From contig AP028876.1 in the NCBI GenBank assembly GCA_036323355.1, positions 1,860,001 through 1,924,000 of the forward strand: DNA of 64,000 nucleotides, in the 5' to 3' direction. Positions 1-64,000 of this stretch are shown one piece after another. Position numbers and translations under genes: made by a program. The first letter of the stretch is position 1. Every line of letters starts with the position of its first letter. Below the pieces are notes generated by a model. That model was not told the origin of the DNA, searched no databases, and saw nothing but the letters and a program-made list of their open reading frames with translations. The stretch is from Gottschalkiaceae bacterium SANA. Its GTDB lineage: Bacteria > Bacillota > Clostridia > Tissierellales > GPF-1.

Positions 1-762
1 CGCATTCGTGAAGCAGAGCGCGATGGAATCTTCAACGAATATGCAAGTCGAGAAAATGAAATGATTACCGGAGTTGTACAACGAGTTACCCGAAACAACG
101 TTTTGATCAATCTGGGAAAAACTGAGGGTGTCTTGCTTCCTGCCGAACAAATGCCTATGGAAGTTTACAATCAAGGTGATCGCATCAAATGTTATATTCT
201 TGAGGTTAAACGCACATCCAAGGGACCACAGATTATTTTATCTCGAACACATCCGGGTCTTGTTAAACGATTGTTTGAATTGGAAGTTCCAGAAATCGAG
301 GAAGGAATCGTTGAAATCTTTGGCGTTGCACGAGAAGCTGGTTCAAGAACCAAATTAGCTGTCTATAATGTCGAAGAAAATGTCGATCCTGTTGGTGCAT
401 GCGTCGGTGAAAAAGGAACACGAGTCAAGGCAATTGTAGAAGAATTAAGCGGTGAAAAGATAGATATCATCGAATGGTCCAATGAAGATGAATCCTTTAT
501 AGCCAATGCTTTAAGCCCTTCAAAAGTGGTTTCAGTCACTTTGAATGAGACGGATAAAGCAGCTTTAGTTGTTGTGCCTGACTATCAGCTTTCCCTGGCC
601 ATCGGGAAAGAGGGTCAAAATGCGCGCCTAGCAGCTAAGTTGACCGGTTGGAAGATCGATATAAAAAGCGAAACACAGTATGAAGAACTACAGAATAGTC
701 ATGAAACTCATTCTGCTACAGAGGATGTGGAAGAAGCTTTGCCTGAACAAGGAGTGGAATAA
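1..762 (+). CDS. nusA: Transcription termination/antitermination factor NusA (5' end outside window)
   Basis: The open frame runs in from base 1 without a start, so the gene is truncated at its 5' end; about 253 C-terminal residues are present. NusA binds RNA polymerase and nascent RNA and modulates pausing, termination and antitermination in the cytoplasm. The visible part begins at the end of the N-terminal polymerase-binding domain (IREAERDGI), continues through the S1 domain (GVVQRVTRNNVLINLG) and two KH domains (GACVGEKGTRVKAI and LAIGKEGQNARLAAKLTGW). It lacks the C-terminal acidic repeats of proteobacterial NusA, as is usual for Firmicutes. Its TAA overlaps the ATG of rnpM by one base, so the two are translationally coupled. 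The identity is secure. Confidence 0.97.
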   Translation, partial: RIREAERDGIFNEYASRENEMITGVVQRVTRNNVLINLGKTEGVLLPAEQMPMEVYNQGDRIKCYILEVKRTSKGPQIILSRTHPGLVKRLFELEVPEIEEGIVEIFGVAREAGSRTKLAVYNVEENVDPVGACVGEKGTRVKAIVEELSGEKIDIIEWSNEDESFIANALSPSKVVSVTLNETDKAALVVVPDYQLSLAIGKEGQNARLAAKLTGWKIDIKSETQYEELQNSHETHSATEDVEEALPEQGVE

Positions 763-1031
763 TGAAGAAACGCAAGATACCGCTACGAAAATGTGTGGGA
801 TGCGGTGAGCAAAAACCAAAGCGTGAATTAATTCGAATTGTTCGCAATCCAGAAGGCGAAGTTTCCTTGGATCGTACAGGGAAAGCACCGGGACGTGGCG
901 CCTATATCTGCGAGCAGGAAGCCTGCCTGCTGAGAGCCATTAAGACTAACGCTGTACAGCGAGCACTTCAGGTAGAATTATCTCAAGAACAGGTTAAGAT
1001 CTTGTTAGAGCGGTTGTCCAATGAATCCTAG
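762..1031 (+). CDS. rnpM: RnpM (YlxR), RNase P modulator / nucleic-acid binding protein
   Basis: An 89-residue basic protein of the YlxR family. The signature is the N-terminal RKCVGCGEQKPKRELIRIV followed by GRGAYIC. In Bacillus and relatives this family binds RNA and has been reported to modulate RNase P activity; a role in transcription regulation has also been proposed. Its place between nusA and ylxQ-infB is the standard Firmicute arrangement. The start overlaps nusA by one base and the 3' end overlaps ylxQ by 11 bases, so it lies inside a tightly coupled operon. The length is typical for the family. Confidence 0.93.
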   Translation: MKKRKIPLRKCVGCGEQKPKRELIRIVRNPEGEVSLDRTGKAPGRGAYICEQEACLLRAIKTNAVQRALQVELSQEQVKILLERLSNES

Positions 1032-1329
1032 AGTGGCTACCATGATTGGATTTGCAAAACGCTCTGGAAACCTAGCCAACGGCTTTACTGCCGTAACGAT
1101 CAATATCAAAAAAAGAAAAGCGAAACTGGTCATGCTGTCGGAAGATCTATCGGCCGATTCTCGCAGAAAAATTACAAATCTTTGCCAATCGACGAATACG
1201 CCTATCTATACTCACGGAAACCGTGATGAAATTGGCCGCGCCATTGGCAGGGAAGAATCAACAGTCATTGCTATACTGGACAAAAAATTCGCAAAGATCG
1301 TTGAGGAACAATTAGATGATATAAACTAA
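1021..1329 (+). CDS. ylxQ: YlxQ, L7Ae/L30e-family kink-turn RNA-binding protein
   Basis: A 102-residue protein of the ribosomal L7Ae/L30e superfamily. It shows the family pattern of a glycine-rich start (IGFAKRSGNLANGF), a hydrophobic strand and helix (AKLVMLSEDLSADSRRKI) and the second strand (TPIYTHGNRDEIGRAIG). Bacterial members bind kink-turn RNA; the physiological target of YlxQ is not established. The ATG lies inside the 3' end of rnpM, and infB follows after 13 bases. Because the window also encodes an OLE RNA, and OLE RNA is known to be bound by an L7Ae-type protein in other bacteria, YlxQ is a conceivable but unproven partner. Confidence 0.88.
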   Translation: MNPRVATMIGFAKRSGNLANGFTAVTINIKKRKAKLVMLSEDLSADSRRKITNLCQSTNTPIYTHGNRDEIGRAIGREESTVIAILDKKFAKIVEEQLDDIN

Positions 1330-1342
1330 TGGGGGTATCTAT

Positions 1343-3418
1343 ATGACAAAAAAAAGAGTGTACCAAATAGCAAAGGAATTAAACCTATCAAGCAAAGAAA
1401 TGATCAGTAAATTGGAAGAACTTGGAATCGAAGCTTCAAGCCACATGAGCACCTTGGAAGATGAAGAGGTAAAAACCATCTTAGACTTATTCGCTGCGGA
1501 AAAAACAGAAGAAACACCTGTGGAAGAAACACCGATTCCCCCCACACAAGCAAAGCCAGAGGAGTCTGCTAAGGAAGCACCGAAGAAGAAAAAGAACCGA
1601 AAGAAGAAAAATAGGAAAACCTTCATGCCTGCGCAAAAGCAAGAAGAAACACAAGTAGAAGCAGCAGAGGATGATGGACTCATTCAAATAGATGATACCA
1701 TTACCGTGAAAGACTTGGCTGAAAAACTGGATATCGCTGCCAATGCCTTGATTGGAAAGTTGATGATGGCCGGCACTATGGCTTCTATCAACGAAAGCAT
1801 TTCCTTTGAAACAGCAGAACTTATGGCCATGGAATTTGGTATTGAAATCGTTAAAAAGGAAAAAGAAAGCCTGATCGATTTAAATTTAGACCCAGAAGAT
1901 CCAGAAGAATTGTTGCAGTTCCGTGCACCAATTGTTACGGTTATGGGTCATGTCGACCATGGTAAAACCTCTCTACTTGACGCCCTTCGAGACACTGCGG
2001 TTACCGAACGAGAAGCTGGCGGAATCACCCAGCATATTGGTGCGTCAAGCATTAAGGTAAATGATAAAGAGATTGTTTTCTTGGATACACCCGGCCATGA
2101 GGCATTTACATCCATGCGTGCCCGTGGTGCTCAGGTTACGGATATCGCAATTCTTGTTGTTGCAGCTGATGATGGAGTGATGCCTCAGACCATTGAAGCC
2201 ATCAATCACTCCAAGGCCGCAGGTGTTCCGATTATTGTTGCCATTAATAAGATCGATAAACCCGCTGCCAATCCGGATCGCGTGCTTCAAGAATTGAACG
2301 AGCACGGACTATTCCCAGAAGCATGGGGTGGAGATATCATCACAGTCAATGTATCCGCACAAACACGCGAAGGTTTAGACGAATTGATGGAAATGATTCT
2401 TTTGGTTGCTGAAATGGAAGAATTGAAAGCCAATCCAGATCGTCTTGCGGTCGGCACCGTTGTAGAGTCTCGATTGGACAGTCAACGAGGTCCTGTTGCT
2501 ACCATTGTGGTCAATAAAGGTACCCTGCATGTGGGCGATCCTATTTTCTCTGGCGTAGCAGTTGGTAAGGTTCGCGCCTTGATCAATGACAAGGGACGAA
2601 GAGTGAAAATGGCTGGTCCTTCTACACCAGTTGAAGTGCTTGGCCTTTCTGAAACACCGGAGGCCGGCGCTAATCTATATGCCGTTCAAACTGAAAGAAT
2701 GGCAAAGGCTTATGCCAGTGCCAATCAAGAAACAGTGCGACAAGCAAAATACAAGACAACAAAACGTGTATCCTTGGAAGATTTGTATGAACAATTACAA
2801 TTGGGTGAGATGCAAGATCTGAATCTGATTATCAAAGCTGATGTAAAAGGTTCTATCGAAGCTGTCAAGCAGTCTTTGCTGAAACTGAGCAACGAAGAAG
2901 TCACGGTTAATCCAATTCATGGTGGCGTTGGCGCTATCACCGATACGGATATCATGTTGGCATCTGCATCAAATGCGATTATTATCGGATTTAATGTTCG
3001 ACCAACCACATCTGCCCTTACCTTGGCAGATCAAGAGCACGTCGATGTGCGCACATATCGAATTATCTACAAGGCGATCGAGGATGTCGAGGCTGCAATT
3101 CGCGGCATGTTGGCTCCTGAATTCAAAGAAGTTGTTCAGGGTCGTGCCGAAGTGCGTGCTACTTTCAAGGTTCCGAATGCTGGTACTGTGGCCGGAATTT
3201 ATGTGACGGATGGAAAGATTACTAGAAATTCTGAAATTCGTTTGCTTCGCGACAATATCGTAATTTTTGATGGTAAATTAACTTCACTAAGACGATTTAA
3301 GGATGATGTGAAGGAAGTCTTGACCGGCTATGAAGGCGGGCTTGGCATTGAAAACTACAACGATATTAAAGACGGCGATGTAATTGAAGCCTTCATTATG
3401 GAAGAAATTAAACGTTAA
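1343..3418 (+). CDS. infB: Translation initiation factor IF-2
   Basis: A 691-residue GTPase that delivers initiator tRNA to the 30S subunit and promotes subunit joining. The N-terminal IF2_N motif (VYQIAKELNLSSKEMISKL) is followed by a lysine/glutamate-rich linker (about residues 55-115), a second IF2_N copy, then the G domain with GHVDHGKTSLLDAL (G1), DTPGHEAF (G3) and NKID (G4), and C-terminal domains II-IV. The ATG has a G-rich ribosome binding site (GGGGG) about 8 bases upstream. It is 13 bases behind ylxQ and 12 bases ahead of rbfA, in the conserved nusA-infB operon. The linker is shorter than in enterobacteria, as usual in Clostridia. Confidence 0.98.
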   Translation: MTKKRVYQIAKELNLSSKEMISKLEELGIEASSHMSTLEDEEVKTILDLFAAEKTEETPVEETPIPPTQAKPEESAKEAPKKKKNRKKKNRKTFMPAQKQEETQVEAAEDDGLIQIDDTITVKDLAEKLDIAANALIGKLMMAGTMASINESISFETAELMAMEFGIEIVKKEKESLIDLNLDPEDPEELLQFRAPIVTVMGHVDHGKTSLLDALRDTAVTEREAGGITQHIGASSIKVNDKEIVFLDTPGHEAFTSMRARGAQVTDIAILVVAADDGVMPQTIEAINHSKAAGVPIIVAINKIDKPAANPDRVLQELNEHGLFPEAWGGDIITVNVSAQTREGLDELMEMILLVAEMEELKANPDRLAVGTVVESRLDSQRGPVATIVVNKGTLHVGDPIFSGVAVGKVRALINDKGRRVKMAGPSTPVEVLGLSETPEAGANLYAVQTERMAKAYASANQETVRQAKYKTTKRVSLEDLYEQLQLGEMQDLNLIIKADVKGSIEAVKQSLLKLSNEEVTVNPIHGGVGAITDTDIMLASASNAIIIGFNVRPTTSALTLADQEHVDVRTYRIIYKAIEDVEAAIRGMLAPEFKEVVQGRAEVRATFKVPNAGTVAGIYVTDGKITRNSEIRLLRDNIVIFDGKLTSLRRFKDDVKEVLTGYEGGLGIENYNDIKDGDVIEAFIMEEIKR

Positions 3419-3430
3419 TTGGAGGATAGT

Positions 3431-3790
3431 ATGCGCTACGCAAGACAAGACCGTATAGCGGAAGAAATGAAAAAAACATTGAGCAAAGGGATACGAGATC
3501 TGTTGACCGATGCTGAAACCGCAACGATTTGGAGTATCACGCAAATCGATGTAACCAAGGATTTACGACATGCGAAAGTATTTGTTAGCATTCTAGGCAC
3601 CAAAGAACAAGAGGCTGGAATGATGGCTGCTTTGCAAAAAAAGTCGGGAGCCCTCAGAAAACTTGTTGGTAGTAAGGTCCGGATGCATTTCACACCGGAG
3701 TTACATTTCTTCCACGACCATTCTATCGAACATGGATTAAAAATTTCTAAAATTCTAAATGATATCAAAGATGGGGAAGATCATGAATAA
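3431..3790 (+). CDS. rbfA: Ribosome-binding factor A
   Basis: A 119-residue RbfA needed for late maturation of the 30S subunit and 16S rRNA 5' end. The family pattern includes RYARQDRIAEEMKKTLS at the N terminus, TITQIDVTKDL-type strands (here SITQIDVTKDLRHAKVFVS) and the conserved end of the KH-like domain (LHFFHDHSIEHGLKISKIL). The ATG at 3431 is chosen over an upstream TTG because GGAGG sits at 3421-3425 with ideal spacing. The stop overlaps the start of nrnA by 8 bases. Confidence 0.96.
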   Translation: MRYARQDRIAEEMKKTLSKGIRDLLTDAETATIWSITQIDVTKDLRHAKVFVSILGTKEQEAGMMAALQKKSGALRKLVGSKVRMHFTPELHFFHDHSIEHGLKISKILNDIKDGEDHE

Positions 3791-4751
3791 ACGGGAAGCG
3801 AATCGGCTGCATGAAAAACTGAGTCACCTTGATTCGGTATGCATCGTATCGCATGCCCATCCTGATGGAGATAGCCTAGGATCCCTTTTGGGTCTTGCAG
3901 CTTTGATCGAAAATCATTATCATTGTCGAGTGGAGCGGGTCCTATCGGACTCGACTCCATCTCGTTATGCCTTTATGGATACCAGCAAAGCTGTGCCCTT
4001 TGAGACCTGCCTAGAAAAGACTTATGATGCTTGCATCTTGGTTGACTGCAGCGATGAAAATCGTTTAGATGACGCCAAGGTCTTACTGGAACAGGCGGAT
4101 TCTTTAATCAATATTGATCACCATCGCAGCAATGAAAGCTTTGGCCAAATTAATTTGGTTGAAGGAGATTGCTCTTCAACAGGGGAATTGATCTATCAAT
4201 TGGCAAAGTATTTGAACTGGAAACTCGATTCTGAAATCGCCTGTAATCTTTATGTTGCCATCGCAACCGATACAGGAAGCTTCCAGTATTCAAACACCAG
4301 CCAAAAAACGCATTTAGCGACAGCTGAATTGTTGAGTCATCCCTTTGAAGTGGATCTGGTTCGTGAACGCTTATTTCAAAGCGAACCCCTCAACAAAGCA
4401 AAACTATTTATCACCCTGGTTCAATCCATTATATTCTCTTCCGATGGACAAGTCGGCGGGTGCAGTGTTTCTCAAGAAAATTTAAATCAATTTCAGGCCT
4501 CATATGAGGATCTGGACGGAGTTGTTGAATTTATACGTAACATTGAAACTGTTCGGATTTCCTATTTGATCAAAGAGGTAGGAACAAATGAGTTTCGAGC
4601 CAGTTTGCGATCAAAACCACCGACACGTGTGGATAAAATTGCTCATCAGTTCGGTGGGGGTGGACACGCCTATGCTGCGGGACTGTCCTTTTCAGGTAAC
4701 TTGAAGCAATTCCAAGACCAGTTGATTCGAGCCTGCGAGGAAGCAATATGA
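3783..4751 (+). CDS. nrnA: Bifunctional oligoribonuclease/PAP phosphatase NrnA (DHH family)
   Basis: A 322-residue DHH/DHHA1 phosphoesterase. Members degrade short RNA oligonucleotides to mononucleotides and hydrolyse 3'-phosphoadenosine 5'-phosphate, finishing RNA decay begun by RNases such as RNase Y and PNPase, both also encoded here. Visible metal-binding motifs are SHAHPDGDSLGS, the aspartate in VDCSD, and IDHH; the C-terminal DHHA1 domain ends in GGGGHAYAAGLSF. The start at 3783 overlaps rbfA by 8 bases; a possible earlier ATG at 3774 would add only three residues. The stop overlaps truB in an ATGA junction. Confidence 0.94.
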   Translation: MNKREANRLHEKLSHLDSVCIVSHAHPDGDSLGSLLGLAALIENHYHCRVERVLSDSTPSRYAFMDTSKAVPFETCLEKTYDACILVDCSDENRLDDAKVLLEQADSLINIDHHRSNESFGQINLVEGDCSSTGELIYQLAKYLNWKLDSEIACNLYVAIATDTGSFQYSNTSQKTHLATAELLSHPFEVDLVRERLFQSEPLNKAKLFITLVQSIIFSSDGQVGGCSVSQENLNQFQASYEDLDGVVEFIRNIETVRISYLIKEVGTNEFRASLRSKPPTRVDKIAHQFGGGGHAYAAGLSFSGNLKQFQDQLIRACEEAI

Positions 4752-5593
4752 ATGGATTTATCGTTGTATTCAAACCAACGGGCATGACGTCCCATGACAT
4801 TGTTTCAAGAGTCAGAAGGCTTACAGGCATTAGACAGGTGGGCCATACTGGCACATTAGATCCCAATGCCAGTGGCGTATTGCCTATTGCTATCGGTAAA
4901 GCGACCAAAGCGATTCCTTATCTTTCGGAAGAAAGAAAGGTTTACCGTGCCGAACTTGCTTTAGGTGTAGAGACAGATACCTGTGACCGATATGGCACTG
5001 AAGTTGCAAGTAGTGAGGACATCGACCGGTCCAAAGATGCCTTTCTTGAAGCGGCAAAATCCTTTATAGGGCTCATTCAACAACGGCCACCCATCTTCTC
5101 AGCCATTCGTATCGACGGGAAACGCGCCTATGACTTGGCGAGAAGCGGGAAAACACCAGAAATGAAACTGAGAGACGTTACAATCGAATCTATTGATTTG
5201 ATTTCCGTGGCCCAAAACCGTTTTCTCTTTGATGTTGTTTGCTCCAAAGGCACCTATATCCGGTCTTTGTGCCGGGACTTAGCCAAAGAAATGGGTAGCC
5301 TAGGCCATATGTCTATGTTAATTCGATTGGAATCAGGGATCTTCACAGCTGAAAACGCACTATTTGATTGGAACCAATTGGAAAATTCAATTTTGTCCAT
5401 TGATCAAGTACTGTCGCACTATCCTAAAATTCAAGTCGATAAGAATGCGGAGAAACGTCTTTTATTTGGTCAAACGATTGAAAAAGAAACGGATCAAACC
5501 GATGAGTTCTTCCGTGTATACAGCGCGTCTGGATTTCTCGGAATCGCGACATGCAAAAACAAGCAGATGAAGATGAAACGGCAATTCATTTAG
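4748..5593 (+). CDS. truB: tRNA pseudouridine(55) synthase
   Basis: A 281-residue TruB that converts U55 of the tRNA T-loop to pseudouridine. The catalytic aspartate is D38 in GHTGTLDPNASG, preceded by the family start GFIVVFKPTGMTSHD. The RPPIFSAIRIDGKRAYDLAR motif and the KGTYIRSLCRDLA motif are also present. The C-terminal PUA-like part is short (about 60 residues), as in many Firmicutes. It is coupled to nrnA by an ATGA overlap and precedes ribF, the standard order. Confidence 0.97.
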   Translation: MNGFIVVFKPTGMTSHDIVSRVRRLTGIRQVGHTGTLDPNASGVLPIAIGKATKAIPYLSEERKVYRAELALGVETDTCDRYGTEVASSEDIDRSKDAFLEAAKSFIGLIQQRPPIFSAIRIDGKRAYDLARSGKTPEMKLRDVTIESIDLISVAQNRFLFDVVCSKGTYIRSLCRDLAKEMGSLGHMSMLIRLESGIFTAENALFDWNQLENSILSIDQVLSHYPKIQVDKNAEKRLLFGQTIEKETDQTDEFFRVYSASGFLGIATCKNKQMKMKRQFI

Positions 5594-5607
5594 GAGTCGA
5601 TTCGATT

Positions 5608-6540
5608 ATGAAAATCATCATGAATGAAAAATATCAAATGGATCAAGAATCCATTGTGGTTCTTGGGAATTTCGATGGCATCCATCGCGGTCACCAATCC
5701 CTTTTGGAGATGGCCCGTGATGAAAAGGATCAAAGTGATCGTGCCGTATTGGTCTTCACCTTTCAGAGCCATCCCTCTCACGATCTGCCGGGAAGAGAAG
5801 CAATTCGCTATTTGTTTTCCAACCAACAGCGAATTGAAATTTTTGAATCCTTGGGTGTGGACACCATGTATTCCATTCCATTTTCAAATGTAAAAAATAT
5901 GCCGCCTTCTCGCTTTGTTGAAGAGGTTTTACTCACGCACCTGAAGGCTGCCACCATTGTCATTGGACATGACTTTCGATTTGGGTCCGGTGCCAAGGGG
6001 AACGTTAGCTTGCTGCAAAGTATTTGCAGCAAAGCCGGCGTAAAAGTGATCGTGGTAGGCAAGAAGAGTTTTGGCAAAGAGCGAATCAGCAGTACACGCA
6101 TCCGCGAAGCCATTTCAGCGGGAAACCTACTAGAGGCGGAACATCTTCTAGGCCGTCCCTATCAATTATCTGGACATGTCATTCACGGTAAAAAGTTAGG
6201 CAGAAAAATGGGGATACCGACAGCAAATCTAGAGATGAGATTGCCCTACGTCGTGCCTAAATTTGGCGTCTATTTTTCACAAGTCTTGGTAGAGGGACAG
6301 GCCTATTATGCCGTAACAAGCATCGGATTGAACCCGACTGTCGATCAGCGAATCCATCCGAGCATTGAAATCCATATCTTAGATTTCAATAAAGAAATTT
6401 ATCATACTCAGGTTCGATTAAACCTATTTCAACTACTTCGCGTGGAAAAGAAATTTTCAACGCTTGATGAATTGATTCATCAAATTCACCAAGACATTAA
6501 ACAAGTACGAGAAATGGTTTACAAACTAAGAGATTTATGA
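5608..6540 (+). CDS. ribF: Bifunctional riboflavin kinase / FAD synthetase
   Basis: A 310-residue bifunctional enzyme converting riboflavin to FMN and FMN to FAD. The N-terminal FAD synthetase (nucleotidyltransferase) domain has VVLGNFDGIHRGHQ and ISSTRIREAI; the C-terminal flavokinase domain has GKKLGRKMGIPTANLEM. I place the start at the ATG at 5608, preceded by AGGAG at 5592-5596; an in-frame ATG at 5551 lies inside truB and would add 19 residues without family similarity. No FMN riboswitch is visible ahead of it. It ends the nusA-ribF run. Confidence 0.95.
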   Translation: MKIIMNEKYQMDQESIVVLGNFDGIHRGHQSLLEMARDEKDQSDRAVLVFTFQSHPSHDLPGREAIRYLFSNQQRIEIFESLGVDTMYSIPFSNVKNMPPSRFVEEVLLTHLKAATIVIGHDFRFGSGAKGNVSLLQSICSKAGVKVIVVGKKSFGKERISSTRIREAISAGNLLEAEHLLGRPYQLSGHVIHGKKLGRKMGIPTANLEMRLPYVVPKFGVYFSQVLVEGQAYYAVTSIGLNPTVDQRIHPSIEIHILDFNKEIYHTQVRLNLFQLLRVEKKFSTLDELIHQIHQDIKQVREMVYKLRDL

Positions 6541-6632
6541 TATCGTAACATGTTGTTACCCTATCTGCGTTTTTCGACACCTCGACGATCACTCGGATAG
6601 GGAGAATAAATAATTTTGAGGAGGCAATACAC
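6541..6632 (+). promoter_or_regulatory. Structured rpsO leader, possible S15 autoregulatory RNA
   Basis: The 92-base gap before rpsO holds a 9-bp stem, CCCTATCTG (6559-6567) pairing with CGGATAGGG (6594-6602), enclosing a short TCGA/TCGA hairpin. A competing hairpin GTAACA-TGT-TGTTAC lies at 6545-6559 and shares a base with the stem. The ribosome binding site (GAGGAGG) follows. S15 represses its own mRNA through leader structures in several phyla, so this is a plausible autoregulatory element; that is inferred from position and fold, not from a recognised consensus. No clear promoter is seen within the gap. Confidence 0.45.
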
Positions 6633-6899
6633 ATGTTAGCAAAAGAAATTAAAGCATCAATTGTAGCAGAATACCAAACACACGAAGGGGACACTGGTTC
6701 TCCGGAGGTGCAAATCGCAATCTTAACAGCCCGCATCAATGAGTTGAATGAACATTTACAAACGCATAAAAAAGATTTTCATTCACGACGTGGCCTATTA
6801 AAGATGGTTGGTCAGCGCCGAGGCCTATTAAACTACTTGAAAAAATCCGAAGTGGATCGTTATAGAATTTTAATCAAGAGACTAGGTCTAAGAAAATAA
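6633..6899 (+). CDS. rpsO: 30S ribosomal protein S15
   Basis: An 88-residue S15, the usual length. It binds the central domain of 16S rRNA and nucleates platform assembly. The family core [19 protein letters not shown] is followed by [18 protein letters not shown] and the C-terminal helix ending [16 protein letters not shown] precedes the ATG. An intrinsic terminator follows directly, and pnp comes next, the order found in many bacteria. Confidence 0.98.
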
Positions 6900-6905
6900 T
6901 AAGAA

Positions 6906-6930
6906 GCGGGGTAGCCCCGCTTTTTGTTTT
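6906..6930 (+). terminator. Intrinsic terminator after rpsO
   Basis: Perfect 6-bp stem GCGGGG/CCCCGC with a TAG loop, followed by TTTTTGTTTT. It lies 6 bases after the rpsO stop and separates rpsO from pnp. Confidence 0.9.
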
Positions 6931-6952
6931 ATGACCGATAAGGAGGAAGACG

Positions 6953-9160
6953 ATGGTTCGAGAATTTGAATATTCATTAGCAGGAAAAACCCTGAAAGTA
7001 ACCACTGGTAAAATCGCTGAGCAGGCACACGGCTCATGCCTGGTATCCCTTGGTGATACAGTTGTCATGGCCAATGTGACCAGTTCAAAAACGCCTAGAC
7101 CGGGTATTGATTTTTTCCCGTTAGCCGTTGAGTATCAAGAAAAGTTTTATTCAGCTGGTAAAATTCCAGGTGGATTTATTAAGCGAGAAGGACGCCCAAG
7201 CACGCAATCGATTTTGACATCACGCTTGATTGACCGTCCAATGCGACCTCTTTTCCCGAAAGGCTTTCGCAACGATGTTCAAGTCGTTGTAACCGCCCTT
7301 TCTGTTGAGCCGGACGTAAAACCAGATATCCCTGCCATGCTTGCATCGGCAATAGCCATTAGCATTTCTGACATTCCATTTAGCGGCCCTGTTGCTTCCA
7401 TGCACGCAGGCATGATTGATGGAAAGGTGATTCTGATGCCCAACGAAGCTGAGCGAGAAGCATCACAACTTGACTTGATCGTTGCTGGTACCGCAGAAGC
7501 TGTTATGATGGTGGAAGCGGGATCAAATATTATTTCTGAAGCACAAATGCTTGACGGAATTTTAACTTCTCATGATGAAATCAGAAATCTATGTGGGTTT
7601 ATTTCAGAAATTGCCGCAGAAGTAGGCAAAGAGAAATTTGAATTTGAAGTGCCAGAAATCGATGAAGCACTTTACGCGTCTGTTGAAACTTTGGCTTTGG
7701 CAAAATTAAAAGAAGCCGTTTTGGTTTTTGAAAAACAAGCGCGAAACGAAGCTATTAGCGCTGTTCGTGAAGAAGTATTTGCTGAATTGCTCGATGAGGA
7801 AGAAACCCTAAAAGGACAACTCAAGCAAAGCTTCGACAAATTATTAAAACAAGAAGTTCGTGAATTGATCTTGCAAGGCGTTCGTCCGGACAGCCGAAAG
7901 CATGAAGAAATTCGTGCCATCAGCTCCGAGGTCGGCCTATTGCCACGAACCCATGGTTCAGCACTCTTTACAAGAGGGCAGACACAAGCCATGTCTATCT
8001 TGACTTTGGGTACTTCTCGCGATGTTCAAATTATTGACGGATTGGGAAAAGAAGAGAAACGTTCTTATATGCACCACTACAACTTCCCTCCATACTGTAC
8101 AGGCGAAGCCTATATGATGCGTGGTCCAAAACGACGTGAAATTGGTCACGGCGCCCTGGCAGAGCGTGCCTTGCTTCCCGTACTTCCTGATCATGAAACG
8201 TTCCCATACACCATTCGTGTCGTTTCTGAGGTCCTAAGTTCCAATGGTTCTTCTTCACAGGCCAGCATTTGTGGCAGCACCTTGTCCTTGATGGATGCAG
8301 GGGTTCCCATCACTGCGCCGGTTGCAGGGATTGCCATGGGCTTGATCAAAGAGGGCGATCGCTTAGCGATTCTTTCTGATATTCAGGGCTTGGAAGATCA
8401 TCTTGGCGATATGGATTTTAAGGTAGCCGGAACACGAGAAGGCATTACAGCGATCCAAATGGATATCAAAATTGCTGGAATCGAACGAAAGATTCTAGAG
8501 CAAGCCTTGGAAAGTGCTAGATTGGGCCGCTTGTACATCCTTGATAAAATGAATGAAACCATGCAAGTACCGCGTGAGGATACCTCACCATATGCGCCGA
8601 GAATCATCTCTATCATGGTTCCAGTTGACAAGATCCGTACCGTTATTGGTTCTGGTGGAAAAACAATCAATGCCATTATTGAAGAAACGGGTGCAAAAAT
8701 CGATATTGATGACTCAGGTCTAATCGAAATTGCTGCAGAATCTGGAGAGGCTGGAGAAAGAGCGAAAGCCATTATTGAATCCATCGTCACAGATCCTGTT
8801 GTTGGTACCGTCTACAAGGCAAAGGTAACCCGCACATTAACATTCGGCGCTTTCTTGGAATTCTTGCCGGGCAAAGAGGGCTTGATCCATATTTCCCGCC
8901 TTGCCGTTGAACGTGTCAAGAGTGTGGAAGATGTTGTGAAGGTTGGCGATGAGTTAGAAGTTAAACTAGTTGCCATCGATGATCAAGGCCGCTATGATTT
9001 GGCCCGCACGGACATTCCATATGTCGAGCGAAAAAGAGACGATAGCCGCAAAAGCAATTCTCATTCAAGAGACGGCAATCGACGTCGACCACCGCGTCGC
9101 GATGATAAACGTCCATCTGCTCCTCGACAAGATAAGCCGAGCGAGAAAAAAGAACAATAA
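6953..9160 (+). CDS. pnp: Polynucleotide phosphorylase
   Basis: A 735-residue 3'-5' exoribonuclease that phosphorolyses RNA. Two RNase PH domains are present (first with FFPLAVEYQEKFYSAGKIPGG, second with RPDSRKHEEIR and HYNFPPYCTGE), then a KH domain (VIGSGGKTINAIIEETGAKI) and an S1 domain (TFGAFLEFLPGKEGLIHIS). The last 40 residues form an unusual arginine/lysine/serine-rich basic tail (for example RRRPPRRDDKR), which could add RNA affinity. The ATG at 6953 has AAGGAGG upstream. It is bounded by terminators on both sides, so it is probably transcribed on its own or by read-through from rpsO. Confidence 0.98.
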   Translation: MVREFEYSLAGKTLKVTTGKIAEQAHGSCLVSLGDTVVMANVTSSKTPRPGIDFFPLAVEYQEKFYSAGKIPGGFIKREGRPSTQSILTSRLIDRPMRPLFPKGFRNDVQVVVTALSVEPDVKPDIPAMLASAIAISISDIPFSGPVASMHAGMIDGKVILMPNEAEREASQLDLIVAGTAEAVMMVEAGSNIISEAQMLDGILTSHDEIRNLCGFISEIAAEVGKEKFEFEVPEIDEALYASVETLALAKLKEAVLVFEKQARNEAISAVREEVFAELLDEEETLKGQLKQSFDKLLKQEVRELILQGVRPDSRKHEEIRAISSEVGLLPRTHGSALFTRGQTQAMSILTLGTSRDVQIIDGLGKEEKRSYMHHYNFPPYCTGEAYMMRGPKRREIGHGALAERALLPVLPDHETFPYTIRVVSEVLSSNGSSSQASICGSTLSLMDAGVPITAPVAGIAMGLIKEGDRLAILSDIQGLEDHLGDMDFKVAGTREGITAIQMDIKIAGIERKILEQALESARLGRLYILDKMNETMQVPREDTSPYAPRIISIMVPVDKIRTVIGSGGKTINAIIEETGAKIDIDDSGLIEIAAESGEAGERAKAIIESIVTDPVVGTVYKAKVTRTLTFGAFLEFLPGKEGLIHISRLAVERVKSVEDVVKVGDELEVKLVAIDDQGRYDLARTDIPYVERKRDDSRKSNSHSRDGNRRRPPRRDDKRPSAPRQDKPSEKKEQ

Positions 9161-9163
9161 TTG

Positions 9164-9192
9164 AACATGAACCTTCGGGTTCATGTTTTTTC
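9164..9192 (+). terminator. Intrinsic terminator after pnp
   Basis: Perfect 10-bp stem AACATGAACC/GGTTCATGTT closed by the stable tetraloop TTCG, running into a T-tract. It lies 3 bases after the pnp stop. Confidence 0.92.
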
Positions 9193-9206
9193 TTTGTCAA
9201 TAACAA

Positions 9207-9215
9207 TGGTATAAT
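9207..9215 (+). promoter_or_regulatory. Extended -10 promoter for the M16 peptidase-ftsK operon
   Basis: TGGTATAAT: a consensus -10 hexamer (9210-9215) with the TGn extension, right after the pnp terminator and 24 bases before the peptidase start. No -35 at correct spacing is evident, consistent with an extended -10 promoter. Confidence 0.6.
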
Positions 9216-9238
9216 AGAATTAGTTTGCGGAGGAAAAT

Positions 9239-10531
9239 ATGACAAAGACCACACAATTATCCAATGGCATGAAACTCGTATTCGAGCAAAAGAAATCCAT
9301 GCATTCTGTAGCCTTTGGGCTATGGGTTCGCGTCGGATCTATAGACGATGGATTAAACCTGGGCATCGCTCACTTTATTGAACATATGATTTTTAAAGGG
9401 AATGAAAAATGGAGCGCCAAACAGATTGCCTCCCATGTCGACCTTTTAGGGGCACAATTAAATGCCTTCACTGAGAAGGAAAGCACCTGCTACTACGGCC
9501 GTGTCATCGACGAAGAATTTTCGTCCCTCTTGACACTCGTTTCAGAAATTGTTCTAAATCCTGCCATCAGGCAAGCCGACGTCGAAAAAGAACGTCAAGT
9601 GATTCTGGAAGAAATTAAGATGGACTTGGATACACCTGATGAAAGAATCCACGATTTGTTGGATGCCTTGATGTTTGAACCCACACCTTACGCCAAGGGA
9701 ATTCTTGGGGAAGAAAAAACAGTTTCAGCCATGGAATCATCACAGCTGAAAACCCACCATCAGACTTATTACCAGCCCAATCAAATGGTGCTGTCCATCG
9801 TAGGAAATGGTGATTTCGAAACCTACGTGAACCTTGTTGAAGAACTGTTTTCCCAGATTCCATCAGAAAGAAAACAAGTAAGTTCCCCTCTAACAAATGT
9901 AGCGAGTGCAACAAAGGCGAAACACTATCAACACCATTCAAAAGAAACCGAACAATTGCACCTCGTATTAGGGCTTCAATTTCAACCCTTGAATCAATTG
10001 ATGGATCGGATCTATCTATCCATGATCAACAGCTATCTGGGTTCAAGCATGAGTTCGCGCCTCTTTCAAGAGTTTCGTGAGGAGCGGGGATGGGTGTATT
10101 CGATCTATTCCTATTCACAATTGTTTCAACATCATTCTGCCTTCAATATCTACGCGGGATTTCAACCGGAACGTACGGAAGAAGTCATTTCCCTGCTGGC
10201 AGAGATTTTTCAGGATCTTCGAGAAAAGGGTATTGATTCAGATTCTATTCATACCTTTCAGCGATATCTCAAAGGCACCCTCGCAATTAGCGATGAGAGC
10301 CCCACAAGCCGCATGAATTATCTGGGCCGTGCAACCCTCTTCAATGAACCGCTATACGATTCTGAGGAGATCTTAGCCGGTGTGGAAGCAATCGACGAAG
10401 CTGAACTCAACGCCTTCTTGATATCCTTGCTCAAACAAGATATAAGTGTCGTCACCCTAGGTCCAATCAGCATGGAACGCACAGAAAAAATCGCAATTTC
10501 CGTTAAGAAACTAAATAAAGAAGGGAAATAA
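9239..10531 (+). CDS. M16-family zinc peptidase (YmxG-like)
   Basis: A 430-residue peptidase of the pitrilysin/processing-peptidase family. The inverted zinc motif HFIEH (His45, Glu48, His49) is intact, with the third ligand region about 75 residues downstream. The C-terminal half has the second M16 fold including GSSMSSRLFQEFREERGWVY. It corresponds to the protein encoded after pnp in Bacillus (ymxG/mlpA region). No signal peptide is seen, so a cytoplasmic location is likely; the substrate is unknown. GGAGG sits upstream of the ATG. ftsK follows after 22 bases. Confidence 0.92.
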   Translation: MTKTTQLSNGMKLVFEQKKSMHSVAFGLWVRVGSIDDGLNLGIAHFIEHMIFKGNEKWSAKQIASHVDLLGAQLNAFTEKESTCYYGRVIDEEFSSLLTLVSEIVLNPAIRQADVEKERQVILEEIKMDLDTPDERIHDLLDALMFEPTPYAKGILGEEKTVSAMESSQLKTHHQTYYQPNQMVLSIVGNGDFETYVNLVEELFSQIPSERKQVSSPLTNVASATKAKHYQHHSKETEQLHLVLGLQFQPLNQLMDRIYLSMINSYLGSSMSSRLFQEFREERGWVYSIYSYSQLFQHHSAFNIYAGFQPERTEEVISLLAEIFQDLREKGIDSDSIHTFQRYLKGTLAISDESPTSRMNYLGRATLFNEPLYDSEEILAGVEAIDEAELNAFLISLLKQDISVVTLGPISMERTEKIAISVKKLNKEGK

Positions 10532-10553
10532 TAGAGATCATCAGGAGGGAAAC

Positions 10554-12776
10554 ATGCCAAGACAAAAAAAGAAAAAATCAACTTCCAAGCCAAATGTTCG
10601 AAAACAGCGTGCTGGATCGCTGCTCTTATTTTCAATTGGTGTGGTTTTACTGTTAGGCCTTTTAAACCTTTCCACCGGCTTTATTACGGACCGTCTTCTA
10701 TGGGGATTCCAATGGCTGTTTGGAAAAGCAGCCGGTATTTTGGCCGCTTTGTTCTTCTTTTTTGCTTATCGTGTTTTTAAAGGGGAAGAGCTAAAGCTAC
10801 GCGATGTACTGGATTTTGCCGTCTTATTTCTACTTGTTATCACCCTAGTAGACTTACTAGCAAGTCCTGCCGGAAGCTTAAAAGACAGCTATTCCGTCTT
10901 GTTGAATAGCCGAACCGAGGACCTTCATGTTCACCTGGTTTCAGCGGGTGGTACCATTGGACTCTCCTTAGCCTATGTCATGGTGGCTGCAATCGGTCGA
11001 ATGGCAAGTTTTGTCATCCTATTAACGGCCTCTAGCTTTTATTTGATCCATCTATTGATCAACGATGAAGTAAAAAAACAATTTGTCACTTTTCAAACCA
11101 ACCGCAAAAATGAGCGGAAGAACAAAAAAATGAAAGCTGTTGAGAAACCAGTTCGCAAGAAAAAGGTTCAGAAACCGAAAAGAAAAGTCGAACCTATTGA
11201 GACGGCTCCTCTTCAATCAAAACCTTTGGACCAAACTAGCAAACACGAACCCATTCCGGTGGCAAAAGCAGTAAAAAAGCAAAAGTCGGAAGCGCCCAAA
11301 GAGATGGTCATTCCAAGTCAGGCTCACTCAGGTTATCAGCGACCGGGCTTTGATCTATTAAAGCGCGGCAACCAAAACCCTCAACGCGGTAATATGCACG
11401 CCAAAGAGCAAGGTGAACAGTTGGTGGCCCTGCTTCAAAGCTTCGGTGTCGAATCTAAAATTCTCAATATCAGCTATGGTCCATCCATCACTCGATTTGA
11501 ATTGCAACCCGCTCCCGGAGTAAAAATCAGCCGTATTAAAAATCTATCTGATGATATTGCTCTGGGCATGGCCAGTGCAGACGTACGAATCGAAGCGCCC
11601 ATACCTGGCAAAAAAGCCATTGGCATTGAGGTACCAAATGAAAAGAAACAAATGGTTCTCTTTCGAGAGGTGATTGAAACCCCACAATTTCAGGCATCCG
11701 AGTCCAATCTGACCATCGGCCTAGGTAAAACAATCGCCGGTAAACCATTGATTGCGGATATTGAAAAAATGCCCCATCTTTTGATTGCGGGTGCAACGGG
11801 TTCCGGCAAGAGTGTTTGTGTCAATACCATTATCTGCAGCATCCTCTACAAGGCTTCGCCAGAAGAGGTTAAATTGTTGTTAATTGATCCCAAAATGGTA
11901 GAACTCACCGCCTATAACCAAATTCCTCATCTTTTAATTCCCGTCGTTGTTGATCCCAAGAAGGCGGCTTCTGCCTTGCATTGGGCTGTAGGAGAGATGA
12001 CCAAGAGATATAAATTATTCTCTGAAGAACGGGTTCGAAATTATCGCGCCTACAATGAAAAGATGATCGATCGCGAAGGTGCTGAGGCCATGCCACAAAT
12101 CGTCATCATTATCGATGAATTGGCTGACCTGATGATGACTTCACCCGGTGAGGTAGAAGACAGCATCTGTCGATTGGCACAGATGGCACGAGCGGCAGGC
12201 ATTCACTTGATTGTTGCGACCCAACGACCATCTGTCGATGTAATTACAGGCTTGATCAAGGCCAATATTCCTTCTCGGATTTCCTTTGCTGTCAGTTCCC
12301 AGGTCGATTCTCGAACGATTCTCGATATGGCTGGAGCAGAAAAACTTTTGGGGAAAGGCGATATGCTATTTTATCCGGTTGGCGCTTCGAAACCGATACG
12401 TACCCAGGGTGCCTTTATCTCTGAAGAAGAGGTCAATCGATTGGTTCAGTCCCTGGCAAAGCCAGCTGAATTTCAAGAAGAACTAGTAATGGAATTAGAA
12501 AAACCAAAAATTGATACCTCTCGGGATGCCCTCGATTCACTCTATGAAACAGCCCTACAATTGGTGATCGATGAACAGCGCGCTTCCACGTCCCTGATTC
12601 AACGAAGATTGAAGGTAGGGTATGCGCGTGCCGGACGTATTATCGATCAATTAGAAGAAAATGGAATGGTCAGTGGCCACCAGGGCAGCAAAGCACGATC
12701 CGTCCTTGTTGCTGCCGACTACCTAACGAGCCAAGATGAAAAGGAGGATTCTGTTGCTAGCCATACAGAAAATTAG
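10554..12776 (+). CDS. ftsK: DNA translocase FtsK/SpoIIIE
   Basis: A 740-residue membrane-anchored DNA pump that clears chromosomal DNA from the division septum. The N terminus has about four membrane segments (residues 20-170), followed by a lysine-rich linker and the motor domain with Walker A GATGSGKSVCVN (near residue 413) and Walker B VIIIDELADLMM. The C-terminal winged-helix gamma domain (STSLIQRRLKVGYARAGRI) reads the orienting DNA motifs. The gene sits where spore formers carry spoIIIE; with no other sporulation genes in sight I call it FtsK. The 3' end overlaps mnmH by 23 bases. Confidence 0.95.
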   Translation: MPRQKKKKSTSKPNVRKQRAGSLLLFSIGVVLLLGLLNLSTGFITDRLLWGFQWLFGKAAGILAALFFFFAYRVFKGEELKLRDVLDFAVLFLLVITLVDLLASPAGSLKDSYSVLLNSRTEDLHVHLVSAGGTIGLSLAYVMVAAIGRMASFVILLTASSFYLIHLLINDEVKKQFVTFQTNRKNERKNKKMKAVEKPVRKKKVQKPKRKVEPIETAPLQSKPLDQTSKHEPIPVAKAVKKQKSEAPKEMVIPSQAHSGYQRPGFDLLKRGNQNPQRGNMHAKEQGEQLVALLQSFGVESKILNISYGPSITRFELQPAPGVKISRIKNLSDDIALGMASADVRIEAPIPGKKAIGIEVPNEKKQMVLFREVIETPQFQASESNLTIGLGKTIAGKPLIADIEKMPHLLIAGATGSGKSVCVNTIICSILYKASPEEVKLLLIDPKMVELTAYNQIPHLLIPVVVDPKKAASALHWAVGEMTKRYKLFSEERVRNYRAYNEKMIDREGAEAMPQIVIIIDELADLMMTSPGEVEDSICRLAQMARAAGIHLIVATQRPSVDVITGLIKANIPSRISFAVSSQVDSRTILDMAGAEKLLGKGDMLFYPVGASKPIRTQGAFISEEEVNRLVQSLAKPAEFQEELVMELEKPKIDTSRDALDSLYETALQLVIDEQRASTSLIQRRLKVGYARAGRIIDQLEENGMVSGHQGSKARSVLVAADYLTSQDEKEDSVASHTEN

Positions 12777-13806
12777 TATTTCAGAATTGTTGCAGAATCA
12801 AGATGATTATGTCATTGTCGATGTGCGAACAAGCCGTGAATTTTTAGAAGACCATATTCCTGGTGCCATCTCAATGCCAATCTTAACCGATGAAGAACAC
12901 CACGAGGTGGGAACCATCTTTAAACAAGTCTCACATGAGATCGCAAAGGAAAAAGGCCTGCTTTATGCAGCACCTAAATTATTAGATTTTTACCGTTATG
13001 CAAGAGAAGTTGTAAAATCCGGAAAGAAAATCTGTTTTCAATGTTTTCGAGGCGGAATGCGAAGTCATTCTATCGCCAATGTTGTCACCATGATGAATAT
13101 TCCGGCAACCGTGTTAGAAGGTGGATACAAGGGGTTTCGACAAGAGGTGAATCGTTTCTTTGAATCACCCATGCCCTTTCAACTCCTGGTTCTTCACGGC
13201 TATACAGGCGTTGGAAAAAGTCTGGCCTTGGAACAACTAGAAGAGAAAAACGAACCCATCATTCATCTGGAACGACTGGCAAAAAACTCAGGTTCCGTCT
13301 ACGGCAATGTTTTTTACGATGATCAAACCATTACCCAAAAGAATTTTGAATCTATGCTTTATGCACAGATTCAATCAAATCTTAAACAGGGAAAAAACTA
13401 TGCCTGGATCGAAAGCGAAGGTAAACGTGTTGGAAAAGCGGTACTGCCGCCTGTCTTTTATCAAGCCAATGAAAAGGGGATCCATATCCGATTGCAAACC
13501 AGTCGTGCGCAACGGATTCAAAATCTTTACCACGATTATTCCACAGGAGGAAGGTTGGATGTTTTAAACACAGCCACCAATCGATTGCGCAAACGCCTTG
13601 GCCATGAACGATGCAATAAAATTCTTCAAGCCATCGAAGCCGACAATTTGGATCTAGCCATTGAAGAGCTCTTAATTCATTACTATGACCCTTTGTACGA
13701 GCACACCTTGGATTGGCCCTACACGGCAACCATTTCCTATGAAAACCCGGAAGACCTGTCCACACTCTTGGTAGAATGGAAAAACACACCAAAGGAGAAG
13801 AAATGA
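12754..13806 (+). CDS. mnmH: tRNA 2-selenouridine synthase
   Basis: A 350-residue MnmH (SelU/YbbB). It replaces the sulfur of 2-thiouridine at tRNA wobble position 34 with selenium, via geranylation and selenophosphate. An N-terminal rhodanese domain carries the catalytic cysteine in CFQCFRGGMRS; a C-terminal P-loop domain has GYTGVGKS. I choose a TTG start at 12754 because AAGGAGG (12741-12747) lies 6 bases upstream and this numbering places the active cysteine at residue 97, as in the E. coli enzyme; an ATG at 12736 would put the ribosome binding site inside the gene. It overlaps both ftsK and rimO. Selenophosphate synthetase is not in the window. Confidence 0.92.
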   Translation: MLAIQKISISELLQNQDDYVIVDVRTSREFLEDHIPGAISMPILTDEEHHEVGTIFKQVSHEIAKEKGLLYAAPKLLDFYRYAREVVKSGKKICFQCFRGGMRSHSIANVVTMMNIPATVLEGGYKGFRQEVNRFFESPMPFQLLVLHGYTGVGKSLALEQLEEKNEPIIHLERLAKNSGSVYGNVFYDDQTITQKNFESMLYAQIQSNLKQGKNYAWIESEGKRVGKAVLPPVFYQANEKGIHIRLQTSRAQRIQNLYHDYSTGGRLDVLNTATNRLRKRLGHERCNKILQAIEADNLDLAIEELLIHYYDPLYEHTLDWPYTATISYENPEDLSTLLVEWKNTPKEKK

Positions 13807-15122
13807 ACGAATATTTTTATATCGAAACCCTAGGGTGTTCAAAGAACGAAGTTGACAGCCAGCAAATTGCAGGCTATCTTACCCAAGCGGGATATCAAGT
13901 AACAAAGGATCCGGCCCAGGCTACATTCATTATTGTCAATACCTGTACCTTTATTCTAGACGCCAAAGAAGATTCCATCGCCGCTATTTTAAATCTGGCT
14001 GATTTAAAAATGCAGGGACAAGCCAAGCGTCTGATTGTAGCCGGCTGTTTAAGCCAGCGATACGGCCAAGAACTTTTAAATGAATTGCCTGAAATCGACG
14101 GACTAATCGGCACAGGAAACTTGGAAAAAATTATTGAGGCCATCGAAGCCACAGAAGACTTTATTGACCTGGGCCAACTTAACAGCCCTTACTGCGAAAC
14201 CGTTCTTCGTGTTTTACCGGAAAAACGACCAACTCGCTATGTCAAAATTGCAGAAGGATGCAACAAAAACTGTAGCTATTGCATCATTCCCTCAATTCGT
14301 GGTAATTTGCGAAGCCGTACGATCGAGTCGGTTCAAGCCGAAGTGGAAGCCTTGGTTTCTGACGGCGCCAAAGAAATTATACTGATCGCTCAGGATACCA
14401 CGCGTTTTGGTGCCGATTGGGCAGGAAGACCACAACTGGATCAATTGCTAAAAAATCTAGATGAAATCGACGGTGACTTTTGGATCCGTATTTTTTATAT
14501 GTATCCCGAAGGACTAACCGACAAGGTATTGTCCGTTTTTCAAGATGCAAAGCACATCTTGCCGTATTTTGATTTGCCTCTTCAACACGCCAACAACAAA
14601 GTTCTTAAGGAAATGAATCGTGCTTCAAATCGTGAAAGCATGGAAATCTTGGTAAATAAAATTCGCACCATGATTCCGGATGCCATCATTCGTACGACTT
14701 TTATTGTTGGATTTCCCGGTGAATCAGAATCAGAGTTTCAAGAATTGCTTGATTTTGTTGAACAGGTTCCCATCGATAAGGTCGGTGTTTTTCCTTACTC
14801 CGCAGAAGAGGGAACAACAGCGGCAATTCGAACCGATCAAATCCCTCAAGCAATTAAATTAAATAGAAAAGAACGACTCATGCAAAAACAGATGCAGATT
14901 TCAGCCAATACATTGACCCGATGGGTGGGAAAAGAGATGACGGCCCTAATCGAAGAAATTGATGTAGAAGAGGAAATCATGATCGGTCGTACCTGGATCG
15001 ATGCGCCGGAGATTGATGGAATTGTCGTTCTTCCCATAGATTCGCAGGTTTCCCTGGGTGATTTGCTACAAATTCGTATTGTTGATACAAGTGAATATGA
15101 TTTGAGAGGAGAAGTACTATGA
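13803..15122 (+). CDS. rimO: Ribosomal protein S12 methylthiotransferase RimO
   Basis: A 439-residue radical-SAM enzyme that methylthiolates an aspartate of ribosomal protein S12. It starts with YIETLGCSKNEVDSQ (first cluster-binding Cys), has further cysteines in VNTCTF and AGCLSQRYG, and the radical-SAM CxxxCxxC in GCNKNCSYCIIPSIRG. The C terminus carries a TRAM domain. The sequence around the first cysteine (LGCSKN) separates it from MiaB, which is encoded separately at 27.3 kb. The ATG at 13803, with AAAGGAG upstream, overlaps the mnmH stop. Confidence 0.94.
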   Translation: MNEYFYIETLGCSKNEVDSQQIAGYLTQAGYQVTKDPAQATFIIVNTCTFILDAKEDSIAAILNLADLKMQGQAKRLIVAGCLSQRYGQELLNELPEIDGLIGTGNLEKIIEAIEATEDFIDLGQLNSPYCETVLRVLPEKRPTRYVKIAEGCNKNCSYCIIPSIRGNLRSRTIESVQAEVEALVSDGAKEIILIAQDTTRFGADWAGRPQLDQLLKNLDEIDGDFWIRIFYMYPEGLTDKVLSVFQDAKHILPYFDLPLQHANNKVLKEMNRASNRESMEILVNKIRTMIPDAIIRTTFIVGFPGESESEFQELLDFVEQVPIDKVGVFPYSAEEGTTAAIRTDQIPQAIKLNRKERLMQKQMQISANTLTRWVGKEMTALIEEIDVEEEIMIGRTWIDAPEIDGIVVLPIDSQVSLGDLLQIRIVDTSEYDLRGEVL

Positions 15123-15652
15123 ATCTACCAAATAAACTTACCATTGTCAGAATTTTGATGATCCCCATTTTTATGTTTTTGTTGCTGGTGAACGATCATG
15201 CCTATCAAACATTGGCTGCTATCGTCTTTATCATCGCCAGTCTAACAGATACGGCAGACGGGTATATTGCAAGAAAGTACAATTTGGTCACAAATTTCGG
15301 AAAATTCATGGATCCTCTCGCTGATAAGTTGCTGGTAACCTCGGCATTTCTTTGCTTTATGGAAATGGGCATCCTACCTGCCTGGTTCGTCATGATCATT
15401 TTAACTCGAGAATTCGCAATCACAGGCATTCGTACATTAGCAGCCAATGAAGGTGTTGTAATCGCCGCTAGCAAATGGGGAAAGCTAAAAACAATCAGTC
15501 AGATGGCGGCAATCGTGGTGGTCTTGTTCAACAATTTATCTCTGAACTTTCCATTGGGTCAAATTTTGCTCTATCTTGCACTGGGACTTACCATCATTTC
15601 TGGTGCCGACTATATCATGAAAAACACAAAACTTTTTAAAAATGTCAATTAA
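15119..15652 (+). CDS. pgsA: CDP-diacylglycerol-glycerol-3-phosphate 3-phosphatidyltransferase
   Basis: A 177-residue integral membrane enzyme that makes phosphatidylglycerol phosphate, the first step to anionic phospholipids. The CDP-alcohol phosphatidyltransferase signature is complete: DTADGYIAR followed by G and DPLADKLL. About five membrane segments are visible. Its ATG overlaps the rimO stop. The rimO-pgsA-recA-rny order is conserved in Clostridia. The recA promoter begins 2 bases after its stop. Confidence 0.95.
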   Translation: MNLPNKLTIVRILMIPIFMFLLLVNDHAYQTLAAIVFIIASLTDTADGYIARKYNLVTNFGKFMDPLADKLLVTSAFLCFMEMGILPAWFVMIILTREFAITGIRTLAANEGVVIAASKWGKLKTISQMAAIVVVLFNNLSLNFPLGQILLYLALGLTIISGADYIMKNTKLFKNVN

Positions 15653-15654
15653 TC

Positions 15655-15683
15655 TTGACGAAAGGGAACGTTTGTACTAAAAT
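15655..15683 (+). promoter_or_regulatory. recA promoter with internal imperfect LexA box
   Basis: TTGACG (15655-15660), 17-base spacer, TAAAAT (15678-15683): a near-consensus sigma-A promoter. The spacer contains GAACGTTTGTAC (15666-15677), one mismatch from the GAAC-N4-GTTC core of a LexA site. Confidence 0.85.
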
Positions 15684-15689
15684 GAAAAC

Positions 15690-15703
15690 AGAACAATTGT
15701 TCG
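15690..15703 (+). promoter_or_regulatory. LexA (SOS) box in the recA leader
   Basis: AGAACAATTGTTCG: a perfect GAAC-N4-GTTC palindrome (core 15691-15702) placed at about the transcription start of the promoter upstream. It matches the Firmicute LexA/DinR consensus and resembles the boxes next to lexA in this window. Confidence 0.88.
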
Positions 15704-15722
15704 AATAAGGATGGTGACTTTC

Positions 15723-16730
15723 ATGAGCAAAGAAAAAGCATTAGAAATGGCAATGAGTCAAATTGAAAAGCAATATGGGAAAGGCGCAATTATGCGCTTG
15801 GGAGAAAGTGCACATATCAAAATAGAATCCGTCTCGACGGGATCCCTACAATTAGATTTGGCACTAGGAATCGGTGGACTGCCAAAGGGACGTATTATCG
15901 AAGTTTACGGACCCGAGTCCTCAGGCAAAACAACCGTAGCCCTTCATTGCATCGCTGAAGCACAGAAAACAGGTGGGAATGCAGCCTTTATTGATGCAGA
16001 ACATGCCTTGGACCCAACCTATGCTGAAAAACTAGGCGTCGACATTGAAAATCTAATCGTCTCTCAACCCGATACAGGCGAACAAGCCCTTGAAATCGCC
16101 GAAGCCCTTGTTCGAAGCGGCGCAGTCGATATTGTAGTCGTCGATTCAGTAGCCGCCTTGGTTCCAAAGGCGGAAATCGATGGAGAGATGGGAGACAGCC
16201 ATATGGGTCTACAGGCTCGTTTGATGTCTCAAGCCTTAAGAAAATTGGCGGGTTCCATAAAAAAATCCAATACCATTGTTATCTTTATCAATCAATTACG
16301 TGAAAAGATTGGTGTAATGTTCGGAAATCCTGAAACAACGACTGGCGGTCGTGCACTAAAATTTTATGCCTCGGTACGTCTCGATATTCGTCGCATTGAA
16401 GCCATAAAAAATGGCGATGAATTCATTGGGAATCGCACCCGCGTCAAGGTTGTAAAAAACAAGGTCGCGCCACCCTTCAAAAAAGTTGAATTCGATATTA
16501 TTTACGGAAGAGGTATCTCAAAATCCGGTGATATTCTGGATCTCTCCGTGGTTGAGGGCTATGTTCGCAAATCAGGATCCTGGTTTAGCTACGGCGACGA
16601 AAAATTGGGGCAAGGACGCAACAACTCCAAAGAATATCTAGAATCGCATCCCGCCTTGATGGAAGAACTGGATCAAAAAATTCGAACCAAATATGATTTA
16701 CTTGAATCGACAGATACGAAAAAAGAGTAG
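15723..16730 (+). CDS. recA: Recombinase A
   Basis: A 335-residue RecA, the strand-exchange recombinase and LexA/SOS co-protease. Walker A is GPESSGKTT, Walker B ends in VVVDSVAAL, and the LexA-interacting and L2 regions ([17 protein letters not shown]) are canonical. The ATG at 15723 is chosen because AAGGATGG lies 8 bases upstream; an ATG at 15711 would lie within that site. Expression is under SOS control, given the LexA box in its leader. The stop codon is embedded in the 5' arm of its terminator. Confidence 0.98.
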
Positions 16731-16752
16731 GGAATTTCCTGCTCTTTTTTTT
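16723..16752 (+). terminator. Intrinsic terminator overlapping the recA stop
   Basis: AAGAGTAGG pairs with CCTGCTCTT (one G-T wobble) around a 6-base loop, followed by ten Ts. The TAG stop of recA lies within the 5' arm. Confidence 0.88.
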
Positions 16753-16770
16753 TTCATCGCCTTGTCAATC

Positions 16771-16799
16771 TTGACACTCAAATTGATTAGTAATAAAAT
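16771..16799 (+). promoter_or_regulatory. rny promoter
   Basis: TTGACA (16771-16776), 17-base spacer, TAAAAT (16794-16799). It lies just after the recA terminator, giving a short leader of about 20-35 bases. Confidence 0.85.
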
Positions 16800-16827
16800 G
16801 TATAAGATACAACAATTTGATAACGAC

Positions 16828-18378
16828 ATGGAGGTGAAGACAATCGATAATTCAATTTTTATTGCAGCAGGAACAGGCGCCGCATCATTTCTAGTTGGAT
16901 ATATGATTCGAAAGAAAATAGCAGAATCGAAAATCACTTCAGCTGAAGATGAGGCGAAAAGAATTATAGATGAAAGCAAGCGAACTGGGGAAACCTTGAA
17001 AAAGGAAGTCCTCATAGAAGGTAAAGAAGAGATACAAAAGATGCGCTCTTCAGCGGAGGCCGAAAACAAAGAACGAAAAACCGAACTTCAATCTCAAGAA
17101 AAGCGTCTCATTCATAAGGAATCAATGCTCGACAGAAAATCAGAAAGTCTTGAACGAAAAGAAGAAGGCTTATCAAAAAAAGTTAGAAAAATCGATACCC
17201 GAGAGAATGAAATTGAAAAACTTTACCAAGAGCAAAAAGAAGAATTGGAACGTGTTGCCGGCTTAACCGGAGATCAGGCAAAACAAATTCTATTGGATGA
17301 TTTGGAAAAAGAGATTGTCCATGAATCCGCAAAGATCATTAAAGAGAACGAAGCAAAAACAAAAATGGAATCGGAAAAAAAGGCACGAAATATTATCACC
17401 TACGCCATTCAAAAATGTTCAACTGATCATGTGGCGGAAACTACAGTATCCGTTGTCGCTCTTCCTTCTGATGAAATGAAGGGACGAATCATTGGTCGAG
17501 AGGGCCGAAATATCCGAACCCTTGAAACCTTAACCGGAGTCGATTTGATCATCGACGACACGCCAGAGGCAGTGATCTTATCAAGTTTTGATCCAGTTCG
17601 TCGTGAAATTGCAAGATCCGCTTTGGAAAAACTCATTGCAGACGGTCGCATTCATCCGGCTCGCATCGAGGAAATGGTCAACAAGGCAAAAAAAGAGTTG
17701 GAAGCACAATTATTAGAATTTGGTGAACAAGCAACTTTCGACGCAAACATTCACGGTGTTCATCCGGAACTAATCAAGCTATTGGGCCGACTGAACTTCC
17801 GAACAAGCTATGGACAAAATGTATTGAAGCATGCCATCGAGGTCTCGTATTTGGCTGGAACCATGGCGGCTGAACTTGGCGCCGATGTCCGCATAGCAAA
17901 ACGAGCTGGACTCTTACACGATATTGGCAAGGCCGTCGATCACGAAATTGAGGGCACTCATATTGAAATCGGTATCGATCTTTGCAAGAAATACAAGGAA
18001 AATGCAAAGGTTCTTCATGCAATTGCAGCCCATCATGGCGATATTGAACCCCAAACAATTGAAGCGATTTTGGTTCAGGCCGCTGATGCAATTTCTGCCG
18101 CTCGACCGGGTGCCAGAAGAGAAACCATGGAAACCTATATCAAGCGACTCGAAAAATTAGAAGAGATCTCTAACTCCTTTGAGGGAGTGGATAAGTCTTT
18201 TGCCATTCAAGCGGGTCGTGAAATTCGCATCATTGTGAACTCTGATTTAGTCAATGACGATCAGATCATTCATATGTCTCGCGATATTGTCAAACGCATC
18301 GAAGATGAATTGGAATATCCTGGACAAATCAAAGTGAATGTTATCCGTGAAACACGGGCAATTGAATATGCAAAATAA
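16828..18378 (+). CDS. rny: Ribonuclease Y
   Basis: A membrane-anchored endoribonuclease that initiates mRNA decay in Firmicutes, about 516 residues. An N-terminal membrane helix ([18 protein letters not shown]) is followed by a long charged coiled coil (to about residue 200), a KH domain ([19 protein letters not shown]) and an HD domain with [15 protein letters not shown] and the following AHHGD. The start is uncertain. The ATG at 16828 has no upstream ribosome binding site; instead a perfect GGAGGTGA (16830-16837) sits 5 bases before an in-frame ATC at 16843, which could be a non-canonical start giving 511 residues. Relatives such as the Bacillus enzyme are about 520 residues. Confidence 0.95.
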
Positions 18379-18379
18379 G

Positions 18380-18409
18380 GATAAGTCTTCGGACTTATCT
18401 TTTTTTTTG
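18380..18409 (+). terminator. Intrinsic terminator after rny
   Basis: Perfect 8-bp stem GATAAGTC/GACTTATC with TTCG tetraloop, followed by nine Ts, starting 2 bases after the rny stop. Confidence 0.93.
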
Positions 18410-18469
18410 CAAGTTTCTGCAATTAAACTTTCATTTTTATAAATGTTACGGTTTATTATGAAATTTAAA

Positions 18470-18498
18470 TTGCATATTTTGAATGGAAATGGTATTAT
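18470..18498 (+). promoter_or_regulatory. Promoter of the korDABC operon
   Basis: TTGCAT (18470-18475), 17-base spacer, TATTAT (18493-18498) with the TGG extension. The 60 bases upstream are AT-rich and hold no other recognisable element. Confidence 0.7.
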
Positions 18499-18526
18499 AA
18501 AGGCGACAAAACAGAGGAGGGTACAC

Positions 18527-18724
18527 ATGGCCAGCAAGAATGTTCATTTAAGAATCAATCCGTCATGGTGTAAGGGCTGTGGCATTTGTGTCGCATTTTG
18601 CCCGAAGGACGTTTTATCCATAGTAGAGGAAAAGGTTTCCATTACAGACGAAGAACTTTGCATTCGCTGCGGGCTATGTGAACAACGATGCCCTGACTAT
18701 GCGATCTATTTGGAGGAGGACTAG
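18527..18724 (+). CDS. korD: 2-oxoacid:ferredoxin oxidoreductase, delta subunit (ferredoxin-like)
   Basis: A 65-residue bicluster ferredoxin. Two CxxCxxCxxxCP motifs are present (CKGCGICVAFCP and CIRCGLCEQRCP), each binding one [4Fe-4S] cluster. As the first gene of korDABC it is the electron-transfer subunit carrying electrons out of the thiamine site. I start at the ATG at 18527, preceded by GAGGAGG; upstream in-frame ATGs overlap the promoter. The stop touches the korA ATG. Confidence 0.93.
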   Translation: MASKNVHLRINPSWCKGCGICVAFCPKDVLSIVEEKVSITDEELCIRCGLCEQRCPDYAIYLEED

Positions 18725-19876
18725 ATGGAGACAGAAACAAAATTAATGCAGGGCAATGAAGCTTGTGTAGCCGGTGCCTTGCATGCAGGGATGCGTTTTT
18801 TTGCAGGCTACCCGATTACACCTTCAACGGAGATCGCTGAGTTGTCAGCACTTCACCTTCCCAAATTCGGTGGTAAGTTTATACAAATGGAAGATGAACT
18901 AGCCAGTATGGCTGCTGCCATCGGTGCCTCCATCGCAGGAGAAAAAACGATGACTGCTACCAGCGGACCAGGCTTTTCTTTAAAACAAGAAAATTTGGGA
19001 TATGCAGCCATGGCAGAGATCCCCTGCGTTATTGTCAATGTACAGCGGTGTGGACCCAGTACGGGCTTGCCCACCTCTCCAGCTCAAGGCGATGTCATGC
19101 AAGCTCGCTGGGGAACCCACGGCGATCATCCCATGATCGTACTGACACCCTCATCCGTTTCTGAAACCTTTTCACTAACGGTTCAAGCCTTTAATCTTGC
19201 CGAACAATATATGACACCGGTAATTTTATTGATGGACGAGGTTGTTGGACATATGCGAGAAAAAGTGAATATCAAGGAGCTAAGTCAATTGCCCCAAATC
19301 AATCGTAGACGGTTTGAAGGACAAGCGGATGACTACTATGCGTATCGTCCCGATCAAAGCCTAACGCCGGCATTGATGCCTTTTGGGGAAGGATACCGCT
19401 ATCATATAACCGGCCTCTATCATGATGAAACTGGTTTTCCAACCAATTCAACGGATAATGCAAGGGCACAATTAAAACGACTTCATCAAAAATTGGAACT
19501 AGGGGACAACCTGGCCATGTATGAAGAGGTTGAGATGGAAAAAGAAGTCGATTTGATGATTCTTTCCTATGGATCCACCTATCGTTCCGCTAGAAAAGCC
19601 GCTAGAAAAGCCCGAAAAGAAGGCAAGTCCGTTGGAGAATTTCGTGTCATCAGCTTGTGGCCATCTCCAGAGCTAGCCATTCGAGAAGCCGCTAAAAAAG
19701 CGAAAGCAGTTTTGGTGGTAGAAATGAACGAAGGACAATACGTGCAAGAAGTGGAACGGATCGTCAAAAGCAAATCTGAGATTCACTTTTTAGGCAATGG
19801 AGCAGGTGAATTGATCAATCCTGAAGAAGTCTATGAAAAGATTCTGGAGGTGCTGACATGTCAAGCGAACTCGTAA
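18725..19876 (+). CDS. korA: 2-oxoacid:ferredoxin oxidoreductase, alpha subunit
   Basis: A 383-residue alpha subunit of a four-subunit 2-oxoacid:ferredoxin oxidoreductase. The pyrimidine-binding domain shows RFFAGYPITPSTEIAE, the conserved MEDELASMAAAIGAS and ATSGPGFSL. The complex oxidatively decarboxylates a 2-oxoacid to the acyl-CoA with reduction of ferredoxin, or runs in reverse in CO2-fixing metabolism. Subunit order and sequence fit the KorDABC (2-oxoglutarate) type; branched-chain (Vor) specificity cannot be excluded from sequence alone. It overlaps korB by 19 bases. Confidence 0.92.
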   Translation: METETKLMQGNEACVAGALHAGMRFFAGYPITPSTEIAELSALHLPKFGGKFIQMEDELASMAAAIGASIAGEKTMTATSGPGFSLKQENLGYAAMAEIPCVIVNVQRCGPSTGLPTSPAQGDVMQARWGTHGDHPMIVLTPSSVSETFSLTVQAFNLAEQYMTPVILLMDEVVGHMREKVNIKELSQLPQINRRRFEGQADDYYAYRPDQSLTPALMPFGEGYRYHITGLYHDETGFPTNSTDNARAQLKRLHQKLELGDNLAMYEEVEMEKEVDLMILSYGSTYRSARKAARKARKEGKSVGEFRVISLWPSPELAIREAAKKAKAVLVVEMNEGQYVQEVERIVKSKSEIHFLGNGAGELINPEEVYEKILEVLTCQANS

Positions 19877-20688
19877 CAAAATACTTCCGAGAAGATCGCC
19901 TGCCGCATATTTGGTGTCCAGGCTGCGGCCACGGCATTGCAACCCGAGCAGTAATGGAAGCGATCGATAGACTGGGCTGGGACAAAAATAATACCTGTAT
20001 CGTTTCAGGAATTGGATGTTCCTCCAGAGCACCGGGTTATTTAGACTTTAACACCCTGCACACCACCCATGGCCGTGCCTTGGCCTTTGCGACAGGCATC
20101 AAGTTAGCAAAGCCTCATCTTCATGTGATCGTTCTCACAGGAGATGGTGACACCAGTGCCATCGGCGGCAATCACTTGATTCATGCGGCCAGAAGAAATA
20201 TCGACATCACAACCGTTGTTTTCAATAACAATACTTATGGGATGACCGGGGGACAATACTCGCCAACAACGCCATTCCATGACAAAGGAACAACGGCGCC
20301 ATACGGCAATATCGATCAGCCTTTCGACATTTGCAACCTTGCCCAAGCGGCAGGCGCTACCTACGTGGCTCGTTCTACCGTCTTCCATCCCAAACAATTG
20401 TCGCAAATGGTTGAAAAAGCCTTACAAAAAAAAGGATTTTCCCTGGTAGAAGCCATTTCTTCTTGCCCAACTTATTATGGACGCAAGAACAAGAAAGGCA
20501 CGGCCGTCGATATGATGAATTTCTTAAAATATCGTGCTGTATCTCAATCAAAATTTGATGCCTTGTCTCCTGAGGAACAGGCAGAACATGTTGTAACCGG
20601 AGAATTTATGAATCGTACAGCTCCAGAATATACAGAATCGTATCAAAAGATTATTGACTTGGTACAAGGAAGGGAGGAATCAAAATGA
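19858..20688 (+). CDS. korB: 2-oxoacid:ferredoxin oxidoreductase, beta subunit (thiamine-binding)
   Basis: A 276-residue beta subunit. The thiamine diphosphate/Mg motif is GDGDTSAIGGNHLIHAARR followed by NNNTYGMTGGQ, and the N-terminal cysteines in WCPGCGHG match the cluster-binding pattern of this family. It pairs with KorA to form the active site. The gene overlaps both korA (19 bases) and korC (4 bases, ATGA), so the subunits are translationally coupled. Confidence 0.93.
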   Translation: MSSELVTKYFREDRLPHIWCPGCGHGIATRAVMEAIDRLGWDKNNTCIVSGIGCSSRAPGYLDFNTLHTTHGRALAFATGIKLAKPHLHVIVLTGDGDTSAIGGNHLIHAARRNIDITTVVFNNNTYGMTGGQYSPTTPFHDKGTTAPYGNIDQPFDICNLAQAAGATYVARSTVFHPKQLSQMVEKALQKKGFSLVEAISSCPTYYGRKNKKGTAVDMMNFLKYRAVSQSKFDALSPEEQAEHVVTGEFMNRTAPEYTESYQKIIDLVQGREESK

Positions 20689-21224
20689 AAGAACAGGAGA
20701 TTCGATTAAGCGGAACCGGAGGACAAGGATTGATCTTAGGCGGAATTATTCTTGCTGAAGCAGCCATGCTAGACGGAAAAGAAGTCACTCAGTCTCAGTC
20801 TTATGGGCCAGAAGCGAGAGGCGGTGCCAGTAAGGCGGAAGTGATCATCTCGGACGATGAAATTGATTTTCCAAAATTTCACAAATGCGATTGTCTTCTT
20901 TCCTTGAGTCAAACCGCATGTGACAAATATTTACATTCTATCAAAACAAATGGTATACTGATTGTAGATGAGACGGTAAAAGAAATTGACAGATCCGACA
21001 TCCACATTGTGCGCCTTCCTCTATTGGTTACGGCAAAAGAACAAGTGGGACGAATCATCGTCGCCAATATTGTGTCCATTACAGCCATGAACGCCATCTG
21101 CCATTACGTTAGCGACGAAGCACTCAAACAAGCCATTCAAAATCGTGTTCCCAAAGAGGCACTTGCTCTCAATGAAGCAGCCTTTGATGCAGGTAAGGAA
21201 TTGGCATTAAAATTCGCGGGGTGA
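20685..21224 (+). CDS. korC: 2-oxoacid:ferredoxin oxidoreductase, gamma subunit
   Basis: A 179-residue gamma subunit, the coenzyme A-binding part of the complex. The start RLSGTGGQGLILGGIILAEA and SQSYGPEARGGASKAEVI are diagnostic. It completes the korDABC set, so the operon could encode an intact enzyme. The RpiR-type regulator begins 4 bases after its stop. Confidence 0.92.
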   Translation: MKEQEIRLSGTGGQGLILGGIILAEAAMLDGKEVTQSQSYGPEARGGASKAEVIISDDEIDFPKFHKCDCLLSLSQTACDKYLHSIKTNGILIVDETVKEIDRSDIHIVRLPLLVTAKEQVGRIIVANIVSITAMNAICHYVSDEALKQAIQNRVPKEALALNEAAFDAGKELALKFAG

Positions 21225-21228
21225 AACC

Positions 21229-22092
21229 ATGAAGGATCGAATCGACCTAATACGACAAATCAACCTAAGCTATGACTCTTTAAGCAAGGGCCATCGAAAA
21301 ATTGCAGACTATATTACCAACAATAGCGAAAGGGTTGCATTTATGACTGCTGCCGATCTTGGCAAAGAAGTTGGCACCAGTGAGTCTACTGTCGTTCGAT
21401 TTGCAAAAGCCTTGAATTTTTCCGGCTATCCCAAGCTACAAAAAGCTTTGCAGCAATTGATTAAGAATAAATTAACAACCGTACAAAGAATGAAGATGAC
21501 GGATCACGAAAGCCAAAGTAAAATCTTGAAGAAAGTTTTGGAATCCGATATTCAAAACATTCGAAACAGTTTGACCGAACTGAATCCAGAAATTTTTCAG
21601 CAAGTGGTTCAAGAAATTCACAAAGCCAAGCATGTATTTATTATGGGCATGCGAAGCTCCAAGCTTCTAGCGGAATATTTTGTTTTTTATTTAAAACTCG
21701 TTCGACCTGGTGTCTATATTGTCGATACCGAATACAATGAACCCATTGAGAGCCTTTTGCATATTTCGGAAGATGATTTGGTCATCACCATCTCTTATCC
21801 AAGGTATTCTTATAAAACGATTGAAACCCTGGAATTTATTCGAAAGAAGGGAATTAAAATTGTTGGAATCACTGATAGTGCAGAGTCACCGATTTGTTCG
21901 GTTGCCCATTATCCATTGATTGCCCAAGGGAATATGTTTTCCATTGTCGACTCCTTGGTTGCACCTATGAGTTTGATCAATGCTTTAATCGTTGCCATCG
22001 GTAACGAAAGAAGAGATGAATTAACGGAACGTTTTACAGAATTGGAAGAAATGTGGGATTCCATCCACACCTATAGCCAAGGCAACAAATAA
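21229..22092 (+). CDS. RpiR/MurR-family transcriptional regulator (HTH + SIS)
   Basis: A 287-residue regulator. The N-terminal RpiR helix-turn-helix shows AADLGKEVGTSESTVVRFAK; the C-terminal SIS domain (about residues 120-260) normally binds a phosphosugar (IMGMRSSKLLAEY and DLVITISYPRYSYKTIE). It is the last gene of the kor operon, 4 bases after korC. The effector is unknown, and SIS regulators usually sense sugar phosphates, so control of korDABC by a carbon signal is an inference from linkage only. A terminator follows directly. Confidence 0.9.
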   Translation: MKDRIDLIRQINLSYDSLSKGHRKIADYITNNSERVAFMTAADLGKEVGTSESTVVRFAKALNFSGYPKLQKALQQLIKNKLTTVQRMKMTDHESQSKILKKVLESDIQNIRNSLTELNPEIFQQVVQEIHKAKHVFIMGMRSSKLLAEYFVFYLKLVRPGVYIVDTEYNEPIESLLHISEDDLVITISYPRYSYKTIETLEFIRKKGIKIVGITDSAESPICSVAHYPLIAQGNMFSIVDSLVAPMSLINALIVAIGNERRDELTERFTELEEMWDSIHTYSQGNK

Positions 22093-22120
22093 AATAAAGC
22101 CAAAAGGCTTTATTTTTTTT
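22093..22120 (+). terminator. Intrinsic terminator after the RpiR-type gene
   Basis: Perfect 9-bp stem AATAAAGCC/GGCTTTATT with AAAA loop and a run of eight Ts, directly after the TAA. Confidence 0.92.
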
Positions 22121-22129
22121 GTTTCATGG

Positions 22130-22158
22130 TTGTCCCCAGTTCGAAAGTAGTATATAAT
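22130..22158 (+). promoter_or_regulatory. Promoter of cmk-ispH/rpsA
   Basis: TTGTCC (22130-22135), 17-base spacer, TATAAT (22153-22158), 38 bases before the cmk start. Confidence 0.8.
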
Positions 22159-22195
22159 TGATGGGAATGTGAAATAGAAGGATTTGGTGGACATC

Positions 22196-22858
22196 ATGAT
22201 TATTGCTATAGACGGTCCGGCTGGCGCCGGAAAGAGCACAATTTCAAAGCGAGTCGCTCGCCAACTTAATTTTCAATACATCGACACGGGTGCCATGTAT
22301 CGTGGTGTAACCCTCAAGTGCTTGCGCTTAGGTTTACAACCTGACCAGGTTTCTCAAAAGCTTATCGATTTAAAAACCGAAATTCAACTGGATGGTGAAA
22401 AAATCTTTTTGGATGGGGAAGACGTGTCCCAAGAAATCCGAAGCATCGAAGTCAGTCAATCGGTTTCCGCTTATTCTGCTATTCCTGAAGTTCGACTTTT
22501 TTTGGTTGATCTACAACGTGCCATGGCAATCAATCAAAACATCTTGGTTGATGGACGAGATATCGGCACTTATGTTTTTCCGAATGCAGAACTAAAAATC
22601 TTTTTAACAGCCGATGTAGAGGTACGTGCAAAAAGACGATTTTTGGAAATGCAAGAAAAGGGAAATGCTGTTTCTTTTGAAGAGATTGTCTCTAATATTG
22701 AAACGCGGGATCGAATTGACAGCCAGCGCGAAATGGCTCCCCTCAAAAAAGCAGATGATGCTATTGAGGTTGACACGTCGAGCATGAAGATCGAAGAAGT
22801 TGTAGAACACATCCTGTTTCTGGTTACGGCCAAACAAGGAAAGGGCATAAACCATTGA
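22196..22858 (+). CDS. cmk: Cytidylate kinase
   Basis: A 220-residue (d)CMP kinase. The P-loop IAIDGPAGAGKSTISKR opens the protein, followed by YIDTGAMYRG and the signature DGRDIGTYVFPNAELKIFLTA. The ATG at 22196 has GGTGG 5 bases upstream and gives the family start; a TTG 12 bases earlier is less likely. It overlaps the next gene by 4 bases. cmk next to rpsA (S1) is ancient; here the neighbour is an IspH-S1 fusion. Confidence 0.96.
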   Translation: MIIAIDGPAGAGKSTISKRVARQLNFQYIDTGAMYRGVTLKCLRLGLQPDQVSQKLIDLKTEIQLDGEKIFLDGEDVSQEIRSIEVSQSVSAYSAIPEVRLFLVDLQRAMAINQNILVDGRDIGTYVFPNAELKIFLTADVEVRAKRRFLEMQEKGNAVSFEEIVSNIETRDRIDSQREMAPLKKADDAIEVDTSSMKIEEVVEHILFLVTAKQGKGINH

Positions 22859-24918
22859 AGATAAAATTCGCAACCACTTATGGATTTTGTTTTGGTGTAA
22901 AACGCTCCATGGAATTGGCTGATGCTGAAACCGGAGCAGGGAAGTCCGTTTGCACCTATGGTCCCCTGATTCACAATGAACAGGTCATTAAAGACCTTCA
23001 ATCAAAAGGAATTGAAAGGATCGAATCCTTAAACGAAATACTCGACTCTTATGAGCGCGTGATCATTCGTTCCCATGGCATTTCACATGCCGAGTATCAA
23101 CAGTTCATAGATTCCGGTTTGGACGTAATTGATGCGACCTGTCCATTTGTAAAAAAGATTCACCAGCACGTGCAGACCTGTCACAAGCAGGGTCAACCCG
23201 TGATTATTATAGGAGACGCCCAACACAAAGAGGTCATTGGTATCAATGGCTGGTGCGAAAATCAAGGATTTATTATCGATCAGGAAGAACAGATCGATGA
23301 ATTGCCTGATCTTGATCACCCATGTGTTGTTGCGCAGACCACATTCTCACTCACTCGATTCAATTCGATTCTAAAAAAGTTAAAGAGTCGATTTGATCCG
23401 CTACAGATTCATCGTACCATTTGCGCAGCGACTGAGAAGAGACAAAATGCTTGTATCGAACTAGCCAAAACCGTTGATGCACTACTTGTCATCGGTGGCA
23501 AAAACAGTTCGAATACGAAAAAGTTGGTAGAAATTGGGGGGTTATACTGTCCTGTGGTGTTTCATATCGAAACAGCACAAGAAATTCCCTTTCAAGATTT
23601 ATCGAAATATCATACAATAGGTATAACAGCAGGGGCTTCGACTCCTGACTGGATAACTAAGGAGGTTCTTAAGACTTTGAATCAACAAGGAAATGAACAA
23701 ACAATGCAAGAAATGATGGAAGAAATGGAAAAGGAAATGCAAAAAATTTATACCCGTGCAATCGTAACCGGATCAATCCTTTCTGTATCAGAAGAGGGTG
23801 TTCTCGTTAATATCGGGTACAAATCAGACGCACTTATTCCGAAAAACGAACTTTCTTTCAAAAAAGATGTTCTCTTAGCAGAGCAGTTTAATGTGGGTGA
23901 TGAGATTGAAGCCGTTGTTGTTAACATGAACGACGGAGAGGGCAATGTTGTCCTATCAACTCGACGTCTCGCACAAAAAGCAGCTTGGAAAAAGGTAAAA
24001 GAATTCCAAGACGCTGATCAATCAGTTATGGTAACCATCGACGAAGTAAATAAAGGCGGACTGGTAGCGTACATTGAAGGCTTGCGTGCATATATGCCAG
24101 CTTCTCAACTTTCTGTAAGCTACGTCAAAGATTTAGCGCAATACCTGAACCAAGAAATCGAAGCAAAAATCATTGAGTTGAACCCTCGCAAAAACCGCAT
24201 CATCCTTTCGCACAAAGTAATCGAAGAGGTTATTATGAAAGCGAAAGCTGACGCATTCTGGGCAACCCTTGAAAAAGAGCAAAAGATTGTCGGTAAAGTT
24301 AAGAAGATTATGCCATTTGGTGTTTTCGTTGAATTGGGCGGCGTTGACGGCCTGATCCATATTTCTGACTTGTCATGGGGCAAAATCAAGCATCCGAAAG
24401 AAGTTCTCACTGTTGGCGACGACGTGGAAACAATCGTTCTTGATTTCAACCGTGAAACAAACCGTATTTCTTTGGGCTACAAGCAATTGATCCCTCATCC
24501 ATGGGACAACATCGAAGAAAAATACGTGGTTGGCCAAGTGTATGAAGGTAAAGTTGCCCGATTCACTGACTTCGGCGCATTTATCGAGTTGACTCAAGGT
24601 GTTGATGGATTGGTTCATATCTCTCAAATCGCCTACGAACGAATCAACAAGGTTTCCGATGTTTTGGAAATTGCACAAATGGTGAATGTGAAGGTATTGA
24701 GCGTCGATTCTGAAAACCACAGAATTAGCTTGAGCATCAAAGAAACTTTGGAAAAGCCAGAACGCCCAGAGCGTCCTGAGCGTCCAGCTCAAGACTCCAA
24801 GCCAAAGCGCAAGCGCGCGCCTAAGAGAAAAGAAGAAAAGTTTGAGTCTTACACCTCAGGCGATGATTCTGAAATCACAATCGGCGACTTGTTCAAAGAT
24901 TTGGATCTAGACAACTAA
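22855..24918 (+). CDS. ispH: IspH (HMBPP reductase) fused to a four-repeat S1 RNA-binding protein
   Basis: A 687-residue fusion. Residues 1-280 are 4-hydroxy-3-methylbut-2-enyl diphosphate reductase, the last step of the MEP isoprenoid pathway, with the three cluster cysteines at C12, C96 and C190. After a glutamate/methionine-rich linker, residues about 300-632 hold four S1 domains (the last two with PFGVFVELGGVDGLIHIS and DFGAFIELTQGVDGLVHIS), then a lysine/arginine-rich tail. Such IspH-RpsA fusions are known in Clostridia. The start is a TTG overlapping the cmk stop. Isoprenoid synthesis recurs in the window with ispA. Confidence 0.95.
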   Translation: MKIKFATTYGFCFGVKRSMELADAETGAGKSVCTYGPLIHNEQVIKDLQSKGIERIESLNEILDSYERVIIRSHGISHAEYQQFIDSGLDVIDATCPFVKKIHQHVQTCHKQGQPVIIIGDAQHKEVIGINGWCENQGFIIDQEEQIDELPDLDHPCVVAQTTFSLTRFNSILKKLKSRFDPLQIHRTICAATEKRQNACIELAKTVDALLVIGGKNSSNTKKLVEIGGLYCPVVFHIETAQEIPFQDLSKYHTIGITAGASTPDWITKEVLKTLNQQGNEQTMQEMMEEMEKEMQKIYTRAIVTGSILSVSEEGVLVNIGYKSDALIPKNELSFKKDVLLAEQFNVGDEIEAVVVNMNDGEGNVVLSTRRLAQKAAWKKVKEFQDADQSVMVTIDEVNKGGLVAYIEGLRAYMPASQLSVSYVKDLAQYLNQEIEAKIIELNPRKNRIILSHKVIEEVIMKAKADAFWATLEKEQKIVGKVKKIMPFGVFVELGGVDGLIHISDLSWGKIKHPKEVLTVGDDVETIVLDFNRETNRISLGYKQLIPHPWDNIEEKYVVGQVYEGKVARFTDFGAFIELTQGVDGLVHISQIAYERINKVSDVLEIAQMVNVKVLSVDSENHRISLSIKETLEKPERPERPERPAQDSKPKRKRAPKRKEEKFESYTSGDDSEITIGDLFKDLDLDN

Positions 24919-24928
24919 AAAACACAAT

Positions 24929-24963
24929 AAAAAAAGATCATCCTATTGGATGATCTTTTTTTA
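24929..24963. terminator. Bidirectional terminator between ispH-rpsA and the aminotransferase
   Basis: Perfect 13-bp inverted repeat AAAAAGATCATCC/GGATGATCTTTTT with TATT loop and A/T tracts on both sides, serving the two convergent transcripts. Confidence 0.93.
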
Positions 24964-24983
24964 TTGGCTCTATTTTGTTTTCT

Positions 24984-26171
24984 CTATTTTTCTTGATAGG
25001 CTTTCAAAGCCAACTGTAAAATTTCCATGGACCGAATCAAGTCTTCTTTCTTAAGTACATAGGAAATTCGCACTTCAGACAAGCCTCGGCCTGGTGTCTT
25101 GTAAAAATCCTTTGCCGGCGACACCATCAAAGTTTCACCCTGATCCTGAAATTCACCTAACATCCAACGCACAAAATCCTCTGCATCAGAAACCGGTAAT
25201 TCGATAATCATGTAAAAAGCACCTTCCGGGCAATGAAATTTCACACCAGGAATTTTCTTCAGGCTTTCTGTCATCACATCGCGCCTTACTTGATACTCTT
25301 CAACCATAGCGGGGAGGGTATTATCTGTGCGTGCAAGCAACTCTACAGCACCAATCTGTTCTAAGGTGGGAACGCATAGTCGCCCCTGGCAGAGCTTCAA
25401 GGTTTCTTTGATGAACAATGCGTTCTTTGATGCCAAAACGCCAATGCGGGCGCCACACGCGCTGTAGCGCTTCGATACGCTGTCAACCACGATCAAATTT
25501 TCCTTGAGTTCATCAAACTCAGCAAATGATCTCCACGATCCACCATAAACAAACTCACGATAAACCTCATCTGCAATCAAAAAGATTTCATGTTCCACAA
25601 GCAGATCCACCAAAAGTCTCATTTCTTCATCATGTAAAACTTTTCCCGTCGGATTTCCAGGATTGGAAACTAGAATCGCCCGGGTTTTTGGAGTAATCAA
25701 AGCCTCAATGGTCGCCTTATCCGGCAGAGAAAAGCCTGTGTCCCAGTTTGTGGGAATCGGAATGATCTCAATATCTCCCGCAAGGGCAAAAGCGTTATAA
25801 TTTGTGTAAAATGGCTCTGGAACCAATACTTGATCACCAGGATCGCAAAGAGTCATCAATGCAAACAACAAGGCTTCACTGCCACCATTTGTCACCAAAA
25901 TCTCATCCGTTGAAAAGGCAAACCCAGCCCGGTCATAATAGGCCTGATAGGCTTGACGCAAGGGAAGAATCCCTCGAGAATCCGCATATTTTAGCACCGG
26001 CTGCTTATAGTTGGCGATAGCCTGATAAAAGGCTTTCGGGGTTTCAATATCCGGTTGCCCAATATTGAGATGATATACATGTACGCCTTCTTTTTTTACT
26101 TGATCGCTAACTGGAATCAATTTACGAATTGGTGATTCCGACATTTTTTTAATGCGCTTTGATACGTCCAT
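24984..26171 (-). CDS. Class I PLP-dependent aminotransferase
   Basis: A 395-residue fold-type I aminotransferase. Visible are LNIGQPDIETP, the substrate/PLP loop LVTNGGSEAL, NPGNPTG, and the lysine in VVDSVSKRYSACGARIG. The specificity is not clear; it belongs to the AspB-like group but is distinct from the second enzyme at 39.3 kb. It is the third gene of a minus-strand operon with two XRE regulators, 9 bases behind the second, with GGAGG ahead of its ATG. Regulated linkage suggests a conditional role in amino-acid metabolism, but the substrate cannot be read from sequence. Confidence 0.9.
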   Translation of the reverse strand: MDVSKRIKKMSESPIRKLIPVSDQVKKEGVHVYHLNIGQPDIETPKAFYQAIANYKQPVLKYADSRGILPLRQAYQAYYDRAGFAFSTDEILVTNGGSEALLFALMTLCDPGDQVLVPEPFYTNYNAFALAGDIEIIPIPTNWDTGFSLPDKATIEALITPKTRAILVSNPGNPTGKVLHDEEMRLLVDLLVEHEIFLIADEVYREFVYGGSWRSFAEFDELKENLIVVDSVSKRYSACGARIGVLASKNALFIKETLKLCQGRLCVPTLEQIGAVELLARTDNTLPAMVEEYQVRRDVMTESLKKIPGVKFHCPEGAFYMIIELPVSDAEDFVRWMLGEFQDQGETLMVSPAKDFYKTPGRGLSEVRISYVLKKEDLIRSMEILQLALKAYQEK

Positions 26172-26180
26172 TTCGCCTCC

Positions 26181-26786
26181 TTAGATGTGTTTCATAGAAT
26201 GAATAACATGGGTTAGCACCCCAACAACAGACTTTGTATCCCATTGCGACACCCATTCTGGCGGCGCATAGGATGCAAGGCCCAAAAGAATGATCCCATT
26301 GGAGCGTTGATAAAAGGTCCTCATTTCCATTTTCTCGTTTCTTCTCACTAATACTTGATCTCCATTTTCTGGTTGAGCATCCATTTTGATCACCCAGATG
26401 TCCCCAGAAGCGTAATTGGGCATATACTCGCGACTTTCAAGCCTGATGAAAAGCAAATCGCCCTTCCGATCCAACTCAAAAAGAGGGAAGTGCCCATCAT
26501 CTTCTAGCTTGCCTTCCCGCAGGCGCATTTGCACTTCGCTAGGTAGCCGTGCATCAACTTCTTCCGTTCGTCTTCGATCCGTAATCCCCAATAGATAATC
26601 GGTGGATATAGAAAATAGAGAAGCCATTTGAATCAGGGTTTGAAAATTTGGAAATCGGTCTCCTTTTTCATACCTTACTATTGTACTCCTGTGACTGTCA
26701 AGCATTCTAGCAAATTCTTCTGGTGTCCAATGCTTTTCTACTCTTAACAGACGAAGTCTTTGGGGAAATTGTATTGCTTCTGGCAT
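26181..26786 (-). CDS. XRE-family regulator with S24/LexA-like C-terminal domain
   Basis: A 201-residue regulator. Residues 5-65 form an XRE helix-turn-helix (RMLDSHRSTIVRYEKGDRFP). The C-terminal half resembles an S24 (LexA/CI-type) domain: REYMPNYASGDIWVI aligns with the catalytic-serine region and PENGDQVLVRR with the following strand. The serine of the usual SM.P motif is not present, so self-cleavage is unlikely and the domain probably serves for dimerisation or sensing. GGAG lies 8 bases before the ATG at 26786. It is one base downstream of the smaller XRE gene, in one operon with the aminotransferase. Confidence 0.8.
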   Translation of the reverse strand: MPEAIQFPQRLRLLRVEKHWTPEEFARMLDSHRSTIVRYEKGDRFPNFQTLIQMASLFSISTDYLLGITDRRRTEEVDARLPSEVQMRLREGKLEDDGHFPLFELDRKGDLLFIRLESREYMPNYASGDIWVIKMDAQPENGDQVLVRRNEKMEMRTFYQRSNGIILLGLASYAPPEWVSQWDTKSVVGVLTHVIHSMKHI

Positions 26787-26787
26787 C

Positions 26788-27168
26788 TTAGTGCTCCTTC
26801 CTAATGGATCGAGAAAGCCTAAGGGAGGAGCGAAGAGATTCATTGATCAACAAGCGATCAATCGGAGCAATTTCGTGACCGTCCAATTGCATGCCTGGAA
26901 TCTCCATCAATACTTGAAAAAGTTCCTCTAGATTGGAAGAGTGGATAAACTCTTTGCTTAAAATATTGCGATGCTCGGTACGTCCCAATAGATAATCTGT
27001 TGACACACGAAATTCATCAGCCAAGCGGACCAGGGTCTCCAAATCAGGATGGCGTTTGTTTGCTTCGTACAGACTAATGGTTTGTTGGGATAAAGATAAT
27101 TTTTGCGCCAATTCAGATTGCTTCATTTTTGATGCTCTACGTAAAGACTTTAATCGTTCACTAAACAT
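26788..27168 (-). CDS. XRE-family helix-turn-helix regulator
   Basis: A 126-residue protein. Residues 1-65 form an XRE/Cro-type helix-turn-helix (SELAQKLSLSQQTISLYEANKR) ending in STDYLLGRTEH; the C-terminal 60 residues are not recognised. The same STDYLLG motif closes the helix-turn-helix of the neighbouring regulator, suggesting the pair arose by duplication. The ATG at 27168 has AGAGGTG upstream; a GTG three codons earlier is less likely. It is the first gene of the operon, so it may control itself. Confidence 0.85.
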   Translation of the reverse strand: MFSERLKSLRRASKMKQSELAQKLSLSQQTISLYEANKRHPDLETLVRLADEFRVSTDYLLGRTEHRNILSKEFIHSSNLEELFQVLMEIPGMQLDGHEIAPIDRLLINESLRSSLRLSRSIRKEH

Positions 27169-27189
27169 GGCCGTCACCTCTCTACCTTT

Positions 27190-27218
27190 ATTATACCGAA
27201 AGAACTTAACAATTTGAA
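27190..27218 (-). promoter_or_regulatory. Promoter of the XRE-XRE-aminotransferase operon
   Basis: TATAAT on the minus strand at 27190-27195 with a weak -35 (TTCAAA, 27213-27218) at 17 bases. It lies 22 bases before the first XRE start. Confidence 0.55.
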
Positions 27219-27310
27219 ATAAGATATTAAGGAATTGACAACAATTTGTTAATTCTTATCAATATCCAGGCAAACCGCCTCTGGATTCTCTGGAAGTGGC
27301 AGGAGGGATT

Positions 27311-27319
27311 TGATATAAT
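27311..27319 (+). promoter_or_regulatory. Extended -10 promoter of the miaB-mutSL operon
   Basis: TGATATAAT: consensus -10 (27314-27319) with TGn extension, 27 bases before the miaB ATG. The -35 region is poor. A TTGACA at 27235-27240 farther upstream has no convincing -10. Confidence 0.6.
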
Positions 27320-27345
27320 GAAGTGATTTATAAACGGAGGGCAAA

Positions 27346-28764
27346 ATGGAAGAAATTATAGAACTGTCAAAAGAATCAAGCACTCAGACGGGTGAACTTG
27401 GCATCACAGTATTAAATCAATGGATCCGAGAAAACTATCGGGAACAGGGTTTAACATATATCATCAAAACCTGGGGTTGCCAGATGAATGAACGTGATTC
27501 AGAAATTATGGCTGGCGTCGTTGAAGAATGCGGATACAGGCGCGTTACTCAAGAAGAGGAAGCCGATTTAATCGTATATAACACTTGTTTGATTCGGGAA
27601 AATGCAGAAATGAAAGTTTTTGGAAATCTAGGTCAACTGAAGGCCTTAAAAAAGAAAAATCCCAAAATGCGAATCGCTTTGTGTGGTTGCATGGCTCAAA
27701 AAGAACACATCGTAGCAAAATTAAAAAAGAGCTATCCCCATGTCGATTTAGTATTTGGCACCCACAATATTCATGAACTGCCGATGCTATTACTGGAAAG
27801 CTATCGCCGCAATAAGCGACAAATCCATGTATTGGAGGACGGAGTCAAAACCTATCAAAATCTTCCCTCAAGACGACTCTTTGATTTTAAAGGATTTGTC
27901 AATATTATGTACGGATGCAACAATTTCTGTTCCTATTGCGTCGTCCCTTATACAAGGGGACGAGAACAAAGCCGATCCAAGGATGAAATCCTTGCAGAAG
28001 TAGAGGCAATGGCTCACGCAGGCTATCAAGAAATTACCCTGCTGGGTCAAAACGTCAATTCCTACGGAAACGATTTAGATTCAAGCATTGTTTTTTCTGA
28101 TCTTTTGGAAGAGATTGTAGCCGTTGATGGCATAAAGCGCATTCGCTTTATGACTAGCCATCCCAAGGATATTTCAACCCATCTAATCGATGTGATGGCA
28201 AAACATCCCACAATCTGTAATCAATTGCATCTGCCCATACAGGCAGGTAGCAATCGTGTCTTAGAAAAAATGAATCGAAAATACACCAAAGAGTCGTATT
28301 TGAAAATGCTGAACTACGCAAAGGCAACGATTCCTGACCTGACCATCTCAACTGACTTGATTGTCGGATTCCCAGGAGAGACCGAAGAGGATTTCCAAGA
28401 TACCTTGGCCATGGTCGAAGAAGCTGAATATGATTTTGCCTTTTCCTATCTCTATTCTCCCAGAGAGGGCACCCCTGCTGCGATGGATCCCAATCAGGTT
28501 CCGGATGATGTTAAACACCATCGTTTTGACCGATTAATGGAAACCGTGAATCCCATCTTTTTACGAAAAAATGAAGCCTTGGTTGGTTCAAGCCTGACCG
28601 TCTTAGTTGAAGGCGTCAGTAAAAACGATGCCTCAATTCTCAACGGAAGAACAGAGGGCAGCAAACTGATTCATTTTCCAGGAGACCCCGACCTGATCGG
28701 CAGCATAGTAAGGGTCAAGGTTAAGCGAGCACAAACCTTTATTTTATTCGGAGAAGTGGAGTGA
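27346..28764 (+). CDS. miaB: tRNA-2-methylthio-N6-dimethylallyladenosine synthase
   Basis: A 472-residue radical-SAM methylthiotransferase that adds the 2-methylthio group to i6A37 of tRNA. The first cluster uses cysteines in KTWGCQMNERDSE, YNTCLIRENAE and LCGCMAQ; the radical-SAM cluster is GCNNFCSYCVVPYTRGRE. A TRAM domain ends the protein. It works after MiaA, encoded three genes downstream in the same operon. CGGAGGG precedes the ATG. Confidence 0.96.
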   Translation: MEEIIELSKESSTQTGELGITVLNQWIRENYREQGLTYIIKTWGCQMNERDSEIMAGVVEECGYRRVTQEEEADLIVYNTCLIRENAEMKVFGNLGQLKALKKKNPKMRIALCGCMAQKEHIVAKLKKSYPHVDLVFGTHNIHELPMLLLESYRRNKRQIHVLEDGVKTYQNLPSRRLFDFKGFVNIMYGCNNFCSYCVVPYTRGREQSRSKDEILAEVEAMAHAGYQEITLLGQNVNSYGNDLDSSIVFSDLLEEIVAVDGIKRIRFMTSHPKDISTHLIDVMAKHPTICNQLHLPIQAGSNRVLEKMNRKYTKESYLKMLNYAKATIPDLTISTDLIVGFPGETEEDFQDTLAMVEEAEYDFAFSYLYSPREGTPAAMDPNQVPDDVKHHRFDRLMETVNPIFLRKNEALVGSSLTVLVEGVSKNDASILNGRTEGSKLIHFPGDPDLIGSIVRVKVKRAQTFILFGEVE

Positions 28765-28768
28765 TTGG

Positions 28769-31384
28769 ATGAAAAAACTGACACCAATGATGGAACAATA
28801 TTTTTCAATTAAGGAAAAACACCCGAATGAGATTTTGTTTTTCCGTATGGGTGATTTTTATGAGATGTTTTACGAGGACGCCATACTCGCTTCAAAGGAG
28901 CTCGAAATAGCCTTAACTGCAAGGTCCTGCGGCAACAAGGAAAAAGCACCCATGTGTGGCGTACCCTTCCATTCCGCCCAAGGCTACGTTGTACGATTGA
29001 TTAAAAAGGGCTATCGGGTTGCCATCTGTGAGCAAACCGAATTGCCACAAAAGGGAAAAACCCTTGTTAATCGGGAAGTGGTTAGAATCATCACCCCTGG
29101 AACCCTCAACGATGAGAAACTTTGGGTCAGCGAATCCAATCAATTTCTCTGTGCCATGCACATTGGCTTGGAAGGTGTTGGACTCTCCGCTGTAGACATT
29201 ACGACCGGTGAATGGTATGCGACACGCACCTCTTTTATCGACGATGCGGATCACCACGCCTTGTTAGCGGAGATCTATAAGTATCGTCCTGTTGAACTTT
29301 TGATTTCCAATGAAAATAAGGCTGCTGGTCCCATTACAGAAAAACTAACTCAATACATGCCCACACTGCGTTTGACACCGTGGGTTGAACTGGTTGAAAC
29401 AGAAGCCTTAAAAATATTCGAAAAAAAACCCGAGCTTTTGACGCGTGGAAAAGAAGAGGTTCAGGAACCTTTGGCCATCAAATCTTCAGCCATGCTCTTG
29501 GATTATCTTTACGAAACGCAAAAGGTCAATCTCTCCCATCTTAAACCGGTCTCATTCTATCGTCTTCAGCACTTGTTGCGCTTAGATGCGACAACCCGAA
29601 GAAATCTAGAATTGACAGAAACCCTACGAGACGGGTCCACAAAGGGCAGCCTGTTCTGGGTCTTGAATCGAACCAAAACCGCCATGGGCGCTCGATTGCT
29701 GAAGCAATGGATCGAACAGCCTCTTCTTGACGTAGAGAAAATCAAGATACGGCAAACAATGATTCATGGATTGCTTTCCAATTATAGCCACATGCTTCAA
29801 CTTAAGGATTCCCTCAAAGATGTCTATGATTATGAACGGCTGCTGGGCAAGCTCGGATATGGGAGCTTTAGTCCTAAGGATTTCGCATCTCTCAGGCGAT
29901 CCTTTGCACCCTTGCCGCAGATCAAAGAGCTCTTGCTCAGACACCCTGAAAAGCATCTATTGGCCCTAGGGGCGAATCTAGACGATCTTTCGGATCTCTG
30001 GACCCTAATTGAATCTGCAATCTCTGACGATCCACCCTTCCTTGTAAAAGAAGGCGGAGTCATCCGCCAGGGATATTCTCCTGAACTGGATGAAATTCGT
30101 GGTCTCGTTAACAACAGCCAGGCTTGGCTCATTCAATTTGAGAGCCAGGAACGGGAACGAACCGGCATTAAAACATTAAAAGTAAAGTTCAATAAAGTGT
30201 TCGGTTACTATATTGAGGTAAGTAAATCTCAAATCGTCAACGTCCCTTTGGATTATCATCGAAAGCAAACCCTTGTTAATGCAGAACGATATATTACGCC
30301 AGAATTAAAACAGATGGAGGATCAAATCCTAGGGGCGGAAGAACGCGCCCTGCGCTTGGAACAAGTCTTAATCAAAACCCTACAAGAGGAATTATCAAAG
30401 GCCATTCCACGCATTCAAGACACCGCATCTCAAGTTGCACAACTCGATACCGTTATTTCCTTGGCTACCGTAGCTCGAGAGGGACAATATGTGCAACCGA
30501 AAATTAAGGAGTCCGGTGACCTTACCATCCAAAACGGACGCCATCCTGTGATCGAAAAGATGATCGGTAAAACGGATTTTATCGCCAATCACACCTTGCT
30601 CAACCAAGACGATCATCGCATGTTGATCCTTACAGGCCCCAATATGGCTGGAAAATCCACCTATATGAGACAGGTGGCTCTCATTACGCTAATGGCCCAA
30701 ATGGGCTCCTATGTCCCAGCGGACAAAGCTGAAATTCCCCTTGTGGATCAGATCTTTACAAGGATTGGTGCCTCCGATGATCTGGCACAAGGTCAAAGTA
30801 CCTTTATGGTTGAAATGAATGAAGTTGCCAATATCCTCAGCCATGCAACTGATCAAAGTCTTGTGATTCTTGATGAAATTGGCCGAGGCACAAGCACCTA
30901 CGATGGATTGAGCATCGCCTGGGCAGTGGTAGAATATCTTTCCAATAAAAATCGCTGCGGAGCGAAAACCCTCTTCGCCACCCATTACCACGAACTCAGC
31001 GAGTTGGAAGAAAAGGTGGATGGTGTAAAAAACTATAAGATCTCCGTAAAAGAAGAGGGGGATCAGATCTATTTTACGCGTAAAATTTCCCGTGGTAGTG
31101 CAGACAAAAGCTATGGCATCGAAGTAGCCAAACTGGCTGGGGTTCCCAATCCAATCATCCAACGCGCCAAGTCTATTCTTCAGGCGCTGGAGGAAAGTGA
31201 TTTGACTCGACAGGATCGTGCCCTCCAAATGGAAATGAAGTTACCCAGTCCTAGTGCGGAGATACAAACAAATCCCCACCATCTAGAGATCATTGAGGCC
31301 TTAAAAAATCTGGACACCAATCAGATTCGACCCATCGAAGCTTTGGTTTTACTCGATGAATTAATTGCGAAATGTAATATATAG
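28769..31384 (+). CDS. mutS: DNA mismatch repair protein MutS
   Basis: An 871-residue MutS that recognises mismatches and small loops. The N-terminal mismatch-binding motif GDFYEMFYEDA carries the Phe-x-Glu wedge; the C-terminal ATPase has Walker A TGPNMAGKSTYMRQ, Walker B VILDEIGRGTSTYDG and the signature GIEVAKLAGVP. The length is standard. It starts 4 bases after miaB and is followed by mutL, its partner. Confidence 0.98.
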   Translation: MKKLTPMMEQYFSIKEKHPNEILFFRMGDFYEMFYEDAILASKELEIALTARSCGNKEKAPMCGVPFHSAQGYVVRLIKKGYRVAICEQTELPQKGKTLVNREVVRIITPGTLNDEKLWVSESNQFLCAMHIGLEGVGLSAVDITTGEWYATRTSFIDDADHHALLAEIYKYRPVELLISNENKAAGPITEKLTQYMPTLRLTPWVELVETEALKIFEKKPELLTRGKEEVQEPLAIKSSAMLLDYLYETQKVNLSHLKPVSFYRLQHLLRLDATTRRNLELTETLRDGSTKGSLFWVLNRTKTAMGARLLKQWIEQPLLDVEKIKIRQTMIHGLLSNYSHMLQLKDSLKDVYDYERLLGKLGYGSFSPKDFASLRRSFAPLPQIKELLLRHPEKHLLALGANLDDLSDLWTLIESAISDDPPFLVKEGGVIRQGYSPELDEIRGLVNNSQAWLIQFESQERERTGIKTLKVKFNKVFGYYIEVSKSQIVNVPLDYHRKQTLVNAERYITPELKQMEDQILGAEERALRLEQVLIKTLQEELSKAIPRIQDTASQVAQLDTVISLATVAREGQYVQPKIKESGDLTIQNGRHPVIEKMIGKTDFIANHTLLNQDDHRMLILTGPNMAGKSTYMRQVALITLMAQMGSYVPADKAEIPLVDQIFTRIGASDDLAQGQSTFMVEMNEVANILSHATDQSLVILDEIGRGTSTYDGLSIAWAVVEYLSNKNRCGAKTLFATHYHELSELEEKVDGVKNYKISVKEEGDQIYFTRKISRGSADKSYGIEVAKLAGVPNPIIQRAKSILQALEESDLTRQDRALQMEMKLPSPSAEIQTNPHHLEIIEALKNLDTNQIRPIEALVLLDELIAKCNI

Positions 31385-31400
31385 AGATATGAGGTGCAAT

Positions 31401-33263
31401 ATGAATGCAAATCGTAGTGTAATAAATCTGTTAGATGCCAATACGATTAACCAAATTGCCGCGGGAGAAGTCATTGAACGCCCCGCTTCCATCGTAAAAG
31501 AGCTCGTGGAAAATGCCATTGATGCGGGTTCCACACAAATTGTTGTAGATTTTCAAGAAGGCGGTAAAAAAAGAATCCGCGTTTCCGACAATGGAAAGGG
31601 GATTTATAAGGAAGATTTTTCGAAGATCTTTTTGCGACATACCACCAGCAAAATTTCGCAGGCCAAGGACCTTTACGCCATCACTTCCTTGGGCTTTCGC
31701 GGAGAAGCCTTGGCCAGTATTGCTGCTGTCGCTTCGGTTCAACTTTTCTCCAAGGGGGAAGAGGAAGAAGAGGGGCATTATATTCACTTTCGTGGAGGCA
31801 AACAATTGGATTTCCATCCGACGGGAAGCAATCAAGGCACGCAAATCGTTGTTGAAGATCTCTTCTTTAACACGCCTGTGCGAAGCAAATTTTTGAAATC
31901 AACTCAAGTAGAGTCTGCACGCATCTATGATATCGTCAAACGTACTGCCCTCAGTTTCCCATTTATTTCCTTTGAATGTATCCGGGAGGGGCAACAAATT
32001 TTCTATAGCTCTGGAAACGGCAAGGTCGAAGATATTCTCTTGGATCTGCAAGGTGTCCACTATTTTGAGCAATTATTTCCCATCGATGCAGAAAATTCCG
32101 GTATAAGAGTGTCAGGATTTCTATCGGATCCCAACGCTTCAAGAGGCAGTAGAAATCATCAATACTTTTTTTTGAATCATCGATTTGTAGCGAGCCGTAT
32201 ATTCCGTTTCGCCCTGGAGGAAGCCTTTAAACCCTATTTGATGAAGGGAAGGTTCCCCATTGCCATTCTTTCCGTTGAAATGGATCCGAGTCGAATTGAC
32301 GTAAATGTGCATCCCACCAAACTGGAAGTTCGATTTCAAGGGGAGAAAGAGGTACAGGAGCAAATGACAAGCCTGCTCAAGTCCGCTCTTTATGCGCATC
32401 TGCAACCAAAGACCTGGGCATTTAAAGAAAATGAGAAATCGGCAGAAAAAAAAGAACCCGTTCAACTAAAAAATTCAGAGGATTCTACCGAAGTGCTATC
32501 ACAATGGATCCATCGATATGCGCTGGATGAAGCAGAATCAACTCAACTCAATCTTTCTGAATCAGATGAACCACTTACTCCTAGTGCTGATTTGGAACTT
32601 ACGAAAGATAACGTTCCTTATCGGAACGAATATGCTTTTCAGCCACCTTTACCAGCAAAATTCCTAGCTCCCTTTGCTTATCCAAGTCTATATGTCTCAG
32701 AAATTTTTGGAACCTATTTGCTAGCTAAATCAGCCTTTCCAGAGGCTTTATATCTAATCGATCAGCATGCGGCCCACGAACGAATCCTATACGAAAAACT
32801 TCGTTCCCATGCATGGGATCATAGCCAAAAGAGTCAACAACTACTTTTACAGCCGCGTGCTATCTCTTTAAATCAAACCGAACGGGAACTGGCGGAACGA
32901 TACAAAGCCCGCTTTGCCCAATACGGCATAGAAATCGAAAGTCTAGGGGATGCAACCATGGTTTTGAGAAGCGTTCCCCTAGAGCTATCACAAACGGATC
33001 CTGAACGTTTTTTCATTCGCCTTTTAGATGAAATTAGTCGCTTGAGCGAACGGGTTTTATCATCCCAAGAAGAGGATGCCATCGCGCAATCCGCCTGTAA
33101 GGCTGCGGTAAAAGCGGGTGATCCCCTAACTAAAGAAGAGATCGATGCTTTATTCAAGGACCTTCAAAAATGCGAAGATCCCTTTCATTGTCCCCATGGA
33201 CGACCAACCATGATCCGCCTGACACAAGCTGAACTTGAAAAGAAATTTGGGAGAAGAACATAA
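31401..33263 (+). CDS. mutL: DNA mismatch repair protein MutL
   Basis: A 620-residue GHKL ATPase and nicking endonuclease. N-terminal motifs: IAAGEVIERPASIVKELVEN with NAIDAGST, DNGKGI and TSLGFRGEAL. The C-terminal domain carries the metal-binding endonuclease motif DQHAAHERILYE and CPHGRPT, so this MutL nicks DNA itself, as expected in a bacterium without MutH. GAGGTG precedes the ATG at 31401; upstream in-frame ATGs fall in mutS. Its stop overlaps the miaA ATG. Confidence 0.97.
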   Translation: MNANRSVINLLDANTINQIAAGEVIERPASIVKELVENAIDAGSTQIVVDFQEGGKKRIRVSDNGKGIYKEDFSKIFLRHTTSKISQAKDLYAITSLGFRGEALASIAAVASVQLFSKGEEEEEGHYIHFRGGKQLDFHPTGSNQGTQIVVEDLFFNTPVRSKFLKSTQVESARIYDIVKRTALSFPFISFECIREGQQIFYSSGNGKVEDILLDLQGVHYFEQLFPIDAENSGIRVSGFLSDPNASRGSRNHQYFFLNHRFVASRIFRFALEEAFKPYLMKGRFPIAILSVEMDPSRIDVNVHPTKLEVRFQGEKEVQEQMTSLLKSALYAHLQPKTWAFKENEKSAEKKEPVQLKNSEDSTEVLSQWIHRYALDEAESTQLNLSESDEPLTPSADLELTKDNVPYRNEYAFQPPLPAKFLAPFAYPSLYVSEIFGTYLLAKSAFPEALYLIDQHAAHERILYEKLRSHAWDHSQKSQQLLLQPRAISLNQTERELAERYKARFAQYGIEIESLGDATMVLRSVPLELSQTDPERFFIRLLDEISRLSERVLSSQEEDAIAQSACKAAVKAGDPLTKEEIDALFKDLQKCEDPFHCPHGRPTMIRLTQAELEKKFGRRT

Positions 33264-34225
33264 TGCAAACTATACTTAATTCAAAGGTACTCTTTGTTGT
33301 GGGACCCACAGCAGCTGGGAAAACGAGCCTCTCCATTGAATTGGCACGTCGATATCAGGGCGAGATTTTGTCCTCTGACTCCATGCAGATTTATCAAGGC
33401 TTCACCATTGGAACCGCCAAGGCAAGCAAGGAAGAACAAGCCGAAATCCCGCACCATCTCTTGGATATGATAGAAGCCACCGGCACTTATTCCGTTGCAG
33501 AATATCAAGACGATGCGCTAGGCTTGATCGAAGACATTCAGGGACGAGGCAAAACCCCCATTGTCGTTGGGGGAACCGGCCTCTATATGCAATCCCTTCT
33601 TTATCAGCTTGATTTTTCACAGACGAATAAGAATGATGCCCTGAGACAAGAGCTCGAAAGCAAAGAAACAAAAGTCTTATATGACCAGTTACTTGCTCAG
33701 GATCCAGAGGCTAAAGATCAAATTCACCCCCATAATCGAAAGCGGGTCATTCGTGCGTTAGAAATTTTAAACGACCAAGAAAAGCGAAAGACAAATTCCT
33801 TTAGAAAACCAAGGGAAGAGTTTTCCTCGATTTTGATTGGCATCAACTTTCGTGATCGATCATCCCTCTACAAGCGAATCAATGATCGCGTTGATCTCAT
33901 GATTAAAGCTGGATGGATCGAAGAAATCCAAAGTTTGATTGATCAGGGCGTTCCAAAATCCGCCCAAGCCTTTCAAGCCATTGGATATCCAGAACTCCTG
34001 AAGGTGATTGAGGGAGAAATGCCATTAGATGAAGCAATTGAAGTGATTAAGCAAAAATCAAGGCGATATGCGAAGCGTCAATTGACATGGTTTCGAAAGG
34101 AAGCCAATATCCAATGGTTTTATTGGGAGGACTATGATTGCGACCCCAAAAAGCTATTCAAAGCCGTTCATGAGGCTTATCAAACCGTGATCAATTGCGA
34201 AACAGAAGACACCGAGGAGGCGTAG
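33263..34225 (+). CDS. miaA: tRNA dimethylallyltransferase
   Basis: A 320-residue enzyme that prenylates A37 of tRNAs reading UNN codons, giving i6A, the substrate of MiaB. P-loop VVGPTAAGKTSLSIELA; DSMQIYQG; VGGTGLYMQSLLY; and HPHNRKRVIRALEI are all typical. The dimethylallyl diphosphate it uses comes from the MEP pathway (IspH is encoded upstream). The ATG overlaps the mutL stop. Confidence 0.97.
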   Translation: MQTILNSKVLFVVGPTAAGKTSLSIELARRYQGEILSSDSMQIYQGFTIGTAKASKEEQAEIPHHLLDMIEATGTYSVAEYQDDALGLIEDIQGRGKTPIVVGGTGLYMQSLLYQLDFSQTNKNDALRQELESKETKVLYDQLLAQDPEAKDQIHPHNRKRVIRALEILNDQEKRKTNSFRKPREEFSSILIGINFRDRSSLYKRINDRVDLMIKAGWIEEIQSLIDQGVPKSAQAFQAIGYPELLKVIEGEMPLDEAIEVIKQKSRRYAKRQLTWFRKEANIQWFYWEDYDCDPKKLFKAVHEAYQTVINCETEDTEEA

Positions 34226-34226
34226 C

Positions 34227-35504
34227 ATGACAGATACTCAACAGTCCGATTCACTATTTTCATCATTCTCTTGCTCATCAGAGGACAAACAATTTTTGGA
34301 TCACTCCTATCGCAGGATCTTGCCACAATTTTCTGAACTGGAATCCATTCAAATCCAAAACGAAAAAAAAATTCTAGATATCTTTCGTGAATCTCGATTA
34401 GAGAGTGCTCATTTTCAATGGAATACCGGTTATGGCTATGATGACATCGGTCGCGAAAAGGTAGAAGAAATTTATGCCAAGCTCTTTCGTGCTCAAGCAG
34501 CCTTGGTACGTCCAACCATCGCTTCAGGCACCCACGCCTTGGCATTAACCCTTAGAGGATTGCTACTGCCCGGGGACGAGGTTGTCTCCATTACAGGAAC
34601 TCCTTATGACACCCTTTTAAAGGTATTGGGAATCAGTGGAGATGAGCCAGGGAATCTTTCTGAATTTGGCATTGGATTTCGTGAACTGCCGCTTTCTCAG
34701 CAAGGACAAATCCAAATTTCCAAACTGGCAAACTTTATATCTGATACGACCAAGGTCGTTATGATTCAACGTTCCACCGGCTATTCTGTTCGACCAGCTA
34801 TCCGCATGGAGGAAATGTCGGCCGCAATTGCAGCCGTTAAAGAGATCCGATCCGATTTGATTGTCATGGTCGACAACTGTTACGGTGAATTTGTTGAAAC
34901 GATAGAACCGATTGAAATTGGCGCCGATCTCGCTGTTGGATCTTTAATTAAGAATCCCGGAGGTGGACTCGCCCTGTCAGGCGGTTATGTAGCAGGAAGC
35001 GAAGTCTTGATTAATCGCATCGCCAATTTTTTAACGGCTCCTGGGGTGGGGAAGGAGTGCGGTTTAACCTTTGGTCAATCTCGTTCCATTCTTCAAGGTT
35101 TATTTTTTGCGCCTCAAGTCGTTTGTAACGCTTTGAAAAGCGCTCTTCTTTTTGCATCTGTCTTTGAAGATTTGGGTTATGAAACCTATCCGAATACGAA
35201 AATGAATCGCGGCGACATCGTGCAAACCATCCTTTTAAACAATCAAAAGAATGTGGAGGTTTTCTGCCAAACCATCCAAAAATGTTCACCAGTCGATTCT
35301 TTTGTGCGTCCGATTCCTTGGGAAATGCCGGGCTATGCAGACCCCGTTATTATGGCTGCAGGAACTTTTGTGCAGGGTGCTTCAATCGAACTCAGCGCCG
35401 ACGCGCCCATGCGTGAGCCTTTTGCGGTTTATGTACAGGGCGGCTTGATTTTCACCCAAACCCTCTATGCTGTCGCAGAGATGATTGCTTATTATCGACA
35501 ATAA
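34227..35504 (+). CDS. PLP-dependent enzyme of the aluminium-resistance / methionine gamma-lyase family (YnbB-like)
   Basis: A 425-residue fold-type I PLP protein of the family annotated as aluminium resistance protein or methionine gamma-lyase-related (Bacillus YnbB). Characteristic segments are GYGYDDIGR, SGTHALALTLRGLLLPGDE, MIQRSTGYS and the lysine region GSLIKNPGGGLALSGGYVAG. The biochemical reaction of this branch is not established. The position directly after miaA matches Bacillus, though hfq is absent here. It ends the miaB operon at a bidirectional terminator. Confidence 0.88.
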   Translation: MTDTQQSDSLFSSFSCSSEDKQFLDHSYRRILPQFSELESIQIQNEKKILDIFRESRLESAHFQWNTGYGYDDIGREKVEEIYAKLFRAQAALVRPTIASGTHALALTLRGLLLPGDEVVSITGTPYDTLLKVLGISGDEPGNLSEFGIGFRELPLSQQGQIQISKLANFISDTTKVVMIQRSTGYSVRPAIRMEEMSAAIAAVKEIRSDLIVMVDNCYGEFVETIEPIEIGADLAVGSLIKNPGGGLALSGGYVAGSEVLINRIANFLTAPGVGKECGLTFGQSRSILQGLFFAPQVVCNALKSALLFASVFEDLGYETYPNTKMNRGDIVQTILLNNQKNVEVFCQTIQKCSPVDSFVRPIPWEMPGYADPVIMAAGTFVQGASIELSADAPMREPFAVYVQGGLIFTQTLYAVAEMIAYYRQ

Positions 35505-35555
35505 GGCTGCGTCCGACAAGATGGGGGAAGCCTCAAAATAATAAAAACAAGCATG

Positions 35556-35588
35556 AAAAAAGAAGTTCCATATAGGAACTTCTTTTTT
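35556..35588. terminator. Bidirectional terminator between the YnbB-like gene and lexA
   Basis: AAAAAAGAAGTTCC pairs with GGAACTTCTTTTTT around a 5-base loop, with A and T tracts on either side. It serves the plus-strand operon and possibly lexA, 49 bases away on the minus strand. Confidence 0.88.
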
Positions 35589-35636
35589 ATTTTATTCCAT
35601 TTTGTCACCGTTGTTTCTCCACATGGACAATTCGTC

Positions 35637-36257
35637 TTAATGAAGCTGACGAAATACCCCAACAACCTTTCCGATCACAAGAGCATCGCTGCTGTAAATG
35701 GGTTGATATAGGTCGTTTTCCGGTTGAAGACGAATCCGGTCTTTTTCCTTAAAGAAACGTTTCACTGTCGCTTCATCATCTAAAAGAGCAACAATGATCT
35801 CACCGTCATTGGCTGTTTTTTGTTGACTAACCAATATATAATCACCGTCGTGAATTCCCGCATCAATCATGCTGTCGCCACGAACCGTCAGCATAAAACA
35901 CTGCTTGTTACCAATAAAATCTGCGGGAACAGGGAAGCTGTCTTCCACGTTTTCAATGGCTAGAATTGGAGCGCCTGCTGTTACTTTTCCAACGACCGGA
36001 ACATTAATAACCTCCCGTTTGGTTGCAAAAGAAAAATCATCTCGATCAAGAATTTCAATCGCTCTTGGTTTCGTCGGGTCTTTACGAATATATCCCTTTT
36101 TTTCCAGGGAAGAAAGATGAGCATGTACAGTAGAGGGGGATTTTAGTCCAACAGCCGTACAAATTTCGCGCACCGCCGGGGGATAACCACGATCCATTAA
36201 GCTCTGTTTGATATAATTTAAAATGTTTAATTGCTTGTTACTTAGATCTTCATACAC
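35637..36257 (-). CDS. lexA: LexA repressor (SOS regulator)
   Basis: A 206-residue LexA. The winged helix ([23 protein letters not shown]) binds SOS boxes; the S24 domain self-cleaves when RecA is activated. With the start used here, the scissile bond is A94-G95 (KVTAGAP), the catalytic serine S128 (RGDSMIDAG) and lysine K165 (EATVKRF). I choose a GTG at 36257 because AAAGGAG lies about 9 bases upstream and the product then starts MYEDLS as in relatives; an ATG at 36266 abuts that site, and one at 36278 lacks a site. Its promoter is overlapped by a LexA box, so it is autoregulated. Confidence 0.95.
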
Positions 36258-36291
36258 CTTATTCATCTCCTTTCTCATTTCTTATAGCCTG

Positions 36292-36320
36292 ATTATATCA
36301 GAACTACAGCCATTTTACAA
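36292..36320 (-). promoter_or_regulatory. lexA promoter
   Basis: Minus-strand TTGTAA (36315-36320), 17-base spacer, TATAAT (36292-36297). The -35 is covered by the LexA box at 36318-36331. Confidence 0.8.
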
Positions 36321-36331
36321 ACATTTGTTCG
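36318..36331. promoter_or_regulatory. LexA box 1 (over the lexA -35)
   Basis: CAAACATTTGTTCG on the plus strand; a one-mismatch version of CGAAC-N4-GTTCG. It would block lexA transcription. Confidence 0.85.
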
Positions 36332-36339
36332 AAAAGACC

Positions 36340-36368
36340 TTGACATCGAACGCGCGTTCTTTTATAAT
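36340..36368 (+). promoter_or_regulatory. Consensus promoter of the yneA-like gene
   Basis: TTGACA (36340-36345), exactly 17 bases, TATAAT (36363-36368): a perfect sigma-A promoter, expected to be very strong unless repressed. Confidence 0.93.
36347..36360. promoter_or_regulatory. LexA box 2 (inside the yneA promoter spacer)
   Basis: CGAACGCGCGTTCT, a GAAC-N4-GTTC palindrome lying wholly between the -35 and -10 of the promoter at 36340-36368. Confidence 0.92.
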
Positions 36369-36374
36369 GAATCT

Positions 36375-36388
36375 AGAACAAGCGTTCG
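36375..36388. promoter_or_regulatory. LexA box 3 (at the yneA transcription start)
   Basis: AGAACAAGCGTTCG, a GAAC-N4-GTTC palindrome immediately downstream of the -10, ending at the ribosome binding site of the yneA-like gene. Confidence 0.9.
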
Positions 36389-36401
36389 GAGGTGCTTAAA
36401 G

Positions 36402-36755
36402 ATGAAAAAATGGATGAATTGGATGATCGTACTACTTGCAGTAGCAATCGTTTTATCAGGCCTAACCCTGGTATTCGCTTTAGGAAATGAAACAAATTTC
36501 CAAGAAAACAATGCCATGACGGAAATGGAAGATCCCAAAGTCAATTCGGATCCTTCTGAACTTTACGAAAGTAAGGTGCCGTACAAGATTCAGTCCGGCG
36601 ATAGCCTATGGAAATTGACAGCAAATTATTCAGGAAGCCTCGGCCGACAAGATCTCATTCTTCAAATCATGGCGTACAACGAGTTAAGAGATGCCTCAAA
36701 ATTACAAATTCATCAGGTTATTTATCTTCCGGGATGCCTTTCTTTAGTTGACTAA
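36402..36755 (+). CDS. yneA: YneA-like SOS cell-division inhibitor (membrane anchor + LysM)
   Basis: A 117-residue protein with one N-terminal membrane segment (residues 7-27) and a C-terminal LysM peptidoglycan-binding domain (YKIQSGDSLWKLTANYSG to IHQVIYLPG). This architecture, the position divergent from lexA and the SOS-controlled promoter match YneA, which delays septation during DNA damage in Bacillus. Sequence similarity outside the LysM is low across the family, so the symbol rests on architecture and context. GGAGGTG precedes the ATG. Its 3' end overlaps the 3' end of the convergent xer gene by 38 bases. Confidence 0.85.
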   Translation: MKKWMNWMIVLLAVAIVLSGLTLVFALGNETNFQENNAMTEMEDPKVNSDPSELYESKVPYKIQSGDSLWKLTANYSGSLGRQDLILQIMAYNELRDASKLQIHQVIYLPGCLSLVD

Positions 36756-37680
36756 GGGGATGTGTATTCAGGGCTTGACGCAATCGATCGTCATCGATAT
36801 GAGTATAGATCTGTGTTGTGGCAACACTTTCATGTCCCAAAATTTGCTGAAGCGCACGAATATCAACATGACCATGTTGATACATCAAGGTGGCAGCTGT
36901 ATGGCGAAGCTTATGGGGAGAGTATTTTTTGGGATCTAATCCCGCAGCCAAAAGATGCCGCTTCAAAAGATGTTGAACGGCACGGACACTAATTCGCTCT
37001 TTTCGCTTGCTTAAGAATAGTGCGTTTTTATCCTTTTGAGATGGGGGACGCACCGCTAAATAAGCACCAATTGCCGCTATACACGCCTCATTTAAATAGA
37101 TCGTTCTTTCTTTATTGCCCTTGCCAATTACGGTGAGGGTATCTTCTTTAATCCTGTCTATATCAATGCCTACCAATTCTGAGATCCGCATACCACAATT
37201 TAAAAACAACATAATGATCGCATAATCCCGTTTTGCATTTTCACCCTGAATATGTTCAAGTAGCCCGATGGATTCATCAAGGGTTAAAAACTGTGGATGG
37301 CGCATACTGTTCTTTGGAGACTCTAAGCGTTCTGCTGGATTTTCAGTAAGTACATTCACAATTTGATGATAGTACTTAAAAAGAGCGCGGATACTGGCTA
37401 CTTTTCTGGAACGGGTTCTGCTGCCATTGCCGCATTCACGCTCCAAAAATCCAATATAGGAGAAGAGGTCTTGGAGGGTAACTTGTTTTAGATCCTTGGC
37501 GTCGTATGCTAAATAGCGTTTTTCGCTGACATCGTCCAAGGATTGTAAATGTTCTTTGCGGAGAATCATATATTTAACAAAGCGTCTAAGATCATAACGA
37601 TACTCACGAACGGTATTTGGCGACTTACCGCGAATCGTTGACAAGTAATCCAAAAAGTCTGTAATTAGATAAGGATCCAT
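36718..37680 (-). CDS. xerC: Tyrosine recombinase XerC/XerD family
   Basis: A 320-residue tyrosine recombinase with SAM-like N-terminal domain (residues 1-110) and catalytic domain. All six active-site positions are visible: R in NCGMRISELV, K in GKGNKER, H-x-x-R in SPHKLRHTAATLM, H in LGHESVATTQIY and Y in IYTHID. Such enzymes resolve chromosome dimers at dif with FtsK (also encoded here). Whether this is the XerC, XerD or a single-Xer type cannot be settled from one sequence. The ATG at 37680 has GGAGG 5 bases upstream; an ATG 12 bases earlier overlaps that site. The 3' end overlaps yneA tail to tail. Confidence 0.9.
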   Translation of the reverse strand: MDPYLITDFLDYLSTIRGKSPNTVREYRYDLRRFVKYMILRKEHLQSLDDVSEKRYLAYDAKDLKQVTLQDLFSYIGFLERECGNGSRTRSRKVASIRALFKYYHQIVNVLTENPAERLESPKNSMRHPQFLTLDESIGLLEHIQGENAKRDYAIIMLFLNCGMRISELVGIDIDRIKEDTLTVIGKGNKERTIYLNEACIAAIGAYLAVRPPSQKDKNALFLSKRKERISVRAVQHLLKRHLLAAGLDPKKYSPHKLRHTAATLMYQHGHVDIRALQQILGHESVATTQIYTHIDDDRLRQALNTHPLSQLKKGIPEDK

Positions 37681-37723
37681 ATGTGCCTCCATTTTTCATG
37701 CATTTTGCTCGTTTTTTATGGTT

Positions 37724-37749
37724 AGTCGCAAAATACTTATTTTGCGACT
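37724..37749. repeat. 26-bp perfect palindrome at the xer promoter
   Basis: AGTCGCAAAAT, ACTT, ATTTTGCGACT: two perfect 11-bp arms with a 4-base centre. On the minus strand it starts 2 bases after the -10 TATAAT (37752-37757), covering the likely transcription start of the xer gene. No T-tract follows in either direction sufficient for termination, so an operator or recombinase site is more likely. Confidence 0.85.
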
Positions 37750-37751
37750 TT

Positions 37752-37780
37752 ATTATACCAAAAATACACAAAAAAAGCAA
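37752..37780 (-). promoter_or_regulatory. xer promoter
   Basis: Minus-strand TTGCTT (37775-37780), 17-base spacer, TATAAT (37752-37757). The -35 lies within the 3' T-tract side of the purB terminator. Confidence 0.7.
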
Positions 37781-37798
37781 ATATCCGAAGATATTTGC
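37770..37798 (-). terminator. Intrinsic terminator after purB
   Basis: Minus-strand GCAAATATC, TTCG tetraloop, GATATTTGC, then seven Ts. It lies 37 bases after the purB stop. Confidence 0.92.
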
Positions 37799-37834
37799 CG
37801 TTTTTAGCGTTATTTATATGAATTTTAGGAATTT

Positions 37835-39262
37835 TTAGATAGAAAGCTCCACATGAACATTTAATTGATCCTGGTAAGCGTCCAAAATCGGTTGAACAAC
37901 GGTTTCCACATATTCTTCAACTTGTTGCGCTGATCGACCTGTATATTTCTTCGGATCCAATAGATCATTCAGTTCCGATGCTGTCAGATCAAAATGATCG
38001 TTTGCAATAATACGTTCCATCAAATCATTAGACTTTCCTTTTACTTTTACTTCAGCGCCGGCTTCCATGGACAAGACTCGAATCTCTTCATGAAGCACTT
38101 GACGGTCGCCGCCTTTTTTTACAGCTTCCATTAAAATATTTTCCGTTGCAATAAATGGTAGTTCCTCCATAATGTGTTTATGAATGACCTGCGGATAAAC
38201 AACCAAACCGTCAAAAATATTGATCCCGATCGCTAAAATCGAATCTGTTGCCAAATATCCCTGCGCAACAGCCAAACGTTTGTTCGCTGAGTCATCTAAT
38301 GTTCGTTCAAACCATTGGGTCGCTTCCACCAAAGCTGGATTCATGGTATTTGAAATCACAAATTTTGCTAAGGCCGCAATCCGTTCCGATCGCATGGGGT
38401 TTCTTTTGTATGCCATTGCCGATGAACCGATTTGATTTTTCCCAAATGGTTCTTCCACTTCCTTCAAATGCTGCAGCAAACGAATATCATTGGTCATTTT
38501 ATGCAAAGATTGTGCGATACCACCGAGAACATTCAATGCAAAACTATCCAGTTTTCGTGTATAGGTTTGCCCTGTCAATCCAAAGGTTTGCTCAAAGCCC
38601 ATTTTAGCTGCTACTTTTGCCTCCAATGCCTTAACCTGCGCATCATCGTTGTCAAAAAGCTTCATATAGCTTGCCTGAGTACCTGTTGTCCCCTTTACAC
38701 CGCGGAATCTGTACATTTTTTTCAAATCAATCAACATTTCATAATCAAGGACTAGATCCTGAAGCCACAGTCCTGCTCTCTTCCCCACAGTTGTTAATTG
38801 TGCTGGTTGAAAATGCGTGAATCCCAAGGTCGGTTGTGAACGATGTGCCATGGCAAACTTTGAAACCCGTTCGATTAAATTGACGAGTTTTCGCTCAATC
38901 TCATCAGATGCCGCACGAATTTGAATCACATCTGTATTATCGCCTACATAAGCACTGGTTGCACCCCAATGAATAATCCCTTTGGCACTGGGACAAACTT
39001 CCCCATATGTATGAATATGCGCCATAACATCATGGCGGAATTCTTTTTCTTTAATCTTCGCCAACTCGTAATCAATGTTTTCGACCTGTGACTTCATTTC
39101 TTCCAATTGCGCATCCGTAATCGGCAATCCCAATTCTTTTTGCGATTCAGCCAAGGCGACCCATAATTTTCTCCAGGTTGTAAATTTATAATCTGGTGAG
39201 AAAATGTATGACATCTCTTTACTGGCATAACGGGTGATCAGTGGATTTTGGTACTCTCTCAT
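37835..39262 (-). CDS. purB: Adenylosuccinate lyase
   Basis: A 475-residue enzyme of the fumarase/aspartase superfamily acting twice in purine synthesis (SAICAR cleavage and AMP formation). The signature loop GSSAMAYKRNPMRSERI and the catalytic-histidine regions (HWGATSAYVGDNTD and FTHFQPAQLTTVGKR) are present. The ATG at 39262 has GAGGAGG upstream; a start five codons earlier overlaps that site. It sits 18 bases behind the aspartate aminotransferase gene, a sensible pairing because aspartate feeds both PurB reactions. Confidence 0.96.
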   Translation of the reverse strand: MREYQNPLITRYASKEMSYIFSPDYKFTTWRKLWVALAESQKELGLPITDAQLEEMKSQVENIDYELAKIKEKEFRHDVMAHIHTYGEVCPSAKGIIHWGATSAYVGDNTDVIQIRAASDEIERKLVNLIERVSKFAMAHRSQPTLGFTHFQPAQLTTVGKRAGLWLQDLVLDYEMLIDLKKMYRFRGVKGTTGTQASYMKLFDNDDAQVKALEAKVAAKMGFEQTFGLTGQTYTRKLDSFALNVLGGIAQSLHKMTNDIRLLQHLKEVEEPFGKNQIGSSAMAYKRNPMRSERIAALAKFVISNTMNPALVEATQWFERTLDDSANKRLAVAQGYLATDSILAIGINIFDGLVVYPQVIHKHIMEELPFIATENILMEAVKKGGDRQVLHEEIRVLSMEAGAEVKVKGKSNDLMERIIANDHFDLTASELNDLLDPKKYTGRSAQQVEEYVETVVQPILDAYQDQLNVHVELSI

Positions 39263-39280
39263 TCTATTCCTCCTCAAAAT

Positions 39281-40453
39281 CTATCTCGTTAAATATGCGC
39301 GAATTCGCTCAAGCCCCTCTATGATTAAAGCTTCCGACGTTGCATAGGACAATCGAATATAAGTGTTCATACCGAATGCATCTCCAGGAATTACCGCAAC
39401 AGAAGCTTCTTCAAGCATGGTCTGCGCCAATTCAGAAGCTGATTCAAAGTTGAATTTTCTTATATAAAACGCACAGTCTACCATGACATAGAATGCACCC
39501 TTGGGCTTGATAAATTGAACATTAGGGATCTCACTTACAATTTTAACCATCAACTCTTTTCGCTTTTCAAAAACAGCACGCATAGCTTCCACTTGGCCAG
39601 ACTCCTTCTCTAAAGCCGCCAATGCCGCGTATTGAGAAATCGTATTGGGATTTGAAGAGACATGACTCTGTAGGCTCGTCATTCCTTTTGTTAAATCTAG
39701 CGGAGCCGCTGAATACCCAATTCTCCACCCAGTCATTGCATATGCCTTTGAAAAGCCATTGATAATAATCGTTTTTTCTTGTATTTCCTTGGATAAGCTG
39801 GCAATACTGATATGGTCTACGCCTCCATATACCAATTTTTCATAGATTTCATCAGAAATCACCCAGATATCATGTTTCACTGCCCAACTTCCGATCGCCA
39901 GTAATTCTTCCTGATCATAGACAACACCGGTTGGGTTGTTTGGCGAATTAACAAGTAGGGCCTTTGTTTTATCCGTTCTTGCTGCCTCCAAGTCGGCAAC
40001 CGTCATTTTGTACTGATTTTCTTTCTTTGTTTTCACAAAGATAGGAACCCCATCAGAAAGTTTGATCAGTTCTGGATAGCTCACCCAATACGGCACCCCG
40101 ACTAAAACCTCATCGCCAGGATTGCAGATCGCTTGAAAAGTGTTAAAAAGTGCTTGTTTCGCTCCCGTAGAGACCACAATTTGGTTCTCTTGGTAAGAAA
40201 TGCCTTGGTCTTCTTTCAGTTTATTGCAAATTGCAGTTTTTAGTTCCACAATACCGCTAGCCGCAGTGTATCCAATGTGGCCTTCCTCGACTTTTTCAAT
40301 GGCCACATCACGAATATACCTTGGAGTGGCAAAGTCGGGTTCTCCTGCGCCAAAACTGATCACATCGACGCCAGCTTGCTTCATCGCCTTTGCCTTCGCA
40401 GTAATCGCAAGGGTCATAGATGGTTGAATTTTTTGAATTCGATTTGATAGCAT
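39281..40453 (-). CDS. aspB: Aspartate aminotransferase (AspB type)
   Basis: A 390-residue class I aminotransferase. FGAGEPDFATP, GYTAASGI, STGAKQALFN, NSPNNPTG and the PLP lysine in NGFSKAYAMTGWRIGY match the Bacillus/Thermus AspB subgroup that interconverts aspartate/oxaloacetate with glutamate/2-oxoglutarate. AAAGGAGG precedes the ATG. Co-transcribed with purB; the neighbouring OadA-like gene uses oxaloacetate or pyruvate, so this block centres on four-carbon acids. Confidence 0.92.
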   Translation of the reverse strand: MLSNRIQKIQPSMTLAITAKAKAMKQAGVDVISFGAGEPDFATPRYIRDVAIEKVEEGHIGYTAASGIVELKTAICNKLKEDQGISYQENQIVVSTGAKQALFNTFQAICNPGDEVLVGVPYWVSYPELIKLSDGVPIFVKTKKENQYKMTVADLEAARTDKTKALLVNSPNNPTGVVYDQEELLAIGSWAVKHDIWVISDEIYEKLVYGGVDHISIASLSKEIQEKTIIINGFSKAYAMTGWRIGYSAAPLDLTKGMTSLQSHVSSNPNTISQYAALAALEKESGQVEAMRAVFEKRKELMVKIVSEIPNVQFIKPKGAFYVMVDCAFYIRKFNFESASELAQTMLEEASVAVIPGDAFGMNTYIRLSYATSEALIIEGLERIRAYLTR

Positions 40454-40498
40454 ACGATCGCCTCCTTTGTTTCCTTTGTATAATATATCATAAATATG

Positions 40499-40529
40499 AA
40501 AAAAAATAATCCTTTCGGACTATTTTTTT
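40499..40529. terminator. Terminator after oadA
   Basis: Minus-strand AATAGTCC, GAAA tetraloop, GGATTATT and a T-tract, just 6 bases after the oadA stop. A/T tracts on both sides make it nominally bidirectional, but only the minus-strand gene ends here. Confidence 0.9.
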
Positions 40530-40530
40530 C

Positions 40531-41928
40531 CTAAACAGGATAGGTTTCATCCTCATTATCCATTTGCCATAAATCCGTATCAATTTTATAAAGCCCAGTC
40601 TCCCGCTTTTGGAAAAACTCCAAAGCGACCTGAGGGAAAAGTAGATAGGTCAATTCATCCTCATCCTGTTCCATATATTTTTTTATCTCACTTGGGATCT
40701 GCTTCATCATCGGTTTCAACAAATCTGCTGGACGTACCAAAATTTGAGCCTCATCTCCAATGATTTTCTGAACAATTTCTTTTGAAATTTCAGCTGGTGG
40801 ACGACCATACATACCACGAACATAATTCTTAATTTCCTTGGGTACAATTTTGTAGCGTTCTCCCGTCAATACATTAAAGACAGCTTGGGTTGTCACCATT
40901 TGACTCATGGGTGTCACCAAAGGCGGATATCCAAGATCCTTTCGAACATGGGGCACTTCATTAAGTACCTCTTCCAAACGATCCTGCGCATGTTGTTGTC
41001 CCAATTGTGAAAGAAGATTCGAATACATCCCTCCTGGTACCTGATTGATCAAAGTGGATACATGGGTCCGCATTACCTTTGGATTCAAAAGTCCCTCGCT
41101 GACGTACTTGCCACGCAAATCTTCAAAATACTCCGCAATTTCAGTGAGTGGTTTGATATCAAGTCCAGAGTCATAGGGTGTATTGGCAAACTGTGCAATC
41201 ACAACCTCTGTAGGTGGCTGACTGGTCCCATTAGCAAAGGGCGATAAGGCCGTATCTAGAATATCCACACCCGCTTCCGCAGCTTTCATGTACGTTTGAT
41301 TCGCCATTCCTGTAGAGCAATGGGAATGCATCTCCAAGGGTACATCCACAGCTTCCTTAATTCGTGAAACCAACTCATAGGCTTCATAAGGCAATAGAAT
41401 TCCCGACATGTCCTTGATACAAATGGAATCGGCACCTAGGTTGACATATTCTATTGATTTTTCTACATAATAACCAATATTATGGACGGGACTTTTTGTA
41501 TAAGAAATAGCCGCCTGCGCATGAGCGCCTGCTTCCTTAGTTTCATGGATGGCCAATCGAATATTGCGTGCATCATTTAAGGCGTCAAAAATTCGAATAA
41601 TATCAATTCCATTTCGTACAGAGGCATGAATAAATGCACTGACCACATCGTCAGGGTAATGACGATATCCCAATAGATTCTGTCCCCTAAGGAGCATCTG
41701 CAACTTTGTATTGGGCATGGCAGCCCTTAAAATTCTCAACCGTTCCCACGGATCTTCGTTCAAGAACCGCAGACTTGCGTCAAATGTAGCTCCTCCCCAT
41801 ACCTCCATGGCGTGATAGCCAATCTGATCTAAGGCCGCTGCAATGGGAACCATTTCACTGGTTCTCATTCTTGTTGCAATTAATGACTGATGTGCGTCCC
41901 GAAATATTGTTTCTGTTATTTGAATCAT
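40531..41928 (-). CDS. oadA: Oxaloacetate decarboxylase alpha subunit / pyruvate carboxylase carboxyltransferase domain
   Basis: A 465-residue protein comprising the HMGL-like carboxyltransferase domain (ETIFRDAHQSLIATRMRT, VWGGATFDASLRFLNEDPW, MLLRGQNLLGY) and the following conserved carboxylase region (PGGMYSNLLSQL). It has no C-terminal biotinyl domain, and no biotin carboxyl carrier, membrane beta subunit or biotin carboxylase gene is adjacent, so those partners must be elsewhere. It is like the transcarboxylase 5S subunit or the Oad/PycB core; which reaction it serves is open. The start overlaps the mnmM stop; a terminator follows. Confidence 0.88.
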   Translation of the reverse strand: MIQITETIFRDAHQSLIATRMRTSEMVPIAAALDQIGYHAMEVWGGATFDASLRFLNEDPWERLRILRAAMPNTKLQMLLRGQNLLGYRHYPDDVVSAFIHASVRNGIDIIRIFDALNDARNIRLAIHETKEAGAHAQAAISYTKSPVHNIGYYVEKSIEYVNLGADSICIKDMSGILLPYEAYELVSRIKEAVDVPLEMHSHCSTGMANQTYMKAAEAGVDILDTALSPFANGTSQPPTEVVIAQFANTPYDSGLDIKPLTEIAEYFEDLRGKYVSEGLLNPKVMRTHVSTLINQVPGGMYSNLLSQLGQQHAQDRLEEVLNEVPHVRKDLGYPPLVTPMSQMVTTQAVFNVLTGERYKIVPKEIKNYVRGMYGRPPAEISKEIVQKIIGDEAQILVRPADLLKPMMKQIPSEIKKYMEQDEDELTYLLFPQVALEFFQKRETGLYKIDTDLWQMDNEDETYPV

Positions 41929-42494
41929 AAAGTTCTCCTCTTTTCCAAGCCATACAAGACAGGTGGATCATTTTTTTGATTTAAAAATGTAAATTTCCAC
42001 GTCTGAAATTTTCGCTGGTCATAGGTTCCTAAATGAGTTTCAACACATTGGCATTCTAAGCATCCCGATTCATGACCGGGATAAGCGAGAATCATAATCA
42101 CACCACCGACCTTTAAAATCTCACTGGCCGCATGAATGCTTTGAATGGTGGTTTTTCCTTGTGTCGAAATGGATTTGTCACCACGAGGTAAATAGCCAAG
42201 GTTATATAAAACACAGGCGATCTCCTGAAATCCATACTTCAACAAATTCTCATGACCATCTAGATGAAGGGTCATTTTTTTTGAACTTTCCAGCCTTTTC
42301 TTTGTAGCTCTTAAAGCCTCCTGTTGGATATCAAACCCATGTACATGGCCTGTCTCCCCAACAGCTTGCAGTAGCCATTCTGTGTCATATCCATTCCCAA
42401 CGGTAGCATCTATCGCAATTTCTCCATCAAAATCATAATTTTGTTGCAGATAGAATTTTGAAAATGCCATAGCGGAATTAAACTCATGCTTCAT
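41925..42494 (-). CDS. mnmM: tRNA methyltransferase MnmM (YtqB family)
   Basis: A 189-residue Rossmann-fold methyltransferase of the family formerly called putative rRNA methylase (Bacillus YtqB). The SAM-binding motif DATVGNGYDTEWLL is followed by HGFDIQQEAL, and a NLGYLPRGDKSISTQ segment typical of the family. YtqB has been shown to methylate the nm5s2U34 intermediate to mnm5s2U34. The same nucleotide is the substrate of MnmH, encoded at 12.8 kb. The ATG lies within the 3' end of the preceding gene (11-base overlap). Confidence 0.88.
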   Translation of the reverse strand: MKHEFNSAMAFSKFYLQQNYDFDGEIAIDATVGNGYDTEWLLQAVGETGHVHGFDIQQEALRATKKRLESSKKMTLHLDGHENLLKYGFQEIACVLYNLGYLPRGDKSISTQGKTTIQSIHAASEILKVGGVIMILAYPGHESGCLECQCVETHLGTYDQRKFQTWKFTFLNQKNDPPVLYGLEKRRTL

Positions 42495-42861
42495 GGTGGC
42501 AAGATCCTTTCAAGAGACTCTCAATCTGAACAGTTGACTCAAATTGGAATTCTTTCCTTAAAAAGGCACAAGAATCCGCTGCTTGCATAAAAAACATACC
42601 ACGAGCAGCCATGGCACCTAGTATGCCTTTAAAGAAAAAATCGCGCATCACCGGTTGATTCGTCAGTGGTTCTAAGTCAAAGTGGTGAAGCGTAATGGTT
42701 AAATCTACACTTTCAACTGCGGCAATGCCAAGGACTTCCTTATTTCCATTATACATGGCAAAACACATCCAATTGGGTTGAAACTTCTTACAATCCGTCC
42801 ATTTCTTAGTGACAATTTCTTGAATATTCATATGATTTCGCACTTGCTCGACTGAAAACAT
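42484..42861 (-). CDS. Unrecognised protein, 125 residues
   Basis: I do not recognise this gene. It encodes 125 residues with no signal peptide or membrane segment, mixed alpha/beta character, and several cysteines and aromatic residues. Its second half (GILGAMAARGMFFMQ ... FLRKEFQF) faintly recalls the last helix and strand of a GNAT acetyltransferase, but the acetyl-CoA loop is missing. It is real by context: 2 bases after rluB, overlapping mnmM, on the same strand, with continuous codon use. Confidence 0.75.
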   Translation of the reverse strand: MFSVEQVRNHMNIQEIVTKKWTDCKKFQPNWMCFAMYNGNKEVLGIAAVESVDLTITLHHFDLEPLTNQPVMRDFFFKGILGAMAARGMFFMQAADSCAFLRKEFQFESTVQIESLLKGSCHHEA

Positions 42862-42863
42862 CG

Positions 42864-43574
42864 TTACCTCCCTGCACGTAAGGATTCAATTTCTTGTTTT
42901 GATAGCATGCGATACTCTCCGGGTTTTAGGGCTCCCAATACAAGGGATCCCATTCGAATTCGTTTCAAATCAACCACGGGATGATCAATCATGTCGCACA
43001 TTCTGCGCACTTGGCGATTGCGCCCTTCTTGGATCGTTATTTCAAAAAGTGTGTTGTTCCCCTTTGGAACAATGTTGTCAACAAGTGCCGCTTTGGTCTT
43101 CTGACCTTCTAACTCAATCCCTTTTCTCAAGCGATCAAATTCTTCAGAAGAAGCTCTTCCTTCCACCAACACCTGATAGGTCTTGTCTACCTCGTGGCGG
43201 GGATGAATCATATAATTGGTAAACTCTCCATCATTTGTCAATAGAAGCAAACCTGAAGTCATAAAGTCCAATCGTCCTACTGGATAAACCCGTGGTTCCT
43301 TTGGCAAGTAATCCGTAACTACCCGGCGACCATGGGGGTCGCTAACCGAAGAGATGACATGAATGGGTTTGTAAAATAGATAATAGACATAGTCTTCTTT
43401 ATAAATAACCACTCGTCCGTCGACAACCACGTGGTCCGACCCAGGAGTCACTTGGATTCCCATCTCCGTTACAATCTCACCATTGACGATTACACGACCA
43501 TCAGCAATCCATTGTTCGGCTTTTCTACGAGAAGTAACTCCCGCTGAAGCGATATATTTTTGCAATCTCATCAT
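42864..43574 (-). CDS. rluB: rRNA pseudouridine synthase (RluB/RsuA family)
   Basis: A 236-residue pseudouridine synthase. An N-terminal S4 domain (LQKYIASAGVTSRRKAEQWI) precedes the catalytic domain with the active aspartate in GRLDFMTSGLLLLTNDG and QEGRNRQVRRMCD. The scpA-scpB-rluB order is conserved in Firmicutes, where the enzyme modifies 23S rRNA (position 2605 in E. coli numbering). The first ATG overlaps the scpB stop; the next codon is also ATG (43571) and equally possible. Confidence 0.93.
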   Translation of the reverse strand: MMRLQKYIASAGVTSRRKAEQWIADGRVIVNGEIVTEMGIQVTPGSDHVVVDGRVVIYKEDYVYYLFYKPIHVISSVSDPHGRRVVTDYLPKEPRVYPVGRLDFMTSGLLLLTNDGEFTNYMIHPRHEVDKTYQVLVEGRASSEEFDRLRKGIELEGQKTKAALVDNIVPKGNNTLFEITIQEGRNRQVRRMCDMIDHPVVDLKRIRMGSLVLGALKPGEYRMLSKQEIESLRAGR

Positions 43575-44086
43575 TTTTTCCCTTTTCTGGCAGATTGATA
43601 ATTCGGCAATTCTTCGATTTGATTCAAACCAAAGTGAATTAAAAACTCATCGGTTGTTCCATAAATCATCGGTTTTCCCGGCGCATTCTTTCTTCCGCGA
43701 ATACAAATCACTCCGCGTTCCAAAAGTGTATGCAAACTACTCTCCGCCCGCACTCCACGAATTGCTTCAATTTCAGCCCGAGTGATCGGTTGTCGATATG
43801 CGATGATTGAGAGTGTTTCCAAGCAAGCCGTCGATAAGCGAGCCCGTTTTTCCCCTTGAATCAATCGTGTTGCCGCTTCATAGTATCGTTTATTGGTACA
43901 GAATTGATAGCCCCCGCTAATTTTTCGGATATTGATCCCCTTATCCGTATATTGCACAATCAATTCTTCCATTTCTTTTTCAATTAGACTTGGATCGACT
44001 TGTAGCACCTTGGCCAAATCGTCTCCTTTGACTGGGTCTCCATGGGCAAATAGAATGCATTCCATGGCGTTTTGTAAATGATTCAT
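43571..44086 (-). CDS. scpB: Segregation and condensation protein B
   Basis: A 171-residue ScpB with tandem winged helices; the conserved ACLETLSIIAYRQPITRAEIE and IRGVRAESSLHTLLERG are diagnostic. ScpB dimers bind ScpA and with SMC form the bacterial condensin that compacts and segregates the chromosome. It overlaps scpA upstream and rluB downstream by 4 bases each. Confidence 0.96.
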   Translation of the reverse strand: MNHLQNAMECILFAHGDPVKGDDLAKVLQVDPSLIEKEMEELIVQYTDKGINIRKISGGYQFCTNKRYYEAATRLIQGEKRARLSTACLETLSIIAYRQPITRAEIEAIRGVRAESSLHTLLERGVICIRGRKNAPGKPMIYGTTDEFLIHFGLNQIEELPNYQSARKGKK

Positions 44087-44811
44087 GCACTCACCTCATT
44101 CCTTGATAAGAATAGTTCCTTATCGTCTCCTGCTTCCACAGTGATTTCCTGTTGTTTTAATAATTCTAAAATCCCTAAAAAAACTGAAATATAATAGGCC
44201 ACGGGTTTGCCGGGCGGAAAGCAATCCTCAAAGGACACTTTCGATTTCTTTAATTGGCTTCGAACCGATCGAATGCCGTCTTGTATCGTATATTGTTTTG
44301 CTTCCATTTTGAACTGAGGAATCTTCTCTATCAATTCTTGAGAACCCTCAAATCGATCCATAATCCGTTGAAAAGCACCCAGAAGATCCATGCTACGAAC
44401 ATCATCAAGCATCAATTGTGCTTCGTTGACAGGAATTGATTCCTTTTCACGAACCATAAATGGCTCTGCCTCGTACTCTTTATGTACCAACCATTTGGCA
44501 ATCTCTTGAACCTGTTTGTAGGCCAAGAGTTGCTTAACCAATTCGTCTCTTGGATCCTCAACCTCGTCAGCCTGCAAGGATGCCTGATACTGAGGCAAGA
44601 GCATTTTCGACTTAATCTCCACGAGAGTAGAAGCCATGACAAGAAACTCACTTGCAATGATGAGATTGAATTTCTTCATAGAACCCAAATAAGAAAAATA
44701 TTGCTCTGTAATCGTTGAAATCGAAATATCGTAAAGATCCATTTGATTCTTTTCAATTAAGTGAAACAGCAGCTCAAAGGGTCCTTCGAACTGCTCCAAT
44801 ATAATCTTCAT
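44083..44811 (-). CDS. scpA: Segregation and condensation protein A
   Basis: A 242-residue kleisin. The N terminus EQFEGPFELLFHLIEKNQMDLYDI and IASEFLVMASTLVEIKSKMLLP are typical; the C-terminal winged helix binds the SMC head. It is coupled to scpB by a 4-base overlap. smc itself is not in the window. Confidence 0.96.
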   Translation of the reverse strand: MKIILEQFEGPFELLFHLIEKNQMDLYDISISTITEQYFSYLGSMKKFNLIIASEFLVMASTLVEIKSKMLLPQYQASLQADEVEDPRDELVKQLLAYKQVQEIAKWLVHKEYEAEPFMVREKESIPVNEAQLMLDDVRSMDLLGAFQRIMDRFEGSQELIEKIPQFKMEAKQYTIQDGIRSVRSQLKKSKVSFEDCFPPGKPVAYYISVFLGILELLKQQEITVEAGDDKELFLSRNEVSA

Positions 44812-44823
44812 TGCGCCACATCC

Positions 44824-45417
44824 TTAATAAATTAAGTTCATATATCCCATTACCAGAGGACCCATCACTTTAGAGATTGCATTGGTCATAATGGCAATCA
44901 ATAAAAAGATATACAGGTATCGCTGATTCCGGTACATCCAAAATTCCATCTTCGTTGGCAAAAGACTCATCAAGATCTTAGAACCATCCAAGGGAGGAAA
45001 AGGCAGGAGATTAAAGAAACCCAAGCCCAAGTTGACATAGATTAAAAATAAAATGGTATCTAGAGAAAAGGCGTTGGTTGGGAAGTAGACTTTCAAGCCC
45101 AACAATAAAATAGTTGCTAGTCCAAGATTGACCAAGGGACCTGCCAAAGAAACCAAAATTGTATCGCGTTTTCGATGGGCAAACAAACTTGGGTTGATGG
45201 GTACAGGTTTTGCCCAACCAAATCGAAGAAACAGCATGCACAGAGCGCCCACTGGATCGATATGATGAATGGGATTCAAGCTGAGACGTCCGCTTCTTCG
45301 TGCTGTATCGTCTCCTAGCCAATCTGCCATCTGACCATGGGCATATTCGTGAATACTGATGGTAAATAATACGGCAATTGCATTTAATATCCACTGAAAT
45401 ATCGATGCAGTCGTCAT
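44824..45417 (-). CDS. Site-2 protease-like M50 membrane metalloprotease
   Basis: A 197-residue integral membrane zinc protease of the compact M50B group (YwhC-like). HExxH is HEYAH near residue 24, in the first membrane segment, and the third ligand is in NLLPFPPLDGSK. About five membrane segments and no PDZ domain. The group includes intramembrane proteases for unknown or regulatory substrates. Its ATG overlaps the nudF stop; scpA follows after 12 bases, the Firmicute order. Confidence 0.92.
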   Translation of the reverse strand: MTTASIFQWILNAIAVLFTISIHEYAHGQMADWLGDDTARRSGRLSLNPIHHIDPVGALCMLFLRFGWAKPVPINPSLFAHRKRDTILVSLAGPLVNLGLATILLLGLKVYFPTNAFSLDTILFLIYVNLGLGFFNLLPFPPLDGSKILMSLLPTKMEFWMYRNQRYLYIFLLIAIMTNAISKVMGPLVMGYMNLIY

Positions 45418-45950
45418 TTGATCAATCCTTTCTGCTTGGCAATGAAATATGCACAGATCGTTTTCGCATCATGAAGTTCCCCGCGCAGGATTCTTGATTC
45501 GAATTCGCTACATTCCATCCAGATCACTTCTACACATTCATCCTCATCAAGATCCTGTGCGCCACGTGATTGAATCTCATCAGCAAAATAGAGCTGAATT
45601 TTTTCATCGGTATAGCCGACAGATGGATAAATTTTTCCTAGATCCGTCATGGATTCGACAATAATGCCCGTTTCTTCACGCAACTCTCTTGCGGCGCAAA
45701 TCGAGCTTTCTTCCTGAAAATCCAATTTCCCAGCAGGAATTTCAAGAATCATTTGATCCATCGCTTTTCTATATTGTTGAACCAAAAGGATTTGCCCCTG
45801 ATCAACAAGCAAAATTCCAACACCACCCGGATGTTCAATAATTTCGCGCTTGGAATACTTTTGATCCGCCAATTCAACGGTATCAACACGCAATTTAATG
45901 ATTTTCCCGTCATATATTTTTTTCGAACTAATGGTTACTTCTTGCTTCAT
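45414..45950 (-). CDS. nudF: ADP-ribose pyrophosphatase (NUDIX)
   Basis: A 178-residue NUDIX hydrolase of the ADP-ribose pyrophosphatase group. The NUDIX box starts with GKLDFQEE and contains the catalytic RELREETG; the upstream beta strands (EHPGGVGILLVDQG and VQQYRKA) fit NudF. It would cleave ADP-ribose to AMP and ribose 5-phosphate. I start at the ATG at 45950; AAAGGAAC lies about 10 bases upstream. It overlaps the end of recN by 23 bases. Confidence 0.9.
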   Translation of the reverse strand: MKQEVTISSKKIYDGKIIKLRVDTVELADQKYSKREIIEHPGGVGILLVDQGQILLVQQYRKAMDQMILEIPAGKLDFQEESSICAARELREETGIIVESMTDLGKIYPSVGYTDEKIQLYFADEIQSRGAQDLDEDECVEVIWMECSEFESRILRGELHDAKTICAYFIAKQKGLIK

Positions 45951-47628
45951 AGTCAATTTGTTCCTTTCTCTTCTCTGCATAAATAATCATTTCTTTTGCA
46001 TACTCATGGCCAGAACGGGACGTTTCCTCACCCGATACCAATTGAGAAAGAGCGGTAATTCGCTCTTCGCCTCTTCGTTGAACGGCTTGGGTATACACTT
46101 GGTCCAGATCCGTTGTCTTTTGAAGCTGATAATAATGATCGGCAAAAGCAGCAATCTGAGGCTGATGCGTCACGCAAATCACCTGATGTTTCCGGCCTAA
46201 ATCATGTAATACTTCCGCAACTCTTAAGGCAGCCTTCCCACTCAAGCCTGAATCAATTTCATCAAAAACCATGGTATCAGTTGTACCCGATTCCCCCTGG
46301 CATATTAATAGCGCCAAAAGAATTCGAGAAGCTTCTCCACCTGAAGCAATTTTTCTCAATGGCATCAGGCTTGAACCAAGATTCGTACGAATAAAAAACT
46401 CAATTTCATCGTATCCAGAAACATTCAATTCAGAGCGTTGCGCCACTTGAACCTCAAAACAAGCATCGCGCATTTCCAAGCCTTGAATTTGCTCCGTAAT
46501 CAAGGTGGAAATCAACTGAGCTACTCGCTGTCGTTCCTGTGTTAAACGTTTAGCAGCCGCTTCCGTATTGGATTTGGCTTTTTGGCAATTGTCGAGCAGT
46601 TGACTTTTCTTTTCTGCCGCTTCCTTAAAATCAAACAATTGCTCTTGAATTCCACGAAGATAGATCAAGAGATCCGATAGATTCATATCGTATTTTCGAG
46701 TCAAATCATAATAGACTTGTAGTCGGTTCTCAATAACTTCCAATCGCTGCGGATTCAATTCAAGATCGAGTACAAGCTCGTTTATTGTTGCGCCCACCTC
46801 CAAAAAGGATTCTGTTATCACCGCTATTTCCGGTATAAAAGGCGTCAGTTTTTCATAATAACCCGCCAAAACCTCAAGGTCTTGGTGAAGCCCTTCTGTC
46901 AACTCAATCAAATGATCGCTTCCATGAATCCGATCCAGCACTTGCTGACCCCGTTTCACAATTTCTTTTCCATTTTCCAAAACACGCAATTCCTCTTCCA
47001 ACTCGTGAAGTTCTTCCTCACTCAGGTTAGCGGAATTCAATTCTTCTTCTTGAAACTTCAAAAAGCTTTCTTCCTTGGCAGATATCAAATTAGATTGAAA
47101 CATTTGATAAACTTGCAAGGTTTCTTGATAGAAATCCCATTGCTTCATATAATTTCGTATTGCATTCTGCAATTTATAATCGTTGTAGGCATCCAAATAC
47201 AACGGATGATAAGACTTTTTCATTAGGTCTACACTTTGATTTTGAGCATGCAAGAGGATTAAAGGACGAAATAATTCTCGTAAAAACCCCACTGTAATGT
47301 GCCGATGATTGAGTAAAATGCGTGAGGAACCCGTTCGATAGATTTGACGAAAGACAATCAAGCTTTCAATATCTTCCCATCCTTGATCCATCAAGACTTG
47401 CTGAATAGACTGAGGAATTTGATCCAGAACCATCTCCACAGATGCATATTCTTTTCCGTCGCGTATCATGCTACGATCAGCGCGCAAACCTGTCAACCAT
47501 GCAAAGGCTTCAAGAAAAATCGATTTGCCCGCTCCCGTTTCACCGGTTAAAATGTTTAATCCTGTCCCCAACGATAGTTGCAGATCTGCAATCGTAGCGA
47601 GGTTTTGTATGCGGATGTCTTTGATCAT
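45928..47628 (-). CDS. recN: DNA repair protein RecN
   Basis: A 566-residue SMC-like ATPase for double-strand break repair. Walker A GETGAGKSIFLEAF, a long central coiled coil (about residues 160-360), the ABC signature ASGGEASRILLAL and Walker B MVFDEIDSGLSGKAA are present. AGGAGAG precedes the ATG. It follows argR by 9 bases, a conserved pairing. No LexA box is seen immediately upstream of the gene. Confidence 0.97.
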   Translation of the reverse strand: MIKDIRIQNLATIADLQLSLGTGLNILTGETGAGKSIFLEAFAWLTGLRADRSMIRDGKEYASVEMVLDQIPQSIQQVLMDQGWEDIESLIVFRQIYRTGSSRILLNHRHITVGFLRELFRPLILLHAQNQSVDLMKKSYHPLYLDAYNDYKLQNAIRNYMKQWDFYQETLQVYQMFQSNLISAKEESFLKFQEEELNSANLSEEELHELEEELRVLENGKEIVKRGQQVLDRIHGSDHLIELTEGLHQDLEVLAGYYEKLTPFIPEIAVITESFLEVGATINELVLDLELNPQRLEVIENRLQVYYDLTRKYDMNLSDLLIYLRGIQEQLFDFKEAAEKKSQLLDNCQKAKSNTEAAAKRLTQERQRVAQLISTLITEQIQGLEMRDACFEVQVAQRSELNVSGYDEIEFFIRTNLGSSLMPLRKIASGGEASRILLALLICQGESGTTDTMVFDEIDSGLSGKAALRVAEVLHDLGRKHQVICVTHQPQIAAFADHYYQLQKTTDLDQVYTQAVQRRGEERITALSQLVSGEETSRSGHEYAKEMIIYAEKRKEQIDYEARSNH

Positions 47629-47637
47629 TTCACTCTC

Positions 47638-48093
47638 CTATTTTTCAATAATTTTATGAAATTCATCCTTAATTCCCTCCATATCCGCTTGATCGGATAT
47701 GGCAATAAAAACGGTATCGTCACCAGCAATTGTACCAATGATTTCTTGTAGGTCCAAAACATCAATCGCAGAGGCTGTAATGGAAGCAGCGCCAGAAATG
47801 GTTTTAATAATAATCATTCGTCCAGAGGAATTGATCGCCAAAACAGAATTCTTGAAAATATTCGTCAATCTCTCCCGCAGAGCGTCGAAGTTAGCCTCCA
47901 TCGTTGCATACTTATAGCGTCCATTTCTCGTCAAGGCCTTGATTAAACCCAATTCTTTCAAATCCCTCGACACCGTCGCCTGGGTAATCGAAAATCCATC
48001 TCGTTTCAAAAGTGCTGACAATTCTTCTTGTGTCTCAATTTCATGAAGCTTGATTAGTTTTAATATATGACTCTGTCTCGCATACTTTCTCAT
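47638..48093 (-). CDS. argR: Arginine repressor ArgR/AhrC
   Basis: A 151-residue arginine-responsive regulator. N-terminal winged helix (RDGFSITQATVSRDLKELGL) and C-terminal hexamerisation/arginine-binding domain ending in GTIAGDDTVFIAISDQ. It controls arginine synthesis and catabolism; no arginine genes are in the window. The ATG overlaps the tlyA stop by 4 bases. Confidence 0.95.
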   Translation of the reverse strand: MRKYARQSHILKLIKLHEIETQEELSALLKRDGFSITQATVSRDLKELGLIKALTRNGRYKYATMEANFDALRERLTNIFKNSVLAINSSGRMIIIKTISGAASITASAIDVLDLQEIIGTIAGDDTVFIAISDQADMEGIKDEFHKIIEK

Positions 48094-48887
48094 TTCTTTT
48101 CCCCCTTTTGATAAGCGTCAATTACGATTTTCTCTATCTCTTCAGCTGCTAATGAATCATTTTTATCTTCTTCAATATGCAAAAGGAACTCAACGTTCCC
48201 CTTTTTCCCTTGAATGGGAGAAGGAACCATCCCATGTAGATAATAGTGCTTAGCTTCCAATTCAAGAATTAATCGGCACAGACTTTGAAGCACAACCTTT
48301 GGATTTCTAACAATGCCACCCTTGGAAAGGGCTTTCTTCTCTGTCTCAAATTGCGGCTTGAACAAAAACAGAAACACTGCATCTTGTTCGGACAATCTTA
48401 ATACATCCGCCCAAATTTTCCGAATTGAAATAAAGGAAACATCTGCCACAACAACATTCGGTTTCGTTCTCAACTCAATGGGGTCTATTGATCGAATATC
48501 TCGATTTTCCATCACTTGAACGCTCGCATTACACCTTAGGGAATCGTTCAATTGACAATCTCCCACATCAATCGCATAGACGTATTTCGCGCCATGATTC
48601 AAAAGGCATTGAGTAAAACCGCCTGTTGAAGCACCGACATCCATACACACTTGATCGTGTATCGATACGTCAAATTCTTGTAGTGCAGCTTCGAGTTTTA
48701 ATCCTCCACGACTTACAAAGGGAATGGAATTGCGGCTTTCTTCAATTCGATCCCCTTGGTGAATGGAACGGCTGGGTTTTTTTATCACACGCCCATTCAC
48801 GGTAAAATCGCCATTCTTTATTCTTTGAACAGCCCTTGAACGACTGATTTCTTCAAACAATTCAGTTATTGCTATATCAAAACGCAT
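48090..48887 (-). CDS. tlyA: TlyA-family rRNA (cytidine-2'-O)-methyltransferase
   Basis: A 265-residue protein with an N-terminal S4 domain (SRSRAVQRIKNGDFTVNGRVIKKPS) and an FtsJ-like Rossmann methyltransferase (VCMDVGASTGGFTQCLLNHG). Members methylate 16S and/or 23S rRNA and affect capreomycin sensitivity; Bacillus calls it YqxC. It overlaps the preceding oapA stop by one base (TAATG). The ispA-(dxs)-tlyA-argR-recN order is standard; dxs is absent here. Confidence 0.94.
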   Translation of the reverse strand: MRFDIAITELFEEISRSRAVQRIKNGDFTVNGRVIKKPSRSIHQGDRIEESRNSIPFVSRGGLKLEAALQEFDVSIHDQVCMDVGASTGGFTQCLLNHGAKYVYAIDVGDCQLNDSLRCNASVQVMENRDIRSIDPIELRTKPNVVVADVSFISIRKIWADVLRLSEQDAVFLFLFKPQFETEKKALSKGGIVRNPKVVLQSLCRLILELEAKHYYLHGMVPSPIQGKKGNVEFLLHIEEDKNDSLAAEEIEKIVIDAYQKGEKK

Positions 48888-49453
48888 TATTTCTTCTTTC
48901 CCTTCTTAAGATCCTTCATTATACGAATATGAAATCGTTCATCTAAAATCTGTAGGATCCGAGCAACCTCTAAAACAATTTCCTTGTGACGAGATAAAGC
49001 TAACTCTTTCCCAAATGCCTTTCCACCTACGGTCATTGCAGCAAGAACACCGCTGAACACCACAGAAAGCCAAAATAAATCTTGTTCTGGAAAGCGTGAA
49101 ACAACACGAAAGATAATAGAAGCACCTGCAGCACCACTAATAATTCCGCAAATATCCCCAATAACATCATTGCAGAAATTCGATACTTGGCTTGCATTGC
49201 GCACCAATAAAACCGCATACTTCGCCCGATAGTTTCCCTTCGCCGACATGGCGTGAAAGGGTTTTTCGGAGCTCGCGGCCACCGCTATTCCAATGGTATC
49301 AAAAACAACCCCTACAAATACAATGAAAAACAGAATCAAGAAAGCCAAAACAAGATACGCTCGGCTGATGACCTGATCTGAAACAAGGCTCGTAAAGATT
49401 GCTAGTATAAATGTTATCAATATAGTTTTATAGATCCAATTATATCGTTTCAT
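48887..49453 (-). CDS. oapA: OLE-associated membrane protein OapA
   Basis: A 188-residue membrane protein with hydrophobic segments at about residues 9-30, 33-60, 98-118 and 125-148. The segment NDVIGDICG supplies a DxxxD motif (D96, D100). OapA of Halalkalibacterium halodurans is a small multi-pass protein with a conserved DxxxD that anchors OLE RNA to the membrane; its gene lies immediately downstream of the RNA, before yqxC/tlyA. Size, topology, motif and position all agree. The ATG has AAAGGAG at 49458-49464, 4 bases upstream, adjoining the RNA's terminator. The identification is from context and motif, not alignment. Confidence 0.85.
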   Translation of the reverse strand: MKRYNWIYKTILITFILAIFTSLVSDQVISRAYLVLAFLILFFIVFVGVVFDTIGIAVAASSEKPFHAMSAKGNYRAKYAVLLVRNASQVSNFCNDVIGDICGIISGAAGASIIFRVVSRFPEQDLFWLSVVFSGVLAAMTVGGKAFGKELALSRHKEIVLEVARILQILDERFHIRIMKDLKKGKKK

Positions 49454-49464
49454 ATGACTCCTTT

Positions 49465-49492
49465 AAAAAAGCTGATAGCATAGGCTACCAGC
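49465..49492 (-). terminator. Intrinsic terminator at the end of the OLE RNA
   Basis: Minus-strand GCTGGTAGC, loop CTAT, GCTATCAGC (one G-T wobble), then six Ts that lead straight into the oapA ribosome binding site. Some read-through into oapA is therefore likely. Confidence 0.9.
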
Positions 49493-50042
49493 TAATAGAT
49501 GGAGGGTTAATGGTAAATTTTGCGGCTTAGGTCCAGCAGGATTTCCCAAACGAAAACTGCCTGTCGCCATAGCAGCGGTTCCCCTTTCATTTCGTTTCAT
49601 CCGCGTCGCCACAAGAAGAGCTGGATCACCACTTAGGCCACACTGCAATCCCAATAACCACGAAGTCTAGGAGTTTTCCTCTACAACCTCTGCGTATCCT
49701 TATCCGCTTTTGCAGAAAGGGTTTCAATAGCAAAGCGTTTTGTCTCTTGGCCTTCGAGCCAAAACACCGATCTATTATCCACCGTTCCCACTCATGGCAG
49801 GCTACGCTGCAGCGAGTTTACACTCTCTGCAGGTGTTATCTTATTACGCTTCCATAATAAGTCTCCACGGAGGTAGGGTCATCGCCCGCATGCCATTGCA
49901 GATCGCCCCATCCTCCTTACTCCCAGAATCTCCCCCCGACTGGGCGTCAGAAGAATCAACCAGGAACTTCATCGATATGCCCTTTGACGGATTTTTGGCC
50001 CCGCCTTCAGGATACGTTCAGTTGACTAGAATACTTTTCCAT
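49465..50042 (-). ncRNA. ole: OLE RNA (ornate, large, extremophilic)
   Basis: About 570 bases transcribed from the minus strand with no usable reading frame, a consensus promoter at its 5' end and an intrinsic terminator at its 3' end. It is rich in hairpins: CTGCAG-A-GAGT, tetraloop GTAA, ACTC-G-CTGCAG at 49807-49832 (a GNRA-capped helix), CTTATTA/TAATAAG at 49840-49861, and TTGGC/GCCAA near 49747-49762. Established knowledge: OLE RNAs are about 600 nt, occur in Clostridia and alkaliphilic Bacilli, lie in the nusB-xse-ispA-tlyA-argR-recN neighbourhood and precede oapA. All these hold here. The RNA forms a membrane RNP implicated in stress tolerance; its biochemistry is unresolved. I have not matched it to the Rfam model. 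Confidence 0.85.
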
Positions 50043-50048
50043 CAATTT

Positions 50049-50077
50049 ATTATAGCATGAACTTGTTTTTTGGACAA
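50049..50077 (-). promoter_or_regulatory. OLE RNA promoter
   Basis: Minus-strand TTGTCC (50072-50077), 17-base spacer, TATAAT (50049-50054). It begins right after the ispA stop codon (50079-50081) and predicts a start near 50042. Confidence 0.85.
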
Positions 50078-50078
50078 A

Positions 50079-50939
50079 TTAACATCGCCGATTTAATAAT
50101 TCTTTTACAATGGTTTGTAATTCTTGATGATTTGCAAAGGATGATAGGAGCTTGTCTGCTTGTTTAAAGAGTTCTTGGATGGTTTCCCGAGTCCGTTCAA
50201 CCCCATATACTTTCAAAAAGGTTAGTTTTTCATTCTTATCATCAGAGCCAATGGGTTTTCCCAACTCTTCTTCAGTTGAGAAGACATCCAAAAGATCATC
50301 CTGCAGTTGAAATGCGTAGCCGATCACTTCACCCAAAGATTTCAGGGTTTCACATTCTTCCTCGCTTGCCCCCCCCACGATACCGCCAACTTCCAAGGCT
50401 GTTCGAATCAGGGATGCAGTTTTCTTTTGATGGATAAAAATTAAATCGTTTTCATCTGCTTCTTTTCCTTCAAAGAGGAGATCTGCTGATTGACCACCGA
50501 TCATCCCCTGGATCCCCGAAGCAGTAAAAAGAGAATGCGCCGCCCTCAAAACTATTTTCGCATCTTCAGCTGATAATCCAGCTTCAATGACAAGCTCAAT
50601 TGCCTGGTTTAACAAGCCGTCTCCAGCCAAAATCGCATTCGCCTCTCCATGGGCAATATGGCAAGAAGGACGTCCACGTCTCAAGTCATCATCATCCATT
50701 GCTGGCAGATCGTCATGGATCAAAGAATAGGTATGAATCATTTCGAGGGCCGCCGCATAGGGATATACCACTTCTTCTTGATCTTGGAACAAACGATAGG
50801 CTGCAACCATCAAAGCGGGACGGATACGCTTGCCACCCGCCAATAAACTATAGCGCATAGCATCGATCACAGGTGCTTCATAAGACGATCGTTGTAGAAT
50901 TGACTCTGATAAAAAGACTTCAAACTTTTCTTTGTTCAT
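50079..50939 (-). CDS. ispA: Polyprenyl (farnesyl/geranylgeranyl) diphosphate synthase
   Basis: A 286-residue trans-prenyltransferase. The first aspartate-rich motif is DDLPAMDDDDLRRGRPSCH and the second is LQDDLLDV. It condenses isopentenyl diphosphate with allylic diphosphates, using precursors of the MEP pathway that ends with IspH (encoded at 22.9 kb). The ATG overlaps the xseB stop by 4 bases. The OLE promoter starts at its stop. Confidence 0.95.
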   Translation of the reverse strand: MNKEKFEVFLSESILQRSSYEAPVIDAMRYSLLAGGKRIRPALMVAAYRLFQDQEEVVYPYAAALEMIHTYSLIHDDLPAMDDDDLRRGRPSCHIAHGEANAILAGDGLLNQAIELVIEAGLSAEDAKIVLRAAHSLFTASGIQGMIGGQSADLLFEGKEADENDLIFIHQKKTASLIRTALEVGGIVGGASEEECETLKSLGEVIGYAFQLQDDLLDVFSTEEELGKPIGSDDKNEKLTFLKVYGVERTRETIQELFKQADKLLSSFANHQELQTIVKELLNRRC

Positions 50940-51145
50940 CCCTCTGTATCCTCCGTATCCAAAAAGATCGTGTGGATTTCTCTTTTGGCTGTATCTAAGA
51001 TCTGATTCCCCTCGTGAGTCAACGCTTTTAATTGCTTTGCTTTTTCCATCATGGTACTTAAATCCATGCTTTCATTTTCTTTTAGTTGTCGATTCAATTG
51101 CTCAATTTCCTTGAATATTTCATCGAAACGTTTATAGCTTTCCAT
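50936..51145 (-). CDS. xseB: Exodeoxyribonuclease VII small subunit
   Basis: A 69-residue XseB. The family core is FDEIFKEIEQLNRQLKENE followed by a helix with METAKQLKAL-like sequence. It forms exonuclease VII with XseA, degrading single-stranded DNA. It overlaps xseA by 14 bases and ispA by 4. Confidence 0.94.
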   Translation of the reverse strand: MESYKRFDEIFKEIEQLNRQLKENESMDLSTMMEKAKQLKALTHEGNQILDTAKREIHTIFLDTEDTEG

Positions 51146-52304
51146 CTTGTTCCTCCTCAGCTAGAAGAATTTTTTGACTTGTATGTAAACCATGGAGTTG
51201 ATAAACCCCAGGCAAGAGTGCTTGATCATTCCTTGCATATTGTCCTTCTTCGTTTTGAATAAAAAAACGAAACGACTCCCATTGTTTTGACAAGGAGACT
51301 TCAGTTTCCCGAGAATCGGCAAGGAATCGATTCCATGTATCCAGTTGATTGAGACACTCGCGAAAGATACGATTGCGTCGGTTTGAAAATGCCAAACTCA
51401 GTTTCCCGATTCGCTGTTCGATTTCTCGTGCCATAAGCCGTTGGCTTTTCGATTGTAAGGATTCAATTTCTTTCAAATAAAAAGTAATTTCAACCCTTGC
51501 TTTCCATTCCTCTTCAACCAAACGTTGACGAACTTGTAAAATTGTTGGGACCGCTAGCTCTGCAGCTCCCGTGGGTGTAGAAGCACGTGCATCGGCTGCA
51601 AATTCAGCAAAGGTCCAATCCTTTTCATGCCCAACTGCTGCAATCACTGGGACTTTTGACTGAAATACCGATTCAACCACGCCCATGTTGTCAAAGACCT
51701 CCAGATCGCTCGTATCTCCGCCTCCACGCGTTAGAATCACACAGTCTACCTTTTGCCTTGCGATACGTCGAAACGCCATCTGGATAGCTTCAGCCGCTTG
51801 TTCCCCCTGAACCAATACCGGAACCACCACCAATTCCACAAAAGGATAGCGCCGTTCTATATTCTTGCGCACATCGTCGATGGCAGCGCCATCCTTCGAT
51901 GTAATCAAACCAATTTTTGTCGGATACTTTTTCAAGCTTCGCTGATTGATAAAAAGGCCCTTTTTTTTCATTTCTTCAAATTGCAAATTTCGTTGAATGG
52001 CCCGCTCTTCTTTTTTTGACATTTCAACCGATTCAACATGGAGGCGCAGGGTTCCCCGTTTGCTGTAATACCGTACAGCCCCGGTTACAATGTATTCATT
52101 CCCCTCAACCATCTTCTCTTCAATCGCTTGAAACGAAACACAGGCCAACATTGCATTTTCATCTTTCAAATGAAAAAAAGACCACTGATTCGTCTGCCTC
52201 AGATTGGCCAGTTCTCCAACAACGCGAATTTTTCTAAGTACAGGGTCCGTTCGCAAATGTTCTTCGATATAGTAATTGATCTGACTAACCTGTAAAGGAT
52301 TCAT
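51132..52304 (-). CDS. xseA: Exodeoxyribonuclease VII large subunit
   Basis: A 390-residue catalytic subunit. An N-terminal OB fold (VVGELANLRQTNQWSFFHLKD) precedes the nuclease domain with IGLITSKDGAAIDDV, CVILTRGGGDTSDLEVFD and VGHEKDWTFAEFAADARASTPTGAAE, then a coiled coil. GGAGG lies 7 bases before the ATG at 52304; longer in-frame extensions reach into the upstream gene. It overlaps the TsaD paralogue by 20 bases. The protein is slightly shorter than the usual 400-450 residues. Confidence 0.95.
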   Translation of the reverse strand: MNPLQVSQINYYIEEHLRTDPVLRKIRVVGELANLRQTNQWSFFHLKDENAMLACVSFQAIEEKMVEGNEYIVTGAVRYYSKRGTLRLHVESVEMSKKEERAIQRNLQFEEMKKKGLFINQRSLKKYPTKIGLITSKDGAAIDDVRKNIERRYPFVELVVVPVLVQGEQAAEAIQMAFRRIARQKVDCVILTRGGGDTSDLEVFDNMGVVESVFQSKVPVIAAVGHEKDWTFAEFAADARASTPTGAAELAVPTILQVRQRLVEEEWKARVEITFYLKEIESLQSKSQRLMAREIEQRIGKLSLAFSNRRNRIFRECLNQLDTWNRFLADSRETEVSLSKQWESFRFFIQNEEGQYARNDQALLPGVYQLHGLHTSQKILLAEEEQDGKL

Positions 52305-53244
52305 TGAATTCCCTCCATGCATACCAGGCGCATCCCAATGCATGATCCGCCGAATAGTCACCTCGCACAAAAAGCAAGGAAAGATCAAGATCTTTCAAAA
52401 GTCTTTGGAGCGTCTCTCGAATATATGTACTTTCTGCAACGCCGCCAACCAAAATAATTCTACGTCGATTCCTTTTCTTCGCTTCGTACCGAATCATTTC
52501 TGCCAAACTTTTAGATATATGACTAAAAAGCGTTGCAGCAATGGTCTCGGACTCTTCTTGATCTATCATCTTGTTTTGAAACCAGGTCTCAATACCAGAT
52601 AAATTCCACCAATCGTCATCGCGGTGAATTCGACTTTTCGTCTTCAAAGGTGTCCCTTGAATTGCCAATCGATCAAGCCATGGACCAGCGGGAAACTCAC
52701 CATGAAGAGCAACACCTATTCGATCAATCAATTGACCGAAACTAATGTCCTTGCTACCGCCAATCAAATTTGCACCCCATTCATTCCAATGGTTCAAATC
52801 CAAAATTTCTGTTGTTCCGCCCGATAAATGAAACACCAAACAAGGCTCAGGGGCAACGCGTTCAAAAAAATCAGCCGCATATAGGTGATTCATTTGATGA
52901 GAAATTTGTACAAGCGGCGCATGATAAATTGCAGCCAGCGATTTTGCAAATGCCATGCCAGCCTCGAATACCGGCATATAGGATTCTTTTGCATCCCTCG
53001 GTTTTGACGATACGGCGATCCCTGCTACTTTTCCATTCTGAAGGACTTTTGCTGCATCTTCAATCAGACAAGGTAAATTTTGTATATGCTGAAAAAGGGC
53101 TTCCTGTTGCCGAAGCCCTCGTTTTCCTTCAGGAACCCTCAAAATCTTTTTTTCTGCAAAAAGGATTTGTTGATTCTCATCAAGCACAAGCAGTGAAGTT
53201 GTATATGCACTTGTATCAATCCCCAGAAAGAGTCTCTTCTGCAT
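52285..53244 (-). CDS. TsaD/Kae1 paralogue (M22-like, ASKHA fold)
   Basis: A 319-residue member of the Kae1/TsaD superfamily, not canonical TsaD. It keeps GIDTSAYTTSL (phosphate-1 loop), the metal pair HQMNH, SGGTTE and the PAGPWLDRLA region, but the segment normally reading GEAFDK is SFGQLIDR, and GGVAAN is GGVAES. Such a paralogue next to nusB and xseA recurs in Clostridia. True TsaD works with TsaB/TsaE in t6A37 tRNA modification; what this variant does is unknown. It takes the slot where folD lies in Bacillus. It overlaps nusB by 29 bases and xseA by 20. Confidence 0.85.
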   Translation of the reverse strand: MQKRLFLGIDTSAYTTSLLVLDENQQILFAEKKILRVPEGKRGLRQQEALFQHIQNLPCLIEDAAKVLQNGKVAGIAVSSKPRDAKESYMPVFEAGMAFAKSLAAIYHAPLVQISHQMNHLYAADFFERVAPEPCLVFHLSGGTTEILDLNHWNEWGANLIGGSKDISFGQLIDRIGVALHGEFPAGPWLDRLAIQGTPLKTKSRIHRDDDWWNLSGIETWFQNKMIDQEESETIAATLFSHISKSLAEMIRYEAKKRNRRRIILVGGVAESTYIRETLQRLLKDLDLSLLFVRGDYSADHALGCAWYAWREFNESFTG

Positions 53245-53656
53245 ACCCGTTCCCCTTCACAAAGCCTGCCAATACTCCATTGATAAATTTCGAAGATCCC
53301 TCTCCACCATATTTCTTGGCCAATTCGATCGCCTCATTGATTACGACTGCATAGGGCGCGTCATCACGCTCCGAAAGTTCATAAGCCGCAACAAGCAATA
53401 AACTGCCGTCCACCTTGGTCAATCGATCGAAGGTCCAATTTTCCAAATAGGCTTCATAGCTATATTGAATATCATAACGACGTTCTAAAATCCATTGATA
53501 AGCCTGAAGCAAACGTTCCTGATCTTTCTCTTTCACTTTTGTATCCATTTCTTCCTGGCATGACAAGATTAATTGAGAAAAATCAGCTTCCTTCACCTCA
53601 AAAAAACCGCTGTATACCAAACGAAACAATAACTCACGAAAATGTATAGCTTTCAT
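53216..53656 (-). CDS. nusB: Transcription antitermination protein NusB
   Basis: A 146-residue NusB. It binds boxA RNA with S10 and takes part in rRNA antitermination. Features: FRELLFRLVYSGFF at the N terminus, VDGSLLLVAAYEL and the C-terminal APYAVVINEAIELAKKYGGEGSSKFINGVL. GGAGGAG precedes the ATG at 53656; a GTG five codons upstream overlaps it. It follows asp23 and a hairpin. Confidence 0.95.
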   Translation of the reverse strand: MKAIHFRELLFRLVYSGFFEVKEADFSQLILSCQEEMDTKVKEKDQERLLQAYQWILERRYDIQYSYEAYLENWTFDRLTKVDGSLLLVAAYELSERDDAPYAVVINEAIELAKKYGGEGSSKFINGVLAGFVKGNGYAEETLSGD

Positions 53657-53676
53657 AACCTTCTCCTCCACAAAAC

Positions 53677-53702
53677 AAACCCCCTGATTCCTCAGAGGGT
53701 TT
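53677..53702 (-). terminator. Hairpin between asp23 and nusB
   Basis: Minus-strand AAACCCTCTGA, loop GGAA, TCAGGGGGTTT (11 pairs, one G-T) followed by a weak GTTTTG tract and then the nusB ribosome binding site. Probably a partial terminator that lowers nusB expression relative to asp23. Confidence 0.7.
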
Positions 53703-53706
53703 CACG

Positions 53707-54057
53707 TTACTCTTTGGTTTCAATCGCAACATCGCACACATGGACAACGACTTCTGCAACACGCAAATCCGTCATCGTTTCAACGATTTCTTTGATATGC
53801 TCTTGCAAATCAATTGCGATTCCTTGAATCTTCTTTTCGGATTCCACAACAACATAGGTCTCGATGAACACAGAATCGCCTTCGATTTTCACCTCTACAC
53901 CTTGTTCCAATTTATTTCCGAAAATTCGTTTGGTCCAATCGGAATACATCCCGACCACGCCTTCTACTTCATTGGCAGCGATCCCAGCAATAATGCTGAT
54001 GACATTATCCACGATTTTTACTTCACCTATATTTTGATCTACTTGATCGATTGTCAT
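53707..54057 (-). CDS. yqhY: Asp23/Gls24-family envelope stress protein (YqhY-like)
   Basis: A 116-residue Asp23/Gls24 protein. IGEVKIVDNVISIIAGIAANEVEGV and VAEVVVHVCDV are typical. Cytoplasmic; related proteins associate with the cell envelope or lipid metabolism. yqhY directly upstream of nusB is the Bacillus arrangement. GGAGGG precedes the ATG. In spore formers the spoIIIA operon sits between efp and this gene; here there are only 86 bases. Confidence 0.9.
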   Translation of the reverse strand: MTIDQVDQNIGEVKIVDNVISIIAGIAANEVEGVVGMYSDWTKRIFGNKLEQGVEVKIEGDSVFIETYVVVESEKKIQGIAIDLQEHIKEIVETMTDLRVAEVVVHVCDVAIETKE

Positions 54058-54088
54058 GATTAGCCCTCCAACTCTTTGCTATGGGACT

Positions 54089-54097
54089 ATTATATCA
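54089..54097 (-). promoter_or_regulatory. Extended -10 promoter of asp23-nusB
   Basis: Minus-strand TGATATAAT (TGn plus TATAAT at 54089-54094), 32 bases before the asp23 ATG. No good -35. Confidence 0.55.
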
Positions 54098-54142
54098 AAT
54101 GCCTACTGAAAAATACAGACTAACTCATGTCTAAGGCATTTG
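54096..54142 (-). terminator. Nested inverted repeat between efp and asp23
   Basis: CAAATGCCT (54096-54104) and AGGCATTTG (54134-54142) form a 9-bp inverted repeat enclosing AGAC/GTCT; on the minus strand the inner hairpin is followed by GTATTTTT. It may be a weak efp terminator, or an operator overlapping the asp23 promoter. Confidence 0.4.
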
Positions 54143-54143
54143 T

Positions 54144-54701
54144 TTACGCTCTGGATAAATAACTCCCTGTTCTTGTGTCCACTTTAATCTTATCGCCAAC
54201 ATTAACAAAAAGTGGAACTTGAACGATCGCACCCGTTTCACAGGTTGCCGGCTTGGTTGCTCCAGTCGCTGTATTTCCCTTCACTCCCGGATCCGCTTCT
54301 GTTACTTCTAGCTCTACAAAGTTCGGCGGCTCAACTTGGAATGCTCGTCCATCATGGAATTTCATTGTTGCGTTATCATTTTCCTTGATGTATTTAATCG
54401 CTTCTTCCACTTGTTCATAATTCAATGGAATTTGCTCGAATGAAACCACATCCATAAAATAATACAACTCCCCGTCATTATAAAGGTATTGCATATCTTT
54501 CGTTTCAATCATTGCCTTTTCAAATTTCTCAGTTGGATTGAAAGTTTCTTCTCTAATAGATCCTGTCTTCAAGTTTTTAATGGTTGTTCGAACAAAAGCA
54601 GCACCCTTCCCAGGCTTTACATGAAGAAAATCCACAATAACGTAAATGTCATTATTTCGTATAAATGTTAATCCTTTTTTAAAATCACCAGCAGAAATCA
54701 T
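54144..54701 (-). CDS. efp: Elongation factor P
   Basis: A 185-residue EF-P that rescues ribosomes stalled at polyproline stretches. The three-domain fold is complete; the tip lysine K32 in [10 protein letters not shown] is the residue that carries post-translational modification in other species. The C terminus ends [17 protein letters not shown]. The ATG has a GGAGGG site. It has its own probable promoter. Confidence 0.97.
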
Positions 54702-54736
54702 AATTTCCCTCCTAAATTCTTAAATCATCAATGCTT

Positions 54737-54766
54737 ATTCTACCATACAAATAGGCCTAGAAACAA
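54737..54766 (-). promoter_or_regulatory. efp promoter
   Basis: Minus-strand TTGTTT (54761-54766), 18-base spacer, TAGAAT (54737-54742) with a TGG extension, just after the aroK stop. Confidence 0.55.
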
Positions 54767-54767
54767 G

Positions 54768-55292
54768 TTATTTCCGCCGTTCCAAGTCCCAATAATACAA
54801 GATTTCCTCAACTACGTCCGAATGCGCTTTTTGTCCAACATAAATTCGGTAATCAGCAGCTCCCTCATACAAGGGTCTTCGCTTGTCGAGCATATCGCAT
54901 ACGACCGATTGCCAGTTCTCTCTCATTAGCAATGGACGCTTGATGTAGGCATTCTCCAACCGATATATCAAATTCTCCGATGTGTTTTCCAAAAGGAAAA
55001 CAACACCATGCTTTTTAAGCAATTCCAAATTCTTTGGGTTCAACACGGTTCCACCACCCGTCGAAATCACTGCTTTTTTATAACGATGTACCCGTCGAAT
55101 GGTGTTATGCTCCAAGTTTCGAAAATACTTTTCGCCGTTTTGATCAAAGATTTGAGGAATTGTCCGTTTTTCACGCGCTTCGATCAGAAGATCAGTATCC
55201 ACAAATTCATATCCAATTTGTTTTGCTACCCTTCTGCCATTGGTGGTTTTTCCCGTTCCCATGAAACCGACTAATATGATATTTGATTTCAT
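54768..55292 (-). CDS. aroK: Shikimate kinase
   Basis: A 174-residue enzyme phosphorylating shikimate. P-loop GFMGTGKTTNGRRVA, shikimate-binding DTDLLIE and VISTGGGTVLNP are canonical. It lies 11 bases behind the last pilin-like gene; aroK/aroB near type IV pilus genes is also seen in proteobacteria. GGGGAGG precedes the ATG. Confidence 0.95.
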   Translation of the reverse strand: MKSNIILVGFMGTGKTTNGRRVAKQIGYEFVDTDLLIEAREKRTIPQIFDQNGEKYFRNLEHNTIRRVHRYKKAVISTGGGTVLNPKNLELLKKHGVVFLLENTSENLIYRLENAYIKRPLLMRENWQSVVCDMLDKRRPLYEGAADYRIYVGQKAHSDVVEEILYYWDLERRK

Positions 55293-55303
55293 TTTGCCTC
55301 CCC

Positions 55304-55783
55304 TTATCCCTCTTTCTTATAAAGATATATGCGATTTGTCCATACGTCAACTGTGATCTTTCTTTGATATAACTTTTCTTCATCGAAAAAGGTCAAGGTG
55401 CCAGGCATTCCCAATGTCAAATTCGGGTCAAATCGTATTGTTCTCCCCATATTCGATTGGATCCATAAGTGGTCAGGAAGCTCTACTTTCTTAATCGTCT
55501 CCCACTTCGGATACTGTTCCCGACAATCCATTTCTTTAATAAGAACTGTTCGATACCCTCCTAGGTCATTAACAAAATCATAGTTGTAAAACACCATTTG
55601 ATACAAGGACTCAGTACGATAGGTATACTCTCTCAAACTGATCATTTCACGGTAAAACCCTTGTACAAAAGAATCATATTTCATCGTATTAATGGGAATC
55701 CGAGGAGTCGCCATAGACAATATAATCCCCAAAATCGCAAGGGTGATCAATAATTCCACTAGGGTAAATCCACGGCGCCTCAT
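55304..55783 (-). CDS. Type II pseudopilin (GspH/FimT-like minor pilin)
   Basis: A 159-residue class III prepilin. The leader is very short (MRRRG) and is cut before FTLVELLITLAILGIILSMA, keeping Glu at +5. The C-terminal domain (about 130 residues) resembles the GspH/FimU type in length but is not further assignable. It is the last gene of the pilus cluster; its ATG overlaps the stop of the previous one. Confidence 0.88.
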   Translation of the reverse strand: MRRRGFTLVELLITLAILGIILSMATPRIPINTMKYDSFVQGFYREMISLREYTYRTESLYQMVFYNYDFVNDLGGYRTVLIKEMDCREQYPKWETIKKVELPDHLWIQSNMGRTIRFDPNLTLGMPGTLTFFDEEKLYQRKITVDVWTNRIYLYKKEG

Positions 55784-56313
55784 CCCAAGTTCCTCATGGC
55801 AAAATATAGATCATAGGCTTTTTCCAAACCTCCCTCTTCAAAAATCAAAAAGAGATGAAGAAGAGGCGTACCCTGGTGATCCTCTCTCTCAATCCACGTA
55901 CATTGTGCGTTTATCACATGATTGGAAAGAGCTTTCTTCACATGTACATAGCCATCCGTCACATCCCAAAGCTGCAAAGTTCTCCCCTCTTGCACAAATC
56001 GAATGGTCTTCCATCCTGTACATCCAAGAATTGAGCACTTATTTTCATAATATGAAAAATCAATAGCAGAGATTGGCATTTTGGTTTCCTTGGAATGGAT
56101 CGAAACCGCTTCAACCGGAAAAATTGTCTCAAATAAGAATTCAGAGACATATCTTTCTTCGTCTTCAATACAAATTCGCTCTGCTATGCCATTCGTGATT
56201 TGATTCTCTACGACAATGATTTGAACCAAAACCACAAGAAAAACCCCGACAACTGCCAGCGTAACCAACAGTTCGATCAGGGTAAATCCAATTATTCGGG
56301 TATTCGCTTTCAT
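55780..56313 (-). CDS. Type II prepilin-like minor pilin
   Basis: A 177-residue protein with a prepilin leader (MKANTRIIG) before FTLIELLVTLAVVGVFLV; Glu at +5 is kept. The globular part has two cysteines (KCSILGC) that may form a disulfide. Comparable to PilW/GspJ-like minor pilins by position, but not assignable by sequence. Overlaps the next gene by 4 bases (ATGA). Confidence 0.85.
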   Translation of the reverse strand: MKANTRIIGFTLIELLVTLAVVGVFLVVLVQIIVVENQITNGIAERICIEDEERYVSEFLFETIFPVEAVSIHSKETKMPISAIDFSYYENKCSILGCTGWKTIRFVQEGRTLQLWDVTDGYVHVKKALSNHVINAQCTWIEREDHQGTPLLHLFLIFEEGGLEKAYDLYFAMRNLG

Positions 56314-56339
56314 TTCGTTTTTTCACTTCCTTATCCTTG

Positions 56340-56909
56340 TTAGTTGAATTGTAAATTCCTCAAGTGATAAAAAAGATCATATTGTTTCGTAATCCCATCA
56401 TGTAAGTAATTGATCTTCACTTTTACCAGACTCACCACACGGCGATCCTGGGACAATCTTTTATAGAAGGTTACCACCGGGTCAATGTTGGCCAGGTGTT
56501 TCGCGATAGATGGGTTAGTTGTATCACTACCGACTACTTTTTTCATGACTAACTCATTATCGTTTTTTTCAAAACTAATCGTAGCAATTTCATCGATATC
56601 ATTACTTGTATCGTTCTCATATTTTAGTTTTATCGTTTCTAGATTGATATCCTTATTGAAATTTGTCGAAGGAAAGGTTGTATCTGTCATATCAACATCA
56701 TTCACTAAAATCCGTTCCGCTTTAACGAACTCCTGAATAATGCGATCATTCACGTCCTTATTTTCTGCGCTCAACACCAAATAAGCATCCACATCACGAA
56801 TGATGGCATACTGAGAAGACATCATGGAGATGATAAAGGTCATAATCACCCCGACAATGACGAGGGTTACCAGCAATTCAATTAAGGTAAAGCCATCATT
56901 TTTTTTCAT
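56340..56909 (-). CDS. Type II prepilin-like minor pilin (PilW-like position)
   Basis: A 189-residue prepilin with leader MKKNDG before FTLIELLVTLVIVGVIM. The start at 56909 is chosen because an ATG 9 bases earlier would sit 2 bases from the GGAG site. The globular domain shows a run ending in YDLFYHLRNLQF, and the preceding gene's product ends YDLYFAMRNLG, so these two genes look like divergent duplicates. Confidence 0.85.
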   Translation of the reverse strand: MKKNDGFTLIELLVTLVIVGVIMTFIISMMSSQYAIIRDVDAYLVLSAENKDVNDRIIQEFVKAERILVNDVDMTDTTFPSTNFNKDINLETIKLKYENDTSNDIDEIATISFEKNDNELVMKKVVGSDTTNPSIAKHLANIDPVVTFYKRLSQDRRVVSLVKVKINYLHDGITKQYDLFYHLRNLQFN

Positions 56910-56924
56910 AATCCTCATTCTCCA

Positions 56925-57560
56925 TTATAGTGAATTTGAATAATTCAATTCTTTGGATTTTATTAAGGTTGTAATCCCTTCAAAATCTCCTGCAAAAGGG
57001 ATTTCATATCTCGTCGATATCAATCTTTTCGCATTTTCCCCTGAAACCTCAATTATTACAATCACTGAATATACGTCATCGCTTGTATCAGAAGTATTAT
57101 TATCATCCAGCACAACGTTAAAAGCGGTGTCTTTATCTTCTTCGCCCAAATCAACAGGGTCATAAATCATCATTAATACATCATTAATACTAGTTTCACC
57201 TAAGAAGTTTTCAGTACTTGGAAAAATTAGGTATCGATCATCCGAATCATCCGAATCATCATAAATCATTTTCATATCTTTAGATATGAAAGCATCCCTA
57301 TAATGATTAAGTTGAGTTCTAATGAAAGCTTTGTCGTATTCGGAATTTTGCGACAAATCTTCCAAAAGACAAAAATCAATAGTGTCCGCAATCCCCTCAG
57401 CTAAGTATAATGCTTTTTCTTGCTCCGCTTCAATTGCGGCAAATTTGATATTTTGCGTATTGAAGCGCAAAAGAGAGGCAACAATTAAAACCACGGCGCT
57501 CATCATGACAATCAACAAAAGAAGAACTGCACCCTCTTCATTCTTTCGATTTCTCTTCAT
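56925..57560 (-). CDS. PilX-like pilus assembly protein
   Basis: A 211-residue protein with one N-terminal membrane helix following NEEGAVLLLLIVMMSAVVL. This resembles the prepilin-like start of PilX, but Glu+5 is replaced and the FTLxE motif is absent, as is common in PilX/GspK-type proteins. The rest is hydrophilic, rich in aspartate (DDSDDSDD). The ATG at 57560 overlaps the stop of the previous gene. Assignment is by position and N terminus. Confidence 0.75.
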   Translation of the reverse strand: MKRNRKNEEGAVLLLLIVMMSAVVLIVASLLRFNTQNIKFAAIEAEQEKALYLAEGIADTIDFCLLEDLSQNSEYDKAFIRTQLNHYRDAFISKDMKMIYDDSDDSDDRYLIFPSTENFLGETSINDVLMMIYDPVDLGEEDKDTAFNVVLDDNNTSDTSDDVYSVIVIIEVSGENAKRLISTRYEIPFAGDFEGITTLIKSKELNYSNSL

Positions 57561-58009
57561 CACAATTCCTCCACGCTTTTGATCGTCATCAAGATCACTT
57601 TCCGATCCTCATCTTTACTCTTGGCAATGACCGCAATTTGATAAAGGACCTTACGGTTATTGTCACCTTCCCCCAGTCGATACGCCCCAATAGCATATTG
57701 ATATTCTGTTCCCACAGAACGAAAAGTTGTCGTGTTACCGTCTTTATCATCGATCCAATCTTGATAGGCAGAATCGTCTGTATAGACATAGTTAGCCGTC
57801 ATCACCGAATACATCTCGGTGACAGATTCAGCCGCCATGACCAATTCCATCTGATTTTGCACAATAATATTTAGATCAGTAACGGTTCTATCGATTTGCT
57901 CCGCACGCTTCACTGAATAAAGATAGGAGAAGGTAGAAACGATAACGATCGACAACAAACCCAAAGCGAGTAAAACTTCAATTAGTGTAAAGCCTGACCG
58001 TTTTGACAT
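57560..58009 (-). CDS. Type II prepilin (PilV/GspI-like)
   Basis: A 149-residue prepilin with leader MSKRSG before FTLIEVLLALGLLSIVIVS, including Glu+5. The FTLIEVLLAL sequence is typical of PilV/GspI. It follows the pilO-like gene by 11 bases. Confidence 0.87.
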   Translation of the reverse strand: MSKRSGFTLIEVLLALGLLSIVIVSTFSYLYSVKRAEQIDRTVTDLNIIVQNQMELVMAAESVTEMYSVMTANYVYTDDSAYQDWIDDKDGNTTTFRSVGTEYQYAIGAYRLGEGDNNRKVLYQIAVIAKSKDEDRKVILMTIKSVEEL

Positions 58010-58020
58010 ATCATCATCCC

Positions 58021-58659
58021 CTAAACGTCGGTCTCATTCAGCAACACATACAAAGTTGTTTCCAGATTCACCGTATAATCCGATCCATCTAAATCATCTT
58101 CAGGCTTATCTAGGTCAACAACATTAATATTTACAGATTTTAAATTCAAGTGCAAAGATTCGATCAAATTGACCAATTGATCGTAATTGCAAGTCAACTC
58201 TGTATAGAATTTAATCTTCCCAATCGATAAGTTTGGATTTGTGGTCTCTTCTTTAACAAGATCTGTAAAATTGATGTACTCATACTCAAGATCAACAGAA
58301 CTAAATGCATTGTTTACATCACGCACAATCAGCGTTTGACTGGATTGAATATACCATTGGTCCGAATTTAATTCAATCTGATCAATCTCTTGAAAATACT
58401 GTTCTTCCAAAATTCCTTGTTCAGCAATTCTCTGATTAATCTGATCCAAGGTCTGTTGAGAAGTTTCCTTTACAGCCCTCAATTCTTTCAATTCCGTGCT
58501 CTTTGGCATATAAAACAAAACAAAGAGCAGCAAGACCAAAACAAGCGGAAGATATTGCAATAGATTTTTAGATTGCTGCGAAAGAGGGGCACGTTTTTTT
58601 GTTTCTACCTGATCCTTGTTCTCATTGGTTTTTTTCTTGAAAAGGTTATTTATCTTCAT
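58021..58659 (-). CDS. pilO: PilO-like inner-membrane alignment protein
   Basis: A 212-residue protein with a basic cytoplasmic N terminus, one membrane helix (LLQYLPLVLVLLLFVLFYM, residues 33-51), a coiled coil (about 55-90) and a ferredoxin-like C-terminal domain. This is the PilO architecture; primary similarity is low, and the call rests on order pilM-pilN-pilO. Overlaps pilN by 14 bases. Confidence 0.8.
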   Translation of the reverse strand: MKINNLFKKKTNENKDQVETKKRAPLSQQSKNLLQYLPLVLVLLLFVLFYMPKSTELKELRAVKETSQQTLDQINQRIAEQGILEEQYFQEIDQIELNSDQWYIQSSQTLIVRDVNNAFSSVDLEYEYINFTDLVKEETTNPNLSIGKIKFYTELTCNYDQLVNLIESLHLNLKSVNINVVDLDKPEDDLDGSDYTVNLETTLYVLLNETDV

Positions 58660-59200
58660 CGTCGCCGCCCTCTAGTTCACAATTGATATTTGCCACATAC
58701 TCGCCAAGATCCGTCCGCGCAATATTATCGACTTGAATCATATCAAAAAAATCACTTGAATCGAGATTACTCTGAAAAATAAACAATTCTGTTTCGTCTG
58801 TGGTTCTCGCCTGCATATATACATTCTTGCCGTTTAACCGGAACTCATCCAACTGGATTCCATCAGCCATTAATTGGCGCGTATTTTTTAACACATTGGC
58901 ATTAATCAAGAAATAACCGTCCAATCGTGTTGATACATCAAGTATCGTTGTATTCAGAGCACTTGCATTGGCAATATCCGTTTCACTCAAAAAAGTTTCC
59001 TGCATGGCCTGGGCTGTTTCGATCATGCGGTCAAGTTGAACAATCTCTTCTTCTGTATTCTTGATGTTTGTTCGAACCAATATATAAAGCATAATCATCG
59101 CAAAAACGGTTACGCCATACAACCCCATAAGGAAGAAACGTCTCTGATTGCTTTTCTTATGCTTTTTTAAGTTGATTGAGAAAAAGTTAATATCATACAT
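58646..59200 (-). CDS. pilN: PilN-like assembly protein
   Basis: A 184-residue bitopic membrane protein. It begins MYDINFFSINLKKHKK, matching the N terminus by which PilN docks into PilM (INLLP-type motif is here INFFS), followed by one membrane helix (residues 24-44) and a periplasmic-type coiled coil plus small domain. GGGAGGTGA precedes the ATG at 59200. Assigned by position and topology. Confidence 0.82.
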   Translation of the reverse strand: MYDINFFSINLKKHKKSNQRRFFLMGLYGVTVFAMIMLYILVRTNIKNTEEEIVQLDRMIETAQAMQETFLSETDIANASALNTTILDVSTRLDGYFLINANVLKNTRQLMADGIQLDEFRLNGKNVYMQARTTDETELFIFQSNLDSSDFFDMIQVDNIARTDLGEYVANINCELEGGDDEDK

Positions 59201-59204
59201 GAAC

Positions 59205-60200
59205 TCACCTCCCAGTTCGACGACCTGATTGAACCTCAATAGCGGCTCCGATCATCGGTAGAAAAAGATTGGATTTAGTTTGATTGGTCACATTCGAAAT
59301 GGTGTGAATCGTCTTCGCAGGAACCAAAAGACTCTCTTCAAACAATTCATCAAGATTCTCATCTTGTGTAGCTTGACCCATTAGCAGAATATTGGAGATG
59401 CTTTTATTCTTCTTATGTGTCAAATAAAAGCGAAATGTATTCTGTACCGTATCGAATTGCTGATAAATTCGATCTGCCAGCGGTCGCTCATCAGTAGCGT
59501 CCAAAAGGATTTTTCGATTCAGATCAACATTGCCATCACTAATAAAGTAAAGATTGATTCGATTAAAGTCAATATCAAAAACAGCAAAGGTTTGATCCCG
59601 ACGAATCGGTATATTATTAAAAGACTGTACCGCCATAATTTGTTTGTTTAGCGCATTGGAATTTATATCCAAACGAACCGGTTTCAACCCCAATCCGCCT
59701 ACCAGATCCCAAATATCTTGATAAAGCGTTTTTGATAGGATAACAGTAGACATGACATGTTTCTTAACCTCACCATCAATTTGATCAACCAATTTATACT
59801 GAATATGATATTCCGACGTGTCAATTAAAAGCGATTCCTTGATTTCATAGGCAACAACAGAGTCCATTAGTTTCTTCTCAACTTGGGGAATTTGAACATC
59901 CCGCGTTAATACCAAACTATTTTCCAAAGAAAGTGCCAATTTTTTTGACTTTGGTTTCAATTCTTTGATCGCCTTTTCTAATTCCACTTTAAGCATTTCT
60001 GCTTTTAAAATGTTCGACTTGTCCATCACCTCTTCATCAAATCCGAAGCTTCTCACTCCACGGACTGTGAATTCACATTGAATGTGCTCAACCACACTTT
60101 CATTCATCGTTACATGACCGAAAGTTGATCGATAGTCGATGACTCGAAAATAATTTGAACCGAGTTCGATTCCAATCCAATCTTGATTCTTATTCGCCAC
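59205..60200 (-). CDS. pilM: Type IV pilus assembly protein PilM (actin-like)
   Basis: A 331-residue cytoplasmic actin-like protein of the PilM family (IGIELGSNYFRVIDY, LSLENSLVLTRDVQIP, VARD-type linker and DINSNALNK). PilM binds PilN at the membrane. No ATG is available; the GTG at 60200 is favoured because AGAGGG lies about 9 bases upstream, and another GTG at 60209 abuts it. Confidence 0.85.
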   Translation of the reverse strand: MANKNQDWIGIELGSNYFRVIDYRSTFGHVTMNESVVEHIQCEFTVRGVRSFGFDEEVMDKSNILKAEMLKVELEKAIKELKPKSKKLALSLENSLVLTRDVQIPQVEKKLMDSVVAYEIKESLLIDTSEYHIQYKLVDQIDGEVKKHVMSTVILSKTLYQDIWDLVGGLGLKPVRLDINSNALNKQIMAVQSFNNIPIRRDQTFAVFDIDFNRINLYFISDGNVDLNRKILLDATDERPLADRIYQQFDTVQNTFRFYLTHKKNKSISNILLMGQATQDENLDELFEESLLVPAKTIHTISNVTNQTKSNLFLPMIGAAIEVQSGRRTGR

Positions 60201-60216
60201 TTTCCTCACCCTCTCT

Positions 60217-60969
60217 TTATAGATTAAACCATTGAAAATACCAACTCATTATAGGATCTGCAAAAAAAATACTAAAAATTGCTGCTATCGAGATAAAAGG
60301 TCCAAAAGGGATTTTATCTTTCCTTGTTTTCACCTTCGTTGCCAATAAAATGACTGACAAAATTGCTCCGATCACAATCGAAAAAAGCAAAACAAACAAT
60401 CCATTTTTTAAACCAAACCAAAGACCTAAGACAGCAAACATTTTCGTGTCTCCCATGCCCATCCCATTGGTTAATACTACGATAAGTAATATGGATAAAC
60501 CACATACTGCAAAACCTAACAATTCAGTTCGATAACTCTGAGTCAATCCCATCTTAACAATAGCAAGGATTGCAATCCCAATATTAAATTCATCAGGAAT
60601 AATCATCTCTTTGTAGTCTACAATAAAAATTACAATTAAGAATGAAAACAGCATCCAATTTAAAACAACTAAAGCAAACTCGATTCCGCTTGTGGGTTGC
60701 ATAAACATCCAAATCAAAGCAAATCCAAATCCCGTTATCGCTTCAACCAAGGGGTATTGCCAGGAAATTTTTTCCTCACAATAACGACATGACCCTTTCA
60801 TCATTAAAAAACTAAAAACGGGAATTAAATCCAGAGATCCCAATCGATGATCGCACCTCGGACAATGAGAAGGTGGAAACAATAAACTTTCTTCTCTTGG
60901 TACACGATAGGCAACCACGTTCAAAAAAGATCCAATAATCAAGCCTAATACTCCTGTCAATATCGTCAT
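60217..60969 (-). CDS. pilD: Prepilin peptidase / N-methyltransferase
   Basis: A 250-residue multi-pass aspartic protease that removes the short prepilin leader and methylates the new N terminus. The zinc motif is CPRC ... CRYC between membrane segments 1 and 2; the two catalytic aspartates lie in IVDYKEMIIPDEFN and GMGMGDTKMF. AAGGAG precedes the ATG. Confidence 0.95.
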   Translation of the reverse strand: MTILTGVLGLIIGSFLNVVAYRVPREESLLFPPSHCPRCDHRLGSLDLIPVFSFLMMKGSCRYCEEKISWQYPLVEAITGFGFALIWMFMQPTSGIEFALVVLNWMLFSFLIVIFIVDYKEMIIPDEFNIGIAILAIVKMGLTQSYRTELLGFAVCGLSILLIVVLTNGMGMGDTKMFAVLGLWFGLKNGLFVLLFSIVIGAILSVILLATKVKTRKDKIPFGPFISIAAIFSIFFADPIMSWYFQWFNL

Positions 60970-60981
60970 CTGTCGCTCCTT

Positions 60982-62187
60982 CTACATGATTTGTTCAAAC
61001 ATCCCAAACATCGGAAGTAGCATGGCTATAACAATGGTTCCAACCATACCTGCAACCAATATAAGCATTGCCGGTTCCAACATCTGCGTAAATTTCTTTA
61101 AAGCGAAATCCACTTCTTCCTCAAAATACAAGGCTGTATCATCCAGAATAGTATCCAGTGCACCAGATTCTTCACCAATCCTCACCATCAGCGACAGCAT
61201 TTCTGGGAATTGAGAAATAGCACCCAATTTTGCAGACAATCGATGTCCACGTTTAATATCATCTTGCACCTTCATCAACTGTTCTTGAAAGACCACATTT
61301 TTCAAAACTGAAGCAGATTGACCCAATGCTTCCACGATATCCAGCCCGCTTGCTAATAATGTCGATAGGGTTCTAGTAAAAAGAGCTGTCTTTGAACCAA
61401 TATAGACATGTTTGTAACCTGGAATTCTTGTCTTTAATTGATCAATGAAAAAGTGCCCTCCCTTGGTTTTTTGAATGGCACGGCCACCAAAAAACAGGAC
61501 GATCAACACACCCAATAGAATATACCAGTAATTCTTCAAAAAATCACCCATGGCAACAACTGCAGCCGTTAAGCCCGGTAGCTCGGCGTTGTTTTGAGAA
61601 AAAATCTCAACAAAGGTCGGCATGACAAACGTTAAAATGAATACCAATACCGAAACCGCAACGCCAACGACAATTAACGGATATCGCGTCGCATTGGCCA
61701 ACTTTCGATTCAATTCAGTTTCCTTTTCATACTGTATCGCAAGGCGTTCAAAAATGATATCCAATTGCCCACTCTGTTCACCAGCTGAAATCATATTGGT
61801 ATAAAAGGCATCGAAGTATTTTGGAAATTTTGACATTGCTTTTGACATATAAAAACCCTTTTGAACATCGTCCGCAATTTTTCTCAACGCTTGGGCAAAG
61901 GATTTATTTTTTGTCTGACGTGCATAGATCTCAAGGGTATCAATAATAGGCAAACCTGCTCTAAACATGGTACTGACCTGCCGACTAAAAACAGCCAAAT
62001 CCCGCTTTTTCATTTTCTTTTGACCAAAGGAAAAGGAAATCTCTTTTGATCCCCGACTCTGTTTGATCTCCAACGGCATAAGCTTCTGTTTTTCCAATTG
62101 CAAGACTGCTGCATCATGGTTTTCAGCCGAGAGGACGCCTTCTATTACATTGCCATTCTGTAATGCACTATATTTAAAATTCGCCAT
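60982..62187 (-). CDS. pilC: Type IV pilus inner-membrane platform protein PilC
   Basis: A 401-residue GspF-family platform protein with two homologous halves and three main membrane helices. The motifs PMLELIK-like start (LMPLEIKQSRGSKEI), FSRQVSTMFRAGLPIIDTLE and MVRIGEESGALDTIL are typical. It couples PilB and PilT to the growing pilus. GGGTGA precedes the ATG. Confidence 0.95.
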   Translation of the reverse strand: MANFKYSALQNGNVIEGVLSAENHDAAVLQLEKQKLMPLEIKQSRGSKEISFSFGQKKMKKRDLAVFSRQVSTMFRAGLPIIDTLEIYARQTKNKSFAQALRKIADDVQKGFYMSKAMSKFPKYFDAFYTNMISAGEQSGQLDIIFERLAIQYEKETELNRKLANATRYPLIVVGVAVSVLVFILTFVMPTFVEIFSQNNAELPGLTAAVVAMGDFLKNYWYILLGVLIVLFFGGRAIQKTKGGHFFIDQLKTRIPGYKHVYIGSKTALFTRTLSTLLASGLDIVEALGQSASVLKNVVFQEQLMKVQDDIKRGHRLSAKLGAISQFPEMLSLMVRIGEESGALDTILDDTALYFEEEVDFALKKFTQMLEPAMLILVAGMVGTIVIAMLLPMFGMFEQIM

Positions 62188-62205
62188 AAGCTCACCCTTT
62201 TCCCA

Positions 62206-63234
62206 TTAATCCATAAAGAACCGTTCGAAAGTTTCGCGATCAATTTTTCCACTTTGATTCATCTGAGTCAAATACTGATTAAACGTTTTCATCCCTAGTC
62301 CCGCATTGGTTTGAATCATATTATTGATTTGATGCGTTTTCCCTTCACGGATTAGATTTCGAATTGCATTGTTTGCAATCATAATTTCCAAAGCTGGAAT
62401 CAATCCATTATGTTGGGCATTGGGCAGCAAACGCTGCGAAATAACAGAGATCAATACATTGGCCAATTGAATTCGAATTTGCTGTTGTTGATCGGGAGGA
62501 AATACATCCACAATCCGATCAATCGTTTTTGCTGATCCCATGGTATGCAAGGTGGAAAAAACCAAGTGACCCGTTTCAGCCGCTACAAGCGCGGTCGTAA
62601 TGGTTTCCAAGTCACGCATCTCGCCAACAAGGATAACATCGGGGTCCTGACGAAGTGCAGCCCGCAAGCTATTTGCGAAACTAATTGTGTCATCTCCCAA
62701 TTCCCTTTGGTTGACAATGCAGCTATGATGTTGATGAATATACTCAATAGGATCTTCAATGGTAACAATATGCCCACGTTTTTTATGATTGATAATATCA
62801 ATCATTGATGCCAGAGAGGTTGACTTACCACTCCCAGTTGGTCCCGTAACAATAATCAGTCCCTGCTCTTTCATGCATAAATCCTCTAAAGTAGCTGGAA
62901 GCGATAATTCGTCTAAGGACGGTATAGACGCATTCAACCTTCGAAGAGCAAACGCATATTTCGACTTCTGCTTGAAAGCATTAACACGATACCGCGTGCC
63001 TGATCGTGATGTGTGAGCAAAATCGCAATCGCCATTTTTTTCAAAGGTACGTTTATGCTTGTCGGATACAAAACTATTAAATAGTTCAAAGAGTAAATCG
63101 TCGTCAACAACACTTTCTGAAAGAGCCACAAGTTCTTTATTGACGCGAATTTTCGGTGGTGACCCAAAAGTAATATGCAGGTCAGATGCACGATATCGCT
63201 CAGTAAGTTCTAGTAATCGCTCAAGATAGTTCAT
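62206..63234 (-). CDS. pilT: Pilus retraction ATPase PilT
   Basis: A 342-residue hexameric secretion ATPase of the PilT type. N terminus MNYLERLLELTERYRASDLH, Walker [18 protein letters not shown], His box and Walker B VILVGEMRDLETI are present. The characteristic AIRNLIREGKTHQI motif of retraction ATPases (canonically AIRNLIRExK) is intact. Its presence points to retractile, twitching-capable pili. Confidence 0.94.
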   Translation of the reverse strand: MNYLERLLELTERYRASDLHITFGSPPKIRVNKELVALSESVVDDDLLFELFNSFVSDKHKRTFEKNGDCDFAHTSRSGTRYRVNAFKQKSKYAFALRRLNASIPSLDELSLPATLEDLCMKEQGLIIVTGPTGSGKSTSLASMIDIINHKKRGHIVTIEDPIEYIHQHHSCIVNQRELGDDTISFANSLRAALRQDPDVILVGEMRDLETITTALVAAETGHLVFSTLHTMGSAKTIDRIVDVFPPDQQQQIRIQLANVLISVISQRLLPNAQHNGLIPALEIMIANNAIRNLIREGKTHQINNMIQTNAGLGMKTFNQYLTQMNQSGKIDRETFERFFMD

Positions 63235-63245
63235 TTGATCTCCTC

Positions 63246-64000
63246 CTACATACTTCCCAAGACACGGTTTAATTCATCGACACTTGTAATCCCTACTTTA
63301 ATCAGTTCAATACAGCTGTCCTTAAGGGTCAAATATCCCCTACGCTTCAATAAATTTAGCATTTCATCTTCCTGCATGCCGGTATAAACCAATGACCGTG
63401 CATACTCGTCCAATAAGAAAATTTCATAAACTGCCGTTCGGCCTTCGTAACCTGTACCACCGCATTCAAAGCATCCTTTTTTTCGATACAGGGTTCTTGG
63501 TTCATCCAATTCCAAAGAGCGTACCTCAAATTCACTACTCTCATATGCCTCTTTACAATGTGGACACAATCTTCGAACCAAACGTTGTGCGATAATCCCC
63601 TTCAAAGAAGAAGCTACCATATAGGATGGAATTCCCATGTCAGTCAAACGAGTAACCGTAGACAAAGCACTGTTGGTATGGATGGTTGACAAAACCAAGT
63701 GACCCGTGATCGCAGCTTTTATGGCTATTTCCGCAGTTTCATTGTCTCGAATTTCACCCACCATGATCGTGTCTGGATCCTGTCGCAAAATAGATCGGAG
63801 TCCTTTTGCAAAGGTCATTCCAGCCTTTTCATGAACCTGTACCTGATTGATTCCATGCAGCTTATATTCCACCGGATCTTCAAGAGTAACAATATTTTTT
63901 GAAGCCGTATTCAGTTCATTGAGTATCGCATACAAGGTCGTTGTTTTACCACTTCCAGTGGGACCAGTAACAAGAATAATTCCATTTTGTCCGCTGATTA
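63246..64000 (-). CDS. pilB: Pilus extension ATPase PilB (5' part outside window)
   Basis: The frame runs off the right edge, so only the C-terminal 251 residues are present. It carries Walker A ([13 protein letters not shown]), the Asp box, Walker B ([10 protein letters not shown]) and the zinc-binding four-cysteine module CPHC ... CFECGGTG that separates GspE/PilB from PilT. It powers pilus polymerisation. It is the first gene of the visible pil cluster, 11 bases before pilT. Confidence 0.95.

Follow-up and report, generated by a model that had tools for sequence, protein, structure and literature searches.

The 49465-50042 gap of the window (the whole 64,000-nt stretch of DNA that we analyzed) holds a complete OLE RNA gene, and its sequence confirms it as a regular member of this known family. 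We scanned the window with the covariance models of Rfam 15, and OLE (RF01071) matched the minus strand at 50058..49483 across 616 of 616 model positions, with 430.4 bits (E = 5e-123). This was the sole above-threshold match in the whole window, and it was reproduced in a repeat local scan. Matches to RsaOG and RAGATH-32 in the same stretch were rejected, being far under their own cut-offs. The first-pass annotation had named OLE RNA from the sequence alone and had proposed a covariance-model search of the minus strand; the full-length match bears it out, at 430 bits where the gathering score of RF01071 is 50 bits. OLE is among the largest conserved bacterial RNAs that lack a settled biochemical role. 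It is known as part of a membrane-bound, dimeric RNA-protein particle that helps the cell handle stress from cold, alcohol, Mg2+, and carbon (PMC9723947, PMC12265935, PMC12286853, PMC12054373). A functional ole gene that forms an OLE particle as in Halalkalibacterium halodurans is almost certainly the explanation for this gap.

The promoter and the intrinsic terminator that had been claimed for the gap are both present. The transcription unit and the gene that follows it are:

50049..50077, minus strand: sigma-70-type promoter, TTGTCC-N17-TATAAT with a TG-extended -10 (from sequence)
49466..50043, minus strand: ole gene, predicted transcript of ~577 nt (ends from promoter and terminator; RF01071 match)
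49470..49493, minus strand: intrinsic terminator, stem AGCTGGTAGC..GCTATCAGCT, then a T run (from sequence)
48887..49453, minus strand: oapA, OLE-associated membrane protein A, 188 amino acids, CNNM-like fold (from a motif and a predicted model)

Judging from these signals, the RNA probably starts near 50043 (predicted at ~50043-50042) and ends near 49466, for a length of ~577 nt, which agrees with the boundaries of the gap. Because the promoter lies at 50077..50049, the first ~15 positions of the Rfam match overlap the -10 region. Promoter-like sites at the equivalent place in relatives reach 9.7/12, versus 7.5/12 in shuffles. The terminator stem (GCTGATAGC...GCTATCAGC) was found repeatedly across the order. 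In several families of the order, the stem between ole and oapA is near-constant (GCUGAUAGC/GCUAUCAGC), which exceeds what termination alone would need.

The neighboring genes are on the same strand. Upstream of ole are nusB, a TsaD-like gene, xseA, xseB, and ispA; downstream are the OapA-like gene (49453..48887), which begins ~30 bases past the OLE match, and then tlyA, argR, and recN. The OLE neighborhood was thus described correctly from the sequence, with nusB, xseA, xseB, and ispA on one side and the OapA-like gene, tlyA, argR, and recN on the other, and a comparable neighborhood has been reported for ole (PMC12265935, PMC12054373). Elsewhere in the window, the minus strand at 55304-58009 has a cluster of small proteins whose N-termini carry motifs like those of type IV pilins (GFTLIELL); it adjoins genes that resemble shikimate kinase and, at 54144-54701, efp.

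Many self-complementary segments had been reported in the gap, and its folding does beat chance. The minimum free energy of the minus strand is -203.7 kcal/mol, versus -180.3 +/- 6.1 kcal/mol for dinucleotide shuffles (z = -3.85), and 0 of 100 shuffles were as good. For covariation, we built an alignment of 67 OLE RNAs taken from order-level relatives and OapA loci, carried the Rfam structure over from the window sequence, and included further pairs in P2, P3, and P3.1, which are unpaired in Rfam. Standard pairs occupy 84.8% of 10,208 cells, versus 73.6% for shuffled controls and 40-48% for controls with slid 3' partners; the structure was taken from one aligned sequence, so the comparison with the slid versions is biased in its favor, while double changes are independent of that. 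Double changes were found at 116 of the 158 pairs (covariation score 0.396 versus 0.188). In the window RNA itself, 15 of 144 Rfam pairs are non-standard. The stems at the base of the structure are:

50039..50043, minus strand: P1 5' strand, GAUGG (pairs with 49498-49502)
49498..49502, minus strand: P1 3' strand, CCAUC (covariation)
50033..50036, minus strand: P2 5' strand, AAGU (compensated pair change)
49663..49666, minus strand: P2 3' strand, ACUU (compensated pair change)
50021..50024, minus strand: P3 5' strand (pairs with 49684-49687)
49684..49687, minus strand: P3 3' strand (covariation)
50010..50016, minus strand: P3.1 5' strand (pairs with 49693-49699)
49693..49699, minus strand: P3.1 3' strand (covariation)

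P3 is paired in 94% of cells, with double changes at 4 of 4 pairs, and P3.1 in 95.7% of cells, with double changes at 7 of 7. P1, which we found apart from the 158-pair set, covaries across the 67 sequences: one position has 45 G-C and 19 A-U pairs, its neighbor has 20 and 42, and these adjacent pairs swap G-C for A-U in concert. Covariation therefore upholds the conserved secondary structure of OLE, including P1 to P3. These stems are already in the published model and are recovered independently here from the alignment; we named them by position. The window RNA has P7, P8, a long P9, and the hairpin of P13, and with them the full-length form of OLE.

The sites at which OLE RNAs contact their partners, or each other, can be located in the window RNA:

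49971..49976, minus strand: palindrome AUCGAU in P4a, in the region of an OapA site (from sequence; putatively the published palindrome)
49912..49918, minus strand: P6 strand AAGGAGG, the Shine-Dalgarno mimic of the bS21 site (from sequence; PMC12054373)
49869..49874, minus strand: P6 strand ACCUCC, the same as the 3' tail of the host's 16S rRNA (from sequence)
49562..49569, minus strand: hairpin loop UGGCGACA of the OapB-binding domain, P12.2/P13 region (P13 assignment putative)
49991..49998, minus strand: A-rich loop L4, CCAAAAAU, the A-A dimer contact (B1) in cryo-EM structures (from sequence; PMC12286853)
49747..49754, minus strand: loop L9 with a self-complementary GGCC, the kissing-loop dimer contact (B3) (from sequence; PMC12286853)

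Palindromes have been described in or near P2 and P4a (PMC12265935). In the P6 helix, AAGGAGG lies opposite ACCUCC. The kink-turn nucleotides of the OapC site (J4a/5, CGAUGAAG) are conserved, and the dimer contact sequences in L4, L5/L6, and L9 are retained.

The OapA-like neighbor that had been noted beside the gap is a real OapA, as indicated by its CNDVIGD motif, its CNNM-like fold, and the OLE RNAs upstream of its homologs. When we scanned genomes with this OapA, we found at least 502 related stretches and kept 80 loci. OLE was just upstream of oapA in all 40 of the 40 OapA loci that were scanned with Rfam. Within the motif, D96 and D100 are invariant in 40 OapA sequences; by spacing and motif, they appear to be equivalent to D100 and D104 of H. 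halodurans, which are altered in PM1. The predicted model of OapA has a pLDDT of 84, and its four best matches among solved structures are all CNNM/CorC transmembrane domains (Z of 11.3-12.8; the next match has 8.1). The same CNNM/CorC entries rank first, weakly, with Foldseek. A sequence search of solved structures with OapA gave no useful match, and we found no model that names OapA among NCBIfam.

The other partners are encoded elsewhere in the genome. The oapB gene is flanked by map and infA, and the only PDB match of its product is OLE-associated protein B (7k9b, E = 2.7e-9). The oapC gene is flanked by rpoC and rpsL, and the best PDB match of its product is YbxF. A bS21 gene is present and is followed by a yqeY-like gene, which, from reading its sequence, we take to be yqeY. 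OapA, OapB, OapC, and bS21 are all intact. We did not detect any protein of the CNNM (MpfA-type) family in the host genome, as would be expected given that OLE and MpfA are anticorrelated (PMC11332333).

The RNA family, the covarying structure, the gene order, all of the partner genes, and the absence of a CNNM paralog were observed directly, and every sequence prerequisite for an OLE particle that we tested was found in the host. By analogy to characterized OLE RNAs, we infer transcription, assembly, membrane location, and a stress role as follows. The gene's own promoter would yield a structured RNA of ~577 nt that ends at the intrinsic terminator, and the oapA message would come from read-through or from a longer operon transcript. 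Two OLE RNAs would pair via the L4, L5/L6, and L9 loops, as in H. halodurans and two Clostridium cryo-EM structures. OapA, as a CNNM-like membrane protein, would anchor the dimer to the cytoplasmic membrane, with OapC on the kink turn by P5, OapB on the P13 region, and bS21 on the P6 helix, which would imitate an mRNA paired with 16S rRNA. The particle may help the cell cope with cold, alcohols, and excess Mg2+, replacing the MpfA-type Mg2+ exporters.

The host genome is a single contig of 3.49 Mb, and OLE is present in 3 of 3 species of the genus. Because OLE sequences from its order-mates are identical to those of Caloranaerobacter azorensis and Sporosalibacterium faouarense, we place the host in the Tissierellales by kinship, in line with the clostridial host that had been predicted. 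Across the order, 68 of the 150 genomes sampled contain OLE. One of these genomes (G062) seemed to have a split or duplicated OLE, but both of the partial matches (near L119:2929-2958 and L120:2619-2648) abut 30-base runs of N, so we attribute this to scaffolding. A molybdenum/tungsten cofactor riboswitch (L119:4844-4963) is close to one of the mis-scaffolded pieces. In a metagenome-assembled genome of Anaerosolibacter, the first ~100 bases of the OLE match (L008:2255-2360) are unlike OLE, which could reflect a truncated gene or an assembly error.

Spo0A went undetected in all three congeners, and none of them has a SpoIVA match that reaches the cut-off, so the genus is probably non-spore-forming. 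OLE has been statistically tied to sporulation (PMC11332333). It has probably been retained in this genus without sporulation. None of the open papers searched joins OLE RNA and non-spore-forming organisms, although OLE variants have been described from the reduced clades RF39 and TANB77 (PMC11332333).

With the genus set aside, conservation across 66 OLE RNAs reaches 97% or more in 158 columns. Of these, 154 are retained in the window RNA, and its four departures are common to both congeners. Two of the departures form one pair of P2, which is C-G in 64/64 outside sequences of the 67-sequence alignment and A-U in the genus; by sequence, this is a compensated change. The other two are at the base of P9 and belong to one Rfam pair: U264 and A353 (window 49795 and 49706) have become A and C, which is non-standard, in all three congeners. 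The computed folds of all three predict that the base of P9 shifts register, so that CUGC would pair with GCGG. The genus has also lost a small hairpin that lies 3' of the 3' strand of P2, as has a distant relative (L031).

The L9 tetranucleotide is GGCC in 63 of the 65 sequences with a long P9, and both exceptions are self-complementary: AGCU (L061) and GUAC (congener L003). Within the genus, two species have GGCC and the third has GUAC, in an RNA (L003:2396-2971) that is 97% identical to the window's. In the OLE dimer, the two RNAs kiss through this self-complementary tetranucleotide (PMC12286853); the forms given there by Kretsch et al. are GGCC, GAUC, and AGCU, and the congener's GUAC is absent from their list. 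There are just two exceptions, and for each, a double change at paired positions would by chance preserve self-complementarity about one time in three. As both GGCC and GUAC are self-complementary, this supports, but does not prove, the idea that OLE dimerization is selected in nature.

We considered whether the locus might be something other than a working ole gene. Scores of OLE RNAs from the genus (420-430 bits) are the lowest among nearly all full-length matches of the order (mostly 450-536 bits), and together with the lost hairpin and the non-canonical basal pair of P9, this means that some loss of function may have occurred. That the gene is decaying and non-functional, in a lineage that is past sporulation, would fit these features and the missing Spo0A and SpoIVA, but we judge it very improbable: the three congeners retain 154/158 conserved columns, 2/4 departures are a single compensated pair, and OapA, OapB, OapC, and bS21 are intact. 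Since P7 is shorter than the Rfam consensus, the window RNA could in principle be a reduced variant (1 or 2) in the scheme of Fernando and Breaker 2024, but this seems less probable still, as it includes P7, P8, the long P9, and the hairpin of P13, and the genome encodes OapB and OapC.

The gap might instead be a long structured leader that regulates oapA in cis by termination and read-through. The terminator does sit between ole and oapA, and relatives across the order have its stem too. We consider this very unlikely, given that the fold is that of full-length OLE, with many pairs outside the terminator, and that OLE of H. halodurans is an abundant separate RNA with its own mutant phenotypes (PMC9723947, PMC12265935). 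As for a protein-coding gene, a conserved protein in the gap had been named in advance as evidence against OLE, and the gap contains open frames that are 63 and 106 codons long. No conserved frame was found; the longest frames differ even among the three congeners, which are 97-98% identical, and changes track base pairing, so coding is scarcely conceivable. We return to a functional ole gene as the best account of the gap.

Thousands of OLE members are already in published surveys, so one more alters little. The window OLE is, by its sequence, an addition to a widespread and well-studied family with cryo-EM structures, not a new class, and its added value is modest: a switched L9 loop, a compensated P2 pair, and a host that is probably non-sporulating. 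Tentatively, with confidence a little short of even, we propose that the genus combines a kissing contact that has gone from one self-complementary form to another (GGCC and GUAC) with a whole OLE particle that persists without the sporulation master gene. If both facts hold together, OLE dimerization would be selected in nature and OLE would have an essential role that is independent of sporulation. The genus is in any case a useful natural experiment, with the full particle but no Spo0A and no MpfA paralog to mask a Mg2+ phenotype, and it offers compensated changes in P2 and in a dimer loop that would otherwise need engineering.

Compared by sequence with the model system H. halodurans, with function here inferred, the window OLE shares the architecture, the tandem oapA, the OapB, OapC, and bS21 partners, the anti-Shine-Dalgarno mimic in P6, and the lack of MpfA. 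It differs in its altered P2 pair and its lost hairpin, and its host belongs to another order with another lifestyle and lacks Spo0A and SpoIVA. The A-rich L4 loop, L5/L6, and the self-complementary L9 of the OLE dimers from C. acetobutylicum (PDB 9MCW) and C. botulinum (PDB 9LCR) are retained. Other OLE RNAs of the Tissierellales (Caloranaerobacter, Sporosalibacterium, and Anaeromonas) are ~71-73% identical to the window's, have the same conserved core, and are also followed by oapA; unlike those of the window's genus, they carry the hairpin after P2, C-G in P2, and U-A at the base of P9. OapA has a transmembrane fold in common with the CNNM proteins MpfA, CorC, and CorB, but its Pfam CNNM score (17.8) is below the cut-off (28.4), and at 188 amino acids it is too short to include their CBS and CorC_HlyC domains.
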